Assembly (NCBI RefSeq): GCF_000315485.1
Contig: NZ_JH992942.1
Location: 722,028 to 786,027 of the forward strand
Length of the DNA stretch: 64,000 bases
Direction: 5' to 3'
From: Bacteroides oleiciplenus YIT 12058
Lineage (GTDB): Bacteria; Bacteroidota; Bacteroidia; Bacteroidales; Bacteroidaceae
This document shows positions 1-64,000 of the stretch, in pieces; position 1 is the first letter of the stretch, and each line of letters starts with the position of its first letter. The position numbers were made by a program, and so were the translations under genes. Below the pieces are notes generated by a model that saw only the letters and a list, made by a program, of their open reading frames with translations, did no database searches and was not told where the DNA came from.

Positions 1-752
1 CCCGCTTCAATCAGTTTGATGATTTCATCTTCCTTTCCTTCATACTTCAGTTTTAGTTGTTTGGTGTCAAAATCAAATGTAGCGTCCGTATTGTAGTTCA
101 TGTTCAGGTTCACCTTATCGCCCACCTTTCCGTTGACGTTGATATTGATTTTCTCATCGAAGTCGAAGCCAAGCGTCTTGCGTTGGCTTTCGGGGAGCGA
201 AGGATTCTTCACATTCTTGTAATTCATGCCGAAACTAAGTTCCGCATTACCTTGCGTGCGTATCTGCACCCCACCGGGACCGAAAAGCTTCTCCGCCGGG
301 CCAAGGTTGAACTTCATATCCATAAAGTCGAAGGCTTCTTTTCCTTTACCGATTTGTTCTCCATTCTTCTGACGGTAATATGCTTGCATGGATTGTTTCA
401 GTGTCCAGTCCAGATATTCTTCAGGGGTGAGTATCATCGGCACACCAATCTCGTTGTTTCCCAGTTTGGTACGTATGAAGTATTTGTCCGTCTTCGCATC
501 ATACTCCGCCTCTGTCCGCAGGTTCATGGGCGATTGCAGGTCGGCAGGGCGGGGCGAAAGGTCCTTTAGTGTACCTGGCACGGTTTTGCGAACGGAGTAT
601 CGGGGAGGGATAGTATCTTGTGCAGTTGTTGCCTCTTGTGGATTAGTTACATTTGTGCTTTGTTGTGTATTCTGTCCCATAACGACAAAACTGCTGGGCG
701 TTAGCCACAGCAGTAATAACCAGATTATATGTCGTATGTATGAAGACTTCAT
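1..752 (-). CDS. sprA: SprA, type IX secretion outer-membrane translocon (N-terminal part, runs off the left edge)
   Basis: Reading leftward from an ATG at 752 gives a hydrophobic signal segment (IRHIIWLLLLWL), then a periplasmic N-terminus. The conserved SprA stretch follows, including FGPGGVQIRTQGNAELSFG and, further on, an N-V-N-G-K-V-G-D-K-V-N-L beta-rich segment. In the family SprA (Sov in Porphyromonas) is a giant protein of over 2000 residues that forms the 36-strand outer-membrane pore of the type IX secretion system. Only about 250 residues are visible here. It lies directly downstream of ruvA on the same strand with a 61-bp gap, so the two are probably co-transcribed; a ruvA-sprA neighbourhood is also found in other Bacteroidota. 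The family call is firm; whether the protein is full length cannot be seen. Confidence 0.9.
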   Translation of the reverse strand, partial: MKSSYIRHIIWLLLLWLTPSSFVVMGQNTQQSTNVTNPQEATTAQDTIPPRYSVRKTVPGTLKDLSPRPADLQSPMNLRTEAEYDAKTDKYFIRTKLGNNEIGVPMILTPEEYLDWTLKQSMQAYYRQKNGEQIGKGKEAFDFMDMKFNLGPAEKLFGPGGVQIRTQGNAELSFGMNYKNVKNPSLPESQRKTLGFDFDEKININVNGKVGDKVNLNMNYNTDATFDFDTKQLKLKYEGKEDEIIKLIEA

Positions 753-813
753 GTGTATTCAATTGTATGATGCTTTCACGCCGGAGGGAAACCTTGCTCC
801 GGTGCTACGCCGG

Positions 814-1419
814 CTAAAGTCTTTTCAGTGCCAGCTTAATCACCTGTTCCACCGGTGCATCCGGTTCTTCTTTCAGTATCGCCAGTACCACCTTTTGCGA
901 CGGTGCTTGCGCAAATCCCAGCATCGTCAGAGCAGCAATCGCTTCTTCCTGTACTTGCGCATTGGCAGCCGTCAGCATTCCGCCAAGACTTCCCATCGTA
1001 CCTCCCGTAGCCGCAGCGCCTGTTCTGATTTTATCTTTCAAATCCACAATAACCCGTTGCGCTGTCTTTAACCCAATACCCTTCACCGTCTTCAGCATGT
1101 TTGCATTCTCCGTACTGATTACATTCACCAGTTCCGCCGGTGAAAGCGCCGAGAGTATCATTCGTGCCGTATTTCCACCGATGCCCGATACGGAAATCAG
1201 TAACAGGAATAACTCCCGTTCCTGTTTATCCGCGAATCCATAGAGAATATATGCATCCTCACGTATAGCCTCGTAGATATACAATTTACACTCCTTTTTG
1301 CCTTGAATGGCAGCATACGTATTCAATGAAATATTAACGGCATATCCCAAACCGTTACAGTCGATAACTGCGGTTGCCGGGCTGAGCTCGGCAAGTCCGC
1401 CTCTGATGTATTCTATCAT
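814..1419 (-). CDS. ruvA: Holliday junction branch migration protein RuvA
   Basis: This 201-residue protein matches RuvA throughout and has the usual family length. It starts MIEYIRGGL (the OB-fold domain, roughly residues 1-65). Two helix-hairpin-helix motifs follow, one around [12 protein letters not shown] and one around [13 protein letters not shown]. An acidic, alanine-rich linker leads to the small C-terminal domain III that contacts RuvB. RuvA tetramers bind four-way junctions and load the RuvB motor during recombinational repair. ruvB is not adjacent. The gene is followed on the same strand by sprA after 61 bp. No TAnnTTTG box was seen in the roughly 250 bp upstream, so its promoter is not assigned. 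Confidence 0.96.
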
Positions 1420-1592
1420 AATGCTTATATAACGGGCGCGCGCGATGAATATTGTGTTCCCCCGTCATAGAGTCGAGAGAGTTTTGCAGAACTTTTTCCC
1501 CTGGAAATTGTTTTAGAGGGGTAAGTAATTGAGCATGCATAAGTTTGAAACAAGTCTTAATAAAGGAAAAACTCTGTGGAACTCTGTGTTGT

Positions 1593-1627
1593 TTTGTAGT
1601 GAAATTAAATGAAAATGCTTACTTTTG
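1593..1627 (+). promoter_or_regulatory. Bacteroides-type promoter for ddh
   Basis: TACTTTTG at 1620-1627 fits the TAnnTTTG -7 box. TTTG at 1593-1596 is a possible -33 element, though the 23-bp spacing is a little long. It lies 42 bp before the ddh start codon. Confidence 0.5.
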
Positions 1628-1669
1628 TGCCGATAAAATAGAAAACTGATAAATAAATCCAATAAAAGA

Positions 1670-2569
1670 ATGAAAAAAGTAAGAGCAGCCATCGTTGGCT
1701 ATGGCAATATCGGGCAATACGTGCTCGAAGCATTGCAAGCAGCTCCCGACTTTGAAATTGCAGGTGTTGTACGCCGTGCAGGAGCAGAAAACCGTCCCAC
1801 AGAACTAAGTGAATACCCTGTAGTGAAGAATATCAAGGAATTAGAAAGCGTTGATGTAGCTATTCTTTGTACGCCGACCCGTAGCGTAGAATCTTTTGCT
1901 AAAGAAATTCTTGCCCTGGGCATTAATACGGTTGATAGCTTTGATATCCATACCGGTATCGTAGATTTGCGCCGTACGCTGAATGCTTTTGCCAAGGAAC
2001 ATAACGCAGTTTCTATCATTTCCGCCGGTTGGGATCCGGGAAGCGATTCTATCGTACGTACTCTATTGGAAGCCATTGCTCCGAAGGGAATTACATACAC
2101 CAATTTTGGCCCGGGAATGAGCATGGGACATACTGTTGCTGTAAAAGCTGTTGACGGTGTGAAAGCTGCCCTTTCTATGACAATTCCTACAGGAACAGGT
2201 ATCCATCGCCGTATGGTTTACATTGAACTGGAGGACGGTTATGAGTTTGATAAAGTGGCTGCTGCCATCAAGGCCGATGCCTACTTCGTGAATGATGAAA
2301 CACATGTGAAACAAGTACCCAGCGTAGATGCTTTGCTTGACATGGGACATGGTGTAAACCTCACTCGCAAAGGTGTTTCTGGTAAAACTCAGAATCAATT
2401 ATTCGAATTCAATATGCGCATCAATAACCCTGCACTTACAGCTCAGGTGCTGGTTTGCGTAGCTCGTGCTTCTATGCGTCAGCAACCGGGTTGCTACACT
2501 ATGGTAGAAGTTCCGGTTATTGACCTTCTGCCGGGTGACCGCGAAGAATGGATCGGACATTTAGTGTAA
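1670..2569 (+). CDS. ddh: meso-diaminopimelate D-dehydrogenase
   Basis: The 299-residue product opens with an NADP-binding Rossmann glycine motif (AIVGYGNIGQY, about residues 8-18). It carries the typical Ddh stretches SAGWDPGSDSIVR and GPGMSMGHTVAVKA. Ddh reductively aminates L-tetrahydrodipicolinate directly to meso-diaminopimelate with NADPH and ammonia. This gives meso-DAP for peptidoglycan and lysine in one step, in place of the multi-step acyl-transfer routes. It stands alone, with its own promoter upstream and paired hairpins downstream. Length and motifs are normal, with no sign of decay. Confidence 0.95.
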   Translation: MKKVRAAIVGYGNIGQYVLEALQAAPDFEIAGVVRRAGAENRPTELSEYPVVKNIKELESVDVAILCTPTRSVESFAKEILALGINTVDSFDIHTGIVDLRRTLNAFAKEHNAVSIISAGWDPGSDSIVRTLLEAIAPKGITYTNFGPGMSMGHTVAVKAVDGVKAALSMTIPTGTGIHRRMVYIELEDGYEFDKVAAAIKADAYFVNDETHVKQVPSVDALLDMGHGVNLTRKGVSGKTQNQLFEFNMRINNPALTAQVLVCVARASMRQQPGCYTMVEVPVIDLLPGDREEWIGHLV

Positions 2570-2597
2570 ATAAATAGGACTGGTATTTACCTTACTA

Positions 2598-2636
2598 AAA
2601 TAGACCATCTATCCGACTGGAATAGATGGTCTATTT
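2598..2636. terminator. bidirectional terminator hairpin between ddh and rseP
   Basis: A perfect 15-bp stem (2598-2612 with 2622-2636) and a 9-nt loop, A-rich on the left and T-rich on the right, so it can terminate both convergent transcripts. Confidence 0.75.
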
Positions 2637-2645
2637 GCTTTAAGT

Positions 2646-2688
2646 AGATGGTCCGTTTCATCCGAACAGACCATCTGTGTTTTTATTA
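2646..2688. terminator. second terminator hairpin, sharing arm sequence with the first
   Basis: Arms 2646-2657 and 2665-2676 pair with one mismatch and are followed by GTGTTTTTATT. The arm core AGATGGTC/GACCATCT repeats that of the hairpin at 2598-2636, so arms of the two hairpins could exchange partners. Confidence 0.6.
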
Positions 2689-2702
2689 GGTAGAACAATG
2701 CG

Positions 2703-4037
2703 TCAGAACAGGAATCGCAAGATATCGTTGAAGTTTGCCCAAAGCAACAACCCGAACAACAGGAACATACCTACCATTTGCGCACGCTCCATAAATTTGT
2801 CACTTGGTTTGCGGCGGGCTACAATTTCATAAATCAGGAACAGTACATGCCCGCCATCCAGTGCCGGAATAGGCAGAATATTCATGAAGGCAAGGATAAT
2901 GGAAAGGAATGCCGTCATATACCAGAACTGGTGCCAATCCCATGTAGCAGGGAAGATGCTGCCGATAGTTCCGAAACCACCCAGTTGCTTGGCTCCCTCT
3001 TTGGAGAAGAGGTATTTCATCTGTCCTACATAACCTTTCAGCGTTTTCACACCCAGTGCCGCACCGGCAGGAAAAGAGGCGAAGAAGCTGTATTCCTTTT
3101 TTACTACGGGAAGTAATTGATTGGTCGTCATGCGCGCCACTACACCTATTTCATACAAAGAATCTGTAGCAAAAGTTAGGGTATCCGTCACTCCTGCACG
3201 TATATACGTCAATGTGATATCATGAGGAGCCAAACCGTCTTTCTGACGGCGTGCTATCTCTCTTTTGAAGTCGAAATAAGCGATATTCTCTCCATCCAAT
3301 TGTGTGATGCTGTCACCCGGTTGCAGTCCGGCAAGGGCGGCAGGGCGATTGGGAAGTATACTGTCAATCACATACGGATAGCGGAATGAGGCGAAACGTA
3401 CACTGTCAGCCAGTAAGCGCTCCATCATATCTTCCTGAATGTAAACCGAGGCTTTCTCTCCACCACGCAGTACGGTTACTTCACGGGCATCAACAACACT
3501 TGTCAACAGGTCGCCATCGTAACGTTCGAAAGGTACACCATCGGCAGATATCAGTATGTCACCGTCACGGAAACCGATGGCTTTTGCGGTTTCATTGAAC
3601 TCCATACCCAACGGAGCTTTCTGCACCGGAACGTATTCATCGCCCCATGTAAAGAGTATCATGGAGTAAATGAACAACGCCAGCAGGAAGTTGAACACTA
3701 CGCCGCCCACCATAATGAGCAATCGTTGCCACGCCGGTTTGGCACGGAATTCCCACGGTTGCATAGGCTGTTGCATCTGCTCGGTGTCCATAGACTCGTC
3801 TATCATACCTGATATTTTCACATAGCCACCTAACGGTAACCAACCGATGCCATATTCTGTATCACTGTTTTTGGGCTTGAACTTGAATAGAGTGAACCAC
3901 GGGTCGAAGAACAAGCAAAACTTTTCTACCCGCGTCTTGAAGAGGCGGGCGAAGAGGAAGTGCCCTCCCTCATGAACAATAACGAGCAACGAAAGGCTCA
4001 TAATGAGTTGTAGGGCACGAATCAAAAATGTTTCCAT
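2703..4037 (-). CDS. rseP: RseP-type site-2 intramembrane zinc metalloprotease
   Basis: This is a 444-residue membrane protein. The first transmembrane helix carries the zinc motif HEGGH (HExxH, about residues 22-26). The C-terminal motif NILPIPALDGGH supplies the third ligand (LDG). Between them are two PDZ-like segments (around GFRDGDILISADG and AGLQPGDSITQLDG). Membrane helices near the C-terminus complete the site-2 protease fold. In the family, RseP cleaves anti-sigma factors or remnant signal peptides within the inner membrane. It is the last gene of the tsaB-to-rseP minus-strand cluster, 77 bp after dxr; the dxr-rseP pairing is common in bacteria. The natural substrate here is unknown. 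Confidence 0.94.
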   Translation of the reverse strand: METFLIRALQLIMSLSLLVIVHEGGHFLFARLFKTRVEKFCLFFDPWFTLFKFKPKNSDTEYGIGWLPLGGYVKISGMIDESMDTEQMQQPMQPWEFRAKPAWQRLLIMVGGVVFNFLLALFIYSMILFTWGDEYVPVQKAPLGMEFNETAKAIGFRDGDILISADGVPFERYDGDLLTSVVDAREVTVLRGGEKASVYIQEDMMERLLADSVRFASFRYPYVIDSILPNRPAALAGLQPGDSITQLDGENIAYFDFKREIARRQKDGLAPHDITLTYIRAGVTDTLTFATDSLYEIGVVARMTTNQLLPVVKKEYSFFASFPAGAALGVKTLKGYVGQMKYLFSKEGAKQLGGFGTIGSIFPATWDWHQFWYMTAFLSIILAFMNILPIPALDGGHVLFLIYEIVARRKPSDKFMERAQMVGMFLLFGLLLWANFNDILRFLF

Positions 4038-4114
4038 CTAATAAACTTTCTATTTTTACTATTTACAATTTACTATATTAAATGCGGCTTATTACTAATC
4101 ACTTAGACCGCTAA

Positions 4115-5266
4115 TCACTTTATAAGTTCCTGTGCAATCCGGCGCGCCATCGCATCTGTAGCCACATAATCTTCGTATTCCGGCTTTTCTACAAATGCTA
4201 CAATCGACATTGTTTTTTCTATCACATCACTCATCCCGAGGAACGAAATCTCATCCCGTAGGAAAGCGGCTACCACCACTTCATTCGCCGCATTAACAAT
4301 GCAAGGCATATTTCCTCCCTTATGCAAAGCTTCGTAAGCCAATGCCAGGTTGCGGAAACGGGTTGTATCCGGTTGCTCAAAAGTCAGATTTGTGCACATC
4401 TTAAAATCCAATCTAGGGAACGAAGCTTTCAGGCGTTGCGGATAAGAAAATGCATACTGGATAGGCAAGCGCATATCCGGCATACCCAATTGCGCCTTTA
4501 CCGCACCATCCTCAAACTGTACCATAGAATGGATGATAGACTGCGGATGTACCACTACTTCAATTTGGTCGGGGCGCACGCCGAACAGCCATTTTGCTTC
4601 TATCACTTCGAATCCTTTGTTCATCATTGAAGCGGAGTCAATCGTAATCTTCGCTCCCATATCCCAGTTGGGATGTTTCAATGCTTGCACTTTGGTTACC
4701 GTAGCCAGTTGTTCCATTGTACAGTTGCGGAACGGGCCGCCGGAAGCCGTAAGAATAACCTTTTCTAGCGGGTTTCCGAGTTCTCCTGCCAAACACTGAA
4801 AAACAGCCGAATGTTCAGAATCTACCGGCAATATAGGTGTGCCGGAGAGGCGTGCCAGATCGTTGATCAGTTCGCCGGCCACCACAAGCGTTTCCTTATT
4901 GGCAAGGGCGATAGGTTTCCGGGCACGTATGGCGTTCATCGTCGGTTTCAATCCGGCATAACCCACTATGGCGGTCAGAACGATGTCAATCTCAGAGTCC
5001 TCCACAATTTGGCAGATGGCTTCCGTTCCCGCATATACTTTGATAGGCAGGTCGGCGAGCGCTTCTTTCAGTTGGGCATATTTCGTTTCGTTGGCTATGA
5101 CTACTGCTTCAGGCTTGAACTTCCGCGCCTGAACAATGAGTTCTTCTACCCGGTTGTTGGCAGTCAGCACATAAGCTTCGTACTGGTCGGATTGCTCCTC
5201 AATAACCTGTAATGCTTGTGTACCGATGGAACCTGTGGAACCGAGTATAGCAATTTGTTTCTTCAT
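4115..5266 (-). CDS. dxr: 1-deoxy-D-xylulose-5-phosphate reductoisomerase
   Basis: The 383-residue protein begins MKKQIAILGSTGSIGTQAL, the NADPH-binding GSTGSIG signature of Dxr. It contains the metal and substrate region PVDSEHSAVFQC, the flexible loop region ALKHPNWDMGAKIT and the NKGFEVIEAKWLF segment. Dxr converts DXP to 2-C-methyl-D-erythritol 4-phosphate, the committed step of the MEP isoprenoid pathway, and is the fosmidomycin target. Length is normal. It lies between the M23 peptidase gene upstream (55-bp gap) and rseP downstream on the same strand. Confidence 0.96.
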   Translation of the reverse strand: MKKQIAILGSTGSIGTQALQVIEEQSDQYEAYVLTANNRVEELIVQARKFKPEAVVIANETKYAQLKEALADLPIKVYAGTEAICQIVEDSEIDIVLTAIVGYAGLKPTMNAIRARKPIALANKETLVVAGELINDLARLSGTPILPVDSEHSAVFQCLAGELGNPLEKVILTASGGPFRNCTMEQLATVTKVQALKHPNWDMGAKITIDSASMMNKGFEVIEAKWLFGVRPDQIEVVVHPQSIIHSMVQFEDGAVKAQLGMPDMRLPIQYAFSYPQRLKASFPRLDFKMCTNLTFEQPDTTRFRNLALAYEALHKGGNMPCIVNAANEVVVAAFLRDEISFLGMSDVIEKTMSIVAFVEKPEYEDYVATDAMARRIAQELIK

Positions 5267-5321
5267 TTATATATTTACGGTTTGACTACTTTGTTAATCA
5301 CTAATCACTCTTCACTTATCA

Positions 5322-6188
5322 CTAAAATACGATATATTGTTCCGGATTTACTGCCCGTCCTTTATGCCACAACTCAAAGTGCAGATGAGGACCGGTAGTC
5401 AATTGGCCACTGTTTCCTACCAGTGCAATGGCTTCTCCGGCTTGCACGGCATCACCTTCCCGTTTCAGTAGGGAGCCGCAATGTTTGTACACGGATATGA
5501 AGTCCTGGTTATGCTGTACCTCTATCACATACCCCGTTTCGGCAGTGTATGTGCTCAGTATGACTGTACCGTCTAGCGTAGCAAGTACACTTTCTCCGGG
5601 ATTGGCGGCGATATCCGTGCCGTAATGTTTCCTGTCAGCATCAAATTTATCCGTAATCATACCCCGTGTAGGGCGATAAAATATCAATCCCTCTATATCG
5701 GGGCGGGCGGTGATGCTTGTCAGATTATATTTTTCTGTTTCTTCATACTGTTTGCGAAATTCCGCTTCCCGTTGTGTACGTTCCATCAATGAGTCTTCTC
5801 GTACGGTGGTTAGAGAGTCCATCGAGTGAACTGTATCTACGCGTACTGTTCCACGGAAAATATCCTGTATATTCATGATATACAGATTTTGGCGTTCCAC
5901 CAACTGTTGGAGTGAGTCTGCGCGCAAGGCATTTTCCACTACCTGGGCACGGACGTCACTGTTCATGTATCCCGGCAGGTAGTTGCGCAAAGGAGTAAAA
6001 GTAATGATAGCTGCGGCAATCAGAAACAGTACCGTCAGTACGGAAAGCAATACCGAAATACCATTCAGCTTGGACACACGGATACCTACCACTTCTTCGA
6101 GTGTATTCTCGTTGATAATGGTCAGTTTATATTTGAACTTAATGTTGTTCCAAAAAGCTTTATGCCGTTTCTTTTTCATCATACGCAT
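5322..6188 (-). CDS. membrane-anchored M23 (LytM-type) peptidase
   Basis: The 288-residue protein has a basic cytoplasmic N-terminus and one transmembrane helix (about residues 47-70, SVLLSVLTVLFLIAAAIITF). A charged periplasmic coil region follows, then a C-terminal peptidase_M23 domain. Zinc-site motifs are visible as KHYGTDIAA (HxxxD) and TGPHLHFELWH (HxH). Such proteins are peptidoglycan endopeptidases or LytM-type regulators of amidases; with the metal ligands present, an active enzyme is likely. It lies between rimM and dxr in the operon. ATG codons at 6188, 6182 and 6179 are all possible starts; the first was kept. Confidence 0.88.
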   Translation of the reverse strand: MRMMKKKRHKAFWNNIKFKYKLTIINENTLEEVVGIRVSKLNGISVLLSVLTVLFLIAAAIITFTPLRNYLPGYMNSDVRAQVVENALRADSLQQLVERQNLYIMNIQDIFRGTVRVDTVHSMDSLTTVREDSLMERTQREAEFRKQYEETEKYNLTSITARPDIEGLIFYRPTRGMITDKFDADRKHYGTDIAANPGESVLATLDGTVILSTYTAETGYVIEVQHNQDFISVYKHCGSLLKREGDAVQAGEAIALVGNSGQLTTGPHLHFELWHKGRAVNPEQYIVF

Positions 6189-6215
6189 TTATCACTCTAT
6201 CACTTATCACTCTTC

Positions 6216-6752
6216 TCATACCTCTTCTGTTTCATCCAGTGCCAGCAACCCTTCCGGTAATTCCATCGTAATTACTTTGTGTTTCTGGTCAATGTTTCTG
6301 ATGAATTCTTCCTGTGCAGGGATTAGTAGTTCTTCTCCCTGATAATCTACTACAAACAAAGTATTGATGGTTGTAGTGTCCACTTCCGTCACTTCTCCCA
6401 AGTCTCCGTGCTTCACTTCTTCCACACGACAACCGACGAAGAAATCCCATGTCAGTTCTCCCGGTGCAGCATCCTCGGCATGTTGGGCAGGGAAGTAAAC
6501 TTCCACATTGGTAAACATCCGAGCACGTTCCGCCGTATCTATTCCTTCCAGTTTCACCAGCGCGGTGAAGTCGGAACGGAAACGATACTCTTCTAAAAAG
6601 AAAGGTACAAAAATACCATCCAACTGGCAGATGAGGTATTCCGCTTCCACCCGGTCGAAGATATCGTCGGTGAATGTAAAAGACAACTCGCCATGAATTC
6701 CATGCGGTTTGTTGAACACTCCTATTTTATATACGTCTTCTTTGCGTATCAT
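6216..6752 (-). CDS. rimM: ribosome maturation factor RimM
   Basis: The 178-residue protein begins with the RimM N-terminal barrel ([17 protein letters not shown]). The C-terminal PRC-barrel region includes [13 protein letters not shown] and a closing [13 protein letters not shown] segment with [17 protein letters not shown]. RimM binds ribosomal protein S19 and assists 30S head maturation. Its start is one base beyond the murA stop, so the two genes are tightly coupled. The C-terminal acidic tail is typical for the family. Confidence 0.94.
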
Positions 6753-6753
6753 A

Positions 6754-8058
6754 TTATATTCTTGTTATTCTCGCCCCGATAGCATTCAGTCTTCTTTCAA
6801 TATCCTGATACCCCCGGTCTATCTGTTCTATATTATGAATTCGGCTACTTCCCTCCGCGCTCATTGCAGCAATCAATAACGCAATACCGGCACGGATGTC
6901 AGGTGAAGTCATATTTCCACCTCGCAATCGCATGGCATGGTTATGACCAATGACAACTGCCCGGTGAGGGTCGCAAAGGATAATCTGTGCTCCCATATCT
7001 ATCAGCTTGTCCACGAAGAACAAGCGGCTTTCGAACATTTTCTGATGAATCAGTACACTGCCTTTAGCCTGAGTGGCAACTACAAGTAACACACTCAGCA
7101 AGTCCGGCGTCAGTCCGGGCCAGGGAGCATCAGCAATGGTCATAATGGAACCATCGATAAAAGACTCTATCTGATACGTTTCCTGTGCGGGCACATAGAT
7201 GTCATCTTCCCGTTGTTCGAGCTTTATGCCGAGGCGGCGGAAACTCTCGGGAATGATGCCCAGATTCTCATAAGAAACGTTCTTAATGGTGAGCTCACTT
7301 TTTGTCATAGCTGCCATACCGATGAAACTACCCACTTCAATCATGTCGGGAAGTATGGTATGCTCGGTGCCGTGCAGTTCGTCCACACCTTCAATTGTCA
7401 ACAGGTTGGACGCGATGCCTTGTATGCGGGCACCCATGCGGTTCAACATCTTGCAGAGTTGTTGCAGATACGGTTCGCAAGCAGCATTGTAAATCGTAGT
7501 AGTTCCTTTAGCCAGTACCGCTGCCATGACGATGTTAGCAGTTCCGGTAACTGAAGCCTCGTCCAGTAACATATAGGTCCCCTTCAATTCACAGGCTGAA
7601 ATTTCATAAGCCTCGCGCTCCGCATTGTAAGAGAAGTTAGCACCCAGATTCTGTATGCCAATAAAGTGAGTATCCAGACGTCGGCGTCCTATCTTGTCTC
7701 CACCCGGTTTAGAAATCATTGCCTTGTGAAAGCGTGCCACCATCGGACCGATAAGCATCACTGAGCCGCGCAGACTGGAGCATTTCTTCAGGAATTCATC
7801 ACTTTCCAGATAACTCAAATCCAGCTTCTCCGCCTTGAAACTATACGTATCGATATCTTTCTTGGATACCGTGACACCCATGTCGCGCATCAGTTGAATG
7901 AGGTTGTTGACGTCTAGAATGTCCGGAATGTTATGTACCGTCACCTCTTCGGCAGTCAACAGTGTGGCGCAGATAATCTGTAATACCTCGTTTTTTGCGC
8001 CTTGTGGGTGAATCTCACCGGATAATCTGTGTCCTCCTTCAATTACGAATGATGCCAT
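6754..8058 (-). CDS. murA: UDP-N-acetylglucosamine 1-carboxyvinyltransferase with Asp at the usual catalytic Cys
   Basis: The 434-residue enolpyruvyl transferase transfers enolpyruvate from PEP to UDP-GlcNAc, the first committed step of peptidoglycan synthesis. Visible signatures are GAKNEVLQI near the N-terminus (lysine binding UDP-GlcNAc), [12 protein letters not shown], and the active-site loop [12 protein letters not shown] around residues 118-129. In Escherichia coli MurA this loop carries the catalytic cysteine that fosfomycin alkylates (GGC); here the matching residue is Asp121. Asp variants in other bacteria remain active and are fosfomycin-insensitive. Length is close to the family norm. 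It is co-directional with rimM, separated by a single base. Confidence 0.95.
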
Positions 8059-8070
8059 ATTATAAATTAT

Positions 8071-8147
8071 AAATTAAAAATTAAAAGATGGAGAACGGGA
8101 ATGAAGGCCTCTGACTGGCTTATTTCTCAATTCTCAATTTTTAATTT
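8071..8147. repeat. AT-rich inverted repeat in the murA-DUF4290 gap
   Basis: AAATTAAAAATT at 8071-8082 pairs perfectly with AATTTTTAATTT at 8136-8147. Relatives of the CTCAATTCTCAATTTTTAAT sequence recur, inverted, at 8780-8806, so the DUF4290 gene is bracketed by similar AT-rich spacer repeats. Confidence 0.45.
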
Positions 8148-8149
8148 AG

Positions 8150-8770
8150 TTAGTATTTCCTTTTATTGCTTCGGTTATCTCTCCGGTTATTCAGATTATT
8201 CACCTTCGGGCGATAATTCTGATTGATACGTTCGGCCATCAGTTTAATGATGTCGTCCGTCATTTGCAGTTTGCCGTTGGAGTATTCAGCCAGGTCTTCT
8301 GCTATTTTACGGTCGTCTATCGTATCTTTGTTCCAAGTCATATAATCCTTTTTCATGTGGTTGCAGATCAGTGCTATCAGGTTCTGTTTTTCGTCACCTT
8401 CGGGGAATTCAATCGCCTTCTTTATCAACACTTCCAACGTACGGCCATAGTGGCGGTAACGGATTTTTGTACTGGGATAAGGAATGGGTTCCGGTTTGGT
8501 GTTCAGATTATCTTTGCGGATAATCTCGTACGGATAATCAATATCCAGCTTGAAGTCGGACATGATAGCTAGATGATCCCATAACTTATGTTTGAAATCG
8601 GGTACATCACGAAGGTGGGGGAACATGTTGCCCATAATGTTGATAATGGTGTTAGCGCAACGTTGGCGTTCCGCACGGTCTTCAATAGTCAACGCATGGT
8701 TAACCATATTTTGGATGCTGCGTCCGTATTCCGGCAAAGGCATCCGCTTTTGTTGAGTGTTATATTGCAT
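8150..8770 (-). CDS. DUF4290 family protein
   Basis: This 206-residue soluble protein has no signal or membrane segment. It matches the Bacteroidota-specific DUF4290 family: a helical N-terminus (LPEYGRSIQNMVNHAL), a conserved FPHLRDVPDFKHKLWDHLAIM centre and KPEPIPYPSTKIRYRHYGR. The C-terminus is basic and Asn-rich (NNRRDNRSNKRKY), suggesting nucleic acid contact, though that is inference. Function is unknown. It lies in the operon between tsaB and murA, a conserved arrangement in Bacteroides as far as I recall. AT-rich spacers of about 41 and 91 bp flank it. Confidence 0.85.
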   Translation of the reverse strand: MQYNTQQKRMPLPEYGRSIQNMVNHALTIEDRAERQRCANTIINIMGNMFPHLRDVPDFKHKLWDHLAIMSDFKLDIDYPYEIIRKDNLNTKPEPIPYPSTKIRYRHYGRTLEVLIKKAIEFPEGDEKQNLIALICNHMKKDYMTWNKDTIDDRKIAEDLAEYSNGKLQMTDDIIKLMAERINQNYRPKVNNLNNRRDNRSNKRKY

Positions 8771-8811
8771 ACTTATTAAATTGAAAATTGAGAATTAAAA
8801 ATTGAGAAATA

Positions 8812-9504
8812 TTAGAGAAGCTTCTTGGGTTGGGATGCTACGAACTCTTTCAGGTAGAACGGCTCGAAGTAGGCTACGTCCTTGAAGTCTTTTTCAGCCA
8901 TTGCCTTTTCGGCAAGGGGGAACATCATCTTTGCCAGCGGATGGATGTCGTCTATGAAATGGGCATTGGGATGTGTAATTTTACCCTTGCATTTTTCTGC
9001 TCCATCTCCGAAGAAATAAACGGGATGCTGGTCTAGAAATTCCGTATAAGAGTTTTCGTCTATAATGTCGGCGGCTATATCGCGCACTGGTTTCAGGGCG
9101 CGGTCGTAGATGGCGGCATATACTTCCATGCGCCGTGCGTCAATCATGGGGCACAGTAATGCATCTTCGGGCAGCTCATCGTGATAGAGTAGTACCGGTA
9201 CGCACTGCACCTTCAATGTCGGCAGCCCTATCAACGAAATATTGCGCCCGTAGCAAATGCCTTTTGCCATCGAGACACCTATGCGCAGACCGGTATAAGA
9301 ACCCGGGCCACAGCTCACCGCTACAGCGTTAATCGGCATCGCGTGACTGTCGGCAAACGACAGAGCTTCGTCTACAAATACTCCCAGTAAAACTGCATGT
9401 GAAGGGCCGTTGAGGTCTTCTTTCGTAAAGACATTTTGTCCATCTTCACTCACGGCAACGGAGCATGCAGAGGTGGACGTTTCGATATGTAAAATGCACG
9501 ACAT
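8812..9504 (-). CDS. tsaB: tRNA t6A biosynthesis protein TsaB
   Basis: The 230-residue protein has the ASKHA-fold start of TsaB (ILHIETSTSACSVAV) and the motif AVSCGPGSYTGLRIGVSMAKG. TsaB is the scaffold that pairs with TsaD (and TsaE) to transfer threonylcarbamoyl to A37 of ANN-decoding tRNAs. It lacks the metal-binding His pair of TsaD, as expected for TsaB. It is the first gene of the minus-strand cluster ending at rseP. A well-formed Bacteroides promoter lies just upstream, divergent from lemA. Confidence 0.94.
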   Translation of the reverse strand: MSCILHIETSTSACSVAVSEDGQNVFTKEDLNGPSHAVLLGVFVDEALSFADSHAMPINAVAVSCGPGSYTGLRIGVSMAKGICYGRNISLIGLPTLKVQCVPVLLYHDELPEDALLCPMIDARRMEVYAAIYDRALKPVRDIAADIIDENSYTEFLDQHPVYFFGDGAEKCKGKITHPNAHFIDDIHPLAKMMFPLAEKAMAEKDFKDVAYFEPFYLKEFVASQPKKLL

Positions 9505-9550
9505 AGCTTTCTTATTATTAATCGCTTCTTTATTCTTGTTTTAAATGTGG

Positions 9551-9582
9551 CAAATTTACAGGTTTATTTTCAGATACACAAG
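9551..9582 (-). promoter_or_regulatory. promoter of the tsaB-rseP operon
   Basis: On the minus strand, TAAATTTG (9558-9551) matches TAnnTTTG, with CTTG (9582-9579) 20 bp upstream as a near -33 box. It lies 47 bp from the tsaB start. Confidence 0.6.
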
Positions 9583-9620
9583 CGAATCTAAAAAGGGTTC
9601 AGCATCTTTCTTACAGCATT

Positions 9621-9653
9621 ATTGGGAGTGTTTTTAGATTATTTCTATCTTTG
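9621..9653 (+). promoter_or_regulatory. promoter of the lemA operon
   Basis: TATCTTTG at 9646-9653 matches the -7 consensus, with ATTG at 9621-9624 (21-bp spacer). It is divergent from the tsaB promoter. Confidence 0.55.
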
Positions 9654-9729
9654 CTTCCGATTTTAGGAATAAATACAGAATTCGTTAACAAAAAATAACC
9701 GGCACAAGGAGGCTGTTGTATCTGTAATT

Positions 9730-10281
9730 ATGATTATAACTATTATTATTGTAGTTTTGGTTTTGGTAGTGATTTCTATGTACAACTCGTTGGTGAGGAA
9801 GAGAAATCAGATAGAAAATGCTTTTGCCACTATTGATGTGATGTTGAAACAGCGCTTTGACCTGATCCCTAATCTGGTGGCAACAGTACAGCAATATGCC
9901 AAGCATGAAGCTGACACTTTCTCGGCAATAACGGAAATGCGAAATAAAACTTACACAGCTCTTAATGACAGTGAGAAGGCAGACTTTGACAAAATGTTTT
10001 CTAAAATCCGCACACAATTTTTCGCCGTGGCGGAGAATTATCCCGAATTGAAAGCATCAGAAAACTTCCTTCAGTTACAACGTTCGCTGAATGAAACGGA
10101 AGAACAACTGGCTGCTGCGCGTCGCACCTATAATGCTTCTGTAACGGAATATAATAATGCAGTTCAGTCGTTCCCCACAAATCTGCTGGCGGGTATGTTT
10201 GGTTTTACAAGAAAAGAAGTACTGACGATTCCGGAAGTGGAACGCACAACTCCGAATGTAAAGAATTTATTTAATTCATAA
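9730..10281 (+). CDS. lemA: LemA family membrane protein
   Basis: The 183-residue protein has one N-terminal transmembrane helix (about residues 2-18). The LemA core follows: YNSLVRKRNQIENAFATIDV, then LKQRFDLIPNLV and a long helical bundle ending FPTNLLAGMFGFTRKE. The N-terminus probably lies outside and the bundle in the periplasm or cytoplasm; topology is not decidable here. LemA proteins have no settled biochemical function. The next gene, 15 bp downstream, encodes a DUF3137 membrane protein, a frequent LemA partner, so the two probably act together. Confidence 0.92.
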   Translation: MIITIIIVVLVLVVISMYNSLVRKRNQIENAFATIDVMLKQRFDLIPNLVATVQQYAKHEADTFSAITEMRNKTYTALNDSEKADFDKMFSKIRTQFFAVAENYPELKASENFLQLQRSLNETEEQLAAARRTYNASVTEYNNAVQSFPTNLLAGMFGFTRKEVLTIPEVERTTPNVKNLFNS

Positions 10282-10296
10282 AAAAATAGCCGGGCA

Positions 10297-11226
10297 ATGG
10301 GTTATGTTGACTTTGACTCTCTGGCGCAGAAACTGACTCCCACATTACAGGTTCTGGAGGGTAAACGTAAGGAACTCTTAAAAAAAGGTTGTTCCGAAGG
10401 GGCGCGCTATGCTGCCCTTTTTCTGATAGTAGGAGTTATTATCTTGATAATATTAAAATTGGAAGGAATCCTTGCTCCGATAGCTATTGCCGTCATATCT
10501 GTGATTATTTTTATCACTTGTGTAAATAATAAGTCGAAAATAGTTTCTTCTTTTTATAAGGGAGAAGTGGTAAACGAAGTCATTCATGCCTTTTGTCCTG
10601 ATGCTACATTTTCTCCGGATTCAGGAATCGATGAGAGTGTTTTTGAAAATTGCGGGCTGTTCATCTCCCCCGACCGTTATCATGCAGAAGACCTGATAGA
10701 GGGTTGTTTGGGTAAAACCAGTTTCGTTTGTTCGGAAGTACATGCGGAAGAACGCAGGACACGTTCCACTAAAAATGGAGTGCAGCATTATTGGGTAGAT
10801 ATTTTCAAGGGATTTCTTTTTATAGCTGATTTTCACAAAGATTTTCAGGGAGAGACTACCATTTTGCGGAACAGTCTGTTTAAACTTAAAATGGGAGCAT
10901 CGAGGGTGAAGATGGAGAGTCCTGAGTTTGAAAAGGTTTTTGATGTCTTTTCCACTGACCAAATTGAGGCACGTTACCTGATTACTCCGTCTATGATGGA
11001 AAGGATGTTGAAGCTGGACAATAATTTCGAGAAAGGGATTACCATCAGTTTCCGTAATTCAACGATTCTGGTTGCTATACCGGATTCTAAGAACCGTTTT
11101 GAAGCCGATGTGTGGAGTTCTTTGAATGATATGAGTCTTCTTAAATCGGATTTTGCAGTGCTCCAGTCTTTGTTGGCTATTGTGGAGGAACTAAACCTGA
11201 ACACACGTATTTGGAGTAAAGAGTAA
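10297..11226 (+). CDS. DUF3137 domain membrane protein
   Basis: The 309-residue protein has two closely spaced hydrophobic helices (about residues 39-55 and 58-73). A large soluble domain of the DUF3137 type follows, with VFENCGLFISPDRYHAED and VDIFKGFLFIADFHKDFQG. The N-terminal 35 residues are charged and cytoplasm-like. The gene follows lemA by 15 bp and is surely co-transcribed. A role with LemA at the membrane is suggested by context only; no enzymatic motif is visible. A palindrome that could be its terminator lies at 11250-11282. Confidence 0.82.
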   Translation: MGYVDFDSLAQKLTPTLQVLEGKRKELLKKGCSEGARYAALFLIVGVIILIILKLEGILAPIAIAVISVIIFITCVNNKSKIVSSFYKGEVVNEVIHAFCPDATFSPDSGIDESVFENCGLFISPDRYHAEDLIEGCLGKTSFVCSEVHAEERRTRSTKNGVQHYWVDIFKGFLFIADFHKDFQGETTILRNSLFKLKMGASRVKMESPEFEKVFDVFSTDQIEARYLITPSMMERMLKLDNNFEKGITISFRNSTILVAIPDSKNRFEADVWSSLNDMSLLKSDFAVLQSLLAIVEELNLNTRIWSKE

Positions 11227-11249
11227 ACGGTAAACAATATCACTTATTT

Positions 11250-11290
11250 CATGAATAATTTTCACTAATGAAATTATTCATGTAATTTTG
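11250..11290. promoter_or_regulatory. 12-bp palindrome abutting the yicC -7 box
   Basis: CATGAATAATTT (11250-11261) and AAATTATTCATG (11271-11282) form a perfect inverted repeat directly against TAATTTTG (11283-11290), a -7 box for yicC. It may be the lemA-operon terminator, an operator, or both. Confidence 0.5.
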
Positions 11291-11310
11291 CGGAAAACTA
11301 AAAGAATCTT

Positions 11311-12189
11311 ATGATACAATCCATGACCGGATACGGTAAAGCAACTGCTGAACTGCCCGATAAAAAAATCAATGTAGAAATCAAATCGCTTAATAGTAAA
11401 GCGATGGATCTGTCAACCCGCATCGCCCCTCTCTACCGGGAAAAAGAAATAGAAATCCGCAACGAGATTGCTAAAGCACTGGAACGTGGTAAAGTGGATT
11501 TCAGTCTGTGGATTGAAAAAAAGGATGCCTGCGAACTGGTGACTCCTATCAATCAGGATGTAGTTGTGGCTTATTACGAACGTATCCGGGCAATCTCCGA
11601 AGCTACCGGTATCCCCGTACCCGAGGATTGGTTCTCTACTTTGCTTCGCATGCCGGATGTGATGACCAAGAACGATATTCAGGAACTGACCGAAGAAGAA
11701 TGGAAAGCTGTTCATGCAACCGTACTTCAAGCCATTCAGAGTTTGGTAGACTTCCGCAAGCAGGAAGGCGCAGCGCTGGAAAAAAAGTTCCGTGAGAAGA
11801 TTGCCAATATTTCCAATCTGCTGACTACCGTAGAACCTTATGAAAAGGAGCGCATAGAGAAAATCAAAGAGCGCATTACGGATGCTTTGGAGAAGACTAT
11901 CAGTGTGGACTATGACAAGAATCGTCTGGAGCAAGAACTCATCTACCACATTGAAAAACTGGACATCAATGAGGAGAAACAACGTCTCAGCAATCACCTG
12001 AAATACTTTATCAATACGCTGGAAGATGGAAACGGGCAAGGCAAGAAGTTAGGCTTCATCGCTCAGGAAATGGGACGCGAAATCAATACACTTGGCAGTA
12101 AATCCAATCATGCTGAAATGCAGAAGATTGTGGTGCAGATGAAGGATGAACTGGAACAAATCAAAGAACAGGTGTTGAACGTGATGTAA
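11311..12189 (+). CDS. YicC family endoribonuclease-like protein
   Basis: The 292-residue protein starts with the diagnostic MIQSMTGYGKA of YicC. The YicC_N domain continues through VEIKSLNSKAMDL. The C-terminal DUF1732 region contains RLEQELIYHIEKLDINEE and a closing GKKLGFIAQEMGREINTLGSK. Escherichia coli YicC is linked to RNA turnover and the family is described as endoribonucleases. Here yicC is followed by gmk after 44 bp, an arrangement seen in many phyla, so co-transcription with gmk is likely. Confidence 0.93.
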   Translation: MIQSMTGYGKATAELPDKKINVEIKSLNSKAMDLSTRIAPLYREKEIEIRNEIAKALERGKVDFSLWIEKKDACELVTPINQDVVVAYYERIRAISEATGIPVPEDWFSTLLRMPDVMTKNDIQELTEEEWKAVHATVLQAIQSLVDFRKQEGAALEKKFREKIANISNLLTTVEPYEKERIEKIKERITDALEKTISVDYDKNRLEQELIYHIEKLDINEEKQRLSNHLKYFINTLEDGNGQGKKLGFIAQEMGREINTLGSKSNHAEMQKIVVQMKDELEQIKEQVLNVM

Positions 12190-12233
12190 AGCGTGCACAA
12201 AGTCATCTTAAACTTTTAATAATAATTCTAAGT

Positions 12234-12797
12234 ATGGGCAAACTCATTATATTTTCAGCTCCCTCAGGCTCAGGCAAATCAACTATTATTAACTATCTGT
12301 TGACGCAGAATCTCAATCTTGCATTCTCTTGTTCTGCCACCAGTCGTCCGCCGCGCGGAACAGAACAACACGGAGTGGAGTATTTCTTTCTCTCTCCCGA
12401 TGAATTTCGTACTCGAATAGCCAATGATGAGTTTCTGGAATATGAGGAAGTATATAAAGACCGTTACTACGGAACGTTGAAATCGCAGGTAGAAACTCAG
12501 TTGGCTGCCGGACAAAACGTAGTTTTCGATGTGGACGTTGTGGGTGGTTGCAATATAAAGAAGTATTACGGCGATCGTGCTTTGTCAGTCTTCATTCAGC
12601 CCCCTTCGGTAGAGGAATTGCGTAAGCGTCTGGTTGGACGTGGAACGGATGCGCCCGAGGTGATAGAAAGCCGTGTTTCTAAAGCGGAATATGAACTGAC
12701 GTTTGCTCCTAAGTTCGATAAGGTTATTGTGAATGATGATTTGGAAAAGGCTAAGGCGGAAGCTTTGCGTGTAATTACAGAGTTTTTATCCGAATAA
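12234..12797 (+). CDS. gmk: guanylate kinase
   Basis: The 187-residue P-loop kinase has Walker A SAPSGSGKST (about residues 8-17) and the GMP-binding stretch SATSRPPRGTEQHGVEYFF. The lid and base region includes EYEEVYKDRYYGT and FIQPPSVEELRKRLVGRGTD. It phosphorylates GMP to GDP with ATP and is essential for nucleotide supply. Length is normal. It lies between yicC and a small membrane gene that leads into nadD. Confidence 0.96.
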   Translation: MGKLIIFSAPSGSGKSTIINYLLTQNLNLAFSCSATSRPPRGTEQHGVEYFFLSPDEFRTRIANDEFLEYEEVYKDRYYGTLKSQVETQLAAGQNVVFDVDVVGGCNIKKYYGDRALSVFIQPPSVEELRKRLVGRGTDAPEVIESRVSKAEYELTFAPKFDKVIVNDDLEKAKAEALRVITEFLSE

Positions 12798-12806
12798 ACC
12801 AATCAT

Positions 12807-13010
12807 ATGTATAGACCGAAACCTGTTTCTCCGAGACAAAATAAAATATTACTGATTCTTAACGGTATCCTTATTCCTACGACTCTTGCACTCGGCGGTG
12901 TAAGTCTTTACTATAAGCAATGGGTGTCAGTGATAGCCATGATTTTGGTGCTATTATCAGCTATTCTGAATACCTATAATTGCTGGAAACGCTTAAAAGA
13001 AAAATCATGA
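12807..13010 (+). CDS. 67-residue two-helix membrane protein
   Basis: A short basic N-terminus ([13 protein letters not shown]) precedes two hydrophobic helices (about residues 15-32 and 37-55). The protein ends in a basic tail, LKEKS. The stop codon overlaps the nadD start as ATGA (13007-13010), a translational coupling that argues it is a real gene. It lies 9 bp after gmk. I do not recognise a family, and no function is proposed. Confidence 0.7.
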
Positions 13011-13576
13011 AGACAGGTATCTTCAGCGGTTCTTTCAATCCGGTACACATCGGACATCTTGCTCTTGCCAACTACCTGTGTGAGTATGAAGGGCTGGATG
13101 AAGTGTGGTTTCTCGTAACCCCTCACAATCCGCTGAAAACAGAAGATGAACTGATGGACGACGAACTTCGCTTGAAGTTGGTTCAACTTGCCATAGCCGG
13201 TTATCCCCGTTTTAAGGCTTCTGATATTGAATTTCATTTACCCCGCCCATCCTATACCATCCATACGCTGGAGAAACTGAAAGAGATTTATCCCGACCGG
13301 GAGTTTCATTTGATTATCGGCTCGGATAATTGGAAACTTTTCCCTCGTTGGTATCAGTCGGAACGTATTCTTGCCGAAAATCCTGTTCTTGTTTATCCAC
13401 GTCCCGGTTATCCGGTATCTTCGGATTCCCTTTCGGAAAATGTAAAAGTAGCCTCTTCACCTACCTTCGAAATCAGCTCTACTTTTATCCGTCGGGCGAT
13501 GGAAGAAGGAAAAGATATTCGTTACTTCCTCCATCCGGCGGTTTATGAGGCACTGCTTTCTGAGTTTTCCCGTTGA
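13007..13576 (+). CDS. nadD: nicotinate-nucleotide adenylyltransferase
   Basis: The chosen start at 13007 gives [20 protein letters not shown], the nucleotidyl-transferase start with the GSFNPVHxGH signature (about residues 7-16). The second motif ISSTFIRR (about residues 160-167) is the C-terminal phosphate-binding ISSTxIR. NadD adenylates nicotinate mononucleotide on the way to NAD. The 189-residue length is typical. A longer frame from 12980 would overlap the upstream gene by 31 bp, so the ATGA-coupled start is preferred. Confidence 0.95.
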
Positions 13577-13584
13577 AAAGGATA

Positions 13585-14571
13585 TTAATGCTTGGGATGG
13601 AATAATCCCTTTGCATCAATATCTACATCCAGCATGTATGAGCTGGTTGCCTGTTCTTTTGGCATAATCCGGTCTATTCTGTTTAAGTCTTCCTTTGTCA
13701 GTTTCACTTTCAGTGCTTGAATTGTATCTTTTATTTGGGAAGCGGTTCTTGAGCCTACCAGTGCGATGATGTCTTCACCTTGTGCCAGTACCCAGGCAAT
13801 GGCAAGTTGTGCCAGGGTAGCTTGCTTTTCGTCAGCTATCTCTTTCAGTGCATCGGCACGGGCAAGATTCGTTTTCATTGCGTCCAGTGCTTCCGGAGAA
13901 ATCCTTTGGCCAATGGATTTCAGTTTTTCTTCTTGTGAGCTTCCGCCAATCAGCCCCGAAAGAAGTACGCCAAAAGCAACAACCCCAACGCCTAATTCTC
14001 TTGCTGTCGGTAAAAGCTCATCTTCTATATGGCGGTCTGCCAGTGAGTATCTTACTTCAACCAGACTTATAGGATGTACTGCATTCGCCCTGCGGAGTAT
14101 ATCGCCGTTTACTTCTGAAATCCCTATATTCTTCACATATCCTCTTTTTACTAAGTCGGATATGGCACCGATTGTGTCTTCTACAGGTATGTGCGGGTTG
14201 ATTCGGGCCGGTTGATATAAGTCTACATAGTCAGTGCCTAAGCGGCTCAGTGTATAACGCAGATAATTTTCCACGGCCTCCGGACGGGCATCCATTCCAT
14301 ACATTCTTCCATCTACCCCCTGCATGGCTCCGAATTTCACAGATATGAATACATCCTCCCGCCTGCGGGTTTTCAGTGCTTCCTTTATCAGCATTTCACT
14401 TTGGCCATTACCGTAGAAATCTGCGGTATTCAGAAAGTTTACTCCTCCGTCCAGTGCTCTGTGGATGGTGCTGATGCCTTCGTTGACATCTCCCATTCTC
14501 ATGCTTCCTAATCCTATGCGTGAAAGCATGAAGTTGCTTGTTTTTTCTTTTGATAAGTTTAAATATTCCAT
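13585..14571 (-). CDS. aldo/keto reductase
   Basis: The 328-residue TIM-barrel oxidoreductase has the usual motifs: LGLGSMRMGD-like opening (IGLGSMRMGD), FLNTADFYGNGQSE with the catalytic Asp/Tyr, VFISVKFGAMQG with the catalytic Lys, and LGTDYVDLYQPARINPHIPVEDT. The NADPH-site region near the C-terminus reads IIALVGSRTASQIKDT. It reduces aldehydes or ketones; the substrate is unknown. It is transcribed divergently from an AraC regulator 164 bp away, which probably controls it. It converges with nadD, 8 bp from its stop. Confidence 0.92.
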   Translation of the reverse strand: MEYLNLSKEKTSNFMLSRIGLGSMRMGDVNEGISTIHRALDGGVNFLNTADFYGNGQSEMLIKEALKTRRREDVFISVKFGAMQGVDGRMYGMDARPEAVENYLRYTLSRLGTDYVDLYQPARINPHIPVEDTIGAISDLVKRGYVKNIGISEVNGDILRRANAVHPISLVEVRYSLADRHIEDELLPTARELGVGVVAFGVLLSGLIGGSSQEEKLKSIGQRISPEALDAMKTNLARADALKEIADEKQATLAQLAIAWVLAQGEDIIALVGSRTASQIKDTIQALKVKLTKEDLNRIDRIMPKEQATSSYMLDVDIDAKGLFHPKH

Positions 14572-14698
14572 ATTGCTTAATTATTAAGTTTCTATTGACA
14601 GTGCAAAGGTCGGATAGAATAGCTAAACAAACAAGGTCATTTTACTGCTATGTTTAGTCATAATCCGGATTGTGTGTGTTGTAGATAGAAATAATAAT

Positions 14699-14706
14699 TA
14701 TATTTG
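14699..14706 (+). promoter_or_regulatory. -7 box for the AraC regulator at 14736
   Basis: TATATTTG fits TAnnTTTG and lies 29 bp before the start codon. No clear -33 TTTG was found. Confidence 0.4.
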
Positions 14707-14735
14707 TATTCTGTTATTAGTCATTTATCGGAATT

Positions 14736-15662
14736 ATGGTGAAAGATACAGTATTTAATTTAAGTTTTCAGGATTATTTTGAAAGGATGATGCCTCAGGT
14801 GTCCTTTCAGGAGCAACTGGTAGTTGTCGATTTGGATGATTCGGTAACAAAGGAGGATAAAGTGGGGAGATATCCAATGAGACTTGAAGCCTCTTCATTG
14901 GTAGTAGTCTTATCCGGCGAAATGAGCATTGAAGTGGATTATCTGCCTTATACCCTTAAACCGCATACAGTGATGCAGTTATTGGCCGACAATATAATTG
15001 GTAATGTAGTGCATACTTCTGATTTCAGTGCATATTTAATTCTCTTCTCGCCGGAATTGAAACAGGAAATCATGTCTCTTACTTCCGGCATACGTTTTCC
15101 GAAAGCGGGCAATCTGAAACGCTTGTACCCCGAACAGATGCTAACCGATGATGAATGCGGAATTGCTGTGAATCGGATTGAGCGCATCAAACAGTATATA
15201 GCCGATACCACCCATCTTTACCGATCCACGATTATTAAAAATAAAGTGATAAATTTGTTGCTTGATATTACCAATAGTCGTTGGAAAACGTATGGGGAAA
15301 GAGAAGTTTCGTTTTCGCGCAATGAAATAATCCGTCAGCGTTTTCACGAGTTACTACTGGAGAATTGCCGGAAGCGCCGTGATGTAGGATTTTATGCGCA
15401 AGAGTTGTGTGTCACTCCTGATTATTTATCAAAGATAATACGGGAGTGCGACGGTCAGTCAGCACTGAAATGGATAAGCAATGCCGTTGTAACAGAAGCC
15501 AAACTCCTGTTGCGACGACCGGATATGAATATCAACCAAATAGCGATTGAATTAAATTTTCCGGACCAATCTACATTTGGAAAATTTTTCAAAAGGAATA
15601 CAGGCGTAGCACCTGCCCGATACAGGGCAGATACTTTACGAAAAGAGGCCGGTTATCGCTGA
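14736..15662 (+). CDS. AraC family transcriptional regulator
   Basis: The 308-residue protein has an N-terminal cupin-like sensing region (about residues 1-170) and a C-terminal AraC double helix-turn-helix (about residues 205-300). Typical helices are visible: VGFYAQELCVTPDYLSKIIRE and MNINQIAIELNFPDQSTFGKFF, ending RNTGVAPARYR. Divergent to the aldo/keto reductase, which is the likely target. Its 3' end overlaps the 3' end of the HU-like gene on the other strand by 10 bp. Confidence 0.9.
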   Translation: MVKDTVFNLSFQDYFERMMPQVSFQEQLVVVDLDDSVTKEDKVGRYPMRLEASSLVVVLSGEMSIEVDYLPYTLKPHTVMQLLADNIIGNVVHTSDFSAYLILFSPELKQEIMSLTSGIRFPKAGNLKRLYPEQMLTDDECGIAVNRIERIKQYIADTTHLYRSTIIKNKVINLLLDITNSRWKTYGEREVSFSRNEIIRQRFHELLLENCRKRRDVGFYAQELCVTPDYLSKIIRECDGQSALKWISNAVVTEAKLLLRRPDMNINQIAIELNFPDQSTFGKFFKRNTGVAPARYRADTLRKEAGYR

Positions 15663-16264
15663 TTCCTTATATAAACCACTGAACGTCCTCCGCCTCGTTT
15701 GCGGATAATGCCTTCTGCCAGATATTCCTGCAAATCACAAGTAGCCCGGCGGTCGGTCACATTCGTCAGGCGGGAGTACTCGGCACGCGTAATGCAGATA
15801 TTTACTTCCAAGAATTTCAGCATCATTTCTTTTCTTTTTTCAGGGGTTACTGCCGGTTTTTTTGTTGCCATCTTCTTGTCCAGCCTTTCCAAATCCATTT
15901 GATACCTTACGTACTTTTTGAAGTCTTTGCTTGGACGGAACTTCACCGTTTCGAACCTTACGGACTCGGCACGGATATCTTTCTTGTTCATGGCGGGTCG
16001 CATGCATTTCAGCGTAGTGCTGAAGTATCCTAACTCGTCAAATTCCACACTGTATCCATCGGCAAGCCAGTCGCCCAGTGCATTGCTGATGGCTTGCATA
16101 ATGCCCACTATCATGGCGTGCGGCATGTGCTGTTCTTTCATCACCCGTTCCTGGAACTCTTTTGCCGTAATGGTGCCTTTGGAGTGTACGCGTGCGTGCA
16201 GTGGTTTCTTCTTACCTTCTCCACTGGGGTCCGGTGTTTCGTAGAGGTCATAATAAGTACTCAT
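15653..16264 (-). CDS. HU/IHF-like DNA-binding protein with C-terminal winged-helix-like extension
   Basis: The 203-residue protein contains a Bacteroidales HU-like domain (about residues 20-125). It includes KGTITAKEFQERVM, AISNALGDWLADGYSVEF and LGYFSTTLKC, with FRPSKDFKKYV closing it. About 70 extra residues follow, resembling a small helix-turn-helix (TRAEYSRLTNVTDRRATCD, then AEGIIRKRGGGRSVVY with a wing-like basic turn). It is probably a nucleoid or regulatory protein; targets are unknown. Its only visible -7 box lies between 35-bp inverted repeats upstream, so its expression may be phase-variable. It converges with the AraC gene, overlapping by 10 bp. Confidence 0.75.
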   Translation of the reverse strand: MSTYYDLYETPDPSGEGKKKPLHARVHSKGTITAKEFQERVMKEQHMPHAMIVGIMQAISNALGDWLADGYSVEFDELGYFSTTLKCMRPAMNKKDIRAESVRFETVKFRPSKDFKKYVRYQMDLERLDKKMATKKPAVTPEKRKEMMLKFLEVNICITRAEYSRLTNVTDRRATCDLQEYLAEGIIRKRGGGRSVVYIRNQR

Positions 16265-16384
16265 ATATACATTGTTTTAAGAGGTTTATACTTCCGTAGA
16301 AACAAACTGGCACCGGAACCGCAAGAAACTAATGTCGGATGTGCTACGAACTAATATTTTTCATACTAAAAAATATTCATACCA

Positions 16385-16392
16385 CAAATATA
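16385..16392 (-). promoter_or_regulatory. -7 box of the HU-like gene inside the inverted repeats
   Basis: On the minus strand TATATTTG fits TAnnTTTG. It is about 120 bp upstream of the start at 16264, so the transcript would begin in the left repeat arm and carry a long leader. Confidence 0.5.
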
Positions 16393-16400
16393 GTAGTTTC

Positions 16401-16457
16401 TTACAATAGTTATACTATTCACTTACAATAATTATAGAATTATCTTACAACAGTTGA
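16401..16457. repeat. three phased TTACAA repeats, 22-bp period
   Basis: TTACAA occurs at 16401, 16423 and 16445, each followed by an AT-rich half-conserved stretch. The period is exactly 22 bp, about two helical turns. They lie upstream of the HU-like gene's -7 box, consistent with an array of regulator sites. Confidence 0.5.
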
Positions 16458-16651
16458 TGTATGAATAGTTTTTAGTATGAAAAATATTAGTTCCTTGCGG
16501 TGCGGGGATTAGTTTTTAGGGAGTTGGATGTTAGTTTTATTTAAGATAGCAAGATTTGGTTTTGCTAACCACATTTATAAGTAGATTCAAATATCGGAAA
16601 AATGATATGGAAGCTTCCATATATATAGAAGAATCTCTTATATTCACTTAA

Positions 16652-16894
16652 CATAGATATGTCAAGATGGGGCATGACTATAAGGATGGCATGCTGGATA
16701 TTTATGTAGAAGATACAAGGTTGAGGATTGAGAAAATGAACTTACCGAAAATATTCGAACGCTTCAAGAAGTTGAATGCCTTTATATAAGGCACAGAACT
16801 AGGACTACCTATCTGTAAGTCTATTGCTGAACAGATAGGAGGGGATGTTGGTGTGGAGTCCAAATGTGGAAAAGACTCTGCTTTTCATGTATGA
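16652..16894 (+). pseudogene. remnant of a sensor histidine kinase ATPase domain
   Basis: One reading frame (with a TAA at 16787) spells a decayed HATPase_c domain. It reads DGMLDIYVEDTRLRIEK, then IFERFKKLNAFI, stop, GTELGLPICKSIAEQIGGD and VGVESKCGKDSAFHV. These match the G1, F and G2 boxes and the C-terminus of Bacteroides kinases (DTGIGI, IFERFVKLN, GTGLGLSICK, GKGST), with key Gly residues lost. Nothing upstream encodes the rest. It lies beside the PUL and could be the relic of an earlier regulator or of an unrelated kinase. Confidence 0.75.
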
Positions 16895-16934
16895 CTCCTT
16901 TGCTTGGTTGAGTAAGTTATGATTATTCGGATCT

Positions 16935-17669
16935 CTATCTCTCAGCTTCTATAGTGTAGGTGAAACTATCTGCCCGATAGTATCCTATGTTGTACTCTAT
17001 AGGTGTTCCATTGACATCATAAACAAATCTTTTCCTTATTAATATAGGATCGCTGGATTTAATATCCAATTTTTCTGCGATAAATTCTCCCGCCAGACGT
17101 GCGGTAACTTCCTCTTTGCTGGTTTTTACTATGATATTATATTTGTTTTCGAGTATTCCATAAAGAGGTTGGGCAAAATCTTCGTCACCTGTCAATGGAA
17201 TATTGGGATTGAAATAAGAGATAAAGGAAACAAATGGGTATTCTTTATTACCCCGCACTCTTTCCAGTACCATACATTTAGTTCCCTTTTCAGGGTCTAT
17301 TTTGAAGAAGGTGCATATTTCTTCGGAAGGTTTTTTGAAACTAACATGCAATTCGAAGTTTTTGATCTCAATTCCCAGCATTTTCATTTCTTGTGAGAAG
17401 CTGAGCCAGTTTTTGACACCTCCTACAATACCTTTCTTTACGGCTCTTGTACCATGGCCTTTTTTTCTAACAAGTAGTCCTTCGAAAACAAGTTTATTGA
17501 TAGCTTGACGAAGAGTGTTTCTTGATATGTTTAATTGTTCAGACAATAGGACTTCGTTTGGAAGTAACTTCCCATTCTTGTATTCTTCTGATTCAATAAG
17601 TTTTCTTAGTACTTCTTCTGCTTGAATATGAAGTGGTTTCTCTGAATTAGGATCTAATTTCATGCTCAT
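16935..17669 (-). CDS. GntR/HutC family transcriptional regulator of the PUL
   Basis: The 244-residue protein has an N-terminal winged HTH of the GntR type (about residues 15-75), with GKLLPNEVLLSEQLNISRNT, RQAINKLVFEGLLVRKKGHG. A C-terminal UTRA ligand-binding domain follows (LERVRGNKEYPFVSFISYF to GTPIEYNIGYYRADSF). UTRA domains usually bind a sugar phosphate or small metabolite. It is divergent from the PUL operon, with 151 bp between starts, and is the only complete regulator at the locus. A TTG start at 17699 is possible on paper, but it lies inside the -7 box, so ATG 17669 (or 17663) is the real start. Confidence 0.88.
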   Translation of the reverse strand: MSMKLDPNSEKPLHIQAEEVLRKLIESEEYKNGKLLPNEVLLSEQLNISRNTLRQAINKLVFEGLLVRKKGHGTRAVKKGIVGGVKNWLSFSQEMKMLGIEIKNFELHVSFKKPSEEICTFFKIDPEKGTKCMVLERVRGNKEYPFVSFISYFNPNIPLTGDEDFAQPLYGILENKYNIIVKTSKEEVTARLAGEFIAEKLDIKSSDPILIRKRFVYDVNGTPIEYNIGYYRADSFTYTIEAER

Positions 17670-17696
17670 TCGTTGTTCTTTCGTTCTTTGATAACG

Positions 17697-17731
17697 CAAA
17701 GATAATTCTTTTTTTTAGAAAAAAATCCAAA
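17697..17731 (-). promoter_or_regulatory. promoter of the GntR regulator
   Basis: Minus-strand TATCTTTG (17704-17697) and TTTG (17731-17728), 23-bp spacing. The -7 box ends 28 bp before ATG 17669. Confidence 0.55.
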
Positions 17732-17758
17732 TATCCTTTTATTTTAAATAGAAACCTG

Positions 17759-17793
17759 TATATTTGCACAAACTATTATATGTTCATACATAT
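17759..17793 (+). promoter_or_regulatory. PUL operon promoter with a possible GntR operator
   Basis: TATATTTG at 17759-17766 is the -7 box. ATATG-TTCATA-CATAT at 17778-17793 is an interrupted palindrome just downstream, well placed for a repressor operator. The operator role is inference. Confidence 0.45.
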
Positions 17794-17820
17794 TAAAATG
17801 AAAAATAAATATCTATAATT

Positions 17821-19551
17821 ATGAGAAAAGTTAATTACGACAGATTTCCTTCTACCAAAATTTCGGGAACAATTTTTCAGGGATGGGATGATATTCATGT
17901 CTTGTTAGCGGAGTGTTTTGAGACCAAGATGGTTTTAGTTGTTGATTTCTATACAGGAGTGAATGAAGAAGAGGTGATGAATGAATTAGAGTTATTGTCT
18001 CCCACCTTATTAATTAATACGCGTGACTTAATGAAGCCGGAAGAAGAGATTAAGGTGATGACGGAACGCTTTATGACGGATGACATTCTTTTTGGTTATG
18101 TTACGAACTTAACTTTGAGTGACTATTTCGATGTAGAGAAGTTGGAGACAGCCCGTAAGCAAATGGCAACCGCAGCAGGAAAAGTGATTGTTGCGGGAGC
18201 AGGTGCTGCTATGTTAGCTTCTGCTGATGCCACATTGGTTTATGTGGATATGGCTCGTTGGGAAATACAACAACGCTTTCGTGCGCACAAAGTTAAAGCT
18301 TTAGGTGTGGACAATCGTGCGGATGCTGTATCATTGCAATATAAAAGAGGATACTTCAATGATTGGAGGATTCTTGATAAGTATAAAGAAGGTTTGTTTC
18401 ATCAAGTGGATTTTTGGTTGGATACTCATATTGCTGATAAACCGAAGTTGATTGATAAAGAGACATTTTTTAAAGGAATAGAAGAAACGGTTAAGACTCC
18501 TTTCCGTGTAGTTCCTTTCTTTGATCCGGCTCCTTGGGGGGGACAATGGATGAAGGAGGTGTGTGGCTTAAATCCTGAGAAAGAAAATTATGGCTGGTGC
18601 TTCGACTGTGTGCCCGAAGAAAATAGTCTGTATTTAGAGGTTAATGGTATTCGTTTTGAATTGCCTTCTGTAGATTTGGTACTTTTGAAATCCAAAGAAT
18701 TGCTGGGAGAACCGGTGGAAGCTCGCTTCGGTAAGGATTTTCCTATTCGTTTCGACTTTTTGGATACGGTAGGCGGTGGAAACCTGAGCTTGCAAGTGCA
18801 TCCTACCACACAGTTTATCCGTGAAAACTTTGGTATGTATTATACTCAAGATGAAAGCTATTATTTGTTGGATGCTAAAGAAGGGGCATCTGTTTATCTT
18901 GGCTTGAAGACTGGCATCAATAAGTGCGAAATGATTCATGATTTGCGTGAAGCACAAAAAGGAAAGTTGATTTTCGATGCAGAGAAGTATGTGAATAAGT
19001 TACCGGCTCAGAAACATGATCATTATTTGATTCCCGGAGGTACAATACATTGTTCCGGTTCAGAAGCACTTGTATTGGAAATTAGTTCTACTCCCAATTT
19101 GTTTACTTTTAAACTTTGGGATTGGCAACGTTTGGGTTTGGATGGACAGCCGCGTCCAATTAATGTGGAAAGAGGAAAGTGTGTGATAGACTGGCAGCGT
19201 GATACGGAATATGTGAATGAACATCTGGTGAATCATTTTACTCAAGTGGCGGATGGTGACGGCTGGAGAGAAGAATGTACGGGACTACATCCGAATGAAT
19301 TTATTGAGACACGCCGTCATTGGTTCTCTAAGTCAGTTACACATCATACAGGTGGTAGTGTGAATGTCTTGAATTTGGTGGAAGGTGAAGAAGCTATTAT
19401 TGAAAGTCCGACAAATGCTTTCAAACCTTTTGTAGTGCATTATGCTGAAACATTTATAATTCCGGCAGGTGTGGGCGAATATACAATTGCTCCTTATGGC
19501 AAGTCTTTAGGAATGGAATGCGGAACCATCAAGGCTTATGTAAGATTTTGA
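17821..19551 (+). CDS. class I mannose-6-phosphate isomerase with a large N-terminal extension
   Basis: The 576-residue protein has two parts. The C-terminal part (from about residue 230, PFFDPAPWGGQWM) matches class I phosphomannose isomerase. It has the zinc-site motif LSLQVHPTTQ (about residues 322-331), Glu345 in TQDESYYLL, GGTIHCSG and EALVLEISSTPN. It would convert mannose-6-phosphate to fructose-6-phosphate. The first roughly 225 residues are not found in ordinary PMIs of 310-400 residues. They look like an alpha/beta domain (KMVLVVDFYTGV, AGKVIVAGAGAAMLAS, LVYVDMARWEI), kinase-like in texture but without a Walker A motif. It is the first gene of the PUL operon, pointing to mannose as a product. 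Confidence 0.85.
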   Translation: MRKVNYDRFPSTKISGTIFQGWDDIHVLLAECFETKMVLVVDFYTGVNEEEVMNELELLSPTLLINTRDLMKPEEEIKVMTERFMTDDILFGYVTNLTLSDYFDVEKLETARKQMATAAGKVIVAGAGAAMLASADATLVYVDMARWEIQQRFRAHKVKALGVDNRADAVSLQYKRGYFNDWRILDKYKEGLFHQVDFWLDTHIADKPKLIDKETFFKGIEETVKTPFRVVPFFDPAPWGGQWMKEVCGLNPEKENYGWCFDCVPEENSLYLEVNGIRFELPSVDLVLLKSKELLGEPVEARFGKDFPIRFDFLDTVGGGNLSLQVHPTTQFIRENFGMYYTQDESYYLLDAKEGASVYLGLKTGINKCEMIHDLREAQKGKLIFDAEKYVNKLPAQKHDHYLIPGGTIHCSGSEALVLEISSTPNLFTFKLWDWQRLGLDGQPRPINVERGKCVIDWQRDTEYVNEHLVNHFTQVADGDGWREECTGLHPNEFIETRRHWFSKSVTHHTGGSVNVLNLVEGEEAIIESPTNAFKPFVVHYAETFIIPAGVGEYTIAPYGKSLGMECGTIKAYVRF

Positions 19552-19584
19552 AAAAAGAATAGTTTAATTTAAATCTGATATTAT

Positions 19585-20691
19585 ATGTATAAACATGATG
19601 AAAGGGTAGTGATGACCTTGGATGCCGGGGGAACAAACTTCGTTTTTTCGGCAATAAAAGGTTGTGCATCTATTGTAGAACCCGTATGCTTGTCAGCGGT
19701 ACCAGATGACTTGGATAAATGTTTGTCTGTATTGATTGCAGGTTTTAGTAAAGTGAAAGAAGTGCTGAGAGAAGAACCTGTAGCTATAAGCTTTGCTTTC
19801 CCTGGACCAGCGGATTATGAAAATGGTGTTTTAGGAAATTTGCATAATTTTCCTGCATTCAATGGTGGTGTTGCTTTGGGGCCATATTTAGAAGAGAAAT
19901 TGGGAGTTCCTACTTTTATAAATAATGATGGAAATCTTTTTGCTTATGGTGAAGCGTTAGCCGGAGCATTACCTGAAATTAATGGAATGTTAGAAAAGAC
20001 AGGTAACATTAAACGCTATAGGAATCTCATTGGCGTAACTTTAGGTACTGGTTTTGGATGTGGTATTGTTATAAACGGGGAACTCCTTGTAGGTGATAAT
20101 AGTTGTGGTGGTGATTTGTTCGGTTTTCGCAATTGCTTTTTCGATGATATGATTATTGAAGAAAGTGTAAGCATACGTGCCGTACAAAGAGTTTATAAAG
20201 AATTGTCCAAAGACAATCGGGACTTGACTCCTAAAGCTATATTTGATATTGCTGAACGTAAAATAGAAGGTGATATCGAGGCTGCTGCTAAAAGTTTTGC
20301 TTCTCTTGGAATAGCGGTTGCAAATGCTCTTACTTATGTTTTGTTTTTGATAGATGGTGTGGTTGTTATTGGTGGAGGTCTTTCTGGAGCAGCGAAGTAT
20401 ATAATGCCATCCTTGATGGCTACATTTAAAAAGCAATTGCATTCATTCTCGGGTTTGTCTTTCCCAATGGTACAAATGGAAACATATTATCTGGACGAAG
20501 AGGCTGATCTTGAGTCGTTTTTAAAGAAGGAGTATGAAACGGTTATAGTTCCTGATAGTAAGAAGAAAGTCACTTATTTTTCCAAGAAGAAAACGGGAAT
20601 TATTTTATCTCATATTGGAGCTAGTCAAGCAATTTCTTTGGGCGCTTATGCATTTGCCCTTCATAAACTGGACGAAGCTTCTTGCTCTTGA
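19585..20691 (+). CDS. ROK family sugar kinase lacking the usual zinc motif
   Basis: The 368-residue protein has the ATP phosphate-binding DAGGTN (Asp13), a FAFPGPADYENG substrate region, NNDGNLFAYGE with the catalytic Asp115, and LGTGFGCGI. These identify a ROK sugar kinase. The zinc cluster (CxCGxxGCxE) expected after the glycine motif is absent; the region reads DNSCGGDLFGFRNC. It is probably the hexokinase feeding the PMI: a mannokinase or glucokinase producing the 6-phosphate. It starts 33 bp after the PMI gene and is followed by the transporter gene after 40 bp. Confidence 0.85.
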   Translation: MYKHDERVVMTLDAGGTNFVFSAIKGCASIVEPVCLSAVPDDLDKCLSVLIAGFSKVKEVLREEPVAISFAFPGPADYENGVLGNLHNFPAFNGGVALGPYLEEKLGVPTFINNDGNLFAYGEALAGALPEINGMLEKTGNIKRYRNLIGVTLGTGFGCGIVINGELLVGDNSCGGDLFGFRNCFFDDMIIEESVSIRAVQRVYKELSKDNRDLTPKAIFDIAERKIEGDIEAAAKSFASLGIAVANALTYVLFLIDGVVVIGGGLSGAAKYIMPSLMATFKKQLHSFSGLSFPMVQMETYYLDEEADLESFLKKEYETVIVPDSKKKVTYFSKKKTGIILSHIGASQAISLGAYAFALHKLDEASCS

Positions 20692-20731
20692 ATTAAATCA
20701 TGTTTAGATTACACCATATTATATTCAATAC

Positions 20732-21883
20732 ATGAAAAAACAAAAATCATTATTATTGTCATTACCGGTGCTTTTAGGGTTCTTTGTAATGGGCTTTTGT
20801 GATATAGTTGGCATATCATCGGATTATGTGCAACGTATGTTTGACTGGTCTCCGGCATTGACAGGATTTGTTCCGTCAATGGTCTTTATTTGGTTTCTAT
20901 TTCTTGGTATTCCAATAGGAAATAAAATGAATCAGTGGGGACGGAAAAACACAGTCCTTTTAAGTATGGCAATAACCATAGTTGGTATGTTTTTGCCGCT
21001 TTTCTCTTATAATAGCATGACTTGCGTTGCTGCCTATGCTCTACTTGGCATCGGCAATGCCATATTGCAAGTCTCGTTGAATCCGCTATTGAATAATGTT
21101 ATAAGAAGTGGCAAAATGTTGACTAGCAGCCTCACAGCAGGACAAGTTGTAAAAGCCATTTCATCTCTTCTAGGTCCTGAAATAGTATTGTTTACAGTGT
21201 CACATTTTAGTGAGGATAAGTGGTATTATTGCTTTCCGGTATTGGGTGTTATTACTTTATTGTCTGCTGCATGGTTGATGTTTACACCAATACCAAGGGA
21301 AGATAGAATAGAAGACCATATTTCAGTAAAGGATACTTTTTCGCTATTAAGTAATAAGATGATTTTACTACTGTTCTTAGGTGTTTTCTTTATTGTAGGT
21401 GTAGATGTTGCCACTAATTATATAAGCTCTAAGCTTATGGCTATCCGGTTTGGTTGGACGGAAACACAAGTAAAATTTGCTCCTCAAGTGTATTTCTTGT
21501 GCAGGACGATAGGTGCTTTGTTGGGAGCCTTCATGTTGGCAAAGGTTGATGAAATAAAATATTTTAAGGTTAATATTGTAGCGTGTAGTGTGTCTTTACT
21601 TTTGTTGATATTTGTAGTTTCAGATGTGATAGACTTGGCTCTTATTGGAGCTGTCGGTTTTTTTGCTTCCTCAGTATTCCCAATTCTTTATTCTGTTGCA
21701 TTGAAAAAAAGACCGGATAAAGCAAACCAAATTTCAGGTTTACTAATAACAGCAATTTCAGGCGGAGGAATTGTGACACCAGCTATCGGTTTCTCCATTG
21801 CCAATATTGGAATCACGGCAGGAGTTTTCATCGTGTTTCTTTGTGTTGCGTATCTTACATATTGTGCATTCACTATTAAATAA
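20732..21883 (+). CDS. MFS sugar transporter
   Basis: The 383-residue protein is highly hydrophobic, with about 12 predicted helices. MFS features include the loop 2-3 motif IGNKMNQWGRKNTV and LTAGQVVKAISSLLGPE. It resembles the FucP/GluP-like sugar:proton symporters of Bacteroides, which carry monosaccharides across the inner membrane. In this operon it follows the kinase and precedes susC, so it probably imports the sugar released in the periplasm. Substrate specificity cannot be read. Confidence 0.85.
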   Translation: MKKQKSLLLSLPVLLGFFVMGFCDIVGISSDYVQRMFDWSPALTGFVPSMVFIWFLFLGIPIGNKMNQWGRKNTVLLSMAITIVGMFLPLFSYNSMTCVAAYALLGIGNAILQVSLNPLLNNVIRSGKMLTSSLTAGQVVKAISSLLGPEIVLFTVSHFSEDKWYYCFPVLGVITLLSAAWLMFTPIPREDRIEDHISVKDTFSLLSNKMILLLFLGVFFIVGVDVATNYISSKLMAIRFGWTETQVKFAPQVYFLCRTIGALLGAFMLAKVDEIKYFKVNIVACSVSLLLLIFVVSDVIDLALIGAVGFFASSVFPILYSVALKKRPDKANQISGLLITAISGGGIVTPAIGFSIANIGITAGVFIVFLCVAYLTYCAFTIK

Positions 21884-21904
21884 TATTTTAAAAACTAATA
21901 CGTA

Positions 21905-24900
21905 ATGAAAAATTTTAAGTTTAATCTCTCTATGCGAAACCATTTTTTCGTAGATAGAGTTTTGTTTTTGTCTTTTGCTTTAACAACAGGTTTTATGGCT
22001 GTTCCGTTTGTTAATGCTAAGGCTGTTGTTTCGGAAGATGCCGTTTATTCTCTCCAGCAAGATAGAAATACGGTTTGTAAGGGAAGAGTAGTCGATTTGA
22101 AGGGTGAACCATTGATTGGTGTTACAGTGCAGGTAAAGAATGCTAATGAAACGGTTGCGGGAACAGTGACGGATATTGATGGAAATTTTACGATTAATGT
22201 ATCAGCTTCTTCATCATTGTTATTTTCGTATATTGGTTATAAACCACAAGTAATTAAAGCTAAAAACCAGATGATGGTGACTTTGGAAGAAGACTCTCAG
22301 AACTTAGAGGAAGTTATTGTTGTTGGATATGGACAACAAAAGAAAAGTGATTTGAGTAGTTCGATTTCGGTTATAGATGTAAATCAAGTGAAAGCCAGTT
22401 CTGTTCTACCGAATGTTGCCAATGCGTTGGAGGGAACGACTCCGGGTGTCAGTGTCACTACTTCATCAGGTGCTCCGGGTGCTGGTGTTAATATTAGAAT
22501 CCGTGGTATCAGTTCATTTTCTGATAGTGAACCGTTAGTAATTGTGGATGGAGCTCCGGGAAATTTGAATGATGTTAACTCGGGTGATATTGAATCATTG
22601 CAGGTTTTGAAAGATGCCGCCTCAGCAGCAATTTATGGTTCAAGAGCTGCCAATGGAGTAATTATCGTAACAACCAAAAAGGGAAAAGCCGGAAAAGTCA
22701 ATGTAGAATTCAATACTTCGCTTACTATGCAGATGCCCGGAAAGAAAATGGACATTGCAAATGCTGAAGAATATGCCATTCTTAATAATACTGCACGACA
22801 AGCTGCTGGTAAGCCGATTTATGATTGTTTGTCCAACCCTGCTTCATTGGGTAAGGGTACTGATTTTCAAGATGAATTTTACGATGCTGCTCCTCTGATC
22901 AATACCTATTTAAGTATTTCAGGTGGTAATGACAACTCAACCTACCGATTGTCAGGCTCATTTATTGACCAACAAGGTATTGCTGTAACTTCAAAATATC
23001 AAAAGTTTGTTTTGAGTTATGCAGGACAGCAGAAGAAGGGAGCGTTTACTTTTGGTGAGAATATCGGTTTCACTAAATTCAAGAAAAATTCAGTTCCCGA
23101 TTGGTTAATACAAGGGCTATTAGTGGCGCAACCTATTATTCCTTTATATGATTCAGAGAATGAATGCGGTTTCGGTGGTGTACCGTCAGAAATAGCCAAT
23201 CAAGGAACCAATGTGTATGGTATGGCTAAATTGGTGGATAATCATAATATCAATGCTAATCTGAATTTTGATGTTTATGCGCAGGTGAATTTCCTCAAAG
23301 ATTTCAATTATAAAATCAATGTTGGTTATAAGAATTGGTGGGGACATAGCTATAGTTATACTCCTTCATATTATATGTCGACTAATGTGCAAAAAGAACG
23401 TGCTACATTGAGTGAAACTCGTTCTGAAACCGCTCATTTAATTGTAGAGAATACTTTGATGTATAAGAAAGTAGTTGCAGGTCATTCATTTGACGCTCTT
23501 TTGGGTTATACATTCGAAAGAGAGAAGGCAAGAGATCTTGGCGGTTCGGCCGAAGGATTTCCTAATAATTGGATTAGAGTAATTGATGCTTCTACAAAAT
23601 ATGGTATTAATGCTACCGGTGGTGCTGGAGAATGGGATATGATTTCTGTACTTGCAAGATTCTTATATAACTATAAGAGTAAATATTATCTGACTGCTAA
23701 TGTGCGTCGAGACGGTTCTTCTCGTTTTGCGAAGAATAATAGATGGGGTACTTTTCCCTCATTTTCAGTGGCTTGGAGAGTAAGTTCGGAATCTTTCTTT
23801 GAACCTATCCGTTCCGTTGTAAATGATTTGAAAATCCGTGCAAGTTATGGTGTTTTGGGGAATCAACCCGGAGGTAACTATGCATATATCGCTACCGGTG
23901 GATATGCCACCAACTTAGGATATCTGTTTGGAAATGGTTCTGACTTTATTAGAGGTGCTTCAATCAATGGCTATACAGATACCAACATACAATGGGAAAG
24001 AACAAAGAGTACTAACGTAGGTTTTGATGCTAATCTTCTTGATTGTATATCATTGACAGCCAATTATTTTTATAATAAGACAGATAAGTTATTGATGGGT
24101 GTTCCTATTGCTCCTTCAATTGGCGGTGGTTCTCCTATAACTAACACGGGTAAGATGCGCAATAAAGGTTTTGAGTTTAACGCTTCTTACCATTCTTCCT
24201 CTTCACACGATTTTCAATACAATATATCGGCTAACTTGTCAACAGTCAGCAATGAAGTCTTGAAGATGGGTACGGCTGGAGAAACTTTATATGGTGCTAA
24301 ACTTAATAGTTCCAATCAGTCTATTACAGGTGCTCGTGAAGGTTATCCTATTGGTTCGTTCTTTTTGAAACATTCATTGGGAATTTTCCAATCGCAAGAG
24401 GAAATTGATAACTATAAGGATGAAGAAGGTAAACTAATTCAGCCTAATGCTGCACCTGGTGATATTAAGTATTTAGATGCTAATAAAGATGGAGTTATAA
24501 ATGGTTCCGATGCAATTTTTAGCGGAAGTCCTTTCCCCGATTTTTCTTATGGCCTTAATTTCTCAGGCAGTTACAAAGATTTCGATTTCACTATATTCTT
24601 GCAAGGAACTTATGGTAATAAGATGTTCGATGCCAACACGCACCGTTTGCACAACAGTACAACCGATTTCAATTTGAGCAAAGATTTACTTAATGCTTGG
24701 ACTCCGGAAAATACAAATACTAATATTCCTCGATTGATTTTGACTGATCCGAACCATAATACAGATCCTTCAACCCGCTTTTTGAGTGATGCCTCTTATT
24801 TGAGAGTGAAGACGCTTCAGGTGGGATATACTTTCCCGGCTGGGTTGATTAAAAAGATAGGATTGAATTCATTGAGAGTATATCTAAGTGCTAACAATCT

Positions 24901-25030
24901 TTTTACTATAACAGGATATGATGGTTACGATCCGAGTTATACATCCAGTGGGTTGTTGAACGCAGGTCTTGATCAGAGTATTTATCCGCTTGCGAAAAAC
25001 GTAACTTGTGGTTTTACTGTCCGCTTTTAA
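21905..25030 (+). CDS. SusC/RagA family TonB-dependent outer-membrane transporter
   Basis: The 1041-residue protein has an N-terminal signal segment (about residues 18-40). A carboxypeptidase-D regulatory-like domain follows (VCKGRVVDLKGEPLIGVTV to LLFSYIGYKPQ). A TonB-box-like EEVIVVGYGQQKKSDL precedes the plug, with IRIRGISSF and LKDAASAAIYGSRAANGVI. The beta-barrel runs to a terminal aromatic F (GFTVRF). SusC proteins import oligosaccharides through the outer membrane with TonB energy. It is paired with the susD gene 47 bp downstream, forming the SusCD glycan importer of the PUL. Confidence 0.95.
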   Translation: MKNFKFNLSMRNHFFVDRVLFLSFALTTGFMAVPFVNAKAVVSEDAVYSLQQDRNTVCKGRVVDLKGEPLIGVTVQVKNANETVAGTVTDIDGNFTINVSASSSLLFSYIGYKPQVIKAKNQMMVTLEEDSQNLEEVIVVGYGQQKKSDLSSSISVIDVNQVKASSVLPNVANALEGTTPGVSVTTSSGAPGAGVNIRIRGISSFSDSEPLVIVDGAPGNLNDVNSGDIESLQVLKDAASAAIYGSRAANGVIIVTTKKGKAGKVNVEFNTSLTMQMPGKKMDIANAEEYAILNNTARQAAGKPIYDCLSNPASLGKGTDFQDEFYDAAPLINTYLSISGGNDNSTYRLSGSFIDQQGIAVTSKYQKFVLSYAGQQKKGAFTFGENIGFTKFKKNSVPDWLIQGLLVAQPIIPLYDSENECGFGGVPSEIANQGTNVYGMAKLVDNHNINANLNFDVYAQVNFLKDFNYKINVGYKNWWGHSYSYTPSYYMSTNVQKERATLSETRSETAHLIVENTLMYKKVVAGHSFDALLGYTFEREKARDLGGSAEGFPNNWIRVIDASTKYGINATGGAGEWDMISVLARFLYNYKSKYYLTANVRRDGSSRFAKNNRWGTFPSFSVAWRVSSESFFEPIRSVVNDLKIRASYGVLGNQPGGNYAYIATGGYATNLGYLFGNGSDFIRGASINGYTDTNIQWERTKSTNVGFDANLLDCISLTANYFYNKTDKLLMGVPIAPSIGGGSPITNTGKMRNKGFEFNASYHSSSSHDFQYNISANLSTVSNEVLKMGTAGETLYGAKLNSSNQSITGAREGYPIGSFFLKHSLGIFQSQEEIDNYKDEEGKLIQPNAAPGDIKYLDANKDGVINGSDAIFSGSPFPDFSYGLNFSGSYKDFDFTIFLQGTYGNKMFDANTHRLHNSTTDFNLSKDLLNAWTPENTNTNIPRLILTDPNHNTDPSTRFLSDASYLRVKTLQVGYTFPAGLIKKIGLNSLRVYLSANNLFTITGYDGYDPSYTSSGLLNAGLDQSIYPLAKNVTCGFTVRF

Positions 25031-25077
25031 TAAGGAAACTGTTTTACCGGAGAAATAAAATATTTATTATAGACTAT

Positions 25078-26592
25078 ATGAAATTTACAGATATGAAAAA
25101 GAATAATATAAAAATGGCAGTACTATTGGCCTCTGCATTATTTTCTATGAGCAGTTGTAGTTTATCCCTTTTAGATCAGGATAATCCTAATGCCCTTACA
25201 AAAGATAGTTTTTGGCAAACGGCGGAAGATGCGAAAGCTAATCTGACAGCCGTGTATTCCTCTTTTAGAGATCAATATTTCCATAGATTCATTCCGATGG
25301 CATGGCGTGGTGATGACGTACAAGGTACAGCTTCTAATGCAAACTATTCGCAATTTGATACCTTCTTACTTTCAGATGCGAACACCACTTGTTCTACAGC
25401 ATGGAATCAGAATTTCAAGGGCATTTATTATGCCAATCAGGTAATTCACTATGTGCCGAGAATTAATATGGATGAAACTCTGAAAGAACGCTATATTGGA
25501 GAAGCGAAATTCTTACGTGGATATTTCTATTTTACGTTGTATATGGAATTTAAGAATATTCCGCTTATAATTGATATTATCGAATCAAAGGATGAATATA
25601 ACCAGCCTCAAGCTAATCCCGAATTAGTATTGGAACAAATAGCAAGAGATTTTGAAGATGCCTCCTTAGCTTTGCCTGCTACTTATCCGGCCGGTGATTT
25701 AGGACGCGCTACGCGTGGTGCTGCTTTAGGTTATCTAGCTAAAGTGAGAATGTTCCAAAAACAATGGCAAAAAGCATCGGATGCACTTGACCAAATAGTG
25801 CAATCTAAGACTTATAGTCTGATGCCTACATTTCAAGAGGTGTTTTTGGAATCGAAAGACTTTAATAAGGAAATATTATTGGAAATTCCGTTTTCGAATG
25901 CTAAAGTAGATGGAAAAGATTTGTCCACGAGCGATAATAAACGAGAGGCTATGTCAAAAGTGGGAGGTTGGTATATGTATTGGCCTACGGATTGGCTCTT
26001 TAGTGAAATAAAAAAAGAGTTAACCGTTGATGGTGAATATGATCCCAGGTTATATACCACAATCATATTCCCTAATACGAAGATGAAATATTATGGCAAA
26101 TCTTATGAAAGCTGGTTTGGCAAAAATTCAAAAGCTTTAGGGTTTGGTAAATATGCTGAATGGGAAGTACTTAATGATAAAATTAAGAATAACTCCGGCA
26201 AAAATCAACGATTATTGCGTTATTCTGATATTTTGTTGCTGCAGGCAGAATGCTTATGTAGATTGAATAGAGTAGGTGAAGCTGTTTCCTATGTAAATAT
26301 GGTTCGTAATCGTGCTGAACTATCAGACTTACCAACAAATATATCTGAAAATGATTTGTTAGTTGAAATTGAACATCAAAGAGTGATAGAGTTAGCGTGC
26401 GAAATGAATCGTTATTTCGACTTATTAAGATGGAATGGTAATATTTTAGGTACGAAGAATATCAAAGAAGTATTTGAAGAACACGGAGATGGCGGCGCTG
26501 AAAATTTTGTTGTAGGAAAAAGCGAATTGATGCCTATTCCTATGTCGGAAATGCAAATTAATCCGTTGATTGTTCAGAACCCTGGATATTAA
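25078..26592 (+). CDS. RagB/SusD family surface glycan-binding lipoprotein
   Basis: The 504-residue protein has a lipoprotein signal peptide (VLLASALFSMSSC, lipid on Cys near residue 27). SusD features follow: an N-terminal DQDNPNALTKDSFWQTAEDA, helical repeats with GEAKFLRGYFYFTL, and a C-terminal RYSDILLLQAECLCR and VIELACEMNRYFDLLRW. It forms the lid of the SusC transporter and binds the target glycan at the cell surface. ATGs at 25078 and 25093 are both plausible starts. An upstream in-frame extension to 25006 would overlap susC and is not used. Confidence 0.94.
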   Translation: MKFTDMKKNNIKMAVLLASALFSMSSCSLSLLDQDNPNALTKDSFWQTAEDAKANLTAVYSSFRDQYFHRFIPMAWRGDDVQGTASNANYSQFDTFLLSDANTTCSTAWNQNFKGIYYANQVIHYVPRINMDETLKERYIGEAKFLRGYFYFTLYMEFKNIPLIIDIIESKDEYNQPQANPELVLEQIARDFEDASLALPATYPAGDLGRATRGAALGYLAKVRMFQKQWQKASDALDQIVQSKTYSLMPTFQEVFLESKDFNKEILLEIPFSNAKVDGKDLSTSDNKREAMSKVGGWYMYWPTDWLFSEIKKELTVDGEYDPRLYTTIIFPNTKMKYYGKSYESWFGKNSKALGFGKYAEWEVLNDKIKNNSGKNQRLLRYSDILLLQAECLCRLNRVGEAVSYVNMVRNRAELSDLPTNISENDLLVEIEHQRVIELACEMNRYFDLLRWNGNILGTKNIKEVFEEHGDGGAENFVVGKSELMPIPMSEMQINPLIVQNPGY

Positions 26593-26638
26593 AGATAGTG
26601 CATAAATAAATATCAAATATAAACCCTTAATAGATAAA

Positions 26639-28138
26639 ATGATGAAAATAAATTCTTTTAAGAAATTGCTGTCCATTATCGCACTTTGTATACTACCCAT
26701 GTTTGCATGTAGTAATTCGGATAACAATCAAGGAGGTGGGGGCAATAATAATGACGAACCGACTTCTGAAGTGGAGATAAATATCAATACTGCTTTGACA
26801 GGTGATTTGATTCCTGAGGATTTTAGTGGATTAAGTGTTGAAACAGGTAGTATTAGAATAAATAATGCACATTATAATGGCTATTTTTTTAGTGGGGAAA
26901 ATGCACAAACTCTGCAAATTTTTAAAAATTTGGGATTGAAGCATTTAAGAGTAGGAGGCGGTTCGGTAGATATGAATCAGACAGAGCCCACTTATAAAGA
27001 TATTGATGAACTGTTTTCCTTTGCAAAGAAGAGTGGTGTGAAGATAGTCTACTCTTTTCGTCTGCTAAATGGGGATATGGAACATAATGTAGAACTTGCG
27101 AAATATATCTGGGGAAAATACAAAGAATACATTGATTGTTTTTCTGTGGGAAATGAGCCTGATTGGAATTCCTATCATAAAGAGGATCCGGAAATCACAG
27201 ATTATCCTACTTATCGTGATAAATGGAAAAAATTTGCAGAAGCAATAGCAGAAGCAATACCTGGAGCTAAATTTACGGGTCCGAATACTGGTTCTAACTA
27301 TCCGGTTACAGGTGCAAAGGATACTGACTACAATGGTTCGTCCTGGACTGTAAATTTTGCTAAAGATTTAAAGAATACTGGGCTTATTTCAAAATTGTCG
27401 CAGCATAATTATGTAGGTCAGGATGTGGCAGCATTAGGATTAACTCCCAAGCAAATGATAGATAAAATGCTTTCTTCATCGTGGGTTGATAATGAATATC
27501 CTACTTTGTATAATGCGACACTGAAACCGGTCCTTGATGAAGGTTTCCCTTATCGTTTGGCAGAATCTAATAGCTTTAGTAGTGGATGTGACGGTGGAAG
27601 CAATTGTTTTGCGACAGCACTATTTGCATTGGATTATATGCATTGGTGGTCTGAGCATAAATGTATAGGTGTAAACTTCCATAATAAACAATGGGTGTTG
27701 AATGCACCTATTACAATGAATGAGGTGACGGGAGATTTATTGGTAAACCCAGTAGGATATGGCATTGCAGCTTTCAATTTAAGTGGAAATGGACGGATTC
27801 AGCCAATAACTGTGGATAAGAATGAAGCTTTGAATGTAACAGCTTACGCAGTAAGGAATGGTAAGAATATTTATGTCACATTGATTAATAAAGAGTATGG
27901 AACTAATGCTGAAAAAGCAAAAGTTACAATTAATCTGGATGCAACAGTACAAAAAGTTGAAACTTTAACGTTGACTTCACCTGAAAGTAATCCGGCATCA
28001 AGGAAAGTCACTTTGGGCGGTGTTGCAATTAGCAATTCTGAAGATTGGAATGGAAAATGGGAATCACATAGTGCTGATAATATGACATTTGAAGTTAATG
28101 CAACTTCTGCACTAATTGTAAAAGTATCAATGAAGTAA
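26639..28138 (+). CDS. GH79-like glycoside hydrolase lipoprotein
   Basis: The 499-residue protein has a lipoprotein signal (LCILPMFAC) and a Gly/Asn-rich linker (QGGGGNNNDEP). A TIM-barrel-like catalytic domain follows with FSVGNEPDW (acid/base candidate Glu173) and RLAESNSFSSGC (nucleophile candidate Glu309). A C-terminal beta domain runs from roughly residue 350. This order resembles clan GH-A, and the NEP plus E-S-N-S pattern is closest to family GH79 (beta-glucuronidases and relatives). GH79 enzymes release uronic acids from glycans. The family call is by motif memory only; GH30 or an unassigned clan-A family is possible. It likely acts at the cell surface or in the periplasm on the PUL substrate. 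Confidence 0.65.
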   Translation: MMKINSFKKLLSIIALCILPMFACSNSDNNQGGGGNNNDEPTSEVEININTALTGDLIPEDFSGLSVETGSIRINNAHYNGYFFSGENAQTLQIFKNLGLKHLRVGGGSVDMNQTEPTYKDIDELFSFAKKSGVKIVYSFRLLNGDMEHNVELAKYIWGKYKEYIDCFSVGNEPDWNSYHKEDPEITDYPTYRDKWKKFAEAIAEAIPGAKFTGPNTGSNYPVTGAKDTDYNGSSWTVNFAKDLKNTGLISKLSQHNYVGQDVAALGLTPKQMIDKMLSSSWVDNEYPTLYNATLKPVLDEGFPYRLAESNSFSSGCDGGSNCFATALFALDYMHWWSEHKCIGVNFHNKQWVLNAPITMNEVTGDLLVNPVGYGIAAFNLSGNGRIQPITVDKNEALNVTAYAVRNGKNIYVTLINKEYGTNAEKAKVTINLDATVQKVETLTLTSPESNPASRKVTLGGVAISNSEDWNGKWESHSADNMTFEVNATSALIVKVSMK

Positions 28139-28160
28139 TCTTTAAATTACCAATAATTAT

Positions 28161-30560
28161 ATGAGAATAAATTTTAGAAAATCATATATAGGCAAAGGGC
28201 TATTACATCAATTATGTAACTGTATATATGGTTTATTCGTTATCTCTTTGTATCTGTTTTCGGTAAATAGTTATGCTGATAATATCCCTACAAAGAAGTC
28301 GTATACGATTTCATTGAATCAAGATTGGTTGTTTGGTGGTGAATTTCAAACAGAATATTTCGACTCCAATTTTAATGACTCCAATTTTGAGAAAATTACT
28401 ATACCGCATTGCGTTAGCAAATTGTCTTGGCAAAACTGGGATGTGGATTCTTGGCAGAAAGTATATGGATATCGCAAGCATTTTTCATTACCACAAATTG
28501 AAAATGATTCACGAGTAATTCTTCATTTTGATGGAGTTATGGTTGGGGCGACCCCTTGTATTAATGGTCATAAGTTGAAAACCCATCTAGGCGGATATCT
28601 TCCCTTTGAGTATGACATTACTTCTTTGGTGAAGGAGGAGAATATTTTAACAGTTGCGGTTGACTCAAGATGGAGTAATGTTCCACCTCAAGGTGCATCA
28701 ATGGGGCCCAAACGTATCGATTATTTGGAACCGGGAGGCATTCATCGTTCGGTATATCTAAAGATAGTTCCTCAAACTTATATTAAAAATATTTTCTGTA
28801 AAACAGAAGAGGTTTTAAAGCCCTCACGAAAAATGAATGTATTATGTACGCTTGATGCAGTAAAGTCTGTAAAGAATCAGTTGACATTAAAAGTAAGATT
28901 AGAAGATAAGGGGTGTGTTATTTCGGAAGGGATAAAAGAAGTTGATGTAAAGAAGGGAAATGTAGAAACATCTGTTACTCTCTCTGATCTCAGTAATATA
29001 ATACTGTGGGATATTGATAATCCTAAATTGTATGATGTATTTGTTACTTTGCATGACAATGGAAAAGCGGTGCATAGTAGTAAAACAAGAATTGGATTTC
29101 GTTCTGCTGAATTCAAATTAGATGGGTTTTATTTAAATGGGAAAAGGCTTCAACTTTTTGGTTTGAACAGACATGAGTTATATCCTTATGTAGGATATGC
29201 CATGCCCGATAGAGTTATGCGTAGAGATGCGGAGATACTTAAAAATGATTATAATTGTAACATAGTTCGCTGTTCTCACTATCCGCAAACAGAAGCATTT
29301 TTAGATGCTTGTGACGAACTCGGATTGTTGGTTTGGGATGAAGTTCCCGGTTGGGGATATATTGGAGATAAAGAATGGAAAAAATTGCTTGTACGCGATG
29401 TGGAAGGCATGATTATCAGAGATAGAAACCATCCATCAGTCATTATTTGGGGAACACGTGTCAACGAATCTAAGAGTGATATTGAATTGTATAAAGAGAC
29501 ACGTGCTCTTGCTGGTAAATTAGACGATACTCGTCCTACTTCCGGTTCAATGACCTCTGGTACACGAAAGACATGGGAAAAAGACTGGAGTCAGGACGTG
29601 TTTGCTTATGATGATTATCATGCAGATCCTGATGGCAGTGTGGGTATTCATGAGCCTACACCAGGTTATCCGTATATGTTAGCTGAAGCAGTAGGGCAGT
29701 TCAATTATGCGGCACTTAAAGATTTTAATTGCTATTATAGTCGGCAGGTCGATTTGGAAACATTGGAATCGCAAGCGCTTAGGCATGCTGAGGCGCACAG
29801 TAAGTCAGCAGCCACAAAACGTAATAGTGGTGTTGTAGCATGGTGCGCTTTTGATTATGGAAGTTTGATTAATGCATTCAAAACGGTTAAAACGCCTGGT
29901 ATTGCTGATGTGTTCCGTATTCCTAAATTGGGTGCTTCTTTCTATCTGTCGCAATGCGACCCGAAAAAGAAGGTTACTTTGGAACCTAACTTCTATTGGA
30001 GCTTTTCTGAAAAGTCACCGAATGGACCTGGTAAGAAAGCTGCCATTTTCTCTAATTGTGAACAATTAAGATTATATATTGATGGTGGGCTTTATGCAAC
30101 TCTGAATCCGGATAATTCAAAACTGCCTAATGTTAAGTATCCTCCCTTTTATGTTGATCTTGAGTTCGATGGGGATGTTAAGCCCGTAGAATTGCGTTTG
30201 GAAGGCTATATTAAAGGAATGAAAGTAATAGAGAAACATTATTCTTCGGATGTCAAATGGAATGATTTCTTGTTGCAGGCAGATAGCGATGAAATAGTTG
30301 GTGATGGTATTGATGCAACCAGAGTGGTATTTGGTGTTACCGATAAATATGGTTCGCTTAGGCCGTATGGAGATGGATTGGTGGAGTTTTGCATTGATGG
30401 ACCTGGGGAGATAATAGGTGATAATCCCTTCGATTTGTCTGAAAATGGTGGATGTGGTGCTGTCTGGATTAGGTCTAAGCAAAATTCATCCGGTATTATA
30501 ACTTTGCGGGCAAAGAGTTTATGCCATGGTGTTAAGGCAGTAAAGATTAATGTGAAGTAA
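28161..30560 (+). CDS. family GH2 glycoside hydrolase
   Basis: The 799-residue protein has a signal segment (YGLFVISLYLFSVNSYA). The GH2 order follows: a sugar-binding jelly roll (SLNQDWLFGGEFQ, VGATPCINGHKL, GGYLPFEYDITSL), an immunoglobulin-like domain, and a TIM barrel with GLNRHELYPYVG. The acid/base is Glu436 in WGTRVNES and the nucleophile candidate is Glu509 in LAEAVGQ. C-terminal beta-sandwich domains complete it. GH2 covers beta-galactosidase, beta-mannosidase and beta-glucuronidase, and the sequence does not settle which. The mannose genes nearby make a beta-mannosidase plausible. Probably periplasmic. Confidence 0.88.
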   Translation: MRINFRKSYIGKGLLHQLCNCIYGLFVISLYLFSVNSYADNIPTKKSYTISLNQDWLFGGEFQTEYFDSNFNDSNFEKITIPHCVSKLSWQNWDVDSWQKVYGYRKHFSLPQIENDSRVILHFDGVMVGATPCINGHKLKTHLGGYLPFEYDITSLVKEENILTVAVDSRWSNVPPQGASMGPKRIDYLEPGGIHRSVYLKIVPQTYIKNIFCKTEEVLKPSRKMNVLCTLDAVKSVKNQLTLKVRLEDKGCVISEGIKEVDVKKGNVETSVTLSDLSNIILWDIDNPKLYDVFVTLHDNGKAVHSSKTRIGFRSAEFKLDGFYLNGKRLQLFGLNRHELYPYVGYAMPDRVMRRDAEILKNDYNCNIVRCSHYPQTEAFLDACDELGLLVWDEVPGWGYIGDKEWKKLLVRDVEGMIIRDRNHPSVIIWGTRVNESKSDIELYKETRALAGKLDDTRPTSGSMTSGTRKTWEKDWSQDVFAYDDYHADPDGSVGIHEPTPGYPYMLAEAVGQFNYAALKDFNCYYSRQVDLETLESQALRHAEAHSKSAATKRNSGVVAWCAFDYGSLINAFKTVKTPGIADVFRIPKLGASFYLSQCDPKKKVTLEPNFYWSFSEKSPNGPGKKAAIFSNCEQLRLYIDGGLYATLNPDNSKLPNVKYPPFYVDLEFDGDVKPVELRLEGYIKGMKVIEKHYSSDVKWNDFLLQADSDEIVGDGIDATRVVFGVTDKYGSLRPYGDGLVEFCIDGPGEIIGDNPFDLSENGGCGAVWIRSKQNSSGIITLRAKSLCHGVKAVKINVK

Positions 30561-30589
30561 ATAAGTTGATTTAAATGAAATGATAAATT

Positions 30590-32677
30590 ATGAAAGTAAG
30601 AGTTAGATATTTATTCTTTTTGATGATTGGTATCTTATTGGGGGCTGAAGTATCTGCAAAGCCAATATTGAAAAGTGATTCTGTTAATCCAAGCTCCATA
30701 AAAAAAATACATTTGATATTTAAAACGCATCTTGATGTTGGTTTCACGAATTTTGGTGATTCTGTGATTAAAACTTATATGGATGATTTTATTCCCAGAA
30801 CTTTGTCTTTGACAGAATCACTTCGACAAGGTGGAACAAGTGAGCGTTATTTATGGACTACCGGTTCATGGTTAATATATGAGTTTTTGAAACAATCGGA
30901 TCCTGTTATGGTAAAGAGAATGGAAAAGGCTATAAAAAATGGAGATATAACTTGGCATGCTTTACCTTTTTCTACACATACAGAATTAGCTGATCCTTCA
31001 TTGTATGAACTTGGAATTCAAATATCCAAACAGCTGGATAAACGTTTTGGTAAGAATACGATTTCTGCAAAAATGACTGACGTCCCTGGGCATACACGTT
31101 CTGTCGTTCCTATTTTAGCAAGAAACGGAATTAAATTTTTGCATATTGGGGTAAATTCTGCTAGTACTGCTCCCGATGTTCCTCCTTTATTCAGATGGCA
31201 AGCTCCTGATGGAACAAGTGTTATTGTGATGTACCAACAGGGATATGGTAACCAAATTGTTCTGCCAGGAACAGATGTTATGGTAGATATTCGTTTTACA
31301 AATGATAATCATGGACCCCATTCTCTTGCACAAATTAAATCTATTTATAAGGAGTTGCACGAAAAATATCCAAATGCTGAAATTGTAACATCTACATTGA
31401 ATGACGTTGCGTATGAAACGTTGAAAATAGAAAGTACTCTTCCTGTCATAACGAAAGAATTGGGTGATACTTGGATTCACGGTGTAGGTAGTGATCCGGC
31501 ATTAGTGTCTGATTTTCGTGCTCTTTCCCGTTTGAGACTGAAATGGATAAATGAAGGGAAATTTGCATTTGGTGACGAACAGGATCTCTCTTTTGGATTG
31601 CCTTTGTTAATGGTGGCTGAACATACTTGGGGAAGAGATGTAAAGGTCTATCTGAAAGATTGGAATATATATCTTCCTGCTGATTTTAAAGCTGCACGTT
31701 TAAAGTCTAATTTTAAACAAATGGAGCAATCATGGAATGAAAAGAGAAGGTATATTAGCCGTGCTATTGATAATCTACCTTTAAAAGAGAAAAAGGAGGC
31801 TTGGGATATTTTGAAATCATTGAAACCTTCTTTGTCCTCTGTCTCCGGGTATTCAGAGTTGAAGGATTTCAGTAAGATAGTTAAAACGAAATATTATGAA
31901 ATTAAGATAAACCCTTCCAATGGTTCAATTATTTATTTGAAAGATAAGAAAAGCGGTCAAAATTGGGCTAATGGGGAGCATCCGTTATTCCTGTATTCTT
32001 ATCAAACATTTTCAAATGCGGATTATGAAAGGTTCTTGAATCAATATCTTATTAAAAAAGTACAGTGGGCGTTAGAGGATTTTGGCAAACCCGGATTAGA
32101 AAAATTAAATGTGGTGTCGAAAGTATGGAATCCTACTCTGGTTTCAGCTCATTGTAAAGAAGATAAATTAGGAACATCTGTATTATTGAAGATGAGTGTT
32201 CTCGATGATAAACGGCAAATAGTGGGGGGGAGTCCGGCAGAAATCTATGTTGAATTAACTTTCCCGAATGACACTAAGGAAATACAGGCTACATTGAAAT
32301 GGTTTGGTAAACAGGCGTATAGATTACCTGAAGCTTCTTGGTTCTCATTCACTCCAATTGTGGGAAAAGGAGATTGGACTGTAGATAAAATGGGAGGCAT
32401 CGTTAATTTCCGAGATGTAGAAAGCCACGGAAACAGAAAAATGCATTCTTGTATCAATGGTGTACAATTGAAAACAATTGATAGTGCAACAATGTCAGTC
32501 GGTTCCTTGGATGCACCTTTGTCTATGTTTGGAAACAGTTCTTTATTGGATTTTAACAATAAATTGCCTAATGTTGAAGACGGTGTGCAGTTTTGTCTTC
32601 ATAACAATGTGTGGGGTACGAATTTTACAATGTGGTTTGATGAAGATATGCAATATCGCTTTGTTGTAAAATTGTAA
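30590..32677 (+). CDS. DUF5054 protein with GH38-like N-terminal domain
   Basis: The 695-residue protein has a signal peptide (FLMIGILLGAEVSA). Its N-terminal domain resembles the GH38 alpha-mannosidase barrel: IFKTHLDVGFTNFG (HxD-type metal site), WTTGSWLIYEFL, and KMTDVPGHTRSVVPILARNGI, with MVAEHTWGRDV later. A beta-rich C-terminal half follows (about 430-695). I recognise it as the DUF5054 type found in Bacteroides PULs. Activity is inferred, not proven: a metal-dependent retaining alpha-glycosidase, possibly an alpha-mannosidase. It is the last gene of the PUL operon, 29 bp after the GH2 gene. Confidence 0.7.
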   Translation: MKVRVRYLFFLMIGILLGAEVSAKPILKSDSVNPSSIKKIHLIFKTHLDVGFTNFGDSVIKTYMDDFIPRTLSLTESLRQGGTSERYLWTTGSWLIYEFLKQSDPVMVKRMEKAIKNGDITWHALPFSTHTELADPSLYELGIQISKQLDKRFGKNTISAKMTDVPGHTRSVVPILARNGIKFLHIGVNSASTAPDVPPLFRWQAPDGTSVIVMYQQGYGNQIVLPGTDVMVDIRFTNDNHGPHSLAQIKSIYKELHEKYPNAEIVTSTLNDVAYETLKIESTLPVITKELGDTWIHGVGSDPALVSDFRALSRLRLKWINEGKFAFGDEQDLSFGLPLLMVAEHTWGRDVKVYLKDWNIYLPADFKAARLKSNFKQMEQSWNEKRRYISRAIDNLPLKEKKEAWDILKSLKPSLSSVSGYSELKDFSKIVKTKYYEIKINPSNGSIIYLKDKKSGQNWANGEHPLFLYSYQTFSNADYERFLNQYLIKKVQWALEDFGKPGLEKLNVVSKVWNPTLVSAHCKEDKLGTSVLLKMSVLDDKRQIVGGSPAEIYVELTFPNDTKEIQATLKWFGKQAYRLPEASWFSFTPIVGKGDWTVDKMGGIVNFRDVESHGNRKMHSCINGVQLKTIDSATMSVGSLDAPLSMFGNSSLLDFNNKLPNVEDGVQFCLHNNVWGTNFTMWFDEDMQYRFVVKL

Positions 32678-32731
32678 ATGACAGTTCTCGATAGGTAAAA
32701 TATAAAGCGTTCATGTGGTTTCATTAAATGC

Positions 32732-32770
32732 AATAAAGGCGGAAAGTCATAAGAACTTTCCGCCTTTATT
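32732..32770. terminator. bidirectional terminator between the PUL operon and gdhA
   Basis: Perfect 16-bp stem (32732-32747 with 32755-32770), 7-nt loop, core GGCGGAAAGT. Flanked by A/T tracts, it fits both converging transcripts. Confidence 0.8.
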
Positions 32771-32789
32771 CATATGTATTACTATGGTT

Positions 32790-34127
32790 TTACACGATAC
32801 CTTGTGCCATCATAGCCTTTGCTACCTTCATGAATCCGGCAACGTTAGCACCCTTCACGTAGTTCACATAACCGTCAGCTTCTGTACCATACTGTACGCA
32901 AGCTTCGTGAATATTTTTCATGATGCTCTTCAGTTTCTCGTCTACCTCTTCTGCACTCCAGCTCAATTTGATAGAGTTCTGAGTCATTTCCAGACCAGAT
33001 ACTGATACACCACCTGCATTGGCAGCCTTGCCCGGAGCATACAGAATTTTGGCATCCTGGAATACTTTGATAGCTTCCGGAGTAGAAGGCATGTTAGCAC
33101 CTTCGGATACTGCCATTACACCGTTGGCAACTAATTGACGGGCGTGGTCACCGTTCAGTTCGTTCTGAGTTGCAGAAGGCAGAGCGATGTCAGCTTTTTC
33201 ACCCCAAGGCTTAGCTCCTTCTACATATTTCACACCCGGATATTGCTCTGCATACTCGCGGATACGTCCACGGTAGAGGTTCTTCAATTCCATGATGTAA
33301 TCCAGTTTCTCGCGGTCGATACCTGCCGGGTCGTAAACGTAACCGTCAGAGTCAGACATGGTGAGCACTTTACCACCCAGTTCTAATACTTTTTCAGCAG
33401 TATATTGAGCTACGTTACCAGAACCGGAGATCAAACAAGTCTTGCCTTTCAAGTCGGTGCCTTTGGATTTCAGCATTTCCATCAGGAAGTAGATGTTACC
33501 GTAACCGGTAGCTTCCGGACGAATCAGTGAACCGCCGAACTCACGGCCTTTACCAGTGAATGTACCGGTGAATTCACGAGTCAGTTTCTTGTACATACCG
33601 AACATGAAACCTACTTCACGGCCACCTACACCGATATCGCCAGCAGGTACGTCAGTCTCAGGACCAATATGACGCCACAATTCCAGCATGAATGCTTGTA
33701 CGAAACGCATTACTTCGGCATTGGATTTACCGCGCGGAGAGAAGTCGGAACCACCTTTACCACCACCCATAGGCAGAGTAGTCAGAGAGTTTTTGAAGGT
33801 TTGTTCGAACGCAAGGAACTTCAGGATTGAAAGGTTTACAGAAGCGTGGAAACGGATACCACCTTTGTACGGGCCGATAGCATTGTTGTGTTGAACGCGG
33901 TAACCCATGTTGGTCTGAATGTTACCCTTATCGTCCATCCAAGTCACGCGGAACTGGTAAACACGATCGGGGATGCAAAGACGTTCAATCAGATTGACTT
34001 TGTCAAACTCCGGGTGTTTGTTGTACTCTTCTTCAATTGTAGAAAGTACTTCTTCCACTGCCTGATGATACTCTGGTTCGTTGGGGAACCGTCTCTTCAA
34101 ATCTTCTAATACCTTAGCTGCATTCAT
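32790..34127 (-). CDS. gdhA: NADP-type glutamate dehydrogenase
   Basis: The 445-residue protein has the GDH substrate motif PMGGGKGGSDFSPRGKS with the active lysine. The sequence VPAGDIGVGGREVGFMFG and the Rossmann segment CLISGSGNVAQYTAEKVLEL follow. Length and motif texture match the bacterial hexameric NADP-linked GdhA rather than the long NAD enzymes. It assimilates ammonia by reductive amination of 2-oxoglutarate, the main ammonia entry in Bacteroides. A consensus promoter lies upstream and a strong terminator downstream, so it is monocistronic. Confidence 0.96.
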   Translation of the reverse strand: MNAAKVLEDLKRRFPNEPEYHQAVEEVLSTIEEEYNKHPEFDKVNLIERLCIPDRVYQFRVTWMDDKGNIQTNMGYRVQHNNAIGPYKGGIRFHASVNLSILKFLAFEQTFKNSLTTLPMGGGKGGSDFSPRGKSNAEVMRFVQAFMLELWRHIGPETDVPAGDIGVGGREVGFMFGMYKKLTREFTGTFTGKGREFGGSLIRPEATGYGNIYFLMEMLKSKGTDLKGKTCLISGSGNVAQYTAEKVLELGGKVLTMSDSDGYVYDPAGIDREKLDYIMELKNLYRGRIREYAEQYPGVKYVEGAKPWGEKADIALPSATQNELNGDHARQLVANGVMAVSEGANMPSTPEAIKVFQDAKILYAPGKAANAGGVSVSGLEMTQNSIKLSWSAEEVDEKLKSIMKNIHEACVQYGTEADGYVNYVKGANVAGFMKVAKAMMAQGIV

Positions 34128-34210
34128 AATTTATTTCTTTTATTGGTTGCTACTAAATATAATTGTCTTAACAAAGTATTTCTAAGTTTGTTTTTTCTCT
34201 GTTGCGGTTG

Positions 34211-34241
34211 CAAAAGTACACATAAAAATCAAACAAGCAAA
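34211..34241 (-). promoter_or_regulatory. consensus promoter of gdhA
   Basis: Minus-strand TTTG (34241-34238), 19-bp spacer, TACTTTTG (34218-34211). This is the best-formed Bacteroides promoter in the window, with an untranslated leader of about 75 nt. Confidence 0.7.
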
Positions 34242-34257
34242 CAATTTATAAATAAAA

Positions 34258-34295
34258 TGCGGCATAAAACAACAAAAATATTGTTTTATGCCGCA
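34258..34295 (-). terminator. terminator of the maeB operon
   Basis: Perfect 15-bp stem (34258-34272 with 34281-34295), 8-nt loop. On the minus strand it is followed by a TTTTATTTATAAA tract. It lies just upstream of the gdhA -33 box. Confidence 0.75.
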
Positions 34296-34317
34296 AAAAG
34301 GAATAAAAAGATATTAT

Positions 34318-34491
34318 TTATTCTCTCTTTAATGATTTTATTACCGGAATGAACACTAATGCTGCCGAAATGATAAGTGTTACTACTACTGGTCCGTCAA
34401 TTCGTTCGGCAGTTGTTAGAACTATGTAACAAAGTGCCGCCCAGAGCAGCACAATGCAAACACTTTGTGATTTCGATAATGGTCGTCTCAT
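34318..34491 (-). CDS. 57-residue membrane protein translationally coupled to maeB
   Basis: Minus-strand frame starting ATG at 34491, whose ATGA overlaps the maeB stop codon. The product starts [12 protein letters not shown] and has two hydrophobic helices (about residues 11-24 and 35-50: IVLLWAALCYIVL; VVTLIISAALVFI). The tail is basic (IKSLKRE). A terminator follows 23 bp later. The stop-start overlap, helix pattern and terminator placement all support a real gene. No family is recognised. Confidence 0.65.
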   Translation of the reverse strand: MRRPLSKSQSVCIVLLWAALCYIVLTTAERIDGPVVVTLIISAALVFIPVIKSLKRE

Positions 34492-36776
34492 TTACCTGCC
34501 TTCTTTTTTTCCACGATGGCGTCGATGACTGCTACTGCGGTGATGTTTACGATGTCGCGTACAGAGCTTTCAAAGTCGGTGAAGTGAATAGGTTTGTTCA
34601 ATCCCATTTGTATAGGACCGATTAGCTCCATATCCGTATTCATGGCTTGCAGTAGTTTGTATCCAGAGTTGGCGGAACTTAGGTTCGGGAAGACAAGTGT
34701 ATTCACATCTTTGCCTTTCAGACGGGTAAATGGATATTTGGCATCGCGCATTTCACGGTTCATGGCGAAGTTTACCTGCATCTCGCCATCAATGGCAAGT
34801 TCGGGATAGTTTTGCTGCATGTAGTCCACAGCTTCATGTACGCTTACCGGGCTTCCTTCTTTGTCTGCGCCAAAGTTGGAGTAACTCAGCATGGCCATCA
34901 CGGGTGTGTGGTTGAAGAAACGTACTGTGTTGGCAGCCAACTTGGCCACATCAATCAGGGTTTCGGCATTGGGATGGCGGTTAATTAGTGTGTCTGCCAG
35001 GAAGTATGTACCTTTTTTGGAGTTCAGGATATGCATAGTACCGAAGTGTTTATATTCCGGCTGTATCCCTATTACTTCTTTGGCAACCTTGATAGTATTG
35101 CTGTATTTGGTGTACAATCCGGTAATGAAAGCATCTGCTTCTCCAGTTTCTACCATCATCATACCGAAGTAGTTGCGCTCGAACATCTTGTCGTTGGCTT
35201 CCTCGTAGGTGGCACCTTCGCGGGCACGCTTTTCGGAAAGGATACGGGCATAACGTTCGCGGCGTGGAGCTTCGTCCGGGTGGCGCAGGTTTACGATTTC
35301 AATGCCTTCCAGGCTGAGGTCGAGCTCTTTTGCCAGTTTCTCGATGGCCTCATCATTACCTAATACGATAGGGTGGCAGATACCTTCGGATTTTGCTTCT
35401 ACGGCAGCTTTCAGCATATTGGGGTGAGAACCTTCGGCAAATACTACACGTTGCGGATTGCGGCGGGCGGTGTCGTAAAGCTGGCGGGTCAGTTTACTTT
35501 CGTAACCCATGAGTTCACGAAGTTGTACGCAGTAAGCATCCCAGTCTTCAATGTTTTTGCGGGCTACACCGCTTTCCATTGCAGCTTTAGCCACTGCCAT
35601 GGATACTTCGGTGATAAGGCGCGGGTCAACCGGTTTCGGGATGAAGTATTCCGGACCGAAAGTGAAGTTATTTACATGGTAGGCCTCGTTCACTACATCA
35701 GGCACAGGCTGTTTTGCTAGATTAGCGATGGCGTGTACGGCAGCAATTTTCATTTCCTCATTGATGGCTTTTGCCTGAGTATCGAGCGCGCCACGGAAGA
35801 TATACGGGAAACCAATCACATTATTAATCTGATTCGGATAATCTGAACGTCCGGTTGCCATCAATACGTCGGGGCGGGCTGACATAGCTTCTTCGTAAGA
35901 GATTTCTGGTGTTGGGTTGGCCAATGCAAAGACGATGGGCGACGGAGCCATGCTGCGTACCATATCTTGTGATAACACATTTCCTTTGGATAATCCCAGA
36001 AATACGTCGGCGCCTTTGATGGCTTCTTCCAAAGTATGGATATCAGTACGGTCGGTAGCGAAGTAACGCTTCTGTTCGTTGAGGTCGGTACGTGTCTTGC
36101 TAATAACGCCTTTGCTGTCCAGCATCACGATGTTTTCTAGGCGAGCACCCAGTGAAACATAAAGTTTCGTACAAGATACAGCCGAGGCACCGGCACCATT
36201 CACTACGATTTTCACTTCTTCAATCTTCTTGCCTGCCACTTGCAGAGCATTCACCAATCCGGCACTGGAAATGATAGCTGTTCCGTGCTGGTCATCATGC
36301 ATCACGGGGATGTCGAGTTCTTCTTTCAGGCGGCGCTCTATTTCGAAACATTCAGGAGCTTTGATATCTTCCAGGTTGATACCACCGAAAGTAGGAGCAA
36401 TGGCTTTGACTGCTTCGATAAACTTTTCAGGGTCTTTCTCGTTCACTTCGATGTCGAATACGTCGATGCCGGCGTAAATTTTGAAAAGCAATCCTTTACC
36501 TTCCATTACGGGCTTGCCGCTCAATGCGCCTATATCGCCCAGACCGAGCACTGCCGTACCGTTGGAGATTACAGCTACCAGATTACCCTTCGCTGTATAT
36601 TTGTATGCGTCCTGCGGGTTCTTTTCTATTTCAAGACATGGCTCCGCCACGCCGGGGGAGTATGCAAGCGAAAGATCGGTTTGGGTACTGTAGGGCTTGG
36701 TAGGCACTACTTCTATCTTACCTGGTTTGCCCTGTGAGTGATACAACAAGGCAGCTTCTTTGGTTATCTTAGCCAT
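34488..36776 (-). CDS. maeB: NADP-dependent malic enzyme with phosphotransacetylase-like domain
   Basis: The 762-residue fusion has an N-terminal malic enzyme domain (about residues 1-420) with [45 protein letters not shown] and [12 protein letters not shown]. The C-terminal phosphate acetyl/butyryltransferase-like domain (about 430-762) includes [16 protein letters not shown] and [13 protein letters not shown]. It decarboxylates malate to pyruvate with NADP. The C-terminal domain in MaeB proteins is regulatory and acetyl-CoA-sensitive rather than catalytic. It is followed by a coupled 57-residue membrane gene. A TACCTTTG box (36828-36821) lies 45 bp upstream. Confidence 0.95.
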
Positions 36777-36820
36777 GGTAGTTGATTATGAGTTGTTAGT
36801 TAAAAGTTATAATTTGGCCG

Positions 36821-36828
36821 CAAAGGTA
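36821..36828 (-). promoter_or_regulatory. -7 box of maeB
   Basis: Minus-strand TACCTTTG, 44 bp upstream of the start codon. No clear -33 box. Confidence 0.45.
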
Positions 36829-36911
36829 GGAATAAATGTGATAAAATGTAAGTGTGTGTGCGATAAAAACTATTAAATTGTACTTATTTAGGGCTTGTGA
36901 TAAGGAGAAGG

Positions 36912-36955
36912 AATAAACAAGGCGAAAGACTTTTCTGTCTTTCGCCTTGTTTATT
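36912..36955. terminator. metY terminator
   Basis: A perfect 19-bp stem (36912-36930 with 36937-36955) and 6-nt loop, core ACAAGGCGAAAGAC. It lies between the metY gene and the maeB promoter, so metY transcripts stop before maeB. Confidence 0.8.
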
Positions 36956-37025
36956 TTCAGAATATTAAATATCATTCTTTCGGATACTTTAGCCTATGGA
37001 GAAAATGGTTACGGGCTATCTCCTT

Positions 37026-37121
37026 TTATTGGGCTTTCTCTTTTGCTTCCGGTGCTTTGTTTATCAGTTCCAAGAACAGGTCGAGTCGTGGGTGATGATG
37101 ATTTGTGCACAGCGGTTGCAT
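37026..37121 (-). CDS. possible 31-residue peptide downstream of metY
   Basis: A minus-strand frame starting at ATG 37121, 22 bp after the metY stop, reads MQPLCTNHHHPRLDLFLELI with a charged helical end (NKAPEAKEKAQ). The composition looks protein-like and it sits before the metY terminator. It may also be chance. No family recognised. Confidence 0.3.
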   Translation of the reverse strand: MQPLCTNHHHPRLDLFLELINKAPEAKEKAQ

Positions 37122-37142
37122 TGTTTGCCCAACTCGGTGTCA

Positions 37143-38423
37143 TTATGCGTTCAGAGCTTGTTCAATATCTGCAATGATATCATCCGCATTCTCTATACCC
37201 ACCGAGAAACGGATCAAATCAGGACGTATACCGGCTTTCATCAACTGTTCGTCCGAAAGCTGGCGGTGCGTATGGCTGGCGGGGTGAAGCACGCAGGTGC
37301 GGGCGTCAGCCACATGGGTGACGATAGCTGCCAGTTTCAGTGAGTCCATGAATTTGATGGATACTTCGCGACCTCCCTTCAAGCCGAAGGTGACAACACC
37401 ACAAGAACCGTTCGGCATGTATTTTTGTGCCAGTTCGTGATATTTGTCTCCGGGCAGACCACAGTAATTAACCCATGCCACCTTATCGTTTTTAGAGAGA
37501 TATTCGGCAACTGCCTGTGCATTCTTGCAATGTTGCGGCATACGCAGGTGGAGCGTTTCAAGACCGATATTCAGCAGGAATGCATTCTGCGGAGACTGAA
37601 TGCTGCCGAGGTCGCGCATCAACTGTGCGGTAGCTTTGGTGATATAAGCCATTTTGCCGAAAGCTTTTGTATAAGTCAGCCCGTGATAGGATTCGTCAGG
37701 CGTGCATAATCCGGGGAATTTGTCGGCATAAGCATCCCAATTGAAGTTTCCGCTGTCCACGATGGCACCGCCTACGCTGGTGGCGTGGCCGTCCATATAT
37801 TTGGTAGTGGAATGCACCACGATATCGGCGCCCCATTCGAATGGGCGGCAGTTAATCGGGGTGGGGAAAGTATTGTCTACAATCAAAGGCACGCCGTGGC
37901 TGTGGGCGATGCGGGCGAACTTCTCGATATCGAGCACTTCCAGCGTCGGGTTGGAGATGGTTTCACCGAACAAAGCCTTGGTGTTCGGGCGGAAAGCAGC
38001 GGAGATTTCTTCCTCCGGTGCATCCGGGTTGACGAAAGTAACATCAATACCTAACTTCTTCATGGTCACGCCGAAGAGGTTGAAGGTTCCGCCGTAGATG
38101 GTAGATGAACAAACGAAGTGGTCGCCTGCCTGGCAGATATTAAAAATAGCGTAGAAGTTGGCAGATTGTCCGCTGGATGTCAGCATGGCAGCCACACCAC
38201 CTTCGAGGGCAGCTATCTTGGCGGCAACGGCGTCGTTCGTCGGGTTTTGCAGACGGGTGTAGAAATAACCGTTCTCTTCAAGGTCGAAAAGACGTGCCAT
38301 TTGTTCACTCGTTTCGTACTTGAAAGTTGTACTTTGATAGATGGGGAGTACGCGGGGTTCACCCTTTTTAGGAGTCCATCCGGCTTGTACGCAGAGGGTC
38401 TCCGGTTTAAATTGTTTGGCCAT
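37143..38423 (-). CDS. metY: O-acetylhomoserine sulfhydrylase (aminocarboxypropyltransferase)
   Basis: The 426-residue protein is a Cys/Met-metabolism PLP enzyme. It begins KPETLCVQAGWTPKKGEPRV and has YTRLQNPTNDAVAAKIAALEGG, the PLP-lysine motif HSTTKYMDGHATSVGG, and C-terminal HPASHTHRQLSDEQL. This pattern marks the O-acetylhomoserine branch, making homocysteine from O-acetylhomoserine and sulfide. The MAKQF start at 38423 is preferred. The extended TTG start at 38453 lacks support and lies close to the -7 box TACTTTTG (38479-38472). Confidence 0.94.
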   Translation of the reverse strand: MAKQFKPETLCVQAGWTPKKGEPRVLPIYQSTTFKYETSEQMARLFDLEENGYFYTRLQNPTNDAVAAKIAALEGGVAAMLTSSGQSANFYAIFNICQAGDHFVCSSTIYGGTFNLFGVTMKKLGIDVTFVNPDAPEEEISAAFRPNTKALFGETISNPTLEVLDIEKFARIAHSHGVPLIVDNTFPTPINCRPFEWGADIVVHSTTKYMDGHATSVGGAIVDSGNFNWDAYADKFPGLCTPDESYHGLTYTKAFGKMAYITKATAQLMRDLGSIQSPQNAFLLNIGLETLHLRMPQHCKNAQAVAEYLSKNDKVAWVNYCGLPGDKYHELAQKYMPNGSCGVVTFGLKGGREVSIKFMDSLKLAAIVTHVADARTCVLHPASHTHRQLSDEQLMKAGIRPDLIRFSVGIENADDIIADIEQALNA

Positions 38424-38471
38424 AACGCTATCTATTTTATAGTTTCTTATCAATTAACGCATTTATGGGCG

Positions 38472-38500
38472 CAAAAGTAGGGAAAATAATTGTATTTTTG
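38472..38500. promoter_or_regulatory. divergent promoters for metY and the amidase
   Basis: Minus-strand TACTTTTG (38479-38472) faces metY, and plus-strand TATTTTTG (38493-38500) faces the amidase gene. The -33 elements are poor. Confidence 0.5.
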
Positions 38501-38541
38501 TCCGCAACAGTTGAAGTATGTTTGCTAAAAGCAGAGTAATT

Positions 38542-39600
38542 ATGGTTCGGATATTATTTTTGTTGTTTGTATCTTCTTTCCTGTTTCTCACTCCTTTCCA
38601 CGCCTCGGCGCAGGAGGAAAGGGCAACACCGAGATCTGGTGAGGGCATTTCGGCCTTCTTGCAGCGCAATAAGCGTCCCGGCAAAGCCTATTATCAGGAG
38701 TTTCTGAAACTGAATAAAAAGCAGCTACGCGGGAAACAGGAATTGCGCTTAGGGGTAAAATACCTTCTTCCGCCACTGAAATCCGGGACAGAAACTGCTG
38801 CTGATTCATCTACTTCCTCTTCTGCTGCTTCCACTGCTACCTCCACTGTCGGCTCCGGCAAAACAATTCATGAACCTCTTTTCGGAAAAGAACTGGCTAA
38901 AGTCCAGGTGACCGGTAATCGTCTGAAGGGTGCTTGCTTCTATGTGGTCAGTGGGCATGGGGGGCCCGACCCCGGTGCTATCGGTAGGATAGGAAACGTC
39001 GAACTGCATGAGGATGAATATGCTTATGATGTCGCCCTGCGTCTTGCCCGTAATCTGATGGAAGAAGGGGCGAAGGTTTATATCATTATTCAGGATGCCA
39101 AAGACGGTATCCGTGATGACCGTTACCTTAATAATAGTAAGCGGGAAACTTGTATGGGAGACGCTATCCCTCTGAACCAGGTGGCGCGACTTCGCCAGCG
39201 CTGCAACAAAATCAACGAACTTTATAAGAAAGACCGCAGGAACTACACCTATTGCCGTTCCATCTTCCTGCATGTGGATAGCCGTAGCAAGGGACATCAG
39301 ACGGATGTCTTCTTTTATCATGCCCCCAATAGTGCTAACAGTAAACGTCTGGCAACTACAATGAAGAATACTTTTGAGTCCAAGTATGATAAACATCAGC
39401 CCAATCGTGGTTTTACGGGTACAGTCGGTCCGCGTAATCTGTATGTGTTGGCTAATTCTACTCCTGCCGGTGTTTTCGTAGAACTGGGGAATATTCAGAA
39501 TACCTTCGACCAACGCCGTTTCGTAATCAATTCTAATCGCCAGGCTTTAGCGAAATGGATGATGGAAGGTTTTATCACTGATTATAAAAAGAGTAAGTAA
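38542..39600 (+). CDS. N-acetylmuramoyl-L-alanine amidase
   Basis: The protein (352 residues from ATG 38542; an ATG at 38518 is also in frame) has a signal peptide (ILFLLFVSSFLFLTPFHASA). An Ala/Ser/Thr-rich linker (about residues 90-115) leads to an Amidase_3 domain. Metal-site motifs are visible: VVSGHGGPDPGAIG (first His), LHEDEYAYDVALRLARNL (Glu), FLHVDSR (second His) and GVFVELGNIQN (catalytic Glu). It cleaves the MurNAc-L-Ala bond in the periplasm during cell separation or wall turnover. Divergent from metY. Confidence 0.9.
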   Translation: MVRILFLLFVSSFLFLTPFHASAQEERATPRSGEGISAFLQRNKRPGKAYYQEFLKLNKKQLRGKQELRLGVKYLLPPLKSGTETAADSSTSSSAASTATSTVGSGKTIHEPLFGKELAKVQVTGNRLKGACFYVVSGHGGPDPGAIGRIGNVELHEDEYAYDVALRLARNLMEEGAKVYIIIQDAKDGIRDDRYLNNSKRETCMGDAIPLNQVARLRQRCNKINELYKKDRRNYTYCRSIFLHVDSRSKGHQTDVFFYHAPNSANSKRLATTMKNTFESKYDKHQPNRGFTGTVGPRNLYVLANSTPAGVFVELGNIQNTFDQRRFVINSNRQALAKWMMEGFITDYKKSK

Positions 39601-39609
39601 TCACTCTTA

Positions 39610-40491
39610 TCAGCTTGTTTTCTTCTCGTGCATAATGACTACGGTAACTGCCATCAATATCAGCAATATGCCCAAACCACTGCCCAGCGTGAAACTCTCT
39701 TTGAAGACCAGACATCCGATAGTTACCGCAGTAAGCGGCTCTAAAGCTCCGAAGATGGAGGTCAGTGTAGGACCGATGTACTTGATGGCTTTCACGAGCG
39801 TAATGTTTGAAATGGCTGTTGCCGGTAGTGCCAGCCCGAAGATATTCAGCCATGTTTGTCCGCCTGTTGCCAACTGAATACCACCTGTCAGACTTCCCCC
39901 TATAATAAAGAATAAAGCGCCCAACCCCATGACGTAACAAGTCAGTGCGGTAGATGGGATATGAACGGCACGGCTCTTACGTACTCCGACGATGTATCCA
40001 CCGTAAAAGAATACGGACAGCGTGGCAGCAATCAACCCTGTCGTTGTATTTCCACCTTTAAAGTCAATCTCTCCCGATGATAACAATGCCGCACCTGCCA
40101 GCGAAACCAGTACGGCAAACAGAATGGAGAATGATTTCTTTTCCCGGAAGAAGAACATCATAGCGAGGGCAACAGCCAGCGGATACATGAAATGAATGGT
40201 GGAGGCCACTCCGCTAGCGATATGTTGGTAAGCAATGACAAGGCTTAGTGAAGTTGCTGCCCGGAGCAGGCTCAATACGAATATGGTTCCCCAATCTTTC
40301 CGGCTGATACGGAAAGTTTCTCTTAATAGTACGCCGAATATTCCCAGGGTGAGCGAAGCGATTCCCCAACGGTAAGCAAGCACTTCAAAAGAGGAAAAGC
40401 CTGAAGCCAATAAGGATATGGTGAAAAAAGGGGCTAATCCGAATGTGGAGGAAGAAGCTGCCGCGTATATATAACCTTTTATATTGCTCAT
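39610..40491 (-). CDS. EamA (drug/metabolite) transporter
   Basis: The 293-residue protein has about ten hydrophobic helices in two EamA repeats. Repeat starts are visible (IYAAASSSTFGLAPFF; LIAATLSVFFYGGYIV), and the second repeat ends in PLTAVTIGCLVFKE. Such exporters move amino acids or metabolites; specificity is unknown. It converges with the amidase, 9 bp apart. A TACTTTTG box (40541-40534) lies 43 bp upstream. Confidence 0.88.
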   Translation of the reverse strand: MSNIKGYIYAAASSSTFGLAPFFTISLLASGFSSFEVLAYRWGIASLTLGIFGVLLRETFRISRKDWGTIFVLSLLRAATSLSLVIAYQHIASGVASTIHFMYPLAVALAMMFFFREKKSFSILFAVLVSLAGAALLSSGEIDFKGGNTTTGLIAATLSVFFYGGYIVGVRKSRAVHIPSTALTCYVMGLGALFFIIGGSLTGGIQLATGGQTWLNIFGLALPATAISNITLVKAIKYIGPTLTSIFGALEPLTAVTIGCLVFKESFTLGSGLGILLILMAVTVVIMHEKKTS

Positions 40492-40533
40492 GGTTCCGAT
40501 TCAAATTTTTATACAGGATTCTGAAATCCGCTG

Positions 40534-40541
40534 CAAAAGTA
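40534..40541 (-). promoter_or_regulatory. -7 box of the EamA gene
   Basis: Minus-strand TACTTTTG. No convincing -33 box. Confidence 0.45.
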
Positions 40542-40645
40542 CGAAATACAAAGGTGAAAAAATCCATAATCGAGAGCAAAATCGCTTTTATATTGTTATA
40601 AGCTCAACGCCGACTATAATTGGGCGAATGATGGTTTACTTTAAA

Positions 40646-41512
40646 ATGAAAAATTGTATGGGAAAGAAATTATTAGTCTTGGGCGCATTTGTAAGCGTTG
40701 TTATGTTTGTGTCCTGTACGGGCAGTAAGAAGGAGGCGGTGACTTATACCCCCGAAGAGATTGCAAATGCAGGGCAAGTGGTGAAATATTACGATACTTC
40801 ATTGGCTCTGTTGAAGAATGTGGTGAAAGAGAGAGACGTAAATGCGGTTCTGGGGTATATGGAACAGCAGTCTAAAGTGCAGATGTTTTCGCATATCATG
40901 TCTCCTGTCATTTCAAAGAAAGATTCTGCGGCGGTGATACAGCCGGGTGACTACTTTGGCGACGATGTACGGCAGAACCTGATACAGAATTATACCGAAC
41001 TTTTCCAGTCAAGGGGGCAGTTCTATGCTAATTTCAATAAATACCTGTCTCTGCTGAAAGAGAAGAAAACGGAAGGAATAGCGGATTTGCTGAACGACAA
41101 TTATGAACTGAGTGTGGAGATGTCCGAATGCAAGCAGAACATATTTGATATTCTGAGTCCTATAGCTGCACAAGCTCAGCAAGTTTTGCTGGTCGAGAAT
41201 CCGGTGAAAGAGCAGATTATTGCAATGAAAAAGATGAGCCTGACGATGCAGAGCATTATCAACCTCTATGCCCGCAAGCATGTGGAAGACAAAGCCCGTC
41301 TGGACCTGAAGATTGTGGAACTGAGACTGCAACTGGATGCAGCCGAGAAACTGCCCGCCATAAAAGAGCATGAGGAGCAAACGGAGAAATTCAAGGATTT
41401 CTTGTCGAAAACTGAAGAGTTTATGAAGATAGTGCAGGATATCCGCCAAAAGAATTCGTATGCAGATGAAGATTTCGAGACTATCAGTAGTTATGGATTG
41501 AGTATTATATAA
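40646..41512 (+). CDS. lipoprotein of unknown function, helical
   Basis: From ATG 40646 the 288-residue product has a lipoprotein signal (KKLLVLGAFVSVVMFVSC) and a mostly alpha-helical mature part. It is rich in Glu/Lys/Gln with coiled-coil character, notably KHVEDKARLDLKIVELRLQ and KEHEEQTEKFKDFLSKTEE. The family was not identified with certainty, though helical lipoproteins of this size are common in Bacteroides. An upstream in-frame extension to 40484 is unlikely: it would lack a signal and overlap the EamA start. It converges on the DUF2867 gene with an 8-bp overlap. Confidence 0.75.
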   Translation: MKNCMGKKLLVLGAFVSVVMFVSCTGSKKEAVTYTPEEIANAGQVVKYYDTSLALLKNVVKERDVNAVLGYMEQQSKVQMFSHIMSPVISKKDSAAVIQPGDYFGDDVRQNLIQNYTELFQSRGQFYANFNKYLSLLKEKKTEGIADLLNDNYELSVEMSECKQNIFDILSPIAAQAQQVLLVENPVKEQIIAMKKMSLTMQSIINLYARKHVEDKARLDLKIVELRLQLDAAEKLPAIKEHEEQTEKFKDFLSKTEEFMKIVQDIRQKNSYADEDFETISSYGLSII

Positions 41513-41945
41513 TATCTTTCACCACTCGCGGCACAATCATCTTGTGGAAAGGTTTAATAAAGAAGAAATAAACCTTTCCTAACGCATTGTGATACTGAAC
41601 TACTGTCGTCACGTCTATCAGGTTGTTTTCTATCTTGGCAATGGAAACATAAAACAACAGATGCTTGTCGTCTTTCCTCATGATGGCTTCGTTCTCCGTA
41701 TCTTCTATTATATAGTCTTTTAGATAGTCTTCGTCTTCCGATTTCAGAATATCTCCGCCTTCAATGCCGAAAGGTTTCACAAGGATATTCCTGACTTTGT
41801 AAAGGAAACTAAGCCATGCCGGGGAATGGGTGAATATCTTCTTGATTAGTTCTTTAGGAACAATCTGTTCCGCAGGTTTGCTGGCTTTGATAACGAATGT
41901 ATCATGATAATCTGCCGGGAGGTATTTGTCGATAAGCTTTTCCAT
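41505..41945 (-). CDS. DUF2867 domain protein
   Basis: The 146-residue soluble protein matches DUF2867 in texture: LPADYHDTFVIKASKPAE, a central HSPAWLSFLYKVRNILVKPFGI, and a closing HNALGKVYFFFIKPFHKMIVP. The C-terminal part resembles the lipid-binding-like SRPBCC style of these proteins. Function unknown. A TACATTTG box (41992-41985) lies 39 bp upstream. Confidence 0.8.
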   Translation of the reverse strand: MEKLIDKYLPADYHDTFVIKASKPAEQIVPKELIKKIFTHSPAWLSFLYKVRNILVKPFGIEGGDILKSEDEDYLKDYIIEDTENEAIMRKDDKHLLFYVSIAKIENNLIDVTTVVQYHNALGKVYFFFIKPFHKMIVPRVVKDII

Positions 41946-41984
41946 AATCAGAATAGAGGGGATTAGTTAAGATGTTTATTTCTG

Positions 41985-41992
41985 CAAATGTA
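41985..41992 (-). promoter_or_regulatory. -7 box of the DUF2867 gene
   Basis: Minus-strand TACATTTG, divergent from the GNAT promoter. Confidence 0.45.
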
Positions 41993-42019
41993 GTGTTTCC
42001 GGGCGAAATAATCGTGATA

Positions 42020-42053
42020 TTTGGGTAATCAATTCATAAATTCAATATCTTTG
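42020..42053 (+). promoter_or_regulatory. promoter of the GNAT gene
   Basis: TTTG at 42020-42023, 22-bp spacer, TATCTTTG at 42046-42053. Confidence 0.55.
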
Positions 42054-42078
42054 CGATATACCGTAATAATATATTCCC

Positions 42079-42513
42079 ATGATAGTTAACCGAAGATTAG
42101 AACAGCTTGAATATGAGAATGCCGTAACACTTTCATTGGAAGTGTATCTTCAGTGTGGCGAAGAAGATTTTGACGAACAGGGTCTGGAAAGTTTCAAAAG
42201 CTTTGTCAATGATAAAGAAGTGGTGAACCGATTGGTTATTTACGGTGCGTTCGATGGAGATAATCTTGTGGGAGTGCTGGCAACGAAGAACGAAGGTGAA
42301 CATATTTCTCTCTTCTTTATTAAAAAAGAATATCATCGGAAAGGTATAGGGCGGAAACTGTTTGATGCCCTTATTGGAGATGACCCCGTATCCGGAATGA
42401 CGGTGAACTCATCTTCGTATGCTGTTCCTTTCTACAGGAGTCTGGGCTTTAGGGAAGTGAAGGAGCCGCAAGTGACGAATGGGCTGAGGTATGTACCGAT
42501 GAAAAGGGAATAA
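42079..42513 (+). CDS. GNAT family N-acetyltransferase
   Basis: The 144-residue protein has the GNAT core. GVLATKNEGEHISLFFIKKE leads into the acetyl-CoA loop YHRKGIGRKLFDAL (R/Q-x-x-G-x-G/A pattern), then AVPFYRSLGF. It is full length for a single-domain acetyltransferase. The substrate is unknown. Monocistronic, with its own promoter and a repeat hairpin after it. Confidence 0.85.
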   Translation: MIVNRRLEQLEYENAVTLSLEVYLQCGEEDFDEQGLESFKSFVNDKEVVNRLVIYGAFDGDNLVGVLATKNEGEHISLFFIKKEYHRKGIGRKLFDALIGDDPVSGMTVNSSSYAVPFYRSLGFREVKEPQVTNGLRYVPMKRE

Positions 42514-42541
42514 AGAAACTTATTTTATTGTCATTTTGCTC

Positions 42542-42618
42542 CATCATCCTGAGCTTGTCGAAGGATCTCCTCTCTTGCGTCTATGAGGAGAGATACCTCG
42601 ACTACACTCAGCATGACA
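42542..42618. repeat. REP-like imperfect inverted repeat
   Basis: CATCCTGAGCTTGTCGAAGG (from 42545) pairs imperfectly with the right arm containing CGACTACACTCAGCATGACA (42599-42618). This is a widespread bacterial intergenic palindrome style (CCTGAG...CTCAGG) and could serve as a terminator between the convergent genes. Confidence 0.6.
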
Positions 42619-42623
42619 GACTA

Positions 42624-43484
42624 TTATTCCACCGGAATATAAATTTCCGTCAACAAATCTTCCGGTTTCGTCTCGCACGGATCATTCAAATAGCGTTCTG
42701 CGCTCGGTTCATCCCTCAACGTACATTCCATTTCCGGGAGAAACTTACTGTAAATCGTGTCGTATACGCTTTGCAGATGTTCATAAGAGCCTTTGTAGGT
42801 AAACACGGCATAACGTCCGGCAGGCAATTGCTTGAAGCCGATATCACTTTTCGGAGTTATGGTGGCAGGCATCACCATACAAACGTCGGTACGCAATTTA
42901 TCGGCAGGCGTCACTTTGGGGTCATCATGATAAATGCAGTACGGAGACATATCGCCCATCGGCAGCTTTTCCTCTTTGATGAACTGGAACAAACGCATCC
43001 ATGTGCCACCGTAATCATTCAGTTTGTAATCTCCGAACAAGCGGATATAGATCACATTTCTGGCGGGCACTTCTCTTATTTCTTTCTTTAACTCTAAATT
43101 GGGTCTGATAATTGCTGGTTTCATAATTACAAATTTTTTATTGTTACGGTACTCTATTGGTGAAATCCCGTAGAACTGTTTGAATATTTTCGACAGTGAT
43201 GACGGTGAGGAATACCCGATGCGGTAAGCGATGTCCGCTATCGGCAAATCCGAGTAGCGCAACAAGCGGGCGGCGGCTTCAGTTCGTGTCCGGACTATGA
43301 ACGTCCCGATGGGCTCACCCAGAAATGCTTTCATGATGCGGTGGAAGTAGAACGGAGAGAAATGAGAAATCTTGGCCAACGATTTCAAATCTATCTCTTC
43401 TCCAAGATGGAGGTTGATGTAGTCCACCACTGCATTTACACACTTCTGATACTCTTCACGCGTTGTCTTCTTACTATGTTCCAT
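42624..43484 (-). CDS. AraC family regulator with GyrI-like effector-binding domain
   Basis: From ATG 43484 the 286-residue protein has an N-terminal AraC double HTH (about residues 10-115). It includes IDLKSLAKISHFSPFYFHRIM, TRTEAAARLLRYSDLPIADI, IGYSSPSSLSKIFKQFYGISP. A C-terminal GyrI/BacR-type domain follows (about 130-285) with VIYIRLFGDYKL and LPAGRYAVFTYKGSYEH. Such regulators bind hydrophobic drugs or metabolites. The start at 43505 is rejected because it lies at the presumed transcript start, downstream of the -7 box TATTTTTG (43517-43510). Confidence 0.9.
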   Translation of the reverse strand: MEHSKKTTREEYQKCVNAVVDYINLHLGEEIDLKSLAKISHFSPFYFHRIMKAFLGEPIGTFIVRTRTEAAARLLRYSDLPIADIAYRIGYSSPSSLSKIFKQFYGISPIEYRNNKKFVIMKPAIIRPNLELKKEIREVPARNVIYIRLFGDYKLNDYGGTWMRLFQFIKEEKLPMGDMSPYCIYHDDPKVTPADKLRTDVCMVMPATITPKSDIGFKQLPAGRYAVFTYKGSYEHLQSVYDTIYSKFLPEMECTLRDEPSAERYLNDPCETKPEDLLTEIYIPVE

Positions 43485-43509
43485 AGGTTCTTTATTGAAT
43501 TTCACGATG

Positions 43510-43517
43510 CAAAAATA
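43510..43517 (-). promoter_or_regulatory. -7 box of the AraC/GyrI-like gene
   Basis: Minus-strand TATTTTTG, 26 bp upstream of ATG 43484. It decides the start codon. Confidence 0.5.
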
Positions 43518-43640
43518 AGGGGAAATAGAATAGGGGACTTGTCCAAAGTTGCTATAAATTCAATATCTTTAGAATAAGATAAGCGGCATCTCAGCATAAT
43601 TTTTTTATGCAAGCATGAAAGTTCTGCATTCGATTTGCAT

Positions 43641-43648
43641 TATCTTTG
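43641..43648 (+). promoter_or_regulatory. -7 box of the TIGR02757 gene
   Basis: TATCTTTG, 22 bp upstream of ATG 43670. No consensus -33. Confidence 0.45.
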
Positions 43649-43669
43649 TGTCCTCCTGATTTTAAAGAA

Positions 43670-44374
43670 ATGACCAAAGATATAAAAAAGAAACTACAAG
43701 AGTGGGCTGCGACCTATCATTGTGCCGATTTTATTCAGAATGACCCGGTACAGTTCCCTCATCGCTATACGCTGAAGCAGGATATAGAAATCAGCGGCCT
43801 GCTGACCGCCATCATGAGTTTTGGTAACCGCAGGCAGATTCTGAAGAAAGCAGATGAATTGCATGCATGCATGGGGGCGTCTCCTTATCAATATGTTCTT
43901 TCGCGTCGGTGGGAGAAGGATTTCCCGGTGGAAGAGCGGCGCAGTTTTTACCGGATGCTTTCGTATGCGGATTTCCATTTTTATTTTGAACGCCTGCATA
44001 CGGCTTATTCGGATTATGACAGTCTGGAAGATGCATTGCAGGTATATCCGGGAAAGCCGATGGAGAAGCTTTGCCGGTTTCTGGAAGTTTCGTCCAAAAG
44101 TCCGCAGAAGAAACTGAATATGTTCCTGCGCTGGATGATACGGAAGGGACCGGAAGTTGATTTTGGCATTTGGGAAAGTTTTGATTGCCGGGAATTGATT
44201 ATTCCTTTGGATACACACGTCTGCCGTGTAGCCCGTTTGCTGGAACTGACCGAGACAGAAACTTTTTCTTTGAAGAACGCACAAAGGATAACTGCCGCGT
44301 TGGCGGAAGTCTTTCCGGATGATCCGTGCTTTGGAGACTTCGCTTTGTTCGGGTATGGAGTGAATAATAAATAG
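43670..44374 (+). CDS. TIGR02757 (DUF2400) family protein
   Basis: From ATG 43670 the 234-residue protein matches the DUF2400 type: FPHRYTLKQDIEISGLLTAI, SFGNRRQILKKADEL, LNMFLRWMIRKGPEVDFGIW and IPLDTHVCRVARLL, ending FGDFALFGYGVNNK. The LDTHV..VA segment recalls the helix-hairpin-helix DNA glycosylase fold, so a DNA-repair link is possible but unproven. It is followed 14 bp later by a truncated nitrilase gene on the same strand. Confidence 0.88.
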   Translation: MTKDIKKKLQEWAATYHCADFIQNDPVQFPHRYTLKQDIEISGLLTAIMSFGNRRQILKKADELHACMGASPYQYVLSRRWEKDFPVEERRSFYRMLSYADFHFYFERLHTAYSDYDSLEDALQVYPGKPMEKLCRFLEVSSKSPQKKLNMFLRWMIRKGPEVDFGIWESFDCRELIIPLDTHVCRVARLLELTETETFSLKNAQRITAALAEVFPDDPCFGDFALFGYGVNNK

Positions 44375-44388
44375 TAGTCGCATCAGGT

Positions 44389-44952
44389 ATGAAATCAATT
44401 TTTTATATTCTGTTCTTTGCTTTTATATCCTTGTTTTCTGTGAAAGCGCAGGATAAATCTTCCTGTAAAGTTGCACTTGTACAGCCTCATTTGGTTTGGG
44501 GAGATGTGAAAGCTAATTTATCAGCTTTTGATAAACGTGTTCAGCAATGCAAAGGTTGCGATTTGATTGTCTTCCCGGAACTGTTCACTTCGGGGTGCGA
44601 AATGAAGAAAAAGGACAAGGCTGAGGCTATACGTACTAAAGATGAAATTGCTTCTCACTATCCGGCTATTATAAGGAAGATGCAGAAGTGGGCGGCCCAA
44701 TCTAAGGCGTTGATTATCGGTTCTACCATTTATAAAGAGGAAAGAAAATACTATAATTGTCTTTTGACAATCTTCCCCAATGGAGATTATCAGTATTATG
44801 ATAAGCATAATTGTTTTAAGAAAGGTGGCTTTTCTCCGGGTAACAAACAACTGGTATTTTCCTGGAAAGGACATCGCTTTGCTACTTATATCTGTTATGA
44901 TCTCCGCTTCCCGGAATGGAGTAGGAACAGCGACCAATATGATACAGCGTAG
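44389..44952 (+). pseudogene. truncated exported nitrilase/omega-amidase-like protein
   Basis: The 187-residue frame has a signal peptide (FYILFFAFISLFSVKA) and the front of a carbon-nitrogen hydrolase. It includes VFPELFTSGC (catalytic Glu64), YYDKHNCF (Lys139) and YICYDLRFPEWSRN (Cys169). The whole catalytic triad is present, but the frame stops at residue 187, where intact relatives run to about 250-290 residues and continue with an aliphatic strand. The roughly 80-100 C-terminal residues are not found in any frame downstream. It is probably a non-functional deletion product. An exported form of this family is itself uncommon. Confidence 0.75.
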
Positions 44953-44980
44953 ATGATATTGTGATTGTAGAATATTAGGT

Positions 44981-45017
44981 AGTTTGCGGCTAACGGCACT
45001 CTTTTTAACCGCAAACT
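44981..45017 (+). terminator. hairpin after the truncated nitrilase
   Basis: AGTTTGCGG (44981-44989) and CCGCAAACT (45009-45017) form a 9-bp stem with a 19-nt loop. Moderately convincing as a terminator. Confidence 0.4.
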
Positions 45018-45072
45018 GATAAATTCTGTAAACTATGTCCCTTTTTTACTATTCCCCCTAAAACCCTTTGTC

Positions 45073-45080
45073 TACCTTTG
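45073..45080 (+). promoter_or_regulatory. -7 box of the AraC gene at 45112
   Basis: TACCTTTG fits the consensus. A second match, TATATTTG (45100-45107), is too close to the start codon to be useful. Confidence 0.45.
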
Positions 45081-45111
45081 CCGCAATAATCAAATCCTTT
45101 ATATTTGCACT

Positions 45112-45915
45112 ATGCAAACTTTCCGTATCGTAAAACCTGCTCCTGCATTGTCTCCTTATATCCGTTATTACTGGATATTGCGGGATGATGCCGCTATGCC
45201 GGTATCGGAACGAACCCTGCCTGTCGGCTGTGTGCAACTGGTGTTTCATAAAGGCAAACGGTTGATGTGCCTGCAAGAGTCGCAGTTGCAACCGCAATCC
45301 TTTATTAGCGGACAAACGTTCGGTTTCTCCGATGTCATGTCGACGGGAGTTATAGAAATGATAACGGTCGTCTTTCAGCCCTATACGGCAAAAGTCTTTC
45401 TGCAAATTCCCCTGCATTTTTTCAACGGACAGAATGTTTCCACGGATGAAGTGGAAGACAGGGAACTTTCCGATTTATCTTGCCGGATAACGGATACTCC
45501 GGATAACGACCAGTGCATCCGGCTGATTGAACAATTCTTTTTCCATCGCCTAGCTTCCGGTTTCGAATATAATCTGAAACGATTATCGACAGTTCTGGAC
45601 GAAATCAATCTTCATCCGCAGGTAAACACCTTGCAACTTTCCGATGCAGCTTGTCTCAGCATCAAACAATTCGGCCGTGTCTTTACCGATTATATCGGTA
45701 CTACCCCAAAAGAATTTCTCCGCATTGTGCGTATGCAGCGTGCCTTGTACGTTCTGCAACAAAATCCCGGTTTACCTTTTGCACAAGTGGCCTATGAATG
45801 TGGTTTCTCCGACCAGTCGCACATGATTAAAGAGTTTAAACTCTTTTCCGGTTACACCCCTGCGGAATACCTGTCTGTATGCGCTCCCGTCTCCGATTAT
45901 TTCTCCACTCTCTAA
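45112..45915 (+). CDS. AraC family regulator with N-terminal DUF6597-like domain
   Basis: The 267-residue protein starts with a PALSPYIRYYWILRDD-type domain (about residues 8-110). A C-terminal AraC HTH_18 follows (about 160-255): LQLSDAACLSIKQFGRVFTDY, GTTPKEFLRIVRMQRAL and PFAQVAYECGFSDQSHMIKEF. A small VOC protein and an ABM protein follow on the same strand with their own -7 boxes and may be its targets. No ligand is known. Confidence 0.88.
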   Translation: MQTFRIVKPAPALSPYIRYYWILRDDAAMPVSERTLPVGCVQLVFHKGKRLMCLQESQLQPQSFISGQTFGFSDVMSTGVIEMITVVFQPYTAKVFLQIPLHFFNGQNVSTDEVEDRELSDLSCRITDTPDNDQCIRLIEQFFFHRLASGFEYNLKRLSTVLDEINLHPQVNTLQLSDAACLSIKQFGRVFTDYIGTTPKEFLRIVRMQRALYVLQQNPGLPFAQVAYECGFSDQSHMIKEFKLFSGYTPAEYLSVCAPVSDYFSTL

Positions 45916-45955
45916 AGATGTCCGTTTTCTTCTATGGAGGTTTCCCGTCTTGCCC

Positions 45956-45963
45956 TACTTTTG
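45956..45963 (+). promoter_or_regulatory. -7 box of the VOC gene
   Basis: TACTTTTG, 46 bp upstream of the VOC start codon. Confidence 0.45.
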
Positions 45964-46009
45964 TCCTGTCTTTGCAAAGGCATAGTAATAACCCTAAAAA
46001 GAAACCAAA

Positions 46010-46387
46010 ATGAAAAAGTTGATTGCATTTTTTGAGATTCCCGCTACTGACTTCCATCGGGCTGTAGATTTTTATGAAACCGTACTGAACATGAAACTTC
46101 CGGTCTTTGAGTGTGAACAGGAGAAGATGGCATGTTTCACCGAAGACGGTGAGACTGTAGGAGCCATCTCACAATCTTTTGACCTTCTGCCCGATTTCCT
46201 GCCTTCTGAGAAGGGGGTACTTATCCATTTCAATACGGATAATATAGCGACTACCCTTGAACGTGTGTTGCAGAAGGGTGGAAAAGTACTCATTCCCTGT
46301 ACAAAGATAGAAGCTGATGGTAAAGGTTATTTTGCTGTATTCGCCGATTCGGAAGGTAACCGCATCGGTATTTATGCAGACAAGTGA
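46010..46387 (+). CDS. VOC (glyoxalase-like) family protein
   Basis: The 125-residue protein has the vicinal-oxygen-chelate pattern: IAFFEIPATDFHRAVDFYETVLNM, with a second half IHFNTDNIATTLERVLQKGGKVL and a closing GYFAVFADSEGNRIGIYA. It resembles lactoylglutathione lyase-like or bleomycin-resistance-like small VOC proteins. The substrate is unknown. Downstream of an AraC regulator. Confidence 0.87.
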   Translation: MKKLIAFFEIPATDFHRAVDFYETVLNMKLPVFECEQEKMACFTEDGETVGAISQSFDLLPDFLPSEKGVLIHFNTDNIATTLERVLQKGGKVLIPCTKIEADGKGYFAVFADSEGNRIGIYADK

Positions 46388-46410
46388 ATCAGAGTTCCGA
46401 CTTTTCTGTT

Positions 46411-46418
46411 TACATTTG
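46411..46418 (+). promoter_or_regulatory. -7 box of the ABM gene
   Basis: TACATTTG, 26 bp upstream of the ABM start codon. Confidence 0.4.
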
Positions 46419-46444
46419 CAGCATACTTTTAAAATTCTACAAAT

Positions 46445-46720
46445 ATGATTAGACTGAATGTTTTTATTCAAGTAAGCGAAAGTAACCGTGCTGCGGTGTT
46501 GGAAGCTGCAAAAGAGTTGGTAGCATCTTCTTTGAAGGACAAAGGCTGCATTGCCTATGATGTTTTTGAAAGCGCTACCCGTAATGATGTCCTGATGATT
46601 TGCGAAACATGGCAGGATGCAGAATCGTTGTCTGCCCATGAGAAAGCGGAACATTTCGTGACGTTGGTTCCCAAAATACAGGGATTGGCTTCCATGAAGC
46701 TCGAAAAGTTTGATTTCTGA
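46445..46720 (+). CDS. antibiotic biosynthesis monooxygenase (ABM) domain protein
   Basis: The 91-residue protein is a typical single ABM fold: LNVFIQVSESNRAAVLEAAK, DKGCIAYDVFESATRNDVLM, CETWQDAESLSAHEKAEHF. It is a dimeric ferredoxin-like barrel. Members act as quinol or heme-degrading monooxygenases, or have no known activity. A hairpin follows at 46728. Confidence 0.88.
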   Translation: MIRLNVFIQVSESNRAAVLEAAKELVASSLKDKGCIAYDVFESATRNDVLMICETWQDAESLSAHEKAEHFVTLVPKIQGLASMKLEKFDF

Positions 46721-46727
46721 TATCAAC

Positions 46728-46768
46728 AGAGGATATGCTCCACAAGGGTATATCCTCTGAACTTTTCT
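46728..46768 (+). terminator. terminator after the ABM gene
   Basis: AGAGGATAT (46728-46736) pairs with ATATCCTCT (46750-46758), followed by the T-rich tail GAACTTTTCTT. It ends 7 bp before the MATE start, so it may also attenuate read-through into that gene. Confidence 0.6.
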
Positions 46769-46775
46769 TATATAT

Positions 46776-48101
46776 ATGAATTTCAGCTATAAGCAAATCT
46801 GGTTAATTGCGTATCCTATTCTCATCAGCTTGCTGATGGAACATATGATAAATGTTACGGATACGGCATTCTTAGGTCATGTAGGCGAAGTGGAATTGGG
46901 GGCATCAGCACTGGCGGGTGTGCTCTATATGGCTATTTATATGCTTGGGTTTGGATTTAGTATTGGGGTTCAGATACTGATAGCACGTAGAAATGGCGAA
47001 CAGAAGTATGGTGAAATTGGCGGAATATTCATGCAAGGTGCCTTTTTCTTGTTGGCATTGGCCACTGTCATGTTTTTCTTGTGTGATTATATCACAACGC
47101 ATATTCTCGGCCGACTGATTTCTTCCGATCAGGTTTATGCTGCCGCAGCTTCTTATCTGGAGTGGAGAAGATACGGGCTTTTCTTCTCTTTTATCGCTAT
47201 CCTGTTTCGCGCTTTCTACATCGGCATTACCGAAACACGCACGCTGACGCTTAACTCTGTTGTGATGGTGCTCAGTAACGTTGTTTTCAATTATATTCTT
47301 ATATTCGGAAAGTTTGGTTTTCCGGCATTAGGCATTGCGGGGGCAGCTATTGGTTCGTCGCTGGCCGAACTGGTGTCTTTGCTGTTTTATGTAGTATATA
47401 CTTGGTTGAAAGTGGATAAAAAGAAATATGCCTTATTTCAGCGGTTCGCTTTCCGGTTGTCGGAGTTCAAACGGATTTGGAGTATTTCTTGTTGGACGAT
47501 GCTCCAATCCATACTATTTCCATCGCAATGGTTTCTGTTTTTCATTGCTATAGAGCATTTGGGTGAGCGTTCTCTGGCTATAGCCAATATTATGCGCAGC
47601 ATCAACACCTGCTTCTTTATGGTGATTTTTGCATTTGCCGATACGGCCAGTTCTATGGTTAGTAATCTCATGGGAAGTGGTAAAGATAAAAGTGAAATCC
47701 GCTTTGCATGCAGTCAGGCGATAAAGCTGGCTTATCTGATTGGAACCCCATTCTTGCTGCTATCTGTTTTATTTCCATCTGCCGTGTTGCAGATTTATAC
47801 GAACAATGAGGAATTGGTGCAGGCAGCTTTGCCTACTACCTACGTCATGTTGGTGGGATATTTTCTTTCGGCCCCAGGATTAGTTCTGTTCAATGCAGTT
47901 TCAGGAACAGGAAACACGAACCAATCCATGAGAATCATGCTGATAACGATTGCCGTCTATGTCGTTTATGTCGTCGTCATGGTTATGTACTTCAAGGTAG
48001 ATGTGGCCGTAGCCTGGACCAGCGAGTATATTTATGGAGGTATGTTGTTGCTTCTTTCCTATTTCTATTTGAAGAATCGCGATTGGAATAAACGTATCTG
48101 A
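46776..48101 (+). CDS. MATE family efflux transporter (copy 1)
   Basis: The 441-residue protein has about 12 transmembrane helices. MATE features are ITDTAFLGHVGEVELGASA-like segments (VTDTAFLGHVGEVELGASAL), GFGFSIGVQILIARRNGEQ and ALGIAGAAIGSSLAELVSLL in helix 6. Such pumps export cationic compounds with Na+ or H+ exchange. It is a close paralogue of the gene at 61127. No -7 box was found upstream, so it may be expressed by read-through of the ABM terminator. An IS lies 41 bp downstream. Confidence 0.88.
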   Translation: MNFSYKQIWLIAYPILISLLMEHMINVTDTAFLGHVGEVELGASALAGVLYMAIYMLGFGFSIGVQILIARRNGEQKYGEIGGIFMQGAFFLLALATVMFFLCDYITTHILGRLISSDQVYAAAASYLEWRRYGLFFSFIAILFRAFYIGITETRTLTLNSVVMVLSNVVFNYILIFGKFGFPALGIAGAAIGSSLAELVSLLFYVVYTWLKVDKKKYALFQRFAFRLSEFKRIWSISCWTMLQSILFPSQWFLFFIAIEHLGERSLAIANIMRSINTCFFMVIFAFADTASSMVSNLMGSGKDKSEIRFACSQAIKLAYLIGTPFLLLSVLFPSAVLQIYTNNEELVQAALPTTYVMLVGYFLSAPGLVLFNAVSGTGNTNQSMRIMLITIAVYVVYVVVMVMYFKVDVAVAWTSEYIYGGMLLLLSYFYLKNRDWNKRI

Positions 48102-48135
48102 TAGTTATAGAGAAAAGACTTGAAACTACCCCAGG

Positions 48136-48142
48136 CATCCGG
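48136..48142. repeat. left 7-bp target site duplication
   Basis: CATCCGG here and at 49829-49835 flanks the IS, evidence of transposition with target duplication. Confidence 0.75.
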
Positions 48143-48201
48143 AGGTTGTGTAAAAAGTAAGAATCAAGTGTTCTTTGACATATTGTATAAAAAGGATTTT
48201 A

Positions 48202-48209
48202 TATCTTTG
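48202..48209 (+). promoter_or_regulatory. transposase -7 box inside the IS
   Basis: TATCTTTG lies just inside the left inverted repeat, 25 bp before ATG 48235. Confidence 0.45.
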
Positions 48210-48234
48210 CTTTGATAACAATAGGATTAATTTT

Positions 48235-49713
48235 ATGGGCTATATTCAACCTTTTGATCGCAATCAACTGACTCTTCCCGAGTCTTTAGATTCTTATATC
48301 TCTTGTGAGAACCCTGTTCGTCTGATTGATGTTTTTGTCGATCAGTTTATCAAATTGCACCCTGATTTTTCATCTTATAAAGGTAACAGTCCTACAGGCC
48401 GTTCGGCTTATAGCTTTGGTACTTTACTCAAGCTGTATGTCTACGGCTATTTAAACAGTATCAGTTCTTCCCGTAAACTGGAGCGCGAGACTCTGCGTAA
48501 TATGGAGTTGATCTGGCTTCTGGGTAATCTCCATCCCGATCATAAGACTATTGCCGATTTCCGTTCCAAACAAACTTCGGGCATTCATGAATGTTGCCTT
48601 GATTTCCGCCGCTTTCTGGTCAGTTCCGGTTATATTTCAGGCAAATTGGTAGCTGTTGATGGCAGTAAAATCAAAGCCAATACCAATCGTGACGGTCTTA
48701 CTTTAGATGGTATTAATCGACAGTTAGCCTTGTTGGATACCCGTTTAGAGAAGTATCTGCACCAGCTTAATGAAAATGATCTGGTGGAAACAGCCCAGGA
48801 ACAATTATCCGAACTCTCGGACGAGCTCGGTGTGGAGAGCTCCCTACTGGAGAAGATAGCCCATTTGAGCCAACAGGTTGAAGAACTTCAGGCGGAAAAA
48901 CAGCGTATGCTGGATGAAGGTTCCAAAAGAAGCTTTCCCTCTGACCGCGAAGCTCGCCTGATGAAGACCCGCAACGGTTTTCTTCCGGCTTACAATGTCC
49001 AATCAGTGGTAGATTCCCAACATCATCTGATAGGTGCCATGCAGGTTACCGACCACCCAAATGACTTTGAAGACCTTCAATCTTCGATTCATGCCATGCA
49101 GGAAGACCTTCAGGTAGAAGTAACCCAAGCCGTTGCCGACACCGGTTATGCCAATGAAGAACAGATCCTGGCCCTTGAAGAAGAAGGCAAAGTGATTGCC
49201 GTTCCTTTCAATGAAGGAGACCATTCTCCTAAAGAAGATCGGGAGCACGGAATCTTTTTTACCTATGATGCAGACAATGACTATTATATATGCTCCCAAG
49301 AAAAGATATTACCTATTAAAGACAGGCAAGTTCGTAAACATGGAAAGCTTTATAGAAAATATCAGGGAAGAGACTGCAAGGGTTGTCCCCTGATAAAGTT
49401 CTGCACCACATCGAAAAAAGGTCGGATTATCTACCGAAGGGCAGATGCCGAACCCATAAGACAGTATATGAAGAAGTGTAAGGGGATGAAATACAAAGCG
49501 CTTATACATTTACGAAAAACATTGGTAGAACATCCCTTCGGAACTCTTAAATACTGGATGGGGCAAATACCACTCCTACTCAGAGGAAAGGAAAAGGTAC
49601 AGGCTGAAATAGATTTGTACGCAACATGCTATAACCTAAGAAGGGTGACTAACATTCAAAGCATACAGGTACTATTGCAACAAGTCCACTATTGGGGTAT
49701 TAAGTATACCTAA
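48235..49713 (+). CDS. IS1182-family DDE transposase
   Basis: The 492-residue protein starts GYIQPFDRNQLTLPESLDS, the usual IS1182 N-terminal DUF772 domain (about residues 15-90: SYSFGTLLKLYVYGYLNSI-like, with HKTIADFRS). The DDE region has LVAVDGSKIKANTN (first Asp), AVADTGYANEEQ (second Asp) and EHPFGTLKYWMGQ (Glu). A cysteine cluster, CKGCPLIKFC, lies near residue 380. It is intact and full length. An upstream in-frame extension to 48175 lies within the inverted repeat and is not used. Confidence 0.93.
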   Translation: MGYIQPFDRNQLTLPESLDSYISCENPVRLIDVFVDQFIKLHPDFSSYKGNSPTGRSAYSFGTLLKLYVYGYLNSISSSRKLERETLRNMELIWLLGNLHPDHKTIADFRSKQTSGIHECCLDFRRFLVSSGYISGKLVAVDGSKIKANTNRDGLTLDGINRQLALLDTRLEKYLHQLNENDLVETAQEQLSELSDELGVESSLLEKIAHLSQQVEELQAEKQRMLDEGSKRSFPSDREARLMKTRNGFLPAYNVQSVVDSQHHLIGAMQVTDHPNDFEDLQSSIHAMQEDLQVEVTQAVADTGYANEEQILALEEEGKVIAVPFNEGDHSPKEDREHGIFFTYDADNDYYICSQEKILPIKDRQVRKHGKLYRKYQGRDCKGCPLIKFCTTSKKGRIIYRRADAEPIRQYMKKCKGMKYKALIHLRKTLVEHPFGTLKYWMGQIPLLLRGKEKVQAEIDLYATCYNLRRVTNIQSIQVLLQQVHYWGIKYT

Positions 49714-49828
49714 TAGCGGTCATTTGCCAAAGGACAACAATAGAAATTCCAAAATAAAGAGATAAAGAGCATTTCCTTTTTAATACAAAATGTCAAAGAA
49801 CACTTGATTCTTACTTTTTACACAACCT

Positions 49829-49835
49829 CATCCGG
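49829..49835. repeat. right 7-bp target site duplication
   Basis: CATCCGG, matching 48136-48142. Confidence 0.75.
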
Positions 49836-49852
49836 AAGGGGGATACAGAAGG

Positions 49853-50245
49853 TTATTTCTTCTTTTCCTGTTTGCAATAGATGCAATAATCATAATGTAC
49901 GGTTCTTAGTTTGCCGCAATCCGGACAAGTATATTTCTTGTTTTGGCTGATAATAAATGCCTCTTCTCCTTTCTGTCTGATGTAATCGAGGTTTTCAAGA
50001 ATACTCATCTTGTATTTTAGCCGATATTGCTTATCTAAATACTTCAGTCGCTTACAGGGATATTCCATGCATTCAAAGCAGTAGTCTTCTTTCTTATCGC
50101 AGTTGGATATGGCGCAGTTCAGGCAGCTTTTACGAATTATCCCGGTTGTGCTTCTGCAACCGGGGCACTTCTTTTTTACGTCCTGAAAGGCGTGGCATAA
50201 CGTGCAGTTGATACCACAAGGAGCAATTGTAGTTATGGTTCCCAT
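49853..50245 (-). CDS. DUF3795 cysteine-rich protein
   Basis: The 130-residue protein has many cysteines in zinc-ribbon-like pairs: APCGINCTLCHAFQ, KKCPGCRS, CLNCAISNCD, CFECMEYPCKRLK, and a C-terminal YTCPDCGKLRTVHYDYCIYC. This is the DUF3795 pattern with an added zinc ribbon. Function unknown; metal binding is likely. Its start overlaps the mmcQ stop by one base (TAATG), so the two genes are coupled. Confidence 0.85.
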   Translation of the reverse strand: MGTITTIAPCGINCTLCHAFQDVKKKCPGCRSTTGIIRKSCLNCAISNCDKKEDYCFECMEYPCKRLKYLDKQYRLKYKMSILENLDYIRQKGEEAFIISQNKKYTCPDCGKLRTVHYDYCIYCKQEKKK

Positions 50246-50613
50246 TATCTTAATGTGGCATAATATTCTTCCTGCTTCTTCTTTGGCAATTTCTTAACCA
50301 CCTCTTCTATGGAATGATTGATTAATTCTTTTATAAGACTGTCCGGTACATCACTTTCCAGGTAAATGGTAATCCAGTATTTCTTGTCGGAGTAGGGGCC
50401 GAATGAAATGCCGCTATACTGCTCCAACAGTTCCGCCGATTTGATGGTGTCGCACTTCGTATCCGCCCAGAAACGTCCCTCTTTAGGATTCAATGGGGCA
50501 AAAGTAAACATCTTATCCATAATTTTATAGACAAGTGTATGCTCATCAAAAGGAAAACTCTCCGTTACCCCTTTGATGCTTAAACAATATTCCCTGTATT
50601 CTTCAATGTTCAT
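50245..50613 (-). CDS. MmcQ/YjbR family protein
   Basis: The 122-residue protein matches the MmcQ/YjbR fold: YREYCLSIKGVTESFPFDE, HTLVYKIMDKMFTFAPL, and ISFGPYSDKKYWITIYLES. The fold is CyaY-like with a DNA-binding suggestion, but no function is proven. Translationally coupled to the DUF3795 gene downstream. The AAA+ gene lies upstream with a 33-bp gap on the same strand, so all three may be one operon. Confidence 0.88.
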   Translation of the reverse strand: MNIEEYREYCLSIKGVTESFPFDEHTLVYKIMDKMFTFAPLNPKEGRFWADTKCDTIKSAELLEQYSGISFGPYSDKKYWITIYLESDVPDSLIKELINHSIEEVVKKLPKKKQEEYYATLR

Positions 50614-50646
50614 AATCGACTTTGGTGTTTACGGAAGGTGGACTCT

Positions 50647-51753
50647 TTAGAAACCAACTCTGCTTCTCCCTAAAGAAAAGTCCATGTCGTCATAATTATA
50701 TATTTCCGCTAATGTCAAGGGAGTTTTCTGTTCCGGAATATCTAAACCTTCTTCCTGAATAAGTTTGTTTACTTTCTCCGTCGCTAATTCTTTGAACTCA
50801 TACCGTGCGGCTAAACGGCCTTTTCTGAGAAGGGCTTGGTCCATATCTTTGAGCGGAGCATTGAACGTACAGATAAACTTGATGCACAATTCATCACTCA
50901 GTAATCCATCACTGATATTTAGTATGTTTACCAGTCCGGCATTCATACGGTTACTCCCATTTCGGCTTGTGAGCAATTCTTCGCAGTCTTCTACGATAAG
51001 AATTGAGTTCTTCTGTTGGCGGATAAAAGTAATGAAAGATGGGTCGGAAAGCTTATCTACCAGATCACCACCCATATAAATCATTTTCTTTTTTCCTATA
51101 TTGATGAGATGTCGGATGTAAGTTGTCTTGCCCGTCCCTTGCTTGCCGTGGAGAATGACTAACCCGCTTTTGTTGTCTTCCATCAGGAATTTTTCTATTT
51201 CGGTTGCAACAGGAGAGAAATCTTCATTATAATGAAGATCTATTTTGATGGATGTTTTGTTAACATGCGATTGCTTCAGACTGAAATAATTATGTGCAAA
51301 TGTCACGATAAATAAGTTATTTAATTGCTCGCAGTCTTTTTTATGGTCTTCGCAAATATGCAGGATATGGAATATTTCCTCTTCACTAATATCGGCATAG
51401 GCAATTCTTACACATTCGTCAAAATAACTAATCAACAGGTTGTCTTTGCAAAATAGGATGCAATCATATAATTCCTTATTGGGAGTTTCCGATCTTTCTT
51501 CATCATCTTCCTGTTCTTCATTATCAAAATAGTTATAGTAAGTATGATCAATCAGATCGAATGAGCTTTCTTGCTGATATAATTCTTTTATGGCTTCTAC
51601 GAAACTACGATTGATTTTGTATTTCACTTTTCTCATTGAAGGAAAGTGTTTGAATGTTTGATAGAATAAACTGCCAATGCTGGTATCACTGAACCATCCA
51701 TTGGAGTAATCAAAAATATCTGTTAGATCCGGAAGTGTATATTCTCTACTCAT
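50647..51753 (-). CDS. AAA+ ATPase, BCS1-like
   Basis: The 368-residue protein has an uncharacterised N-terminal half (about residues 1-190, with an acidic run NEEQEDDEERSE near 74-85). An AAA+ domain follows: Walker A HGKQGTGKTTYIR, Walker B SILIVEDCEELL, and an LRKGRLAARYEF arginine-finger/sensor region typical of the BCS1/FtsH class. The first half does not match any family I know. The partner substrate is unknown. A -7 box TACCTTTG (51782-51775) lies 21 bp upstream. Confidence 0.82.
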   Translation of the reverse strand: MSREYTLPDLTDIFDYSNGWFSDTSIGSLFYQTFKHFPSMRKVKYKINRSFVEAIKELYQQESSFDLIDHTYYNYFDNEEQEDDEERSETPNKELYDCILFCKDNLLISYFDECVRIAYADISEEEIFHILHICEDHKKDCEQLNNLFIVTFAHNYFSLKQSHVNKTSIKIDLHYNEDFSPVATEIEKFLMEDNKSGLVILHGKQGTGKTTYIRHLINIGKKKMIYMGGDLVDKLSDPSFITFIRQQKNSILIVEDCEELLTSRNGSNRMNAGLVNILNISDGLLSDELCIKFICTFNAPLKDMDQALLRKGRLAARYEFKELATEKVNKLIQEEGLDIPEQKTPLTLAEIYNYDDMDFSLGRSRVGF

Positions 51754-51774
51754 TTCTTTTTATGTTATGAGCGA

Positions 51775-51782
51775 CAAAGGTA
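51775..51782 (-). promoter_or_regulatory. -7 box of the AAA+ gene cluster
   Basis: Minus-strand TACCTTTG. Confidence 0.45.
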
Positions 51783-51908
51783 GAAAATAAATAATACTTA
51801 AAAAGAATATGAAGAAGTAATGATACATCATTTTTCATCGCTTTTGTGTGGGCATGCAAAAGTTCCATAAAAAAGAACCCGGTTTCTGTTTTGAATGCAG
51901 GCAATGCA

Positions 51909-51916
51909 TAACTTTG
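51909..51916 (+). promoter_or_regulatory. -7 box of the DUF5131 gene
   Basis: TAACTTTG, 38 bp upstream of the start codon. Confidence 0.4.
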
Positions 51917-51954
51917 TGATACATTCTAATTTAAAAAGAAATGATAACTGACAG

Positions 51955-52692
51955 ATGTTACAAATAGCTAAGAAATCATCCATGTGGAATCCCTGGCATG
52001 GCTGTCATAAGTTCAGCACAGGTTGCCAGCACTGTTATGTCTACCGTACAGATGGTAAATATGGCAAGGATAGTTCCGTTGTGACGAAGACGGAGAAGTT
52101 TGACCTGCCTTTGCAGCAGAAAAAGAACAAGACTTATAAGATACCTTCGGGCCATATGGTTTATACTTGTTTCACTTCTGATTTTCTGGTGGAGGATGCC
52201 GACGAGTGGCGTCCTGAAGCGTGGGAGATGATGCGGATACGCCAGGACCTTCATTTTCTTTTTATCACGAAACGTATCGACAGGTTGAGTGACTGCCTGC
52301 CCGCTGACTGGGGTGAGGGATATGATAATGTCACCATCTGCTGCACCATGGAGAACCAAGATAGGATTGACTATCGCCTGCCTATCTATAAAGCGGCTTC
52401 CATAAAACATAAGATTATCATCTGCGAACCTCTCCTTAGCCGGATAGATTTCCGTGGGGAACTGGGCACGTGGGTAGAACAAGTAGTAGCCGGGGGAGAA
52501 TCCGGCAGGGAAGTCCGTGTATGCGATTATAACTGGGTGCTGGATATCCGTCGGCAATGCATCGACGCCCATGTCGGCTTCTGGTTCAAGCAGACAGGCT
52601 CCTATTTGCTGAAAGAAGGTAAGGAGTTTAAAATAGCCCGTCAGTTCCAGCACTCACAGGCACGGAAGGCAGAAATAAATTACACTCCCTGA
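51955..52692 (+). CDS. DUF5131 (phage Gp37/Gp68) family protein
   Basis: The 245-residue protein starts SSMWNPWHGCHKFSTGCQHC, the Gp37/Gp68 signature with a CxxxxxxCxxC cysteine set recalling radical-SAM iron-sulfur binding. Later motifs are TCFTSDFLVEDADEWRPEAW, FLFITKRIDRL, CTMENQDRIDYRLP and VVAGGESGREVR. The family occurs in phages and bacterial accessory regions; biochemical role uncertain. An isolated gene here, with no phage neighbours. Confidence 0.85.
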   Translation: MLQIAKKSSMWNPWHGCHKFSTGCQHCYVYRTDGKYGKDSSVVTKTEKFDLPLQQKKNKTYKIPSGHMVYTCFTSDFLVEDADEWRPEAWEMMRIRQDLHFLFITKRIDRLSDCLPADWGEGYDNVTICCTMENQDRIDYRLPIYKAASIKHKIIICEPLLSRIDFRGELGTWVEQVVAGGESGREVRVCDYNWVLDIRRQCIDAHVGFWFKQTGSYLLKEGKEFKIARQFQHSQARKAEINYTP

Positions 52693-52773
52693 CTTACTGC
52701 TTTCAACTATACGGCCCGTTGCATTGTTATTATATAACGGAAACATAAGAACCGTCAGGAGAGGGGGTAGGAT

Positions 52774-53832
52774 ATGAAACAAATAATATTCGCTTTTGTA
52801 TTGTTAATAAGTTGTCTTGCTTGTGCCAATAACCGGGCCGGGCAGGCAGAAAGGAGAAAAGATATGAAGTCAACTAAAGAAATTTATCTGGCAGGAGGAT
52901 GCTTTTGGGGAACCGAACATTTCCTGAAACTGATTGAAGGTGTGGAAGCTACGCAAGTAGGCTATGCCAATGGAAATATTGCCAATCCAACCTATAAACA
53001 GGTGTGTACCGGAACCACGGATTTTGCAGAAACCGTAAAGGTTCAGTACGATCCGGCGAAAGTGGATTTACCTTTTCTGATAGACCTCTATTTCAAAACG
53101 ATAGATCCTACCAGTGTGAACCGTCAGGGAAATGATCGTGGCACCCAGTATCGTACAGGCATCTATTACACCGATTCGGCAGATTTGCCGCTCATTCGGG
53201 AAGCTGTCAACCGCCTGGCTGCGGCTTATACCCGTCCGTTGGCAGTAGAAATTAAGCCTTTGGAAAACTTCTATCCGGCAGAAGACTATCATCAGGATTA
53301 TTTAGATAAGAATCCTGGAGGTTATTGCCATATCCATCCGGAATTATTCGAACTGGCGCGTAAAGCAAAAATGCCGAAGAAGCCTGCAACTGTTTATCAT
53401 AAACCGGATGATGCCGCTTTGCGTTCGCAGCTTACAACAGAACAATATGCCGTGACTCAAAAGAATGCCACTGAACCTGCTTTCCATAACCCTTATTGGA
53501 ATGAACATCGTCCCGGCATTTATGTGGATGTGACTACAGGCGAGCCTTTGTTTGTCTCTACCGATAAGTTCGATTCCGGTTGTGGCTGGCCCAGCTTTTC
53601 CAAGCCTATCGACCGTAAACTCATTCAGGAGAAAGTGGATACTTCTCACGGTATGGTGCGCACGGAAGTTCGCAGTTCTACGGGTGATGCTCATTTAGGC
53701 CATGTTTTTACAGACGGTCCGACAGATAAAGGCGGTTTGCGCTATTGCATTAACAGTGCTTCCCTGCGGTTCATTCCAAAGGACAAGATGCAGGCGGAAG
53801 GATACGGAGATTACATTGATTTAGTGAAGTGA
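52774..53832 (+). CDS. msrAB: bifunctional methionine sulfoxide reductase MsrA/MsrB
   Basis: The 352-residue fusion has a lipoprotein-like signal ([12 protein letters not shown]). An MsrA domain (about residues 35-195) follows, with [12 protein letters not shown] (catalytic Cys) and the GYANG and YHQDYL motifs. An MsrB domain (about 215-350) has [22 protein letters not shown] and the catalytic [11 protein letters not shown]. The CxxC zinc pairs of many MsrB proteins are absent ([11 protein letters not shown] replaces YxCxxCgxxLF). It repairs oxidised methionine in exported proteins, reducing the S (MsrA) and R (MsrB) forms. Probably periplasmic or membrane-anchored. Confidence 0.94.
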
Positions 53833-53857
53833 TTTTTCTGTATCAGGAAAACTTTCG

Positions 53858-53865
53858 TATCTTTA
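53858..53865 (+). promoter_or_regulatory. near-consensus -7 box of the GNAT gene at 53880
   Basis: TATCTTTA differs from the consensus by one base and lies 15 bp before ATG 53880, which supports that start. Confidence 0.35.
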
Positions 53866-53879
53866 GCAAAAATGGAACT

Positions 53880-54656
53880 ATGATTGAATTTAAAAATGTA
53901 CCGTTGGCATCACTTCGTGATTTGCGGGAGCAATATTTAGCTTCTTTGTGTTATCCGCAAGAGTTACATTGCGAGTGGCTTGTTGCGAAAGGGACTTGTG
54001 TCAGTATTGAAACGGATGGAGAAAGGGTGGGATATTTTGTCTGTTCGGAAGAAGGACAATTGGTTGAATTCTATCTACTCGACAAGATGTTTGCCCGAAA
54101 AGAAGAAATCTTCGGACGAATGTTGGGAGAGTTTCAGATTAAAAATGCTTTCTGTAAGTCCTTCGATGATTTGTTTATGACTTGTTGCCATACATTCTGC
54201 CGGTCCTGTAAAATAGGCGGTATTTTGTTCCGCTTCTTCACTGACGAAATTGTGATGCCTTTGCCGGCTGGCGTAACCGTTCGTAAAGCAAAAGAAATTG
54301 ATATTCCGTTGCTGCTGACTCATGACAGTGATTTGTACGAATCTCCCGAAGAGTTGAATTATACCGTTTCAAACCGTATGATACTGATGTATGAGAAGGA
54401 TGGAGCACTCATAGGCTGTGGTTATCTTATCCGGATACTTTCTGATAAGAACATTTTTGATGTAGGTATGTGGGTGAATCCGGCATTTCGTAGGCAAGGG
54501 TATGCCGTGATGATTATTTCTCATTTGAAAGAGATGTGCTTGAAGGCTGGATATGTGCCTGTTGCCGGTTGTGCTGCCGATAATGTGGCTTCACGCAGAA
54601 CTTTGGAGCAGTGTGGATTTATGACGAAACATTGTGCTGTTGTATTTGAGTTTTGA
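53880..54656 (+). CDS. GNAT family N-acetyltransferase
   Basis: The 258-residue protein has an N-terminal region of uncertain type (about residues 1-130) and a C-terminal GNAT domain. The latter includes FDVGMWVNPAFRRQGYAVMI (acetyl-CoA loop RRQGYA) and AGCAADNVASRRTLEQCGFM. The long N-terminal part may be a degenerate second GNAT domain. Substrate unknown. The ATG at 53880 is favoured over the frame-opening codon at 53829, which overlaps msrAB. Confidence 0.84.
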   Translation: MIEFKNVPLASLRDLREQYLASLCYPQELHCEWLVAKGTCVSIETDGERVGYFVCSEEGQLVEFYLLDKMFARKEEIFGRMLGEFQIKNAFCKSFDDLFMTCCHTFCRSCKIGGILFRFFTDEIVMPLPAGVTVRKAKEIDIPLLLTHDSDLYESPEELNYTVSNRMILMYEKDGALIGCGYLIRILSDKNIFDVGMWVNPAFRRQGYAVMIISHLKEMCLKAGYVPVAGCAADNVASRRTLEQCGFMTKHCAVVFEF

Positions 54657-54692
54657 AACAGCTTTGACACTTAATACAAACTGTTGCTATTT

Positions 54693-54733
54693 CGTTTCGA
54701 TACCGCTGTAACTGTTACAGCAGTAACGAAACG
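54693..54733. terminator. compound palindrome between the GNAT and PepSY-like genes
   Basis: An inner hairpin (GCTGTAA 54705-54711 with TTACAGC 54715-54721) lies inside an outer one (CGTTTCG 54693-54699 with CGAAACG 54727-54733). The convergent position suggests a bidirectional terminator. Confidence 0.6.
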
Positions 54734-54749
54734 GGAGTATATCTTTGAT

Positions 54750-55187
54750 TTAGTCATCAATATCAATCACCCTCATCTTTGAATCGAACGTGATTTCCAA
54801 ACGATTAGATAGTCTGATTTCATACTCTTTCTTGTCAAGCTCAATCTGTAGGATTCTTGCATCCGGATAGTTTGCCTTTACATAATTACGGATAGCTTCC
54901 GGGATGATTTCGGCAGGAACTTCACTTTGGCGGCATTTCACTTCTTTCCATTCTCCTGTTTTATCAAACTCTATTTCTTCACCGTTGGTAAAGACTACAT
55001 CGTAGCTCTTATAGAACACTCCGCTTTCTTCTTTTGCCAATGCCACCTTATGATCTTTAAAATAAGTGTTGATAAACGTCTGTGCCTTTGCAGGGAGTTG
55101 GTTTATCTGGATGGGTTTATCATTATCCGCCATAACCATTGTGTGCATTGTGAACATACATACTAATAACAAAATTAATTTTTTCAT
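54750..55187 (-). CDS. PepSY-like (DUF2874) periplasmic protein
   Basis: The 145-residue protein has a signal peptide (LILLLVCMFTMHTMVMA). Two PepSY-like repeats follow: LPAKAQTFINTYFKDHKVALA...KSYDVVFTNGEEIEFDKTG and IPEAIRNYVKANYPDARI...YEIRLSNRLEITFDSKMRV. This fits PF11396, common and abundant in Bacteroides. Usually periplasmic, of unknown role. A TACATTTG box (55241-55234) lies 46 bp upstream. Confidence 0.86.
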   Translation of the reverse strand: MKKLILLLVCMFTMHTMVMADNDKPIQINQLPAKAQTFINTYFKDHKVALAKEESGVFYKSYDVVFTNGEEIEFDKTGEWKEVKCRQSEVPAEIIPEAIRNYVKANYPDARILQIELDKKEYEIRLSNRLEITFDSKMRVIDIDD

Positions 55188-55233
55188 ATTCTTCTATCTT
55201 TAATAATTAATACTTTGGTTTATTATGATGTTG

Positions 55234-55241
55234 CAAATGTA
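55234..55241 (-). promoter_or_regulatory. -7 box of the PepSY-like gene
   Basis: Minus-strand TACATTTG, with a weak TTTC about 21 bp upstream. Confidence 0.45.
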
Positions 55242-55305
55242 GAGGGAGAATCTGGAAAGAAACTGGAAAAAACTTCAATTTTTACTTTTAATCGTCATTT
55301 ATTGA

Positions 55306-57372
55306 TTATGATTCTATGATAAACTCACTTTCTTTTCCGTTATAAGTCAGCGTCAACCTATGCATCGCCCTTGTCACAGCCACATAAAGCATACTTTTAT
55401 CAATCGTTGAATTATAATTCCCAGCATCAACCTGAGGAACAATTACCTCATCAAATTCCAATCCCTTTGCCATGTGGGATGAAGTGACAATGATACCCTT
55501 CACAAAAGCGGAACTTTGGCTGGATAGAAAATAGACCTCCTGGGCATGCACTTGAAGTTTTGCAGCAAGTTCTTGTGCTTGCGCTTCTGTTTTGCATACT
55601 ATTCCAAGTGATTTATGGTTTGATGTTCTGAAGATAGATATTAAATTGACAATACCGGAAAGTTCGTCTTCCCTATTTCCGAATGACAGAATCTGAGGCT
55701 GTTCCCCATGGCGCACAACGGGTTCAAGTTCATTATTGGCTTGAATCTTCTGTGCAAAGCCTGTAATCTCGATAGTAGAGCGATAGCTTTTGCAAAGTTT
55801 CATAATCTCTCCTGTGCCAAATACTTTCCGAATCATATCCGCCGTTGACGAACCATAGGGATTGACTGACTGGGAGGCGTCTCCGAGAACTGTTTTTCGA
55901 CAAGGATAAAGTTTCTGAATGACTTTGTACTGGATAGGAGAGTAATCCTGCATTTCGTCTATCAAAAGATGTTTGACACCCGACTGCACGATATTTCCAT
56001 CCAATGCCATACGTAAATATGCCAGTGGAGCTAAGTCAGCATACTCCAATGTCCGTTTTTTGCGTAATTTGAATAGTTGAGGCTTACCTATCCATTCAAA
56101 GAAGTCTTTATAGATTTGAATATCATTATTGCCTGCAAACATATTCTTTATTTCCTTCTTCAACAAGTTTCTCACCGCAGTGGTAACCGTGAAGTAATAT
56201 TTCACTGTCAGCATATCCAGTATATAATCTGTCATCGTTTCAAACCGTTGCCGCATCGGATAGCGATTGAACCGCCTGAACTGTTCGTCAATGAATTCGG
56301 ATGGAATCGTGATATGTTTGGTGAGTTTTACATCTACCGCTTTAAAGTAATTATTTTCCATATAAAGAATAAACTTGTCGAGCTGTGAAATGAACTCAAA
56401 TGAAGATTTATATCTGATCCGTTCGATAAAATCATGATTAGGTTTCTCAAGCAATTCTGTCATCTGTCCGAAGAAATTCTGGTATTTGTATTTATCGTCG
56501 AGTACTTTCGAAAGAATCTGTTCCATGCTGACTTCGGGTACGCTTTCCTCGCCAAGTTCGGGAAGTACATTCGATATGTAATCAGCAAAAACTTTATTGG
56601 GAGAAATAATCAGTATATCTTTTGAAGAAATCTTTCCCTTCAGTGTATAGAGCAGGTAAGCGATGCGGTGCAGGGCTATAGATGTCTTTCCGGAACCTGC
56701 AACTCCCTGTATGATAAGCACGTGTGCATCTTCGTTACGAATAATCCGGTTCTGCTCCCGCTGAATGGTGGTGACGATGTTCTTCATCTTATCGTCGGAA
56801 TTACTGCTAAGTTCCTTTTGCAGAATATCATCATGGACGGTCAGGGAACTCTCAATCATATACTCCATCTTACCACTGCGAATGCGGTATTGACGTTTAA
56901 GCGAAATATCTCCGTTCACCTCGCCCGACGGAGACGAATAATTCGCTTTTCCCAATTCATAATCGTAGAACATTCCCGATATGGGAGCCCTCCAGTCATA
57001 AATCAGGTTCATCTTGTTTTTGGCATCATAGAAGGTATGTATTCCTATATAAACAGGCATTGGGCCGCTTCCATCCTTCTGTTCCCTGAAATCGATTCTT
57101 CCGAAATAGGGGATATCCAATATCCTGCCCAACCGGTTGCGTTTATGGATGACACTCTCGCCCAGTGCATAGTGGTTCAGGATACTTTCGCGCATGGACC
57201 GTATTTCATGCGGATCAATATCCTTATTGGACCAGATATAGTCTTTGTACTCCTGCAAGGTTTCTACATGTTCTTTTACCGAGCTGTCGGTATGGTTGAT
57301 TGTATCATGAATGATACCAATAACTCGCTGTAAATACTCTTTCTCTTGTTTTTCTGTTTGATTGAATGTCAT
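55306..57372 (-). CDS. helD: HelD-like UvrD-family helicase (RNA polymerase recycling factor type)
   Basis: The 688-residue protein has an N-terminal coiled region (about 1-80), then a HelD-like segment RIDF..YIGIHTF and IYDWRAPISGMFYDYE. Walker A is GVAGSGKTSIALHR (about residue 222). The helicase centre has DEMQDYSPIQYKVI (Walker B), GDASQSVNPYGS and KSYRSTIEITGF. The C-terminal motifs read VTSSHMAKGLEFDEVIVP and MLYVAVTRAMHRL. HelD proteins release stalled RNA polymerase from DNA. Length and order fit. A TAACTTTG box (57418-57411) lies 38 bp upstream. Confidence 0.88.
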   Translation of the reverse strand: MTFNQTEKQEKEYLQRVIGIIHDTINHTDSSVKEHVETLQEYKDYIWSNKDIDPHEIRSMRESILNHYALGESVIHKRNRLGRILDIPYFGRIDFREQKDGSGPMPVYIGIHTFYDAKNKMNLIYDWRAPISGMFYDYELGKANYSSPSGEVNGDISLKRQYRIRSGKMEYMIESSLTVHDDILQKELSSNSDDKMKNIVTTIQREQNRIIRNEDAHVLIIQGVAGSGKTSIALHRIAYLLYTLKGKISSKDILIISPNKVFADYISNVLPELGEESVPEVSMEQILSKVLDDKYKYQNFFGQMTELLEKPNHDFIERIRYKSSFEFISQLDKFILYMENNYFKAVDVKLTKHITIPSEFIDEQFRRFNRYPMRQRFETMTDYILDMLTVKYYFTVTTAVRNLLKKEIKNMFAGNNDIQIYKDFFEWIGKPQLFKLRKKRTLEYADLAPLAYLRMALDGNIVQSGVKHLLIDEMQDYSPIQYKVIQKLYPCRKTVLGDASQSVNPYGSSTADMIRKVFGTGEIMKLCKSYRSTIEITGFAQKIQANNELEPVVRHGEQPQILSFGNREDELSGIVNLISIFRTSNHKSLGIVCKTEAQAQELAAKLQVHAQEVYFLSSQSSAFVKGIIVTSSHMAKGLEFDEVIVPQVDAGNYNSTIDKSMLYVAVTRAMHRLTLTYNGKESEFIIES

Positions 57373-57410
57373 AAGTCCCTGTTATTGAATAAGAAGTTCA
57401 GAAAGGGTGG

Positions 57411-57418
57411 CAAAGTTA
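57411..57418 (-). promoter_or_regulatory. -7 box of helD
   Basis: Minus-strand TAACTTTG. Confidence 0.4.
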
Positions 57419-57475
57419 GTCCGGTTTATTGAAGTATTAAATAGTTATTTATAGCTATATATCCATCCTTTTTTT

Positions 57476-57483
57476 TACTTTTG
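57476..57483 (+). promoter_or_regulatory. -7 box of the nucleotidyltransferase-like gene
   Basis: TACTTTTG, overlapping the TTG at 57481. It shows that the TTG start is not used and ATG 57508 is. Confidence 0.5.
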
Positions 57484-57507
57484 CAAACTGACTCGAAAAG
57501 AAAGAAA

Positions 57508-58092
57508 ATGGATATCCTTGATATTGCCGAATGGAACCAGCAGAGAGCTTGGGAAGTAATAGAGAATGCCCGTATCATCCCGATATGGGAGAGTATTGGT
57601 GCGGAAGTTAACCTGGTGGGTTCCTTGAAAACCGGGTTACTGATGAAGCACCTGGACATAGATTTTCATATTTATACTCCATCGTTCAGCCTGTCCGACA
57701 GTTTCCAGGCGATGATGAAGCTGGGGGAAAATAAGTCTATCAGGAAGATAGAACATGTGAACTTGCTGGATACTCCCGAAGCATGTCTGGAGTGGCATGC
57801 CTGGTATAGGGATGCACGGAATGAACTCTGGCAGATAGATATGATCCATATCCTGAAAGGCTCCCGTTATGATGGTTTTTTCGAAAAGTTTGCCGAACGC
57901 CTTACTGCTGTTCTGACGGATGAGACGCGGAGAGTTATTCTAAGCTTGAAAAACGAGACGCCCGAAACGGAAAAGATAATGGGAGTGGAGTATTATCAGG
58001 CAGTCATCCGCGATGGCGTCCGGAGCTATGATGAATTCATGGAATGGAGAAGCCAGCATCCGGTTGCAGATATTGTGGAATGGATGCCATAA
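57508..58092 (+). CDS. nucleotidyltransferase-fold-like protein
   Basis: From ATG 57508 the 194-residue product reads EVNLVGSLKTGLLMKHLDID followed by FHIYT. This is a GS..TG....D-I-D pattern reminiscent of the nucleotidyltransferase active site (GS plus DxD). A second acidic strand, QIDMIHI, could supply the third carboxylate. No exact family is known to me. Function unknown; aminoglycoside-adenylyltransferase-like or (p)ppGpp-unrelated NTases are possibilities. Monocistronic. Confidence 0.6.
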   Translation: MDILDIAEWNQQRAWEVIENARIIPIWESIGAEVNLVGSLKTGLLMKHLDIDFHIYTPSFSLSDSFQAMMKLGENKSIRKIEHVNLLDTPEACLEWHAWYRDARNELWQIDMIHILKGSRYDGFFEKFAERLTAVLTDETRRVILSLKNETPETEKIMGVEYYQAVIRDGVRSYDEFMEWRSQHPVADIVEWMP

Positions 58093-58118
58093 CAGACTGT
58101 TCAAGCCATCATAGCAGC

Positions 58119-58886
58119 TTAATCCAATAATCCTGATGCTAACCCTGCATTGATGGCTTCGATGGAGTTTTGCACTCCCAGTTTGTGCAACAGGTTCTGC
58201 CGATGGATGTTGACGGTATGAATGCTGATGCAGAGTTTATGGGCGATTTCCTTACTCAATAATCCTTTCTGGATAAGTTGAAGAATCTCCAGTTCGCGTT
58301 GGGTCAGACTGATAGGTGCAGGTGATGGCAGCACAGGAGAAAACATTTCCCCGTTTTTAAGATTCAATACGGTGCATTCCACCTGGTCGGACTCCTTCTG
58401 ATTGGGGGCAATCTCCATATTACCGAGTATAAGCCAGGCTTTTCCATTGCGGCTTTGCTCCAAAACCTGTTGCCGGCTGATGACGCGTACGTATTGCTTT
58501 CTGGCATTGAGCACCCGGAAGCTATAAATATTGCAATAATCGTTTCTTTCTTCAATGGGCAAACTGTATATAAACTTACCCAACTCAACCTGCAACCGTT
58601 CCAGTTGGGTGGAGTCGTCCGGATGAAAGCGTGATTCCAGGTAATCCCCCTGCCTTTCCAAAGTCGCTATCTTATGGCTGTCGTAGCCCAGCAAATCGAC
58701 AAAGTTAGTAGAAGCAAACGCATATCTGAGTTTATAGACATCAACCACAAAGGTACAACTTCGGCTGATTGCGGACATCCGATGGAGCATCTGCTTGTCA
58801 CGTTCCCATATGGCATAGTCGATGTGGGTGGCAGACAGGTGCTGCTTGGCCCACATTTCTTCTCTTGTAGTATCGGTTGATTTCAT
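58119..58886 (-). CDS. PAS-LuxR transcriptional regulator
   Basis: The 255-residue protein has a PAS-like N-terminal half (about residues 35-165) with CTFVVDVYKLRYAFASTNFV, LLGYDSHKIATL and ESRFHPDDSTQLERL. A C-terminal LuxR HTH follows (about 195-250): LTQRELEILQLIQKGLLSKE, IAHKLCISIHTVNIHRQN. This is the stand-alone PAS-LuxR class common in Bacteroides. The signal is unknown. A GH43 gene lies immediately upstream on the same strand and may be unrelated. A TATTTTTG box (58913-58906) lies 19 bp upstream. Confidence 0.87.
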   Translation of the reverse strand: MKSTDTTREEMWAKQHLSATHIDYAIWERDKQMLHRMSAISRSCTFVVDVYKLRYAFASTNFVDLLGYDSHKIATLERQGDYLESRFHPDDSTQLERLQVELGKFIYSLPIEERNDYCNIYSFRVLNARKQYVRVISRQQVLEQSRNGKAWLILGNMEIAPNQKESDQVECTVLNLKNGEMFSPVLPSPAPISLTQRELEILQLIQKGLLSKEIAHKLCISIHTVNIHRQNLLHKLGVQNSIEAINAGLASGLLD

Positions 58887-58905
58887 CGGATGGAATTATT
58901 TCCTG

Positions 58906-58913
58906 CAAAAATA
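58906..58913 (-). promoter_or_regulatory. -7 box of the PAS-LuxR gene
   Basis: Minus-strand TATTTTTG. Confidence 0.4.
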
Positions 58914-58932
58914 GGATAAAAAACAATATACC

Positions 58933-60561
58933 CTATTCATTGGCTTGATATTCGAAGAAATCAAAGCTGACTTTATTGGATGATTTCTGTCCGTTGCTAC
59001 TGGTGTACATACCAATGAAAGGCCCGATGAAACCACCTGCTTTGTTGGAACTGTTGATACTTGCATCCTGTGTTCCGCCCAATGCCTGCATCTTTTCTTC
59101 GGAATCACCTGCATAGAAGTGGTAATCCAGTCCTTGGGCCACCAGTTTGATGAAGCACTTTCTCGCTTTCCATGGAAGGCTGGCAACTGTCGCTTCCTGT
59201 CCTCTTTCTCTTTTGATTAGCTTCACTACCTGTCTGTTTGCTTCCCTGCAAAGAACGACTTTGTAATGATGGCTGCTGTTTTGCAGAACAATCATACCGG
59301 CTTCTTCCGATTTGCGGGGATTGAACTCCATGCACAATTGCGCGGTGAAGTTGAAGTGTTCAATGCGGCGTGCTATCAGTGAAGGGTTGGTGTCTTCGTG
59401 GATGGAGTTGGGGCGTACATTCATGGTTAGCATGCCATTCTCCAAACTATACCATTTCTCGAAAGGCGTCCGCAGGAAGTTCCAGCATAGGCGCAGTGAA
59501 TCTTCGTTGAAATCATCTCTTGCCGCCTCTTTCTCAAATAACACGGGAGACAATCCGGTTGCTTTCTCAGTAGCCAGCACGCGCCCCACTCCCGGATTGA
59601 ACACAGGCCAACCTTCCTGAAAACTGACCGGAGTGAGGAAAGTCTCGCGTCCCAGCATCGTGTATCCCTTCAGTGGACGAACACCCAACATCACTGCCCA
59701 CCAATCTCCTTGGGGAGTCTGTACCAGGTCGGCATGACCGATGGTCGTTATGTCAATGTCTTTTCCCAAATGGCGGTGTGTCATGACCGGATTTGCATAA
59801 CCGGGAGTATAAGGTCCGGTCACCTTATCGGCTGTAAAGACGGTAATGGCGTGATTCTCCCAGGTTCCACCTTCGGCGACTATCAGATAATATTTAGTAT
59901 TGATTTTATAGAGATGGGGCGCTTCGCAATAAGGAGCATTGATGGCATGGCCGCTTGTCAGGATGTGGCGCTCACCGATGAGCTTTCCCTGCGTCAGGTC
60001 CAGTTGTTGGAGGTAGATGCGGTCTTCATTCTGGTACTTATCCTGTTCGGGAGTGTCGTTGATGGAGCCTGTATACCAGCACGTTCCGTCCTCATCGAAG
60101 AAAAGAGACGGGTCGATGCCCGGAGCGTCAGTCAGAAATATGGGTTCGGAATAGGGACCTTCCGGCCTGTCGGCAGTGACGTAGAAGTTGCCTCCGGCTT
60201 GTTGTGCGGTGCAGATGACGTAGTATTTTCCCTTGTGATGGCGGATGGTGGGAGCCCACAAACCGTTGGAATGTCTGAGTCCATCCGTCATTTGCAACTG
60301 GCTGGGGCGGGTGAGGACATGGCCTATCTGCTGCCAGTGCATCAGGTCTTTGCTGTGGTAGATGGGGATTCCCGGAAACCACTCGAAGCTGGAGGTCACC
60401 AGATAATAATCATTTCCTACCCGGCAAATGCTGGGGTCGGGATGAAATCCGGAGATAATGGGATTTCTGAAAGTAGCGGTTTCATGGTTTTGGCTTTGAG
60501 CCGATGCAGGATAGCTCGTGAACCATCCGATAAATACTAAAAAGAGAAATAGGTTTTTCAT
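58933..60561 (-). CDS. family GH43 glycoside hydrolase (beta-xylosidase/alpha-arabinofuranosidase type)
   Basis: The 542-residue protein has a signal peptide (LFLFLVFIGWFTSYPASA). The GH43 five-bladed propeller follows with the catalytic set: FHPDPSICRVGNDYYLVTSS (base Asp), PGIDPSLFFDEDG (pKa-modulating Asp) and INAPYCEAPHLY (acid Glu). A C-terminal GH43-associated beta-sandwich (about 345-540) has GMLTMNVRPNSI and AGGFIGPFIGMYTSS. GH43 enzymes remove xylose or arabinose from xylan or arabinan side chains. It is a lone CAZyme gene, not in the main PUL. A TACATTTG box (60598-60591) lies 29 bp upstream. Confidence 0.9.
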   Translation of the reverse strand: MKNLFLFLVFIGWFTSYPASAQSQNHETATFRNPIISGFHPDPSICRVGNDYYLVTSSFEWFPGIPIYHSKDLMHWQQIGHVLTRPSQLQMTDGLRHSNGLWAPTIRHHKGKYYVICTAQQAGGNFYVTADRPEGPYSEPIFLTDAPGIDPSLFFDEDGTCWYTGSINDTPEQDKYQNEDRIYLQQLDLTQGKLIGERHILTSGHAINAPYCEAPHLYKINTKYYLIVAEGGTWENHAITVFTADKVTGPYTPGYANPVMTHRHLGKDIDITTIGHADLVQTPQGDWWAVMLGVRPLKGYTMLGRETFLTPVSFQEGWPVFNPGVGRVLATEKATGLSPVLFEKEAARDDFNEDSLRLCWNFLRTPFEKWYSLENGMLTMNVRPNSIHEDTNPSLIARRIEHFNFTAQLCMEFNPRKSEEAGMIVLQNSSHHYKVVLCREANRQVVKLIKRERGQEATVASLPWKARKCFIKLVAQGLDYHFYAGDSEEKMQALGGTQDASINSSNKAGGFIGPFIGMYTSSNGQKSSNKVSFDFFEYQANE

Positions 60562-60590
60562 ATGGTCATTTACATAATTGGGTCTGAGTG

Positions 60591-60598
60591 CAAATGTA
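60591..60598 (-). promoter_or_regulatory. -7 box of the GH43 gene
   Basis: Minus-strand TACATTTG. Confidence 0.45.
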
Positions 60599-60674
60599 GG
60601 TGTAGATTGGGAAATAAAGTAGCAGTTATTTGTCTAAAAATAGCTCAATTCTATCGGCTTTTAATAAATTTCCC

Positions 60675-60682
60675 TATATTTG
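60675..60682 (+). promoter_or_regulatory. -7 box facing MATE copy 2
   Basis: TATATTTG on the plus strand. If used, the MATE leader would be about 440 nt and contain the 22-bp tandem repeats. Confidence 0.4.
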
Positions 60683-60922
60683 CTACCCAATCAAGAGATA
60701 AAGATCAAATTGTTCAATTCATGAAACATCAACTCTGTATATAGCTACGCTTCACGAATAGCACCTCCTCGTATAAAAGCTATTCAGCTATCGGACGGAT
60801 TCACGCAATTCGTCACAGAGATTTTATACCCCGTTTTATTTATGCTTTTCCCAGGGAGGGAGTAACTGAGTAATAGCCAATGTCAGCAACTGACGTGGGA
60901 TGACTCTGAGACTGAGGATAGA

Positions 60923-61028
60923 ATCAATGCCAATGATTCCTACCATCAATGCCGATGATTCCTACCATCAATGCCAATGATGCCTATCATCAATGCCGAT
61001 GATGCCTATCATCAATACGGATGATGAT
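60923..61028. repeat. 22-bp tandem repeat, 4.8 copies
   Basis: Units starting ATCAATGCC at 60923, 60945, 60967, 60989 and a partial at 61011 repeat with an exact 22-bp period and few substitutions. GACTGAG (60910-60916) and CTCAGTC (61032-61038) flank the block as inverted arms. The unit length is not a multiple of three, so it is not coding. It is not a CRISPR array. Confidence 0.8.
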
Positions 61029-61126
61029 ACTCTCAGTCGTAGCAACAGTATAGCTGACATTAACTTGTAGCCCGGTTCTCTTCATTTCCCGGATAAGCTT
61101 TATTCATCACTTATTAAAATTGAACA

Positions 61127-62416
61127 ATGAATTATACGTATAAGCAAATCTGGCTCATCAACTTTCCCGTGATGATGAGCATCCTGATGGAACAATTAAT
61201 CAATATCACCGATGCAGTTTTTCTTGGGCATGTGGGCGAGGTGGAATTAGGCGCCTCCGCCCTTGCAAGTGTCTATTATCTGGCTATCTATATGCTTGGA
61301 TTTGGTTTCAGCCTGGGCTTGCAGGTGATGATTGCCCGTAGAAACGGGGAACAACGGTACAAGGAAACTGGCCGGACGTTCTATCAAGGATTACTATTTC
61401 TGAGCGGCTTGGCTATTGTTTTAAGTCTGGCATCCTATGCGCTATCCCCCGTTATTCTGAAATATTTCATTCATTCGCCCGAAATTTATCAGGCTGCGGT
61501 CGATTATTTGAAATGGAGATGTTTCGGGCTGATATTCTCTTTCCCGTTTCTGGCATTCCGTTCGTTCTTTGTCGGAATCACAAAAACGAGAGTGTTGTCG
61601 TGGGCTGCAATGATGGCGGTTCTCATTAATATACCTTGTAATTATTTGTTTATCTTCTGTTTTAATCTGGGTATATCGGGTGCGGCAATGGCTTCATCAT
61701 TGGCTGAGGCGGGTTCTTTGCTTATATTGGTGTGTTATACTTTTCAGAAGAAAGTGGATAAAAATCACTTTGGATTGAAAGCTGTCTATGATGGAAAACT
61801 ATTGGCGGCACTCCTGCGTCTATCCGTATGGAGCATGATGCACGCTTTTATCAGTGTTGCCCCATGGTTCCTTTTCTTTGTGGCGATAGAGCGTTTGGGA
61901 GAGGTGCAGTTGGCAGCGTCCAATATCACCAGAAGCGTATCGACGGTTTTCTTTGTGATAGTCAATTCCTTTGCGGCAACAAGCGGCTCTTTGGTGAGTA
62001 ACCTGATTGGTGCGGGAGAAGGACAAAATCTGTTTCGGCTTTGTAGTAAAGTACTCAGATTGGGGTATGCAGTAGGGGGACCTTTGATTGTTATCGCCTT
62101 ATTATTCAACCGCCAGATTGTTGGATTTTACACGGATAATGCCCAATTAATTGAGTTTGCCCATTATCCTTTTATCGTTATGTTGCTGAATTACGGATTT
62201 GCCTTGCCCGGATACGTGTATGTCAATGCGGTGACCGGAACAGGGAATACCCGGATGGCATTTATATTCCAAGTCTCCACAATTATCATTTACCTGGGCT
62301 ATCTCTATCTGTTGAGCTACTGCCTCACCGTTTCCCTGTCGGTTTATTTAACGGCCGAATACCTTTTTGTGATATTATTGGGTGTACAGTCTTATATCTA
62401 CTTGAAACGGAGGTAA
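61127..62416 (+). CDS. MATE family efflux transporter (copy 2)
   Basis: The 429-residue protein has about 12 helices and close likeness to the MATE at 46776: both have YKQIWLI, FLGHVGEVELGASAL, MLGFGFS, IARRNGEQ, IERLGE/IEHLGE and VSGTGNTN/VTGTGNTR type segments. The two look like diverged paralogues. It exports cationic or hydrophobic compounds; specificity unknown. The leader carries a tandem repeat, discussed separately. It converges on the histidine kinase gene. Confidence 0.88.
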   Translation: MNYTYKQIWLINFPVMMSILMEQLINITDAVFLGHVGEVELGASALASVYYLAIYMLGFGFSLGLQVMIARRNGEQRYKETGRTFYQGLLFLSGLAIVLSLASYALSPVILKYFIHSPEIYQAAVDYLKWRCFGLIFSFPFLAFRSFFVGITKTRVLSWAAMMAVLINIPCNYLFIFCFNLGISGAAMASSLAEAGSLLILVCYTFQKKVDKNHFGLKAVYDGKLLAALLRLSVWSMMHAFISVAPWFLFFVAIERLGEVQLAASNITRSVSTVFFVIVNSFAATSGSLVSNLIGAGEGQNLFRLCSKVLRLGYAVGGPLIVIALLFNRQIVGFYTDNAQLIEFAHYPFIVMLLNYGFALPGYVYVNAVTGTGNTRMAFIFQVSTIIIYLGYLYLLSYCLTVSLSVYLTAEYLFVILLGVQSYIYLKRR

Positions 62417-62461
62417 GATATTTCGAGCAGATTTCAAAAGTCATAATCAGCGAAAGGGTGG

Positions 62462-64000
62462 TTAATGCATCGGCAGAGTAACAATCATCCGCGTGCCCTC
62501 CGTATAATCAGGGTCAATCTTAATCTCTCCGGCCAGTCGTTTCACGATGAGCCGGCAGAGATATAATCCCAGTCCGTTGCCGGGAACGAAGGTGTCGAGT
62601 TTGGAGAAACGGTTGAATACCTCTTCGTATTTCTCTTCGGGGATTCCGCGGCCTGTATCCGTCACGCTGATGGATATATGCTCCTGCTGCTTGTCAGCTT
62701 CATAACTCAGGGTGATACATCCCTTTTCCGTGAATTTATTCGCGTTATTCAGCAAATGTCCGATTACCTGTGTCAGATACTGGACATTCGTCTGGATTAT
62801 CATACTTTCGGGCGCGATGTCCAGTATGTATTCTATTTCCGGCTTCTTGTTGAGCTGTTCCATTTCCTGCGTGCAAATATTCCTTAAATCGGCAGGCTCG
62901 CAAGGTAGTTTTTCTTCGGAAACGTCCAGGTTGGCTACTTCCAGCATACTGTTGACAAGCTCGGTGAGTAGCACCGTGCTCTTTTGTATCTCTGCCGGAA
63001 ACTCACGGCGCATCTCCATGTCTATTTCATCGTTCATTATCAGATCGGAGAATCCGACGATTGCGTTGAGCGGAGTGCGTATCTCGTGGCAGATGGAGTT
63101 GATGAATGCCTGCTTCATCTTTTCGCTTTCCTGTGCTTTGCCATGCAGAACTTTTAGTTCCATCTTCATCTTCTTTTCCTTCTTCCAGGAGAAATAGAGG
63201 TAGGTACAAATAGAGATTACAATAATCAATAAAATGCTGAGAGAGATAAGCAGAGTTTGCTTATTCTTTATTTCCAGCATCGTCTTTTCGTTATTGAGCG
63301 CATTGAGGTCATATTTCACCTGCAATTCGTTGAGTTGTTTATGAGCGACGTCTGTAGTCAGTGAGTCCTGAATCTGATGTGAAATCTTCAGGTATTTCAA
63401 TGCATTCGGATAATCTTTGCTCTCTTCATAAAGCAGCGAATTGATATTATATAATCCCGGCAGGTTTATAGGAGCTAATATTTTCGCAATTCTAATGAGT
63501 GAATCATTAGCTTCTATAGCCCTTGGATAATCTTTTTTTATGTGGTTGTTGGAGTAGTAATTATTGGCACACAGATAATAATTGTATCTATCCAAGTCGT
63601 TGGTAAGCGTTTTGCCAATTGTCTGGATTTTGTTCCAGTACTCTTGCGTTTGCTCTACTGTGAGATAGGATAAACTGCCAATCATAAAAGAATAGTACTG
63701 GAGCAGATATAACTCTATTCTATAGAAAGGGCGTTGCTTCTGATAGTCGGTTTTATATTTTTGTTCTACCAGATTGATAAGATTCTCCATAATTTTTACG
63801 GACTCTTTGGTCTTTCCTGCTTGGGCATAGCTAAAACATAATCTCCAGGTTACAAAACGCTTATATTCGAATTTCTTCTTTTCAGGAAGTGATTCTACAA
63901 GCTTTATTGCATTCTGCAGATGAGGCAAAGCACTCTCAAACTGGTTGTTCATATAGAAGCTGGAACCCATTATGTAAGCTGAGGCTACCTTATTGTAAGG
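62462..64000 (-). CDS. TPR-containing sensor histidine kinase (N-terminus off the right edge)
   Basis: The frame stays open to the window edge, so the ATG at 63970 is probably internal. Counted from that ATG: TPR-like helices (about 1-215), a short coil, one transmembrane helix (about 239-261), HisKA with phospho-acceptor His295 in SICHEIRTPLNAIVGFSDLI-type sequence, and a HATPase_c domain. The latter has HLLNNANKFTEKG (N box), DTGRGIPEEKYEEVFNRF (G1/F) and GNGLGLYLCRLIVKRL (G2). No receiver domain follows. This is the TPR-kinase class frequent in Bacteroides; the partner regulator and ligand are not visible. Confidence 0.9.
   Translation of the reverse strand, partial: PYNKVASAYIMGSSFYMNNQFESALPHLQNAIKLVESLPEKKKFEYKRFVTWRLCFSYAQAGKTKESVKIMENLINLVEQKYKTDYQKQRPFYRIELYLLQYYSFMIGSLSYLTVEQTQEYWNKIQTIGKTLTNDLDRYNYYLCANNYYSNNHIKKDYPRAIEANDSLIRIAKILAPINLPGLYNINSLLYEESKDYPNALKYLKISHQIQDSLTTDVAHKQLNELQVKYDLNALNNEKTMLEIKNKQTLLISLSILLIIVISICTYLYFSWKKEKKMKMELKVLHGKAQESEKMKQAFINSICHEIRTPLNAIVGFSDLIMNDEIDMEMRREFPAEIQKSTVLLTELVNSMLEVANLDVSEEKLPCEPADLRNICTQEMEQLNKKPEIEYILDIAPESMIIQTNVQYLTQVIGHLLNNANKFTEKGCITLSYEADKQQEHISISVTDTGRGIPEEKYEEVFNRFSKLDTFVPGNGLGLYLCRLIVKRLAGEIKIDPDYTEGTRMIVTLPMH

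Follow-up and report, generated by a model that had tools for sequence, protein, structure and literature searches.

The inverted repeat just upstream of an HU-HIG DNA-binding protein gene of Bacteroides oleiciplenus YIT 12058 is the middle part of a palindromic array of about 232 bp, one member of a family that occupies about 15 places in this genome, of which 10 have a complete core and 5 are short or partial. On balance, we lean towards regarding these arrays as an old, dispersed, intergenic palindromic family that would bind protein in phase and whose core would be flipped by template switching, rather than as invertons driven by a recombinase. The evidence comes from the window, by which we mean the whole 64,000-nucleotide stretch that was analysed, from the B. 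oleiciplenus genome and from its relatives.

Architecture of the array at the HU-HIG locus

The sequence-only reading had described two 35-bp inverted arms around a 76-bp spacer, a minus-strand TAnnTTTG box and an HU-like gene, and had proposed that together they form an invertible promoter. Direct reading of the sequence confirmed the arms and the spacer with exact coordinates, 34/35 positions matching between 16348-16382 and 16459-16493; the box is present as TATATTTG at 16392-16385, and the gene encodes an HU-HIG protein (PF18291, E 3.6e-38) (Table 1). Beyond the arms the repeat goes on in 22-bp steps and spans about 16305-16536. Counting inverted repeats of 20 nt or more that lie no further than 1500 bp apart, no other pair in the 64-kb window comes near it in length. 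Its gap-free extension has 110-nt arms of 70% identity lying 14 nt apart. The minus strand of 16300-16540 has a predicted folding energy of -64.5 kcal/mol, whereas shuffled versions average -35.3 (z -7.5) and 0/200 of them fold as well.

Table 1. Features of the array and its neighbouring gene (positions in the window)
Feature	Position	Strand	Remarks
HU-HIG DNA-binding protein gene	15653..16264	-	203 aa; PF18291 130.9 bits, cut-off 26.2
Complete palindromic array: outer units of 22 bp, arms and core	16305..16536	.	Based on sequence and on dispersed copies in the B. oleiciplenus genome
Left outer AACTAAT units	16305..16355	+	Starts at 16305 (decayed, AACTGGC), 16327 and 16349; 22 bp apart
Left arm (gene-proximal)	16348..16382	+	Carries the first core motif, TTCATAC, at its end; based on sequence
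Core, four forward half-sites and one reverse (f4 r1)	16376..16465	+	90 bp
Half-site f1	16376..16386	+	9/11 to TTCTTACAACA; opens the 22-bp grid
Candidate -7 box TATATTTG, directed at the HU-HIG gene	16385..16392	-	In 6/7 orthologues
Half-site f2	16398..16408	+	10/11
Half-site f3	16420..16430	+	8/11
Half-site f4	16442..16452	+	10/11; left half of the 24-bp palindrome
Half-site r1	16455..16465	-	9/11; right half of the 24-bp palindrome
Right arm	16459..16493	-	Copy-like of the left arm in B. oleiciplenus and G145
Right outer units	16486..16536	-	ATTAGTT at 16486 and 16508, GTTAGTT at 16530; 22 bp apart

Comparison of the copies within the B. oleiciplenus genome revealed a common plan, in which outer units (AACTAATNNNNNNNNTGCAAG) recur every 22 bp and a linker leads to a core bounded by TTCNTAC and GTANGAA. 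The core consists of five half-sites with the consensus TTCTTACAACA, a given number of forward sites being followed by reverse sites up to five, on a 22-bp grid equal to two helical turns. An odd number of half-sites keeps the 24-bp palindrome off centre in every array and so gives the array a direction. With the core length left free between 60 and 140 in the script, cores were found in 42 of 44 copies from 8 genomes, 40 of them exactly 90 bp long and two of 68 bp (90-22); this count omits the short B. oleiciplenus forms C1_284, C3_622, C8_119 and C1:623284. The two copies without a core are collapsed forms (G066 at C4_112 and B. oleiciplenus at C4_507). Core length is constant despite a mean between-locus identity of only 0.69, and none of the 42 cores showed an indel other than one whole 22-bp unit.

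Among the 40 cores of 90 bp, 104/110 forward motifs fell on the grid starts 3, 25, 47 and 69, and 80/89 reverse motifs on 18, 40, 62 and 84. Positions 3 and 84 are fixed by the core definition; with the end motifs left out, forward motifs stood at 25, 47 or 69 in 69/75 cases and reverse motifs at 18, 40 or 62 in 43/52. A forced fit of five half-sites matched 46-52 of 55 positions in these cores, and because this fit presupposes five sites, the independent evidence is the 22-bp grid itself. The information content, ends left out, was 18.8 bits for unpaired half-sites and 20.1 for paired ones (13 positions, 60 sites each, 14 loci), or 16.9 and 19.7 bits with the ends included. A pure hairpin would not need sequence conservation in the unpaired half-sites. 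Their conservation, and a register that within the clade shifts by nothing but whole units, suggest a protein reading one face of the helix.

The array may carry the promoter of the HU-HIG gene. No convincing -33 box was found by eye near TATATTTG. Across the 42 cores, 11 TAnnTTTG boxes were counted, against a shuffled mean of 6.5 (s.d. 2.4), and 6 of these 11 are one orthologous site, that of the HU locus. If TATATTTG is the HU-HIG promoter, a flip of the core could switch the gene, the arms in B. oleiciplenus now being alike; the array at this locus was not seen flipped in the seven genomes compared.

A general link between arrays and HU-HIG genes was rejected, as judged by coordinates such a gene lies within 10 kb at only 1/14 array places in B. 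oleiciplenus. This genome has 40 PF18291 matches, 39 of them over the cut-off and two being pieces of one frame. The model also matches in 9/14 control genomes, E. coli included, so that some of the 40 may be ordinary HU proteins. On first reading, arrays in G070 and G079 seemed to lie beside an HU-HIG gene; the matching region of G170 is upstream of rRNA operons.

Only the gene-side flank of the HU locus is common to relatives. The far-side DNA, upstream of 16536, differs among genomes though the array and the HU-HIG gene are shared (L103, L104, L105 and L107), and the change coincides with the array end. In the window this side holds a GntR-family gene; in L104 it holds a second gene beside one with a McrB-like ATPase match below cut-off (with similar DNA in G145 and G169), and in L105 another gene. 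Between the GntR-family gene and the array, positions 16660-16895 of the plus strand look, by eye, like the stop-interrupted remains of a histidine-kinase C-terminus.

Dispersed copies in B. oleiciplenus and other Bacteroides

The B. oleiciplenus genome (7,085,990 bases, 7.09 Mb, in 15 contigs) was searched at the DNA level with positions 16300-16540, which yielded 27 matches at an E cut-off of 1. These belong to 12 places at E <= 1.2e-4 and to 3 weaker ones, C1:1672859 (no units on reading), C1:587451 and C2:242559, which were dropped before the counts. A pattern of two outer units matched 42 times, against 2 for the reversed control, and added C4_507 and C8_119, the latter provisionally counted as short or partial; the weak pattern match C5:640763 was dropped. 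C1:623284, which consists of outer units in a short form, came from a search that used a different copy as query. Judged from open reading frames, 14 of the places lie between divergent genes (8), same-strand genes (5) or convergent genes (1); the divergent share has no usable control, the window giving only 6 gaps of at least 250 bp. Neighbours of the sister copies include the genes for ribosomal protein L21 and XerC. C4_507, collapsed in B. oleiciplenus and full in five relatives, lies between the genes for an aspartate-alanine antiporter and an aspartate 4-decarboxylase.

For six of the B. oleiciplenus loci (C1_1409, C4_112, C4_507, C3_599, C6_53 and the HU locus), between two and six other genomes carry a partner, with flank identities of 78-97% between orthologous array places. 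With the C1_1409 copy (L008) as query and up to 4 candidates scored in each genome, at least 11 of 158 genus genomes matched, at least 8 with long copies and at least 3 with short ones only, and seven of the eight long-copy genomes were searched again. With up to 3 mismatches allowed, the palindrome of the core was found in 14/158 genus genomes, with zero control matches; the match in G047 is isolated and lacks neighbouring half-sites by eye. In an even sample of the order, 1/293 genomes other than B. oleiciplenus matched at up to 2 mismatches, weakly, and this match was taken as chance.

In eleven arrays, chiefly from G046, G070, G074, G079, G105 and G170, site spacing follows multiples of 22 bp with two exceptions: a single site is 1 bp off the grid in L227 (G079), and the order of forward and reverse sites is broken in L216 (G105). 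Only four half-sites were detected in the L224 array. In G170, 16S rRNA genes lie about 1 kb downstream of two arrays. The G046 array lies between genes like the antiporter and decarboxylase pair of C4_507, the antiporter being named by reading and the decarboxylase match, from a cut protein, falling below the NCBIfam cut-off.

The family seems, from these comparisons of sequence, to gain places and also to collapse. Among the seven genomes viewed, the C5_283 and C1_516 arrays occur only in B. oleiciplenus and G145, unrelated sequence standing beside the shared flank in G167, G066, G169, G122 and G045. At C7_286, B. oleiciplenus has an array, where G167, G145, G122 and G066 have just a short palindrome made of its outer unit, and G169 and G045 have other sequence. 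At C4_507, B. oleiciplenus has itself lost the core.

Near the C7_286-orthologous site of G045, L182 holds a palindromic array of different sequence (TTTCTTTCCACCRCGGTGGAAAGAAA) with apparently the same 22-bp period, which suggests that the architecture may outlive the sequence. A two-unit ATTAGTTTTTATAAGAGAGAGATTAGTTTTTAGG repeat with 22-bp spacing was also observed upstream of a lipoprotein-like gene in L085 and L086 (G046 and G074), with a short match in L052 (G018). A phage or plasmid origin was considered and rejected, since 50,697 phage records and 72,556 plasmid records gave zero matches to the L008 copy.

Orientation of the core and likeness of the arms

When the flanks are used to orient the orthologues, 3/10 loci show a core inverted between species; only one flank was available for orienting at the HU locus, C1_516, C1_1797, C5_227 and some copies elsewhere. 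At C1_1409, B. oleiciplenus, G122, G169 and G045 stand against G167 and G066; at C4_112, B. oleiciplenus and G145 against G167 and G122; and at C1_516, B. oleiciplenus against G145. The flipped pairs (13/65) showed 71-90% identity in the inverted reading versus 56-70% in the direct one. G122 sides with B. oleiciplenus at C1_1409 and with G167 at C4_112; this unlike split of the species indicates that core flips have probably recurred. Every pair is direct at the other seven loci, including 21/21 pairs among 7 genomes at the HU locus. The inverton proposal had called for a comparison of orientation among related genomes, and at this locus all seven (7/7, one genome per species) share the same one.

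The likeness of the arms was scored over the first 27 nt outside the core, where left and right match at 26/27 positions in the B. oleiciplenus HU array. At the three flipped loci, 26-27 of 27 positions are alike, except in G169 (15) and G045 (18) at C1_1409. The score is 15-18/27 at C3_599 and C6_53, and 17-21/27 at C4_507 except in G145 (27). C5_283 and C1_1797 have arms alike at 25-26/27 positions, yet are unflipped. At the HU locus, B. oleiciplenus and its close relative G145 score 26/27 and the other five genomes 15-19/27: in the first two the gene-distal arm looks like a copy of the gene-proximal one, whereas the others keep a different sequence. These five orthologues with unlike arms argue that the 34/35 identity is not a conserved recombination site, and the comparison makes this identity look recent.

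Origin and possible role of the arrays

In the model that we favour, a sequence-specific protein would bind the half-sites along one face of the DNA, and the bound array would work near genes as a nucleoprotein structure or as something like an insulator. What keeps the arms alike, and now and then flips the core, would be template switching by the polymerase from one inverted repeat to the other rather than a dedicated invertase. Such template switching is reported to yield homogenisation of the arms and inversion of the spacer (PMC8604942), so that both of our observations, the inverted cores and the arms made alike at the HU locus in two genomes and at C4_507 in G145, fit without an invertase. 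Examples of these inversions in that paper have spacers of a few bases, short spacers being, according to its authors, favoured by selection in coding sequence (PMC8604942). We infer that the process extends to spacers of 75-90 bp, far longer than those reported. Three points weigh against the favoured model: arm identity accompanies inversion, as an invertase would also predict; at the 5/14 B. oleiciplenus places between same-strand genes an RNA role is possible; and the spacing rules loosen outside the clade (L227 and L216).

A true inverton, in which a trans-acting site-specific recombinase flips the core and turns TATATTTG toward or away from the HU-HIG gene, appears quite improbable. The likeness of the arms in the window, the inversion of the core at three sister loci, the presence of the box in most HU orthologues and an orientation pattern that differs between loci, so that flips probably recur, all speak for it. 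At the HU locus itself, however, a single orientation is shared by all seven genomes and five of them have unlike arms; arm sequences also differ from locus to locus, the box is mostly limited to the HU locus, HU-HIG genes are near one array place in fourteen, and the ribosomal protein L21 and XerC genes beside sister copies are unlikely on/off targets. The proposal of a promoter inverton thus survives in part, for the box and the flipped sister copies, and the structural palindrome that had been offered as its alternative lies closer to the evidence.

We consider it somewhat less improbable, though still unlikely, that the arrays are mostly fossil copies of a MITE-like non-autonomous mobile element that spread to intergenic sites, with a spacing inherited rather than selected. 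The dispersal of the copies fits such an element, as do the C5_283 and C1_516 arrays, confined to two of the genomes viewed. Of three array-less places compared, two have unrelated sequence and one, in four relatives, a short palindrome of the same units; at these three loci no clear target-site duplication was found. Against the element also stand the several copies kept at orthologous places and the restriction of indels in the 42 cores to whole 22-bp units. A MITE origin would in any case be compatible with a present function. A structured RNA, whose arms and core would fold in the transcript and affect mRNA stability, termination or expression, could account for the strong predicted fold and for the five places between same-strand genes, among them C4_507, where the array is also present in G046. 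We judge it a doubtful explanation, because the unpaired half-sites are conserved and because neither gene need transcribe the array at the 8/14 places between divergent genes. Rfam had no family over the array at the gathering cut-off, with 0 matches in the window and, for L230 and L231, nothing but rRNA and tRNA outside the array; below threshold, eight loci gave only long hairpins resembling microRNA precursors and an rRNA end.

BOX, ERIC and REP/BIME elements are bacterial modular palindromic repeats that are intergenic, dispersed and hairpin-forming. The array family resembles them in all these properties and differs in its 22-bp grid, its five half-sites and its occurrence in Bacteroides. 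Iteron and operator arrays with helical phasing repeat half-sites every two turns, as the present arrays do; unlike them, these arrays have an odd count, an off-centre palindrome and inverted-arm flanks. Bacteroides invertons of the PhaseFinder class (PMC11892184) are also short inverted-repeat-flanked DNA upstream of a gene, and the sister arrays likewise occur in both orientations across species; the HU-locus array departs from them in its uniform orientation, in the unlike arms of five orthologues and in the 90-bp five-site array inside. Inverted repeats shaped by template switching, the subject of PMC8604942 and PMC8794818, share arm homogenisation and spacer inversion (PMC8604942) with our family, whose spacer is far longer and whose arrays are dispersed and phased rather than chance repeats. 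Literature searches by sequence string matched no paper, and searches by keyword, most subscription papers being outside their reach, gave no description of the family among the titles and opening lines of abstracts listed.

A more far-reaching and rather speculative reading, which we hold to be improbable, is that the arrays form an undescribed Bacteroides lattice, in which five-half-site, 22-bp arrays bound by an oligomeric protein would serve as flippable polar insulators or boundaries beside genes. If so, the odd number of sites would give direction, the inverted arms would let that direction flip, and rRNA genes, the L21 ribosomal protein gene and the HU-like gene would be among those bounded.

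The story of a promoter switch at a single locus is thereby replaced by that of a multi-site family within one genome, which reappears in other Bacteroides with changed sequence and nearly the same spacing, including upstream of rRNA operons. Inverted-repeat screens alone cannot separate passive inversion from enzyme-driven phase variation. The family offers a natural test set for what holds arrays in register, and for distinguishing passive inversion by template switching from phase variation driven by an enzyme.
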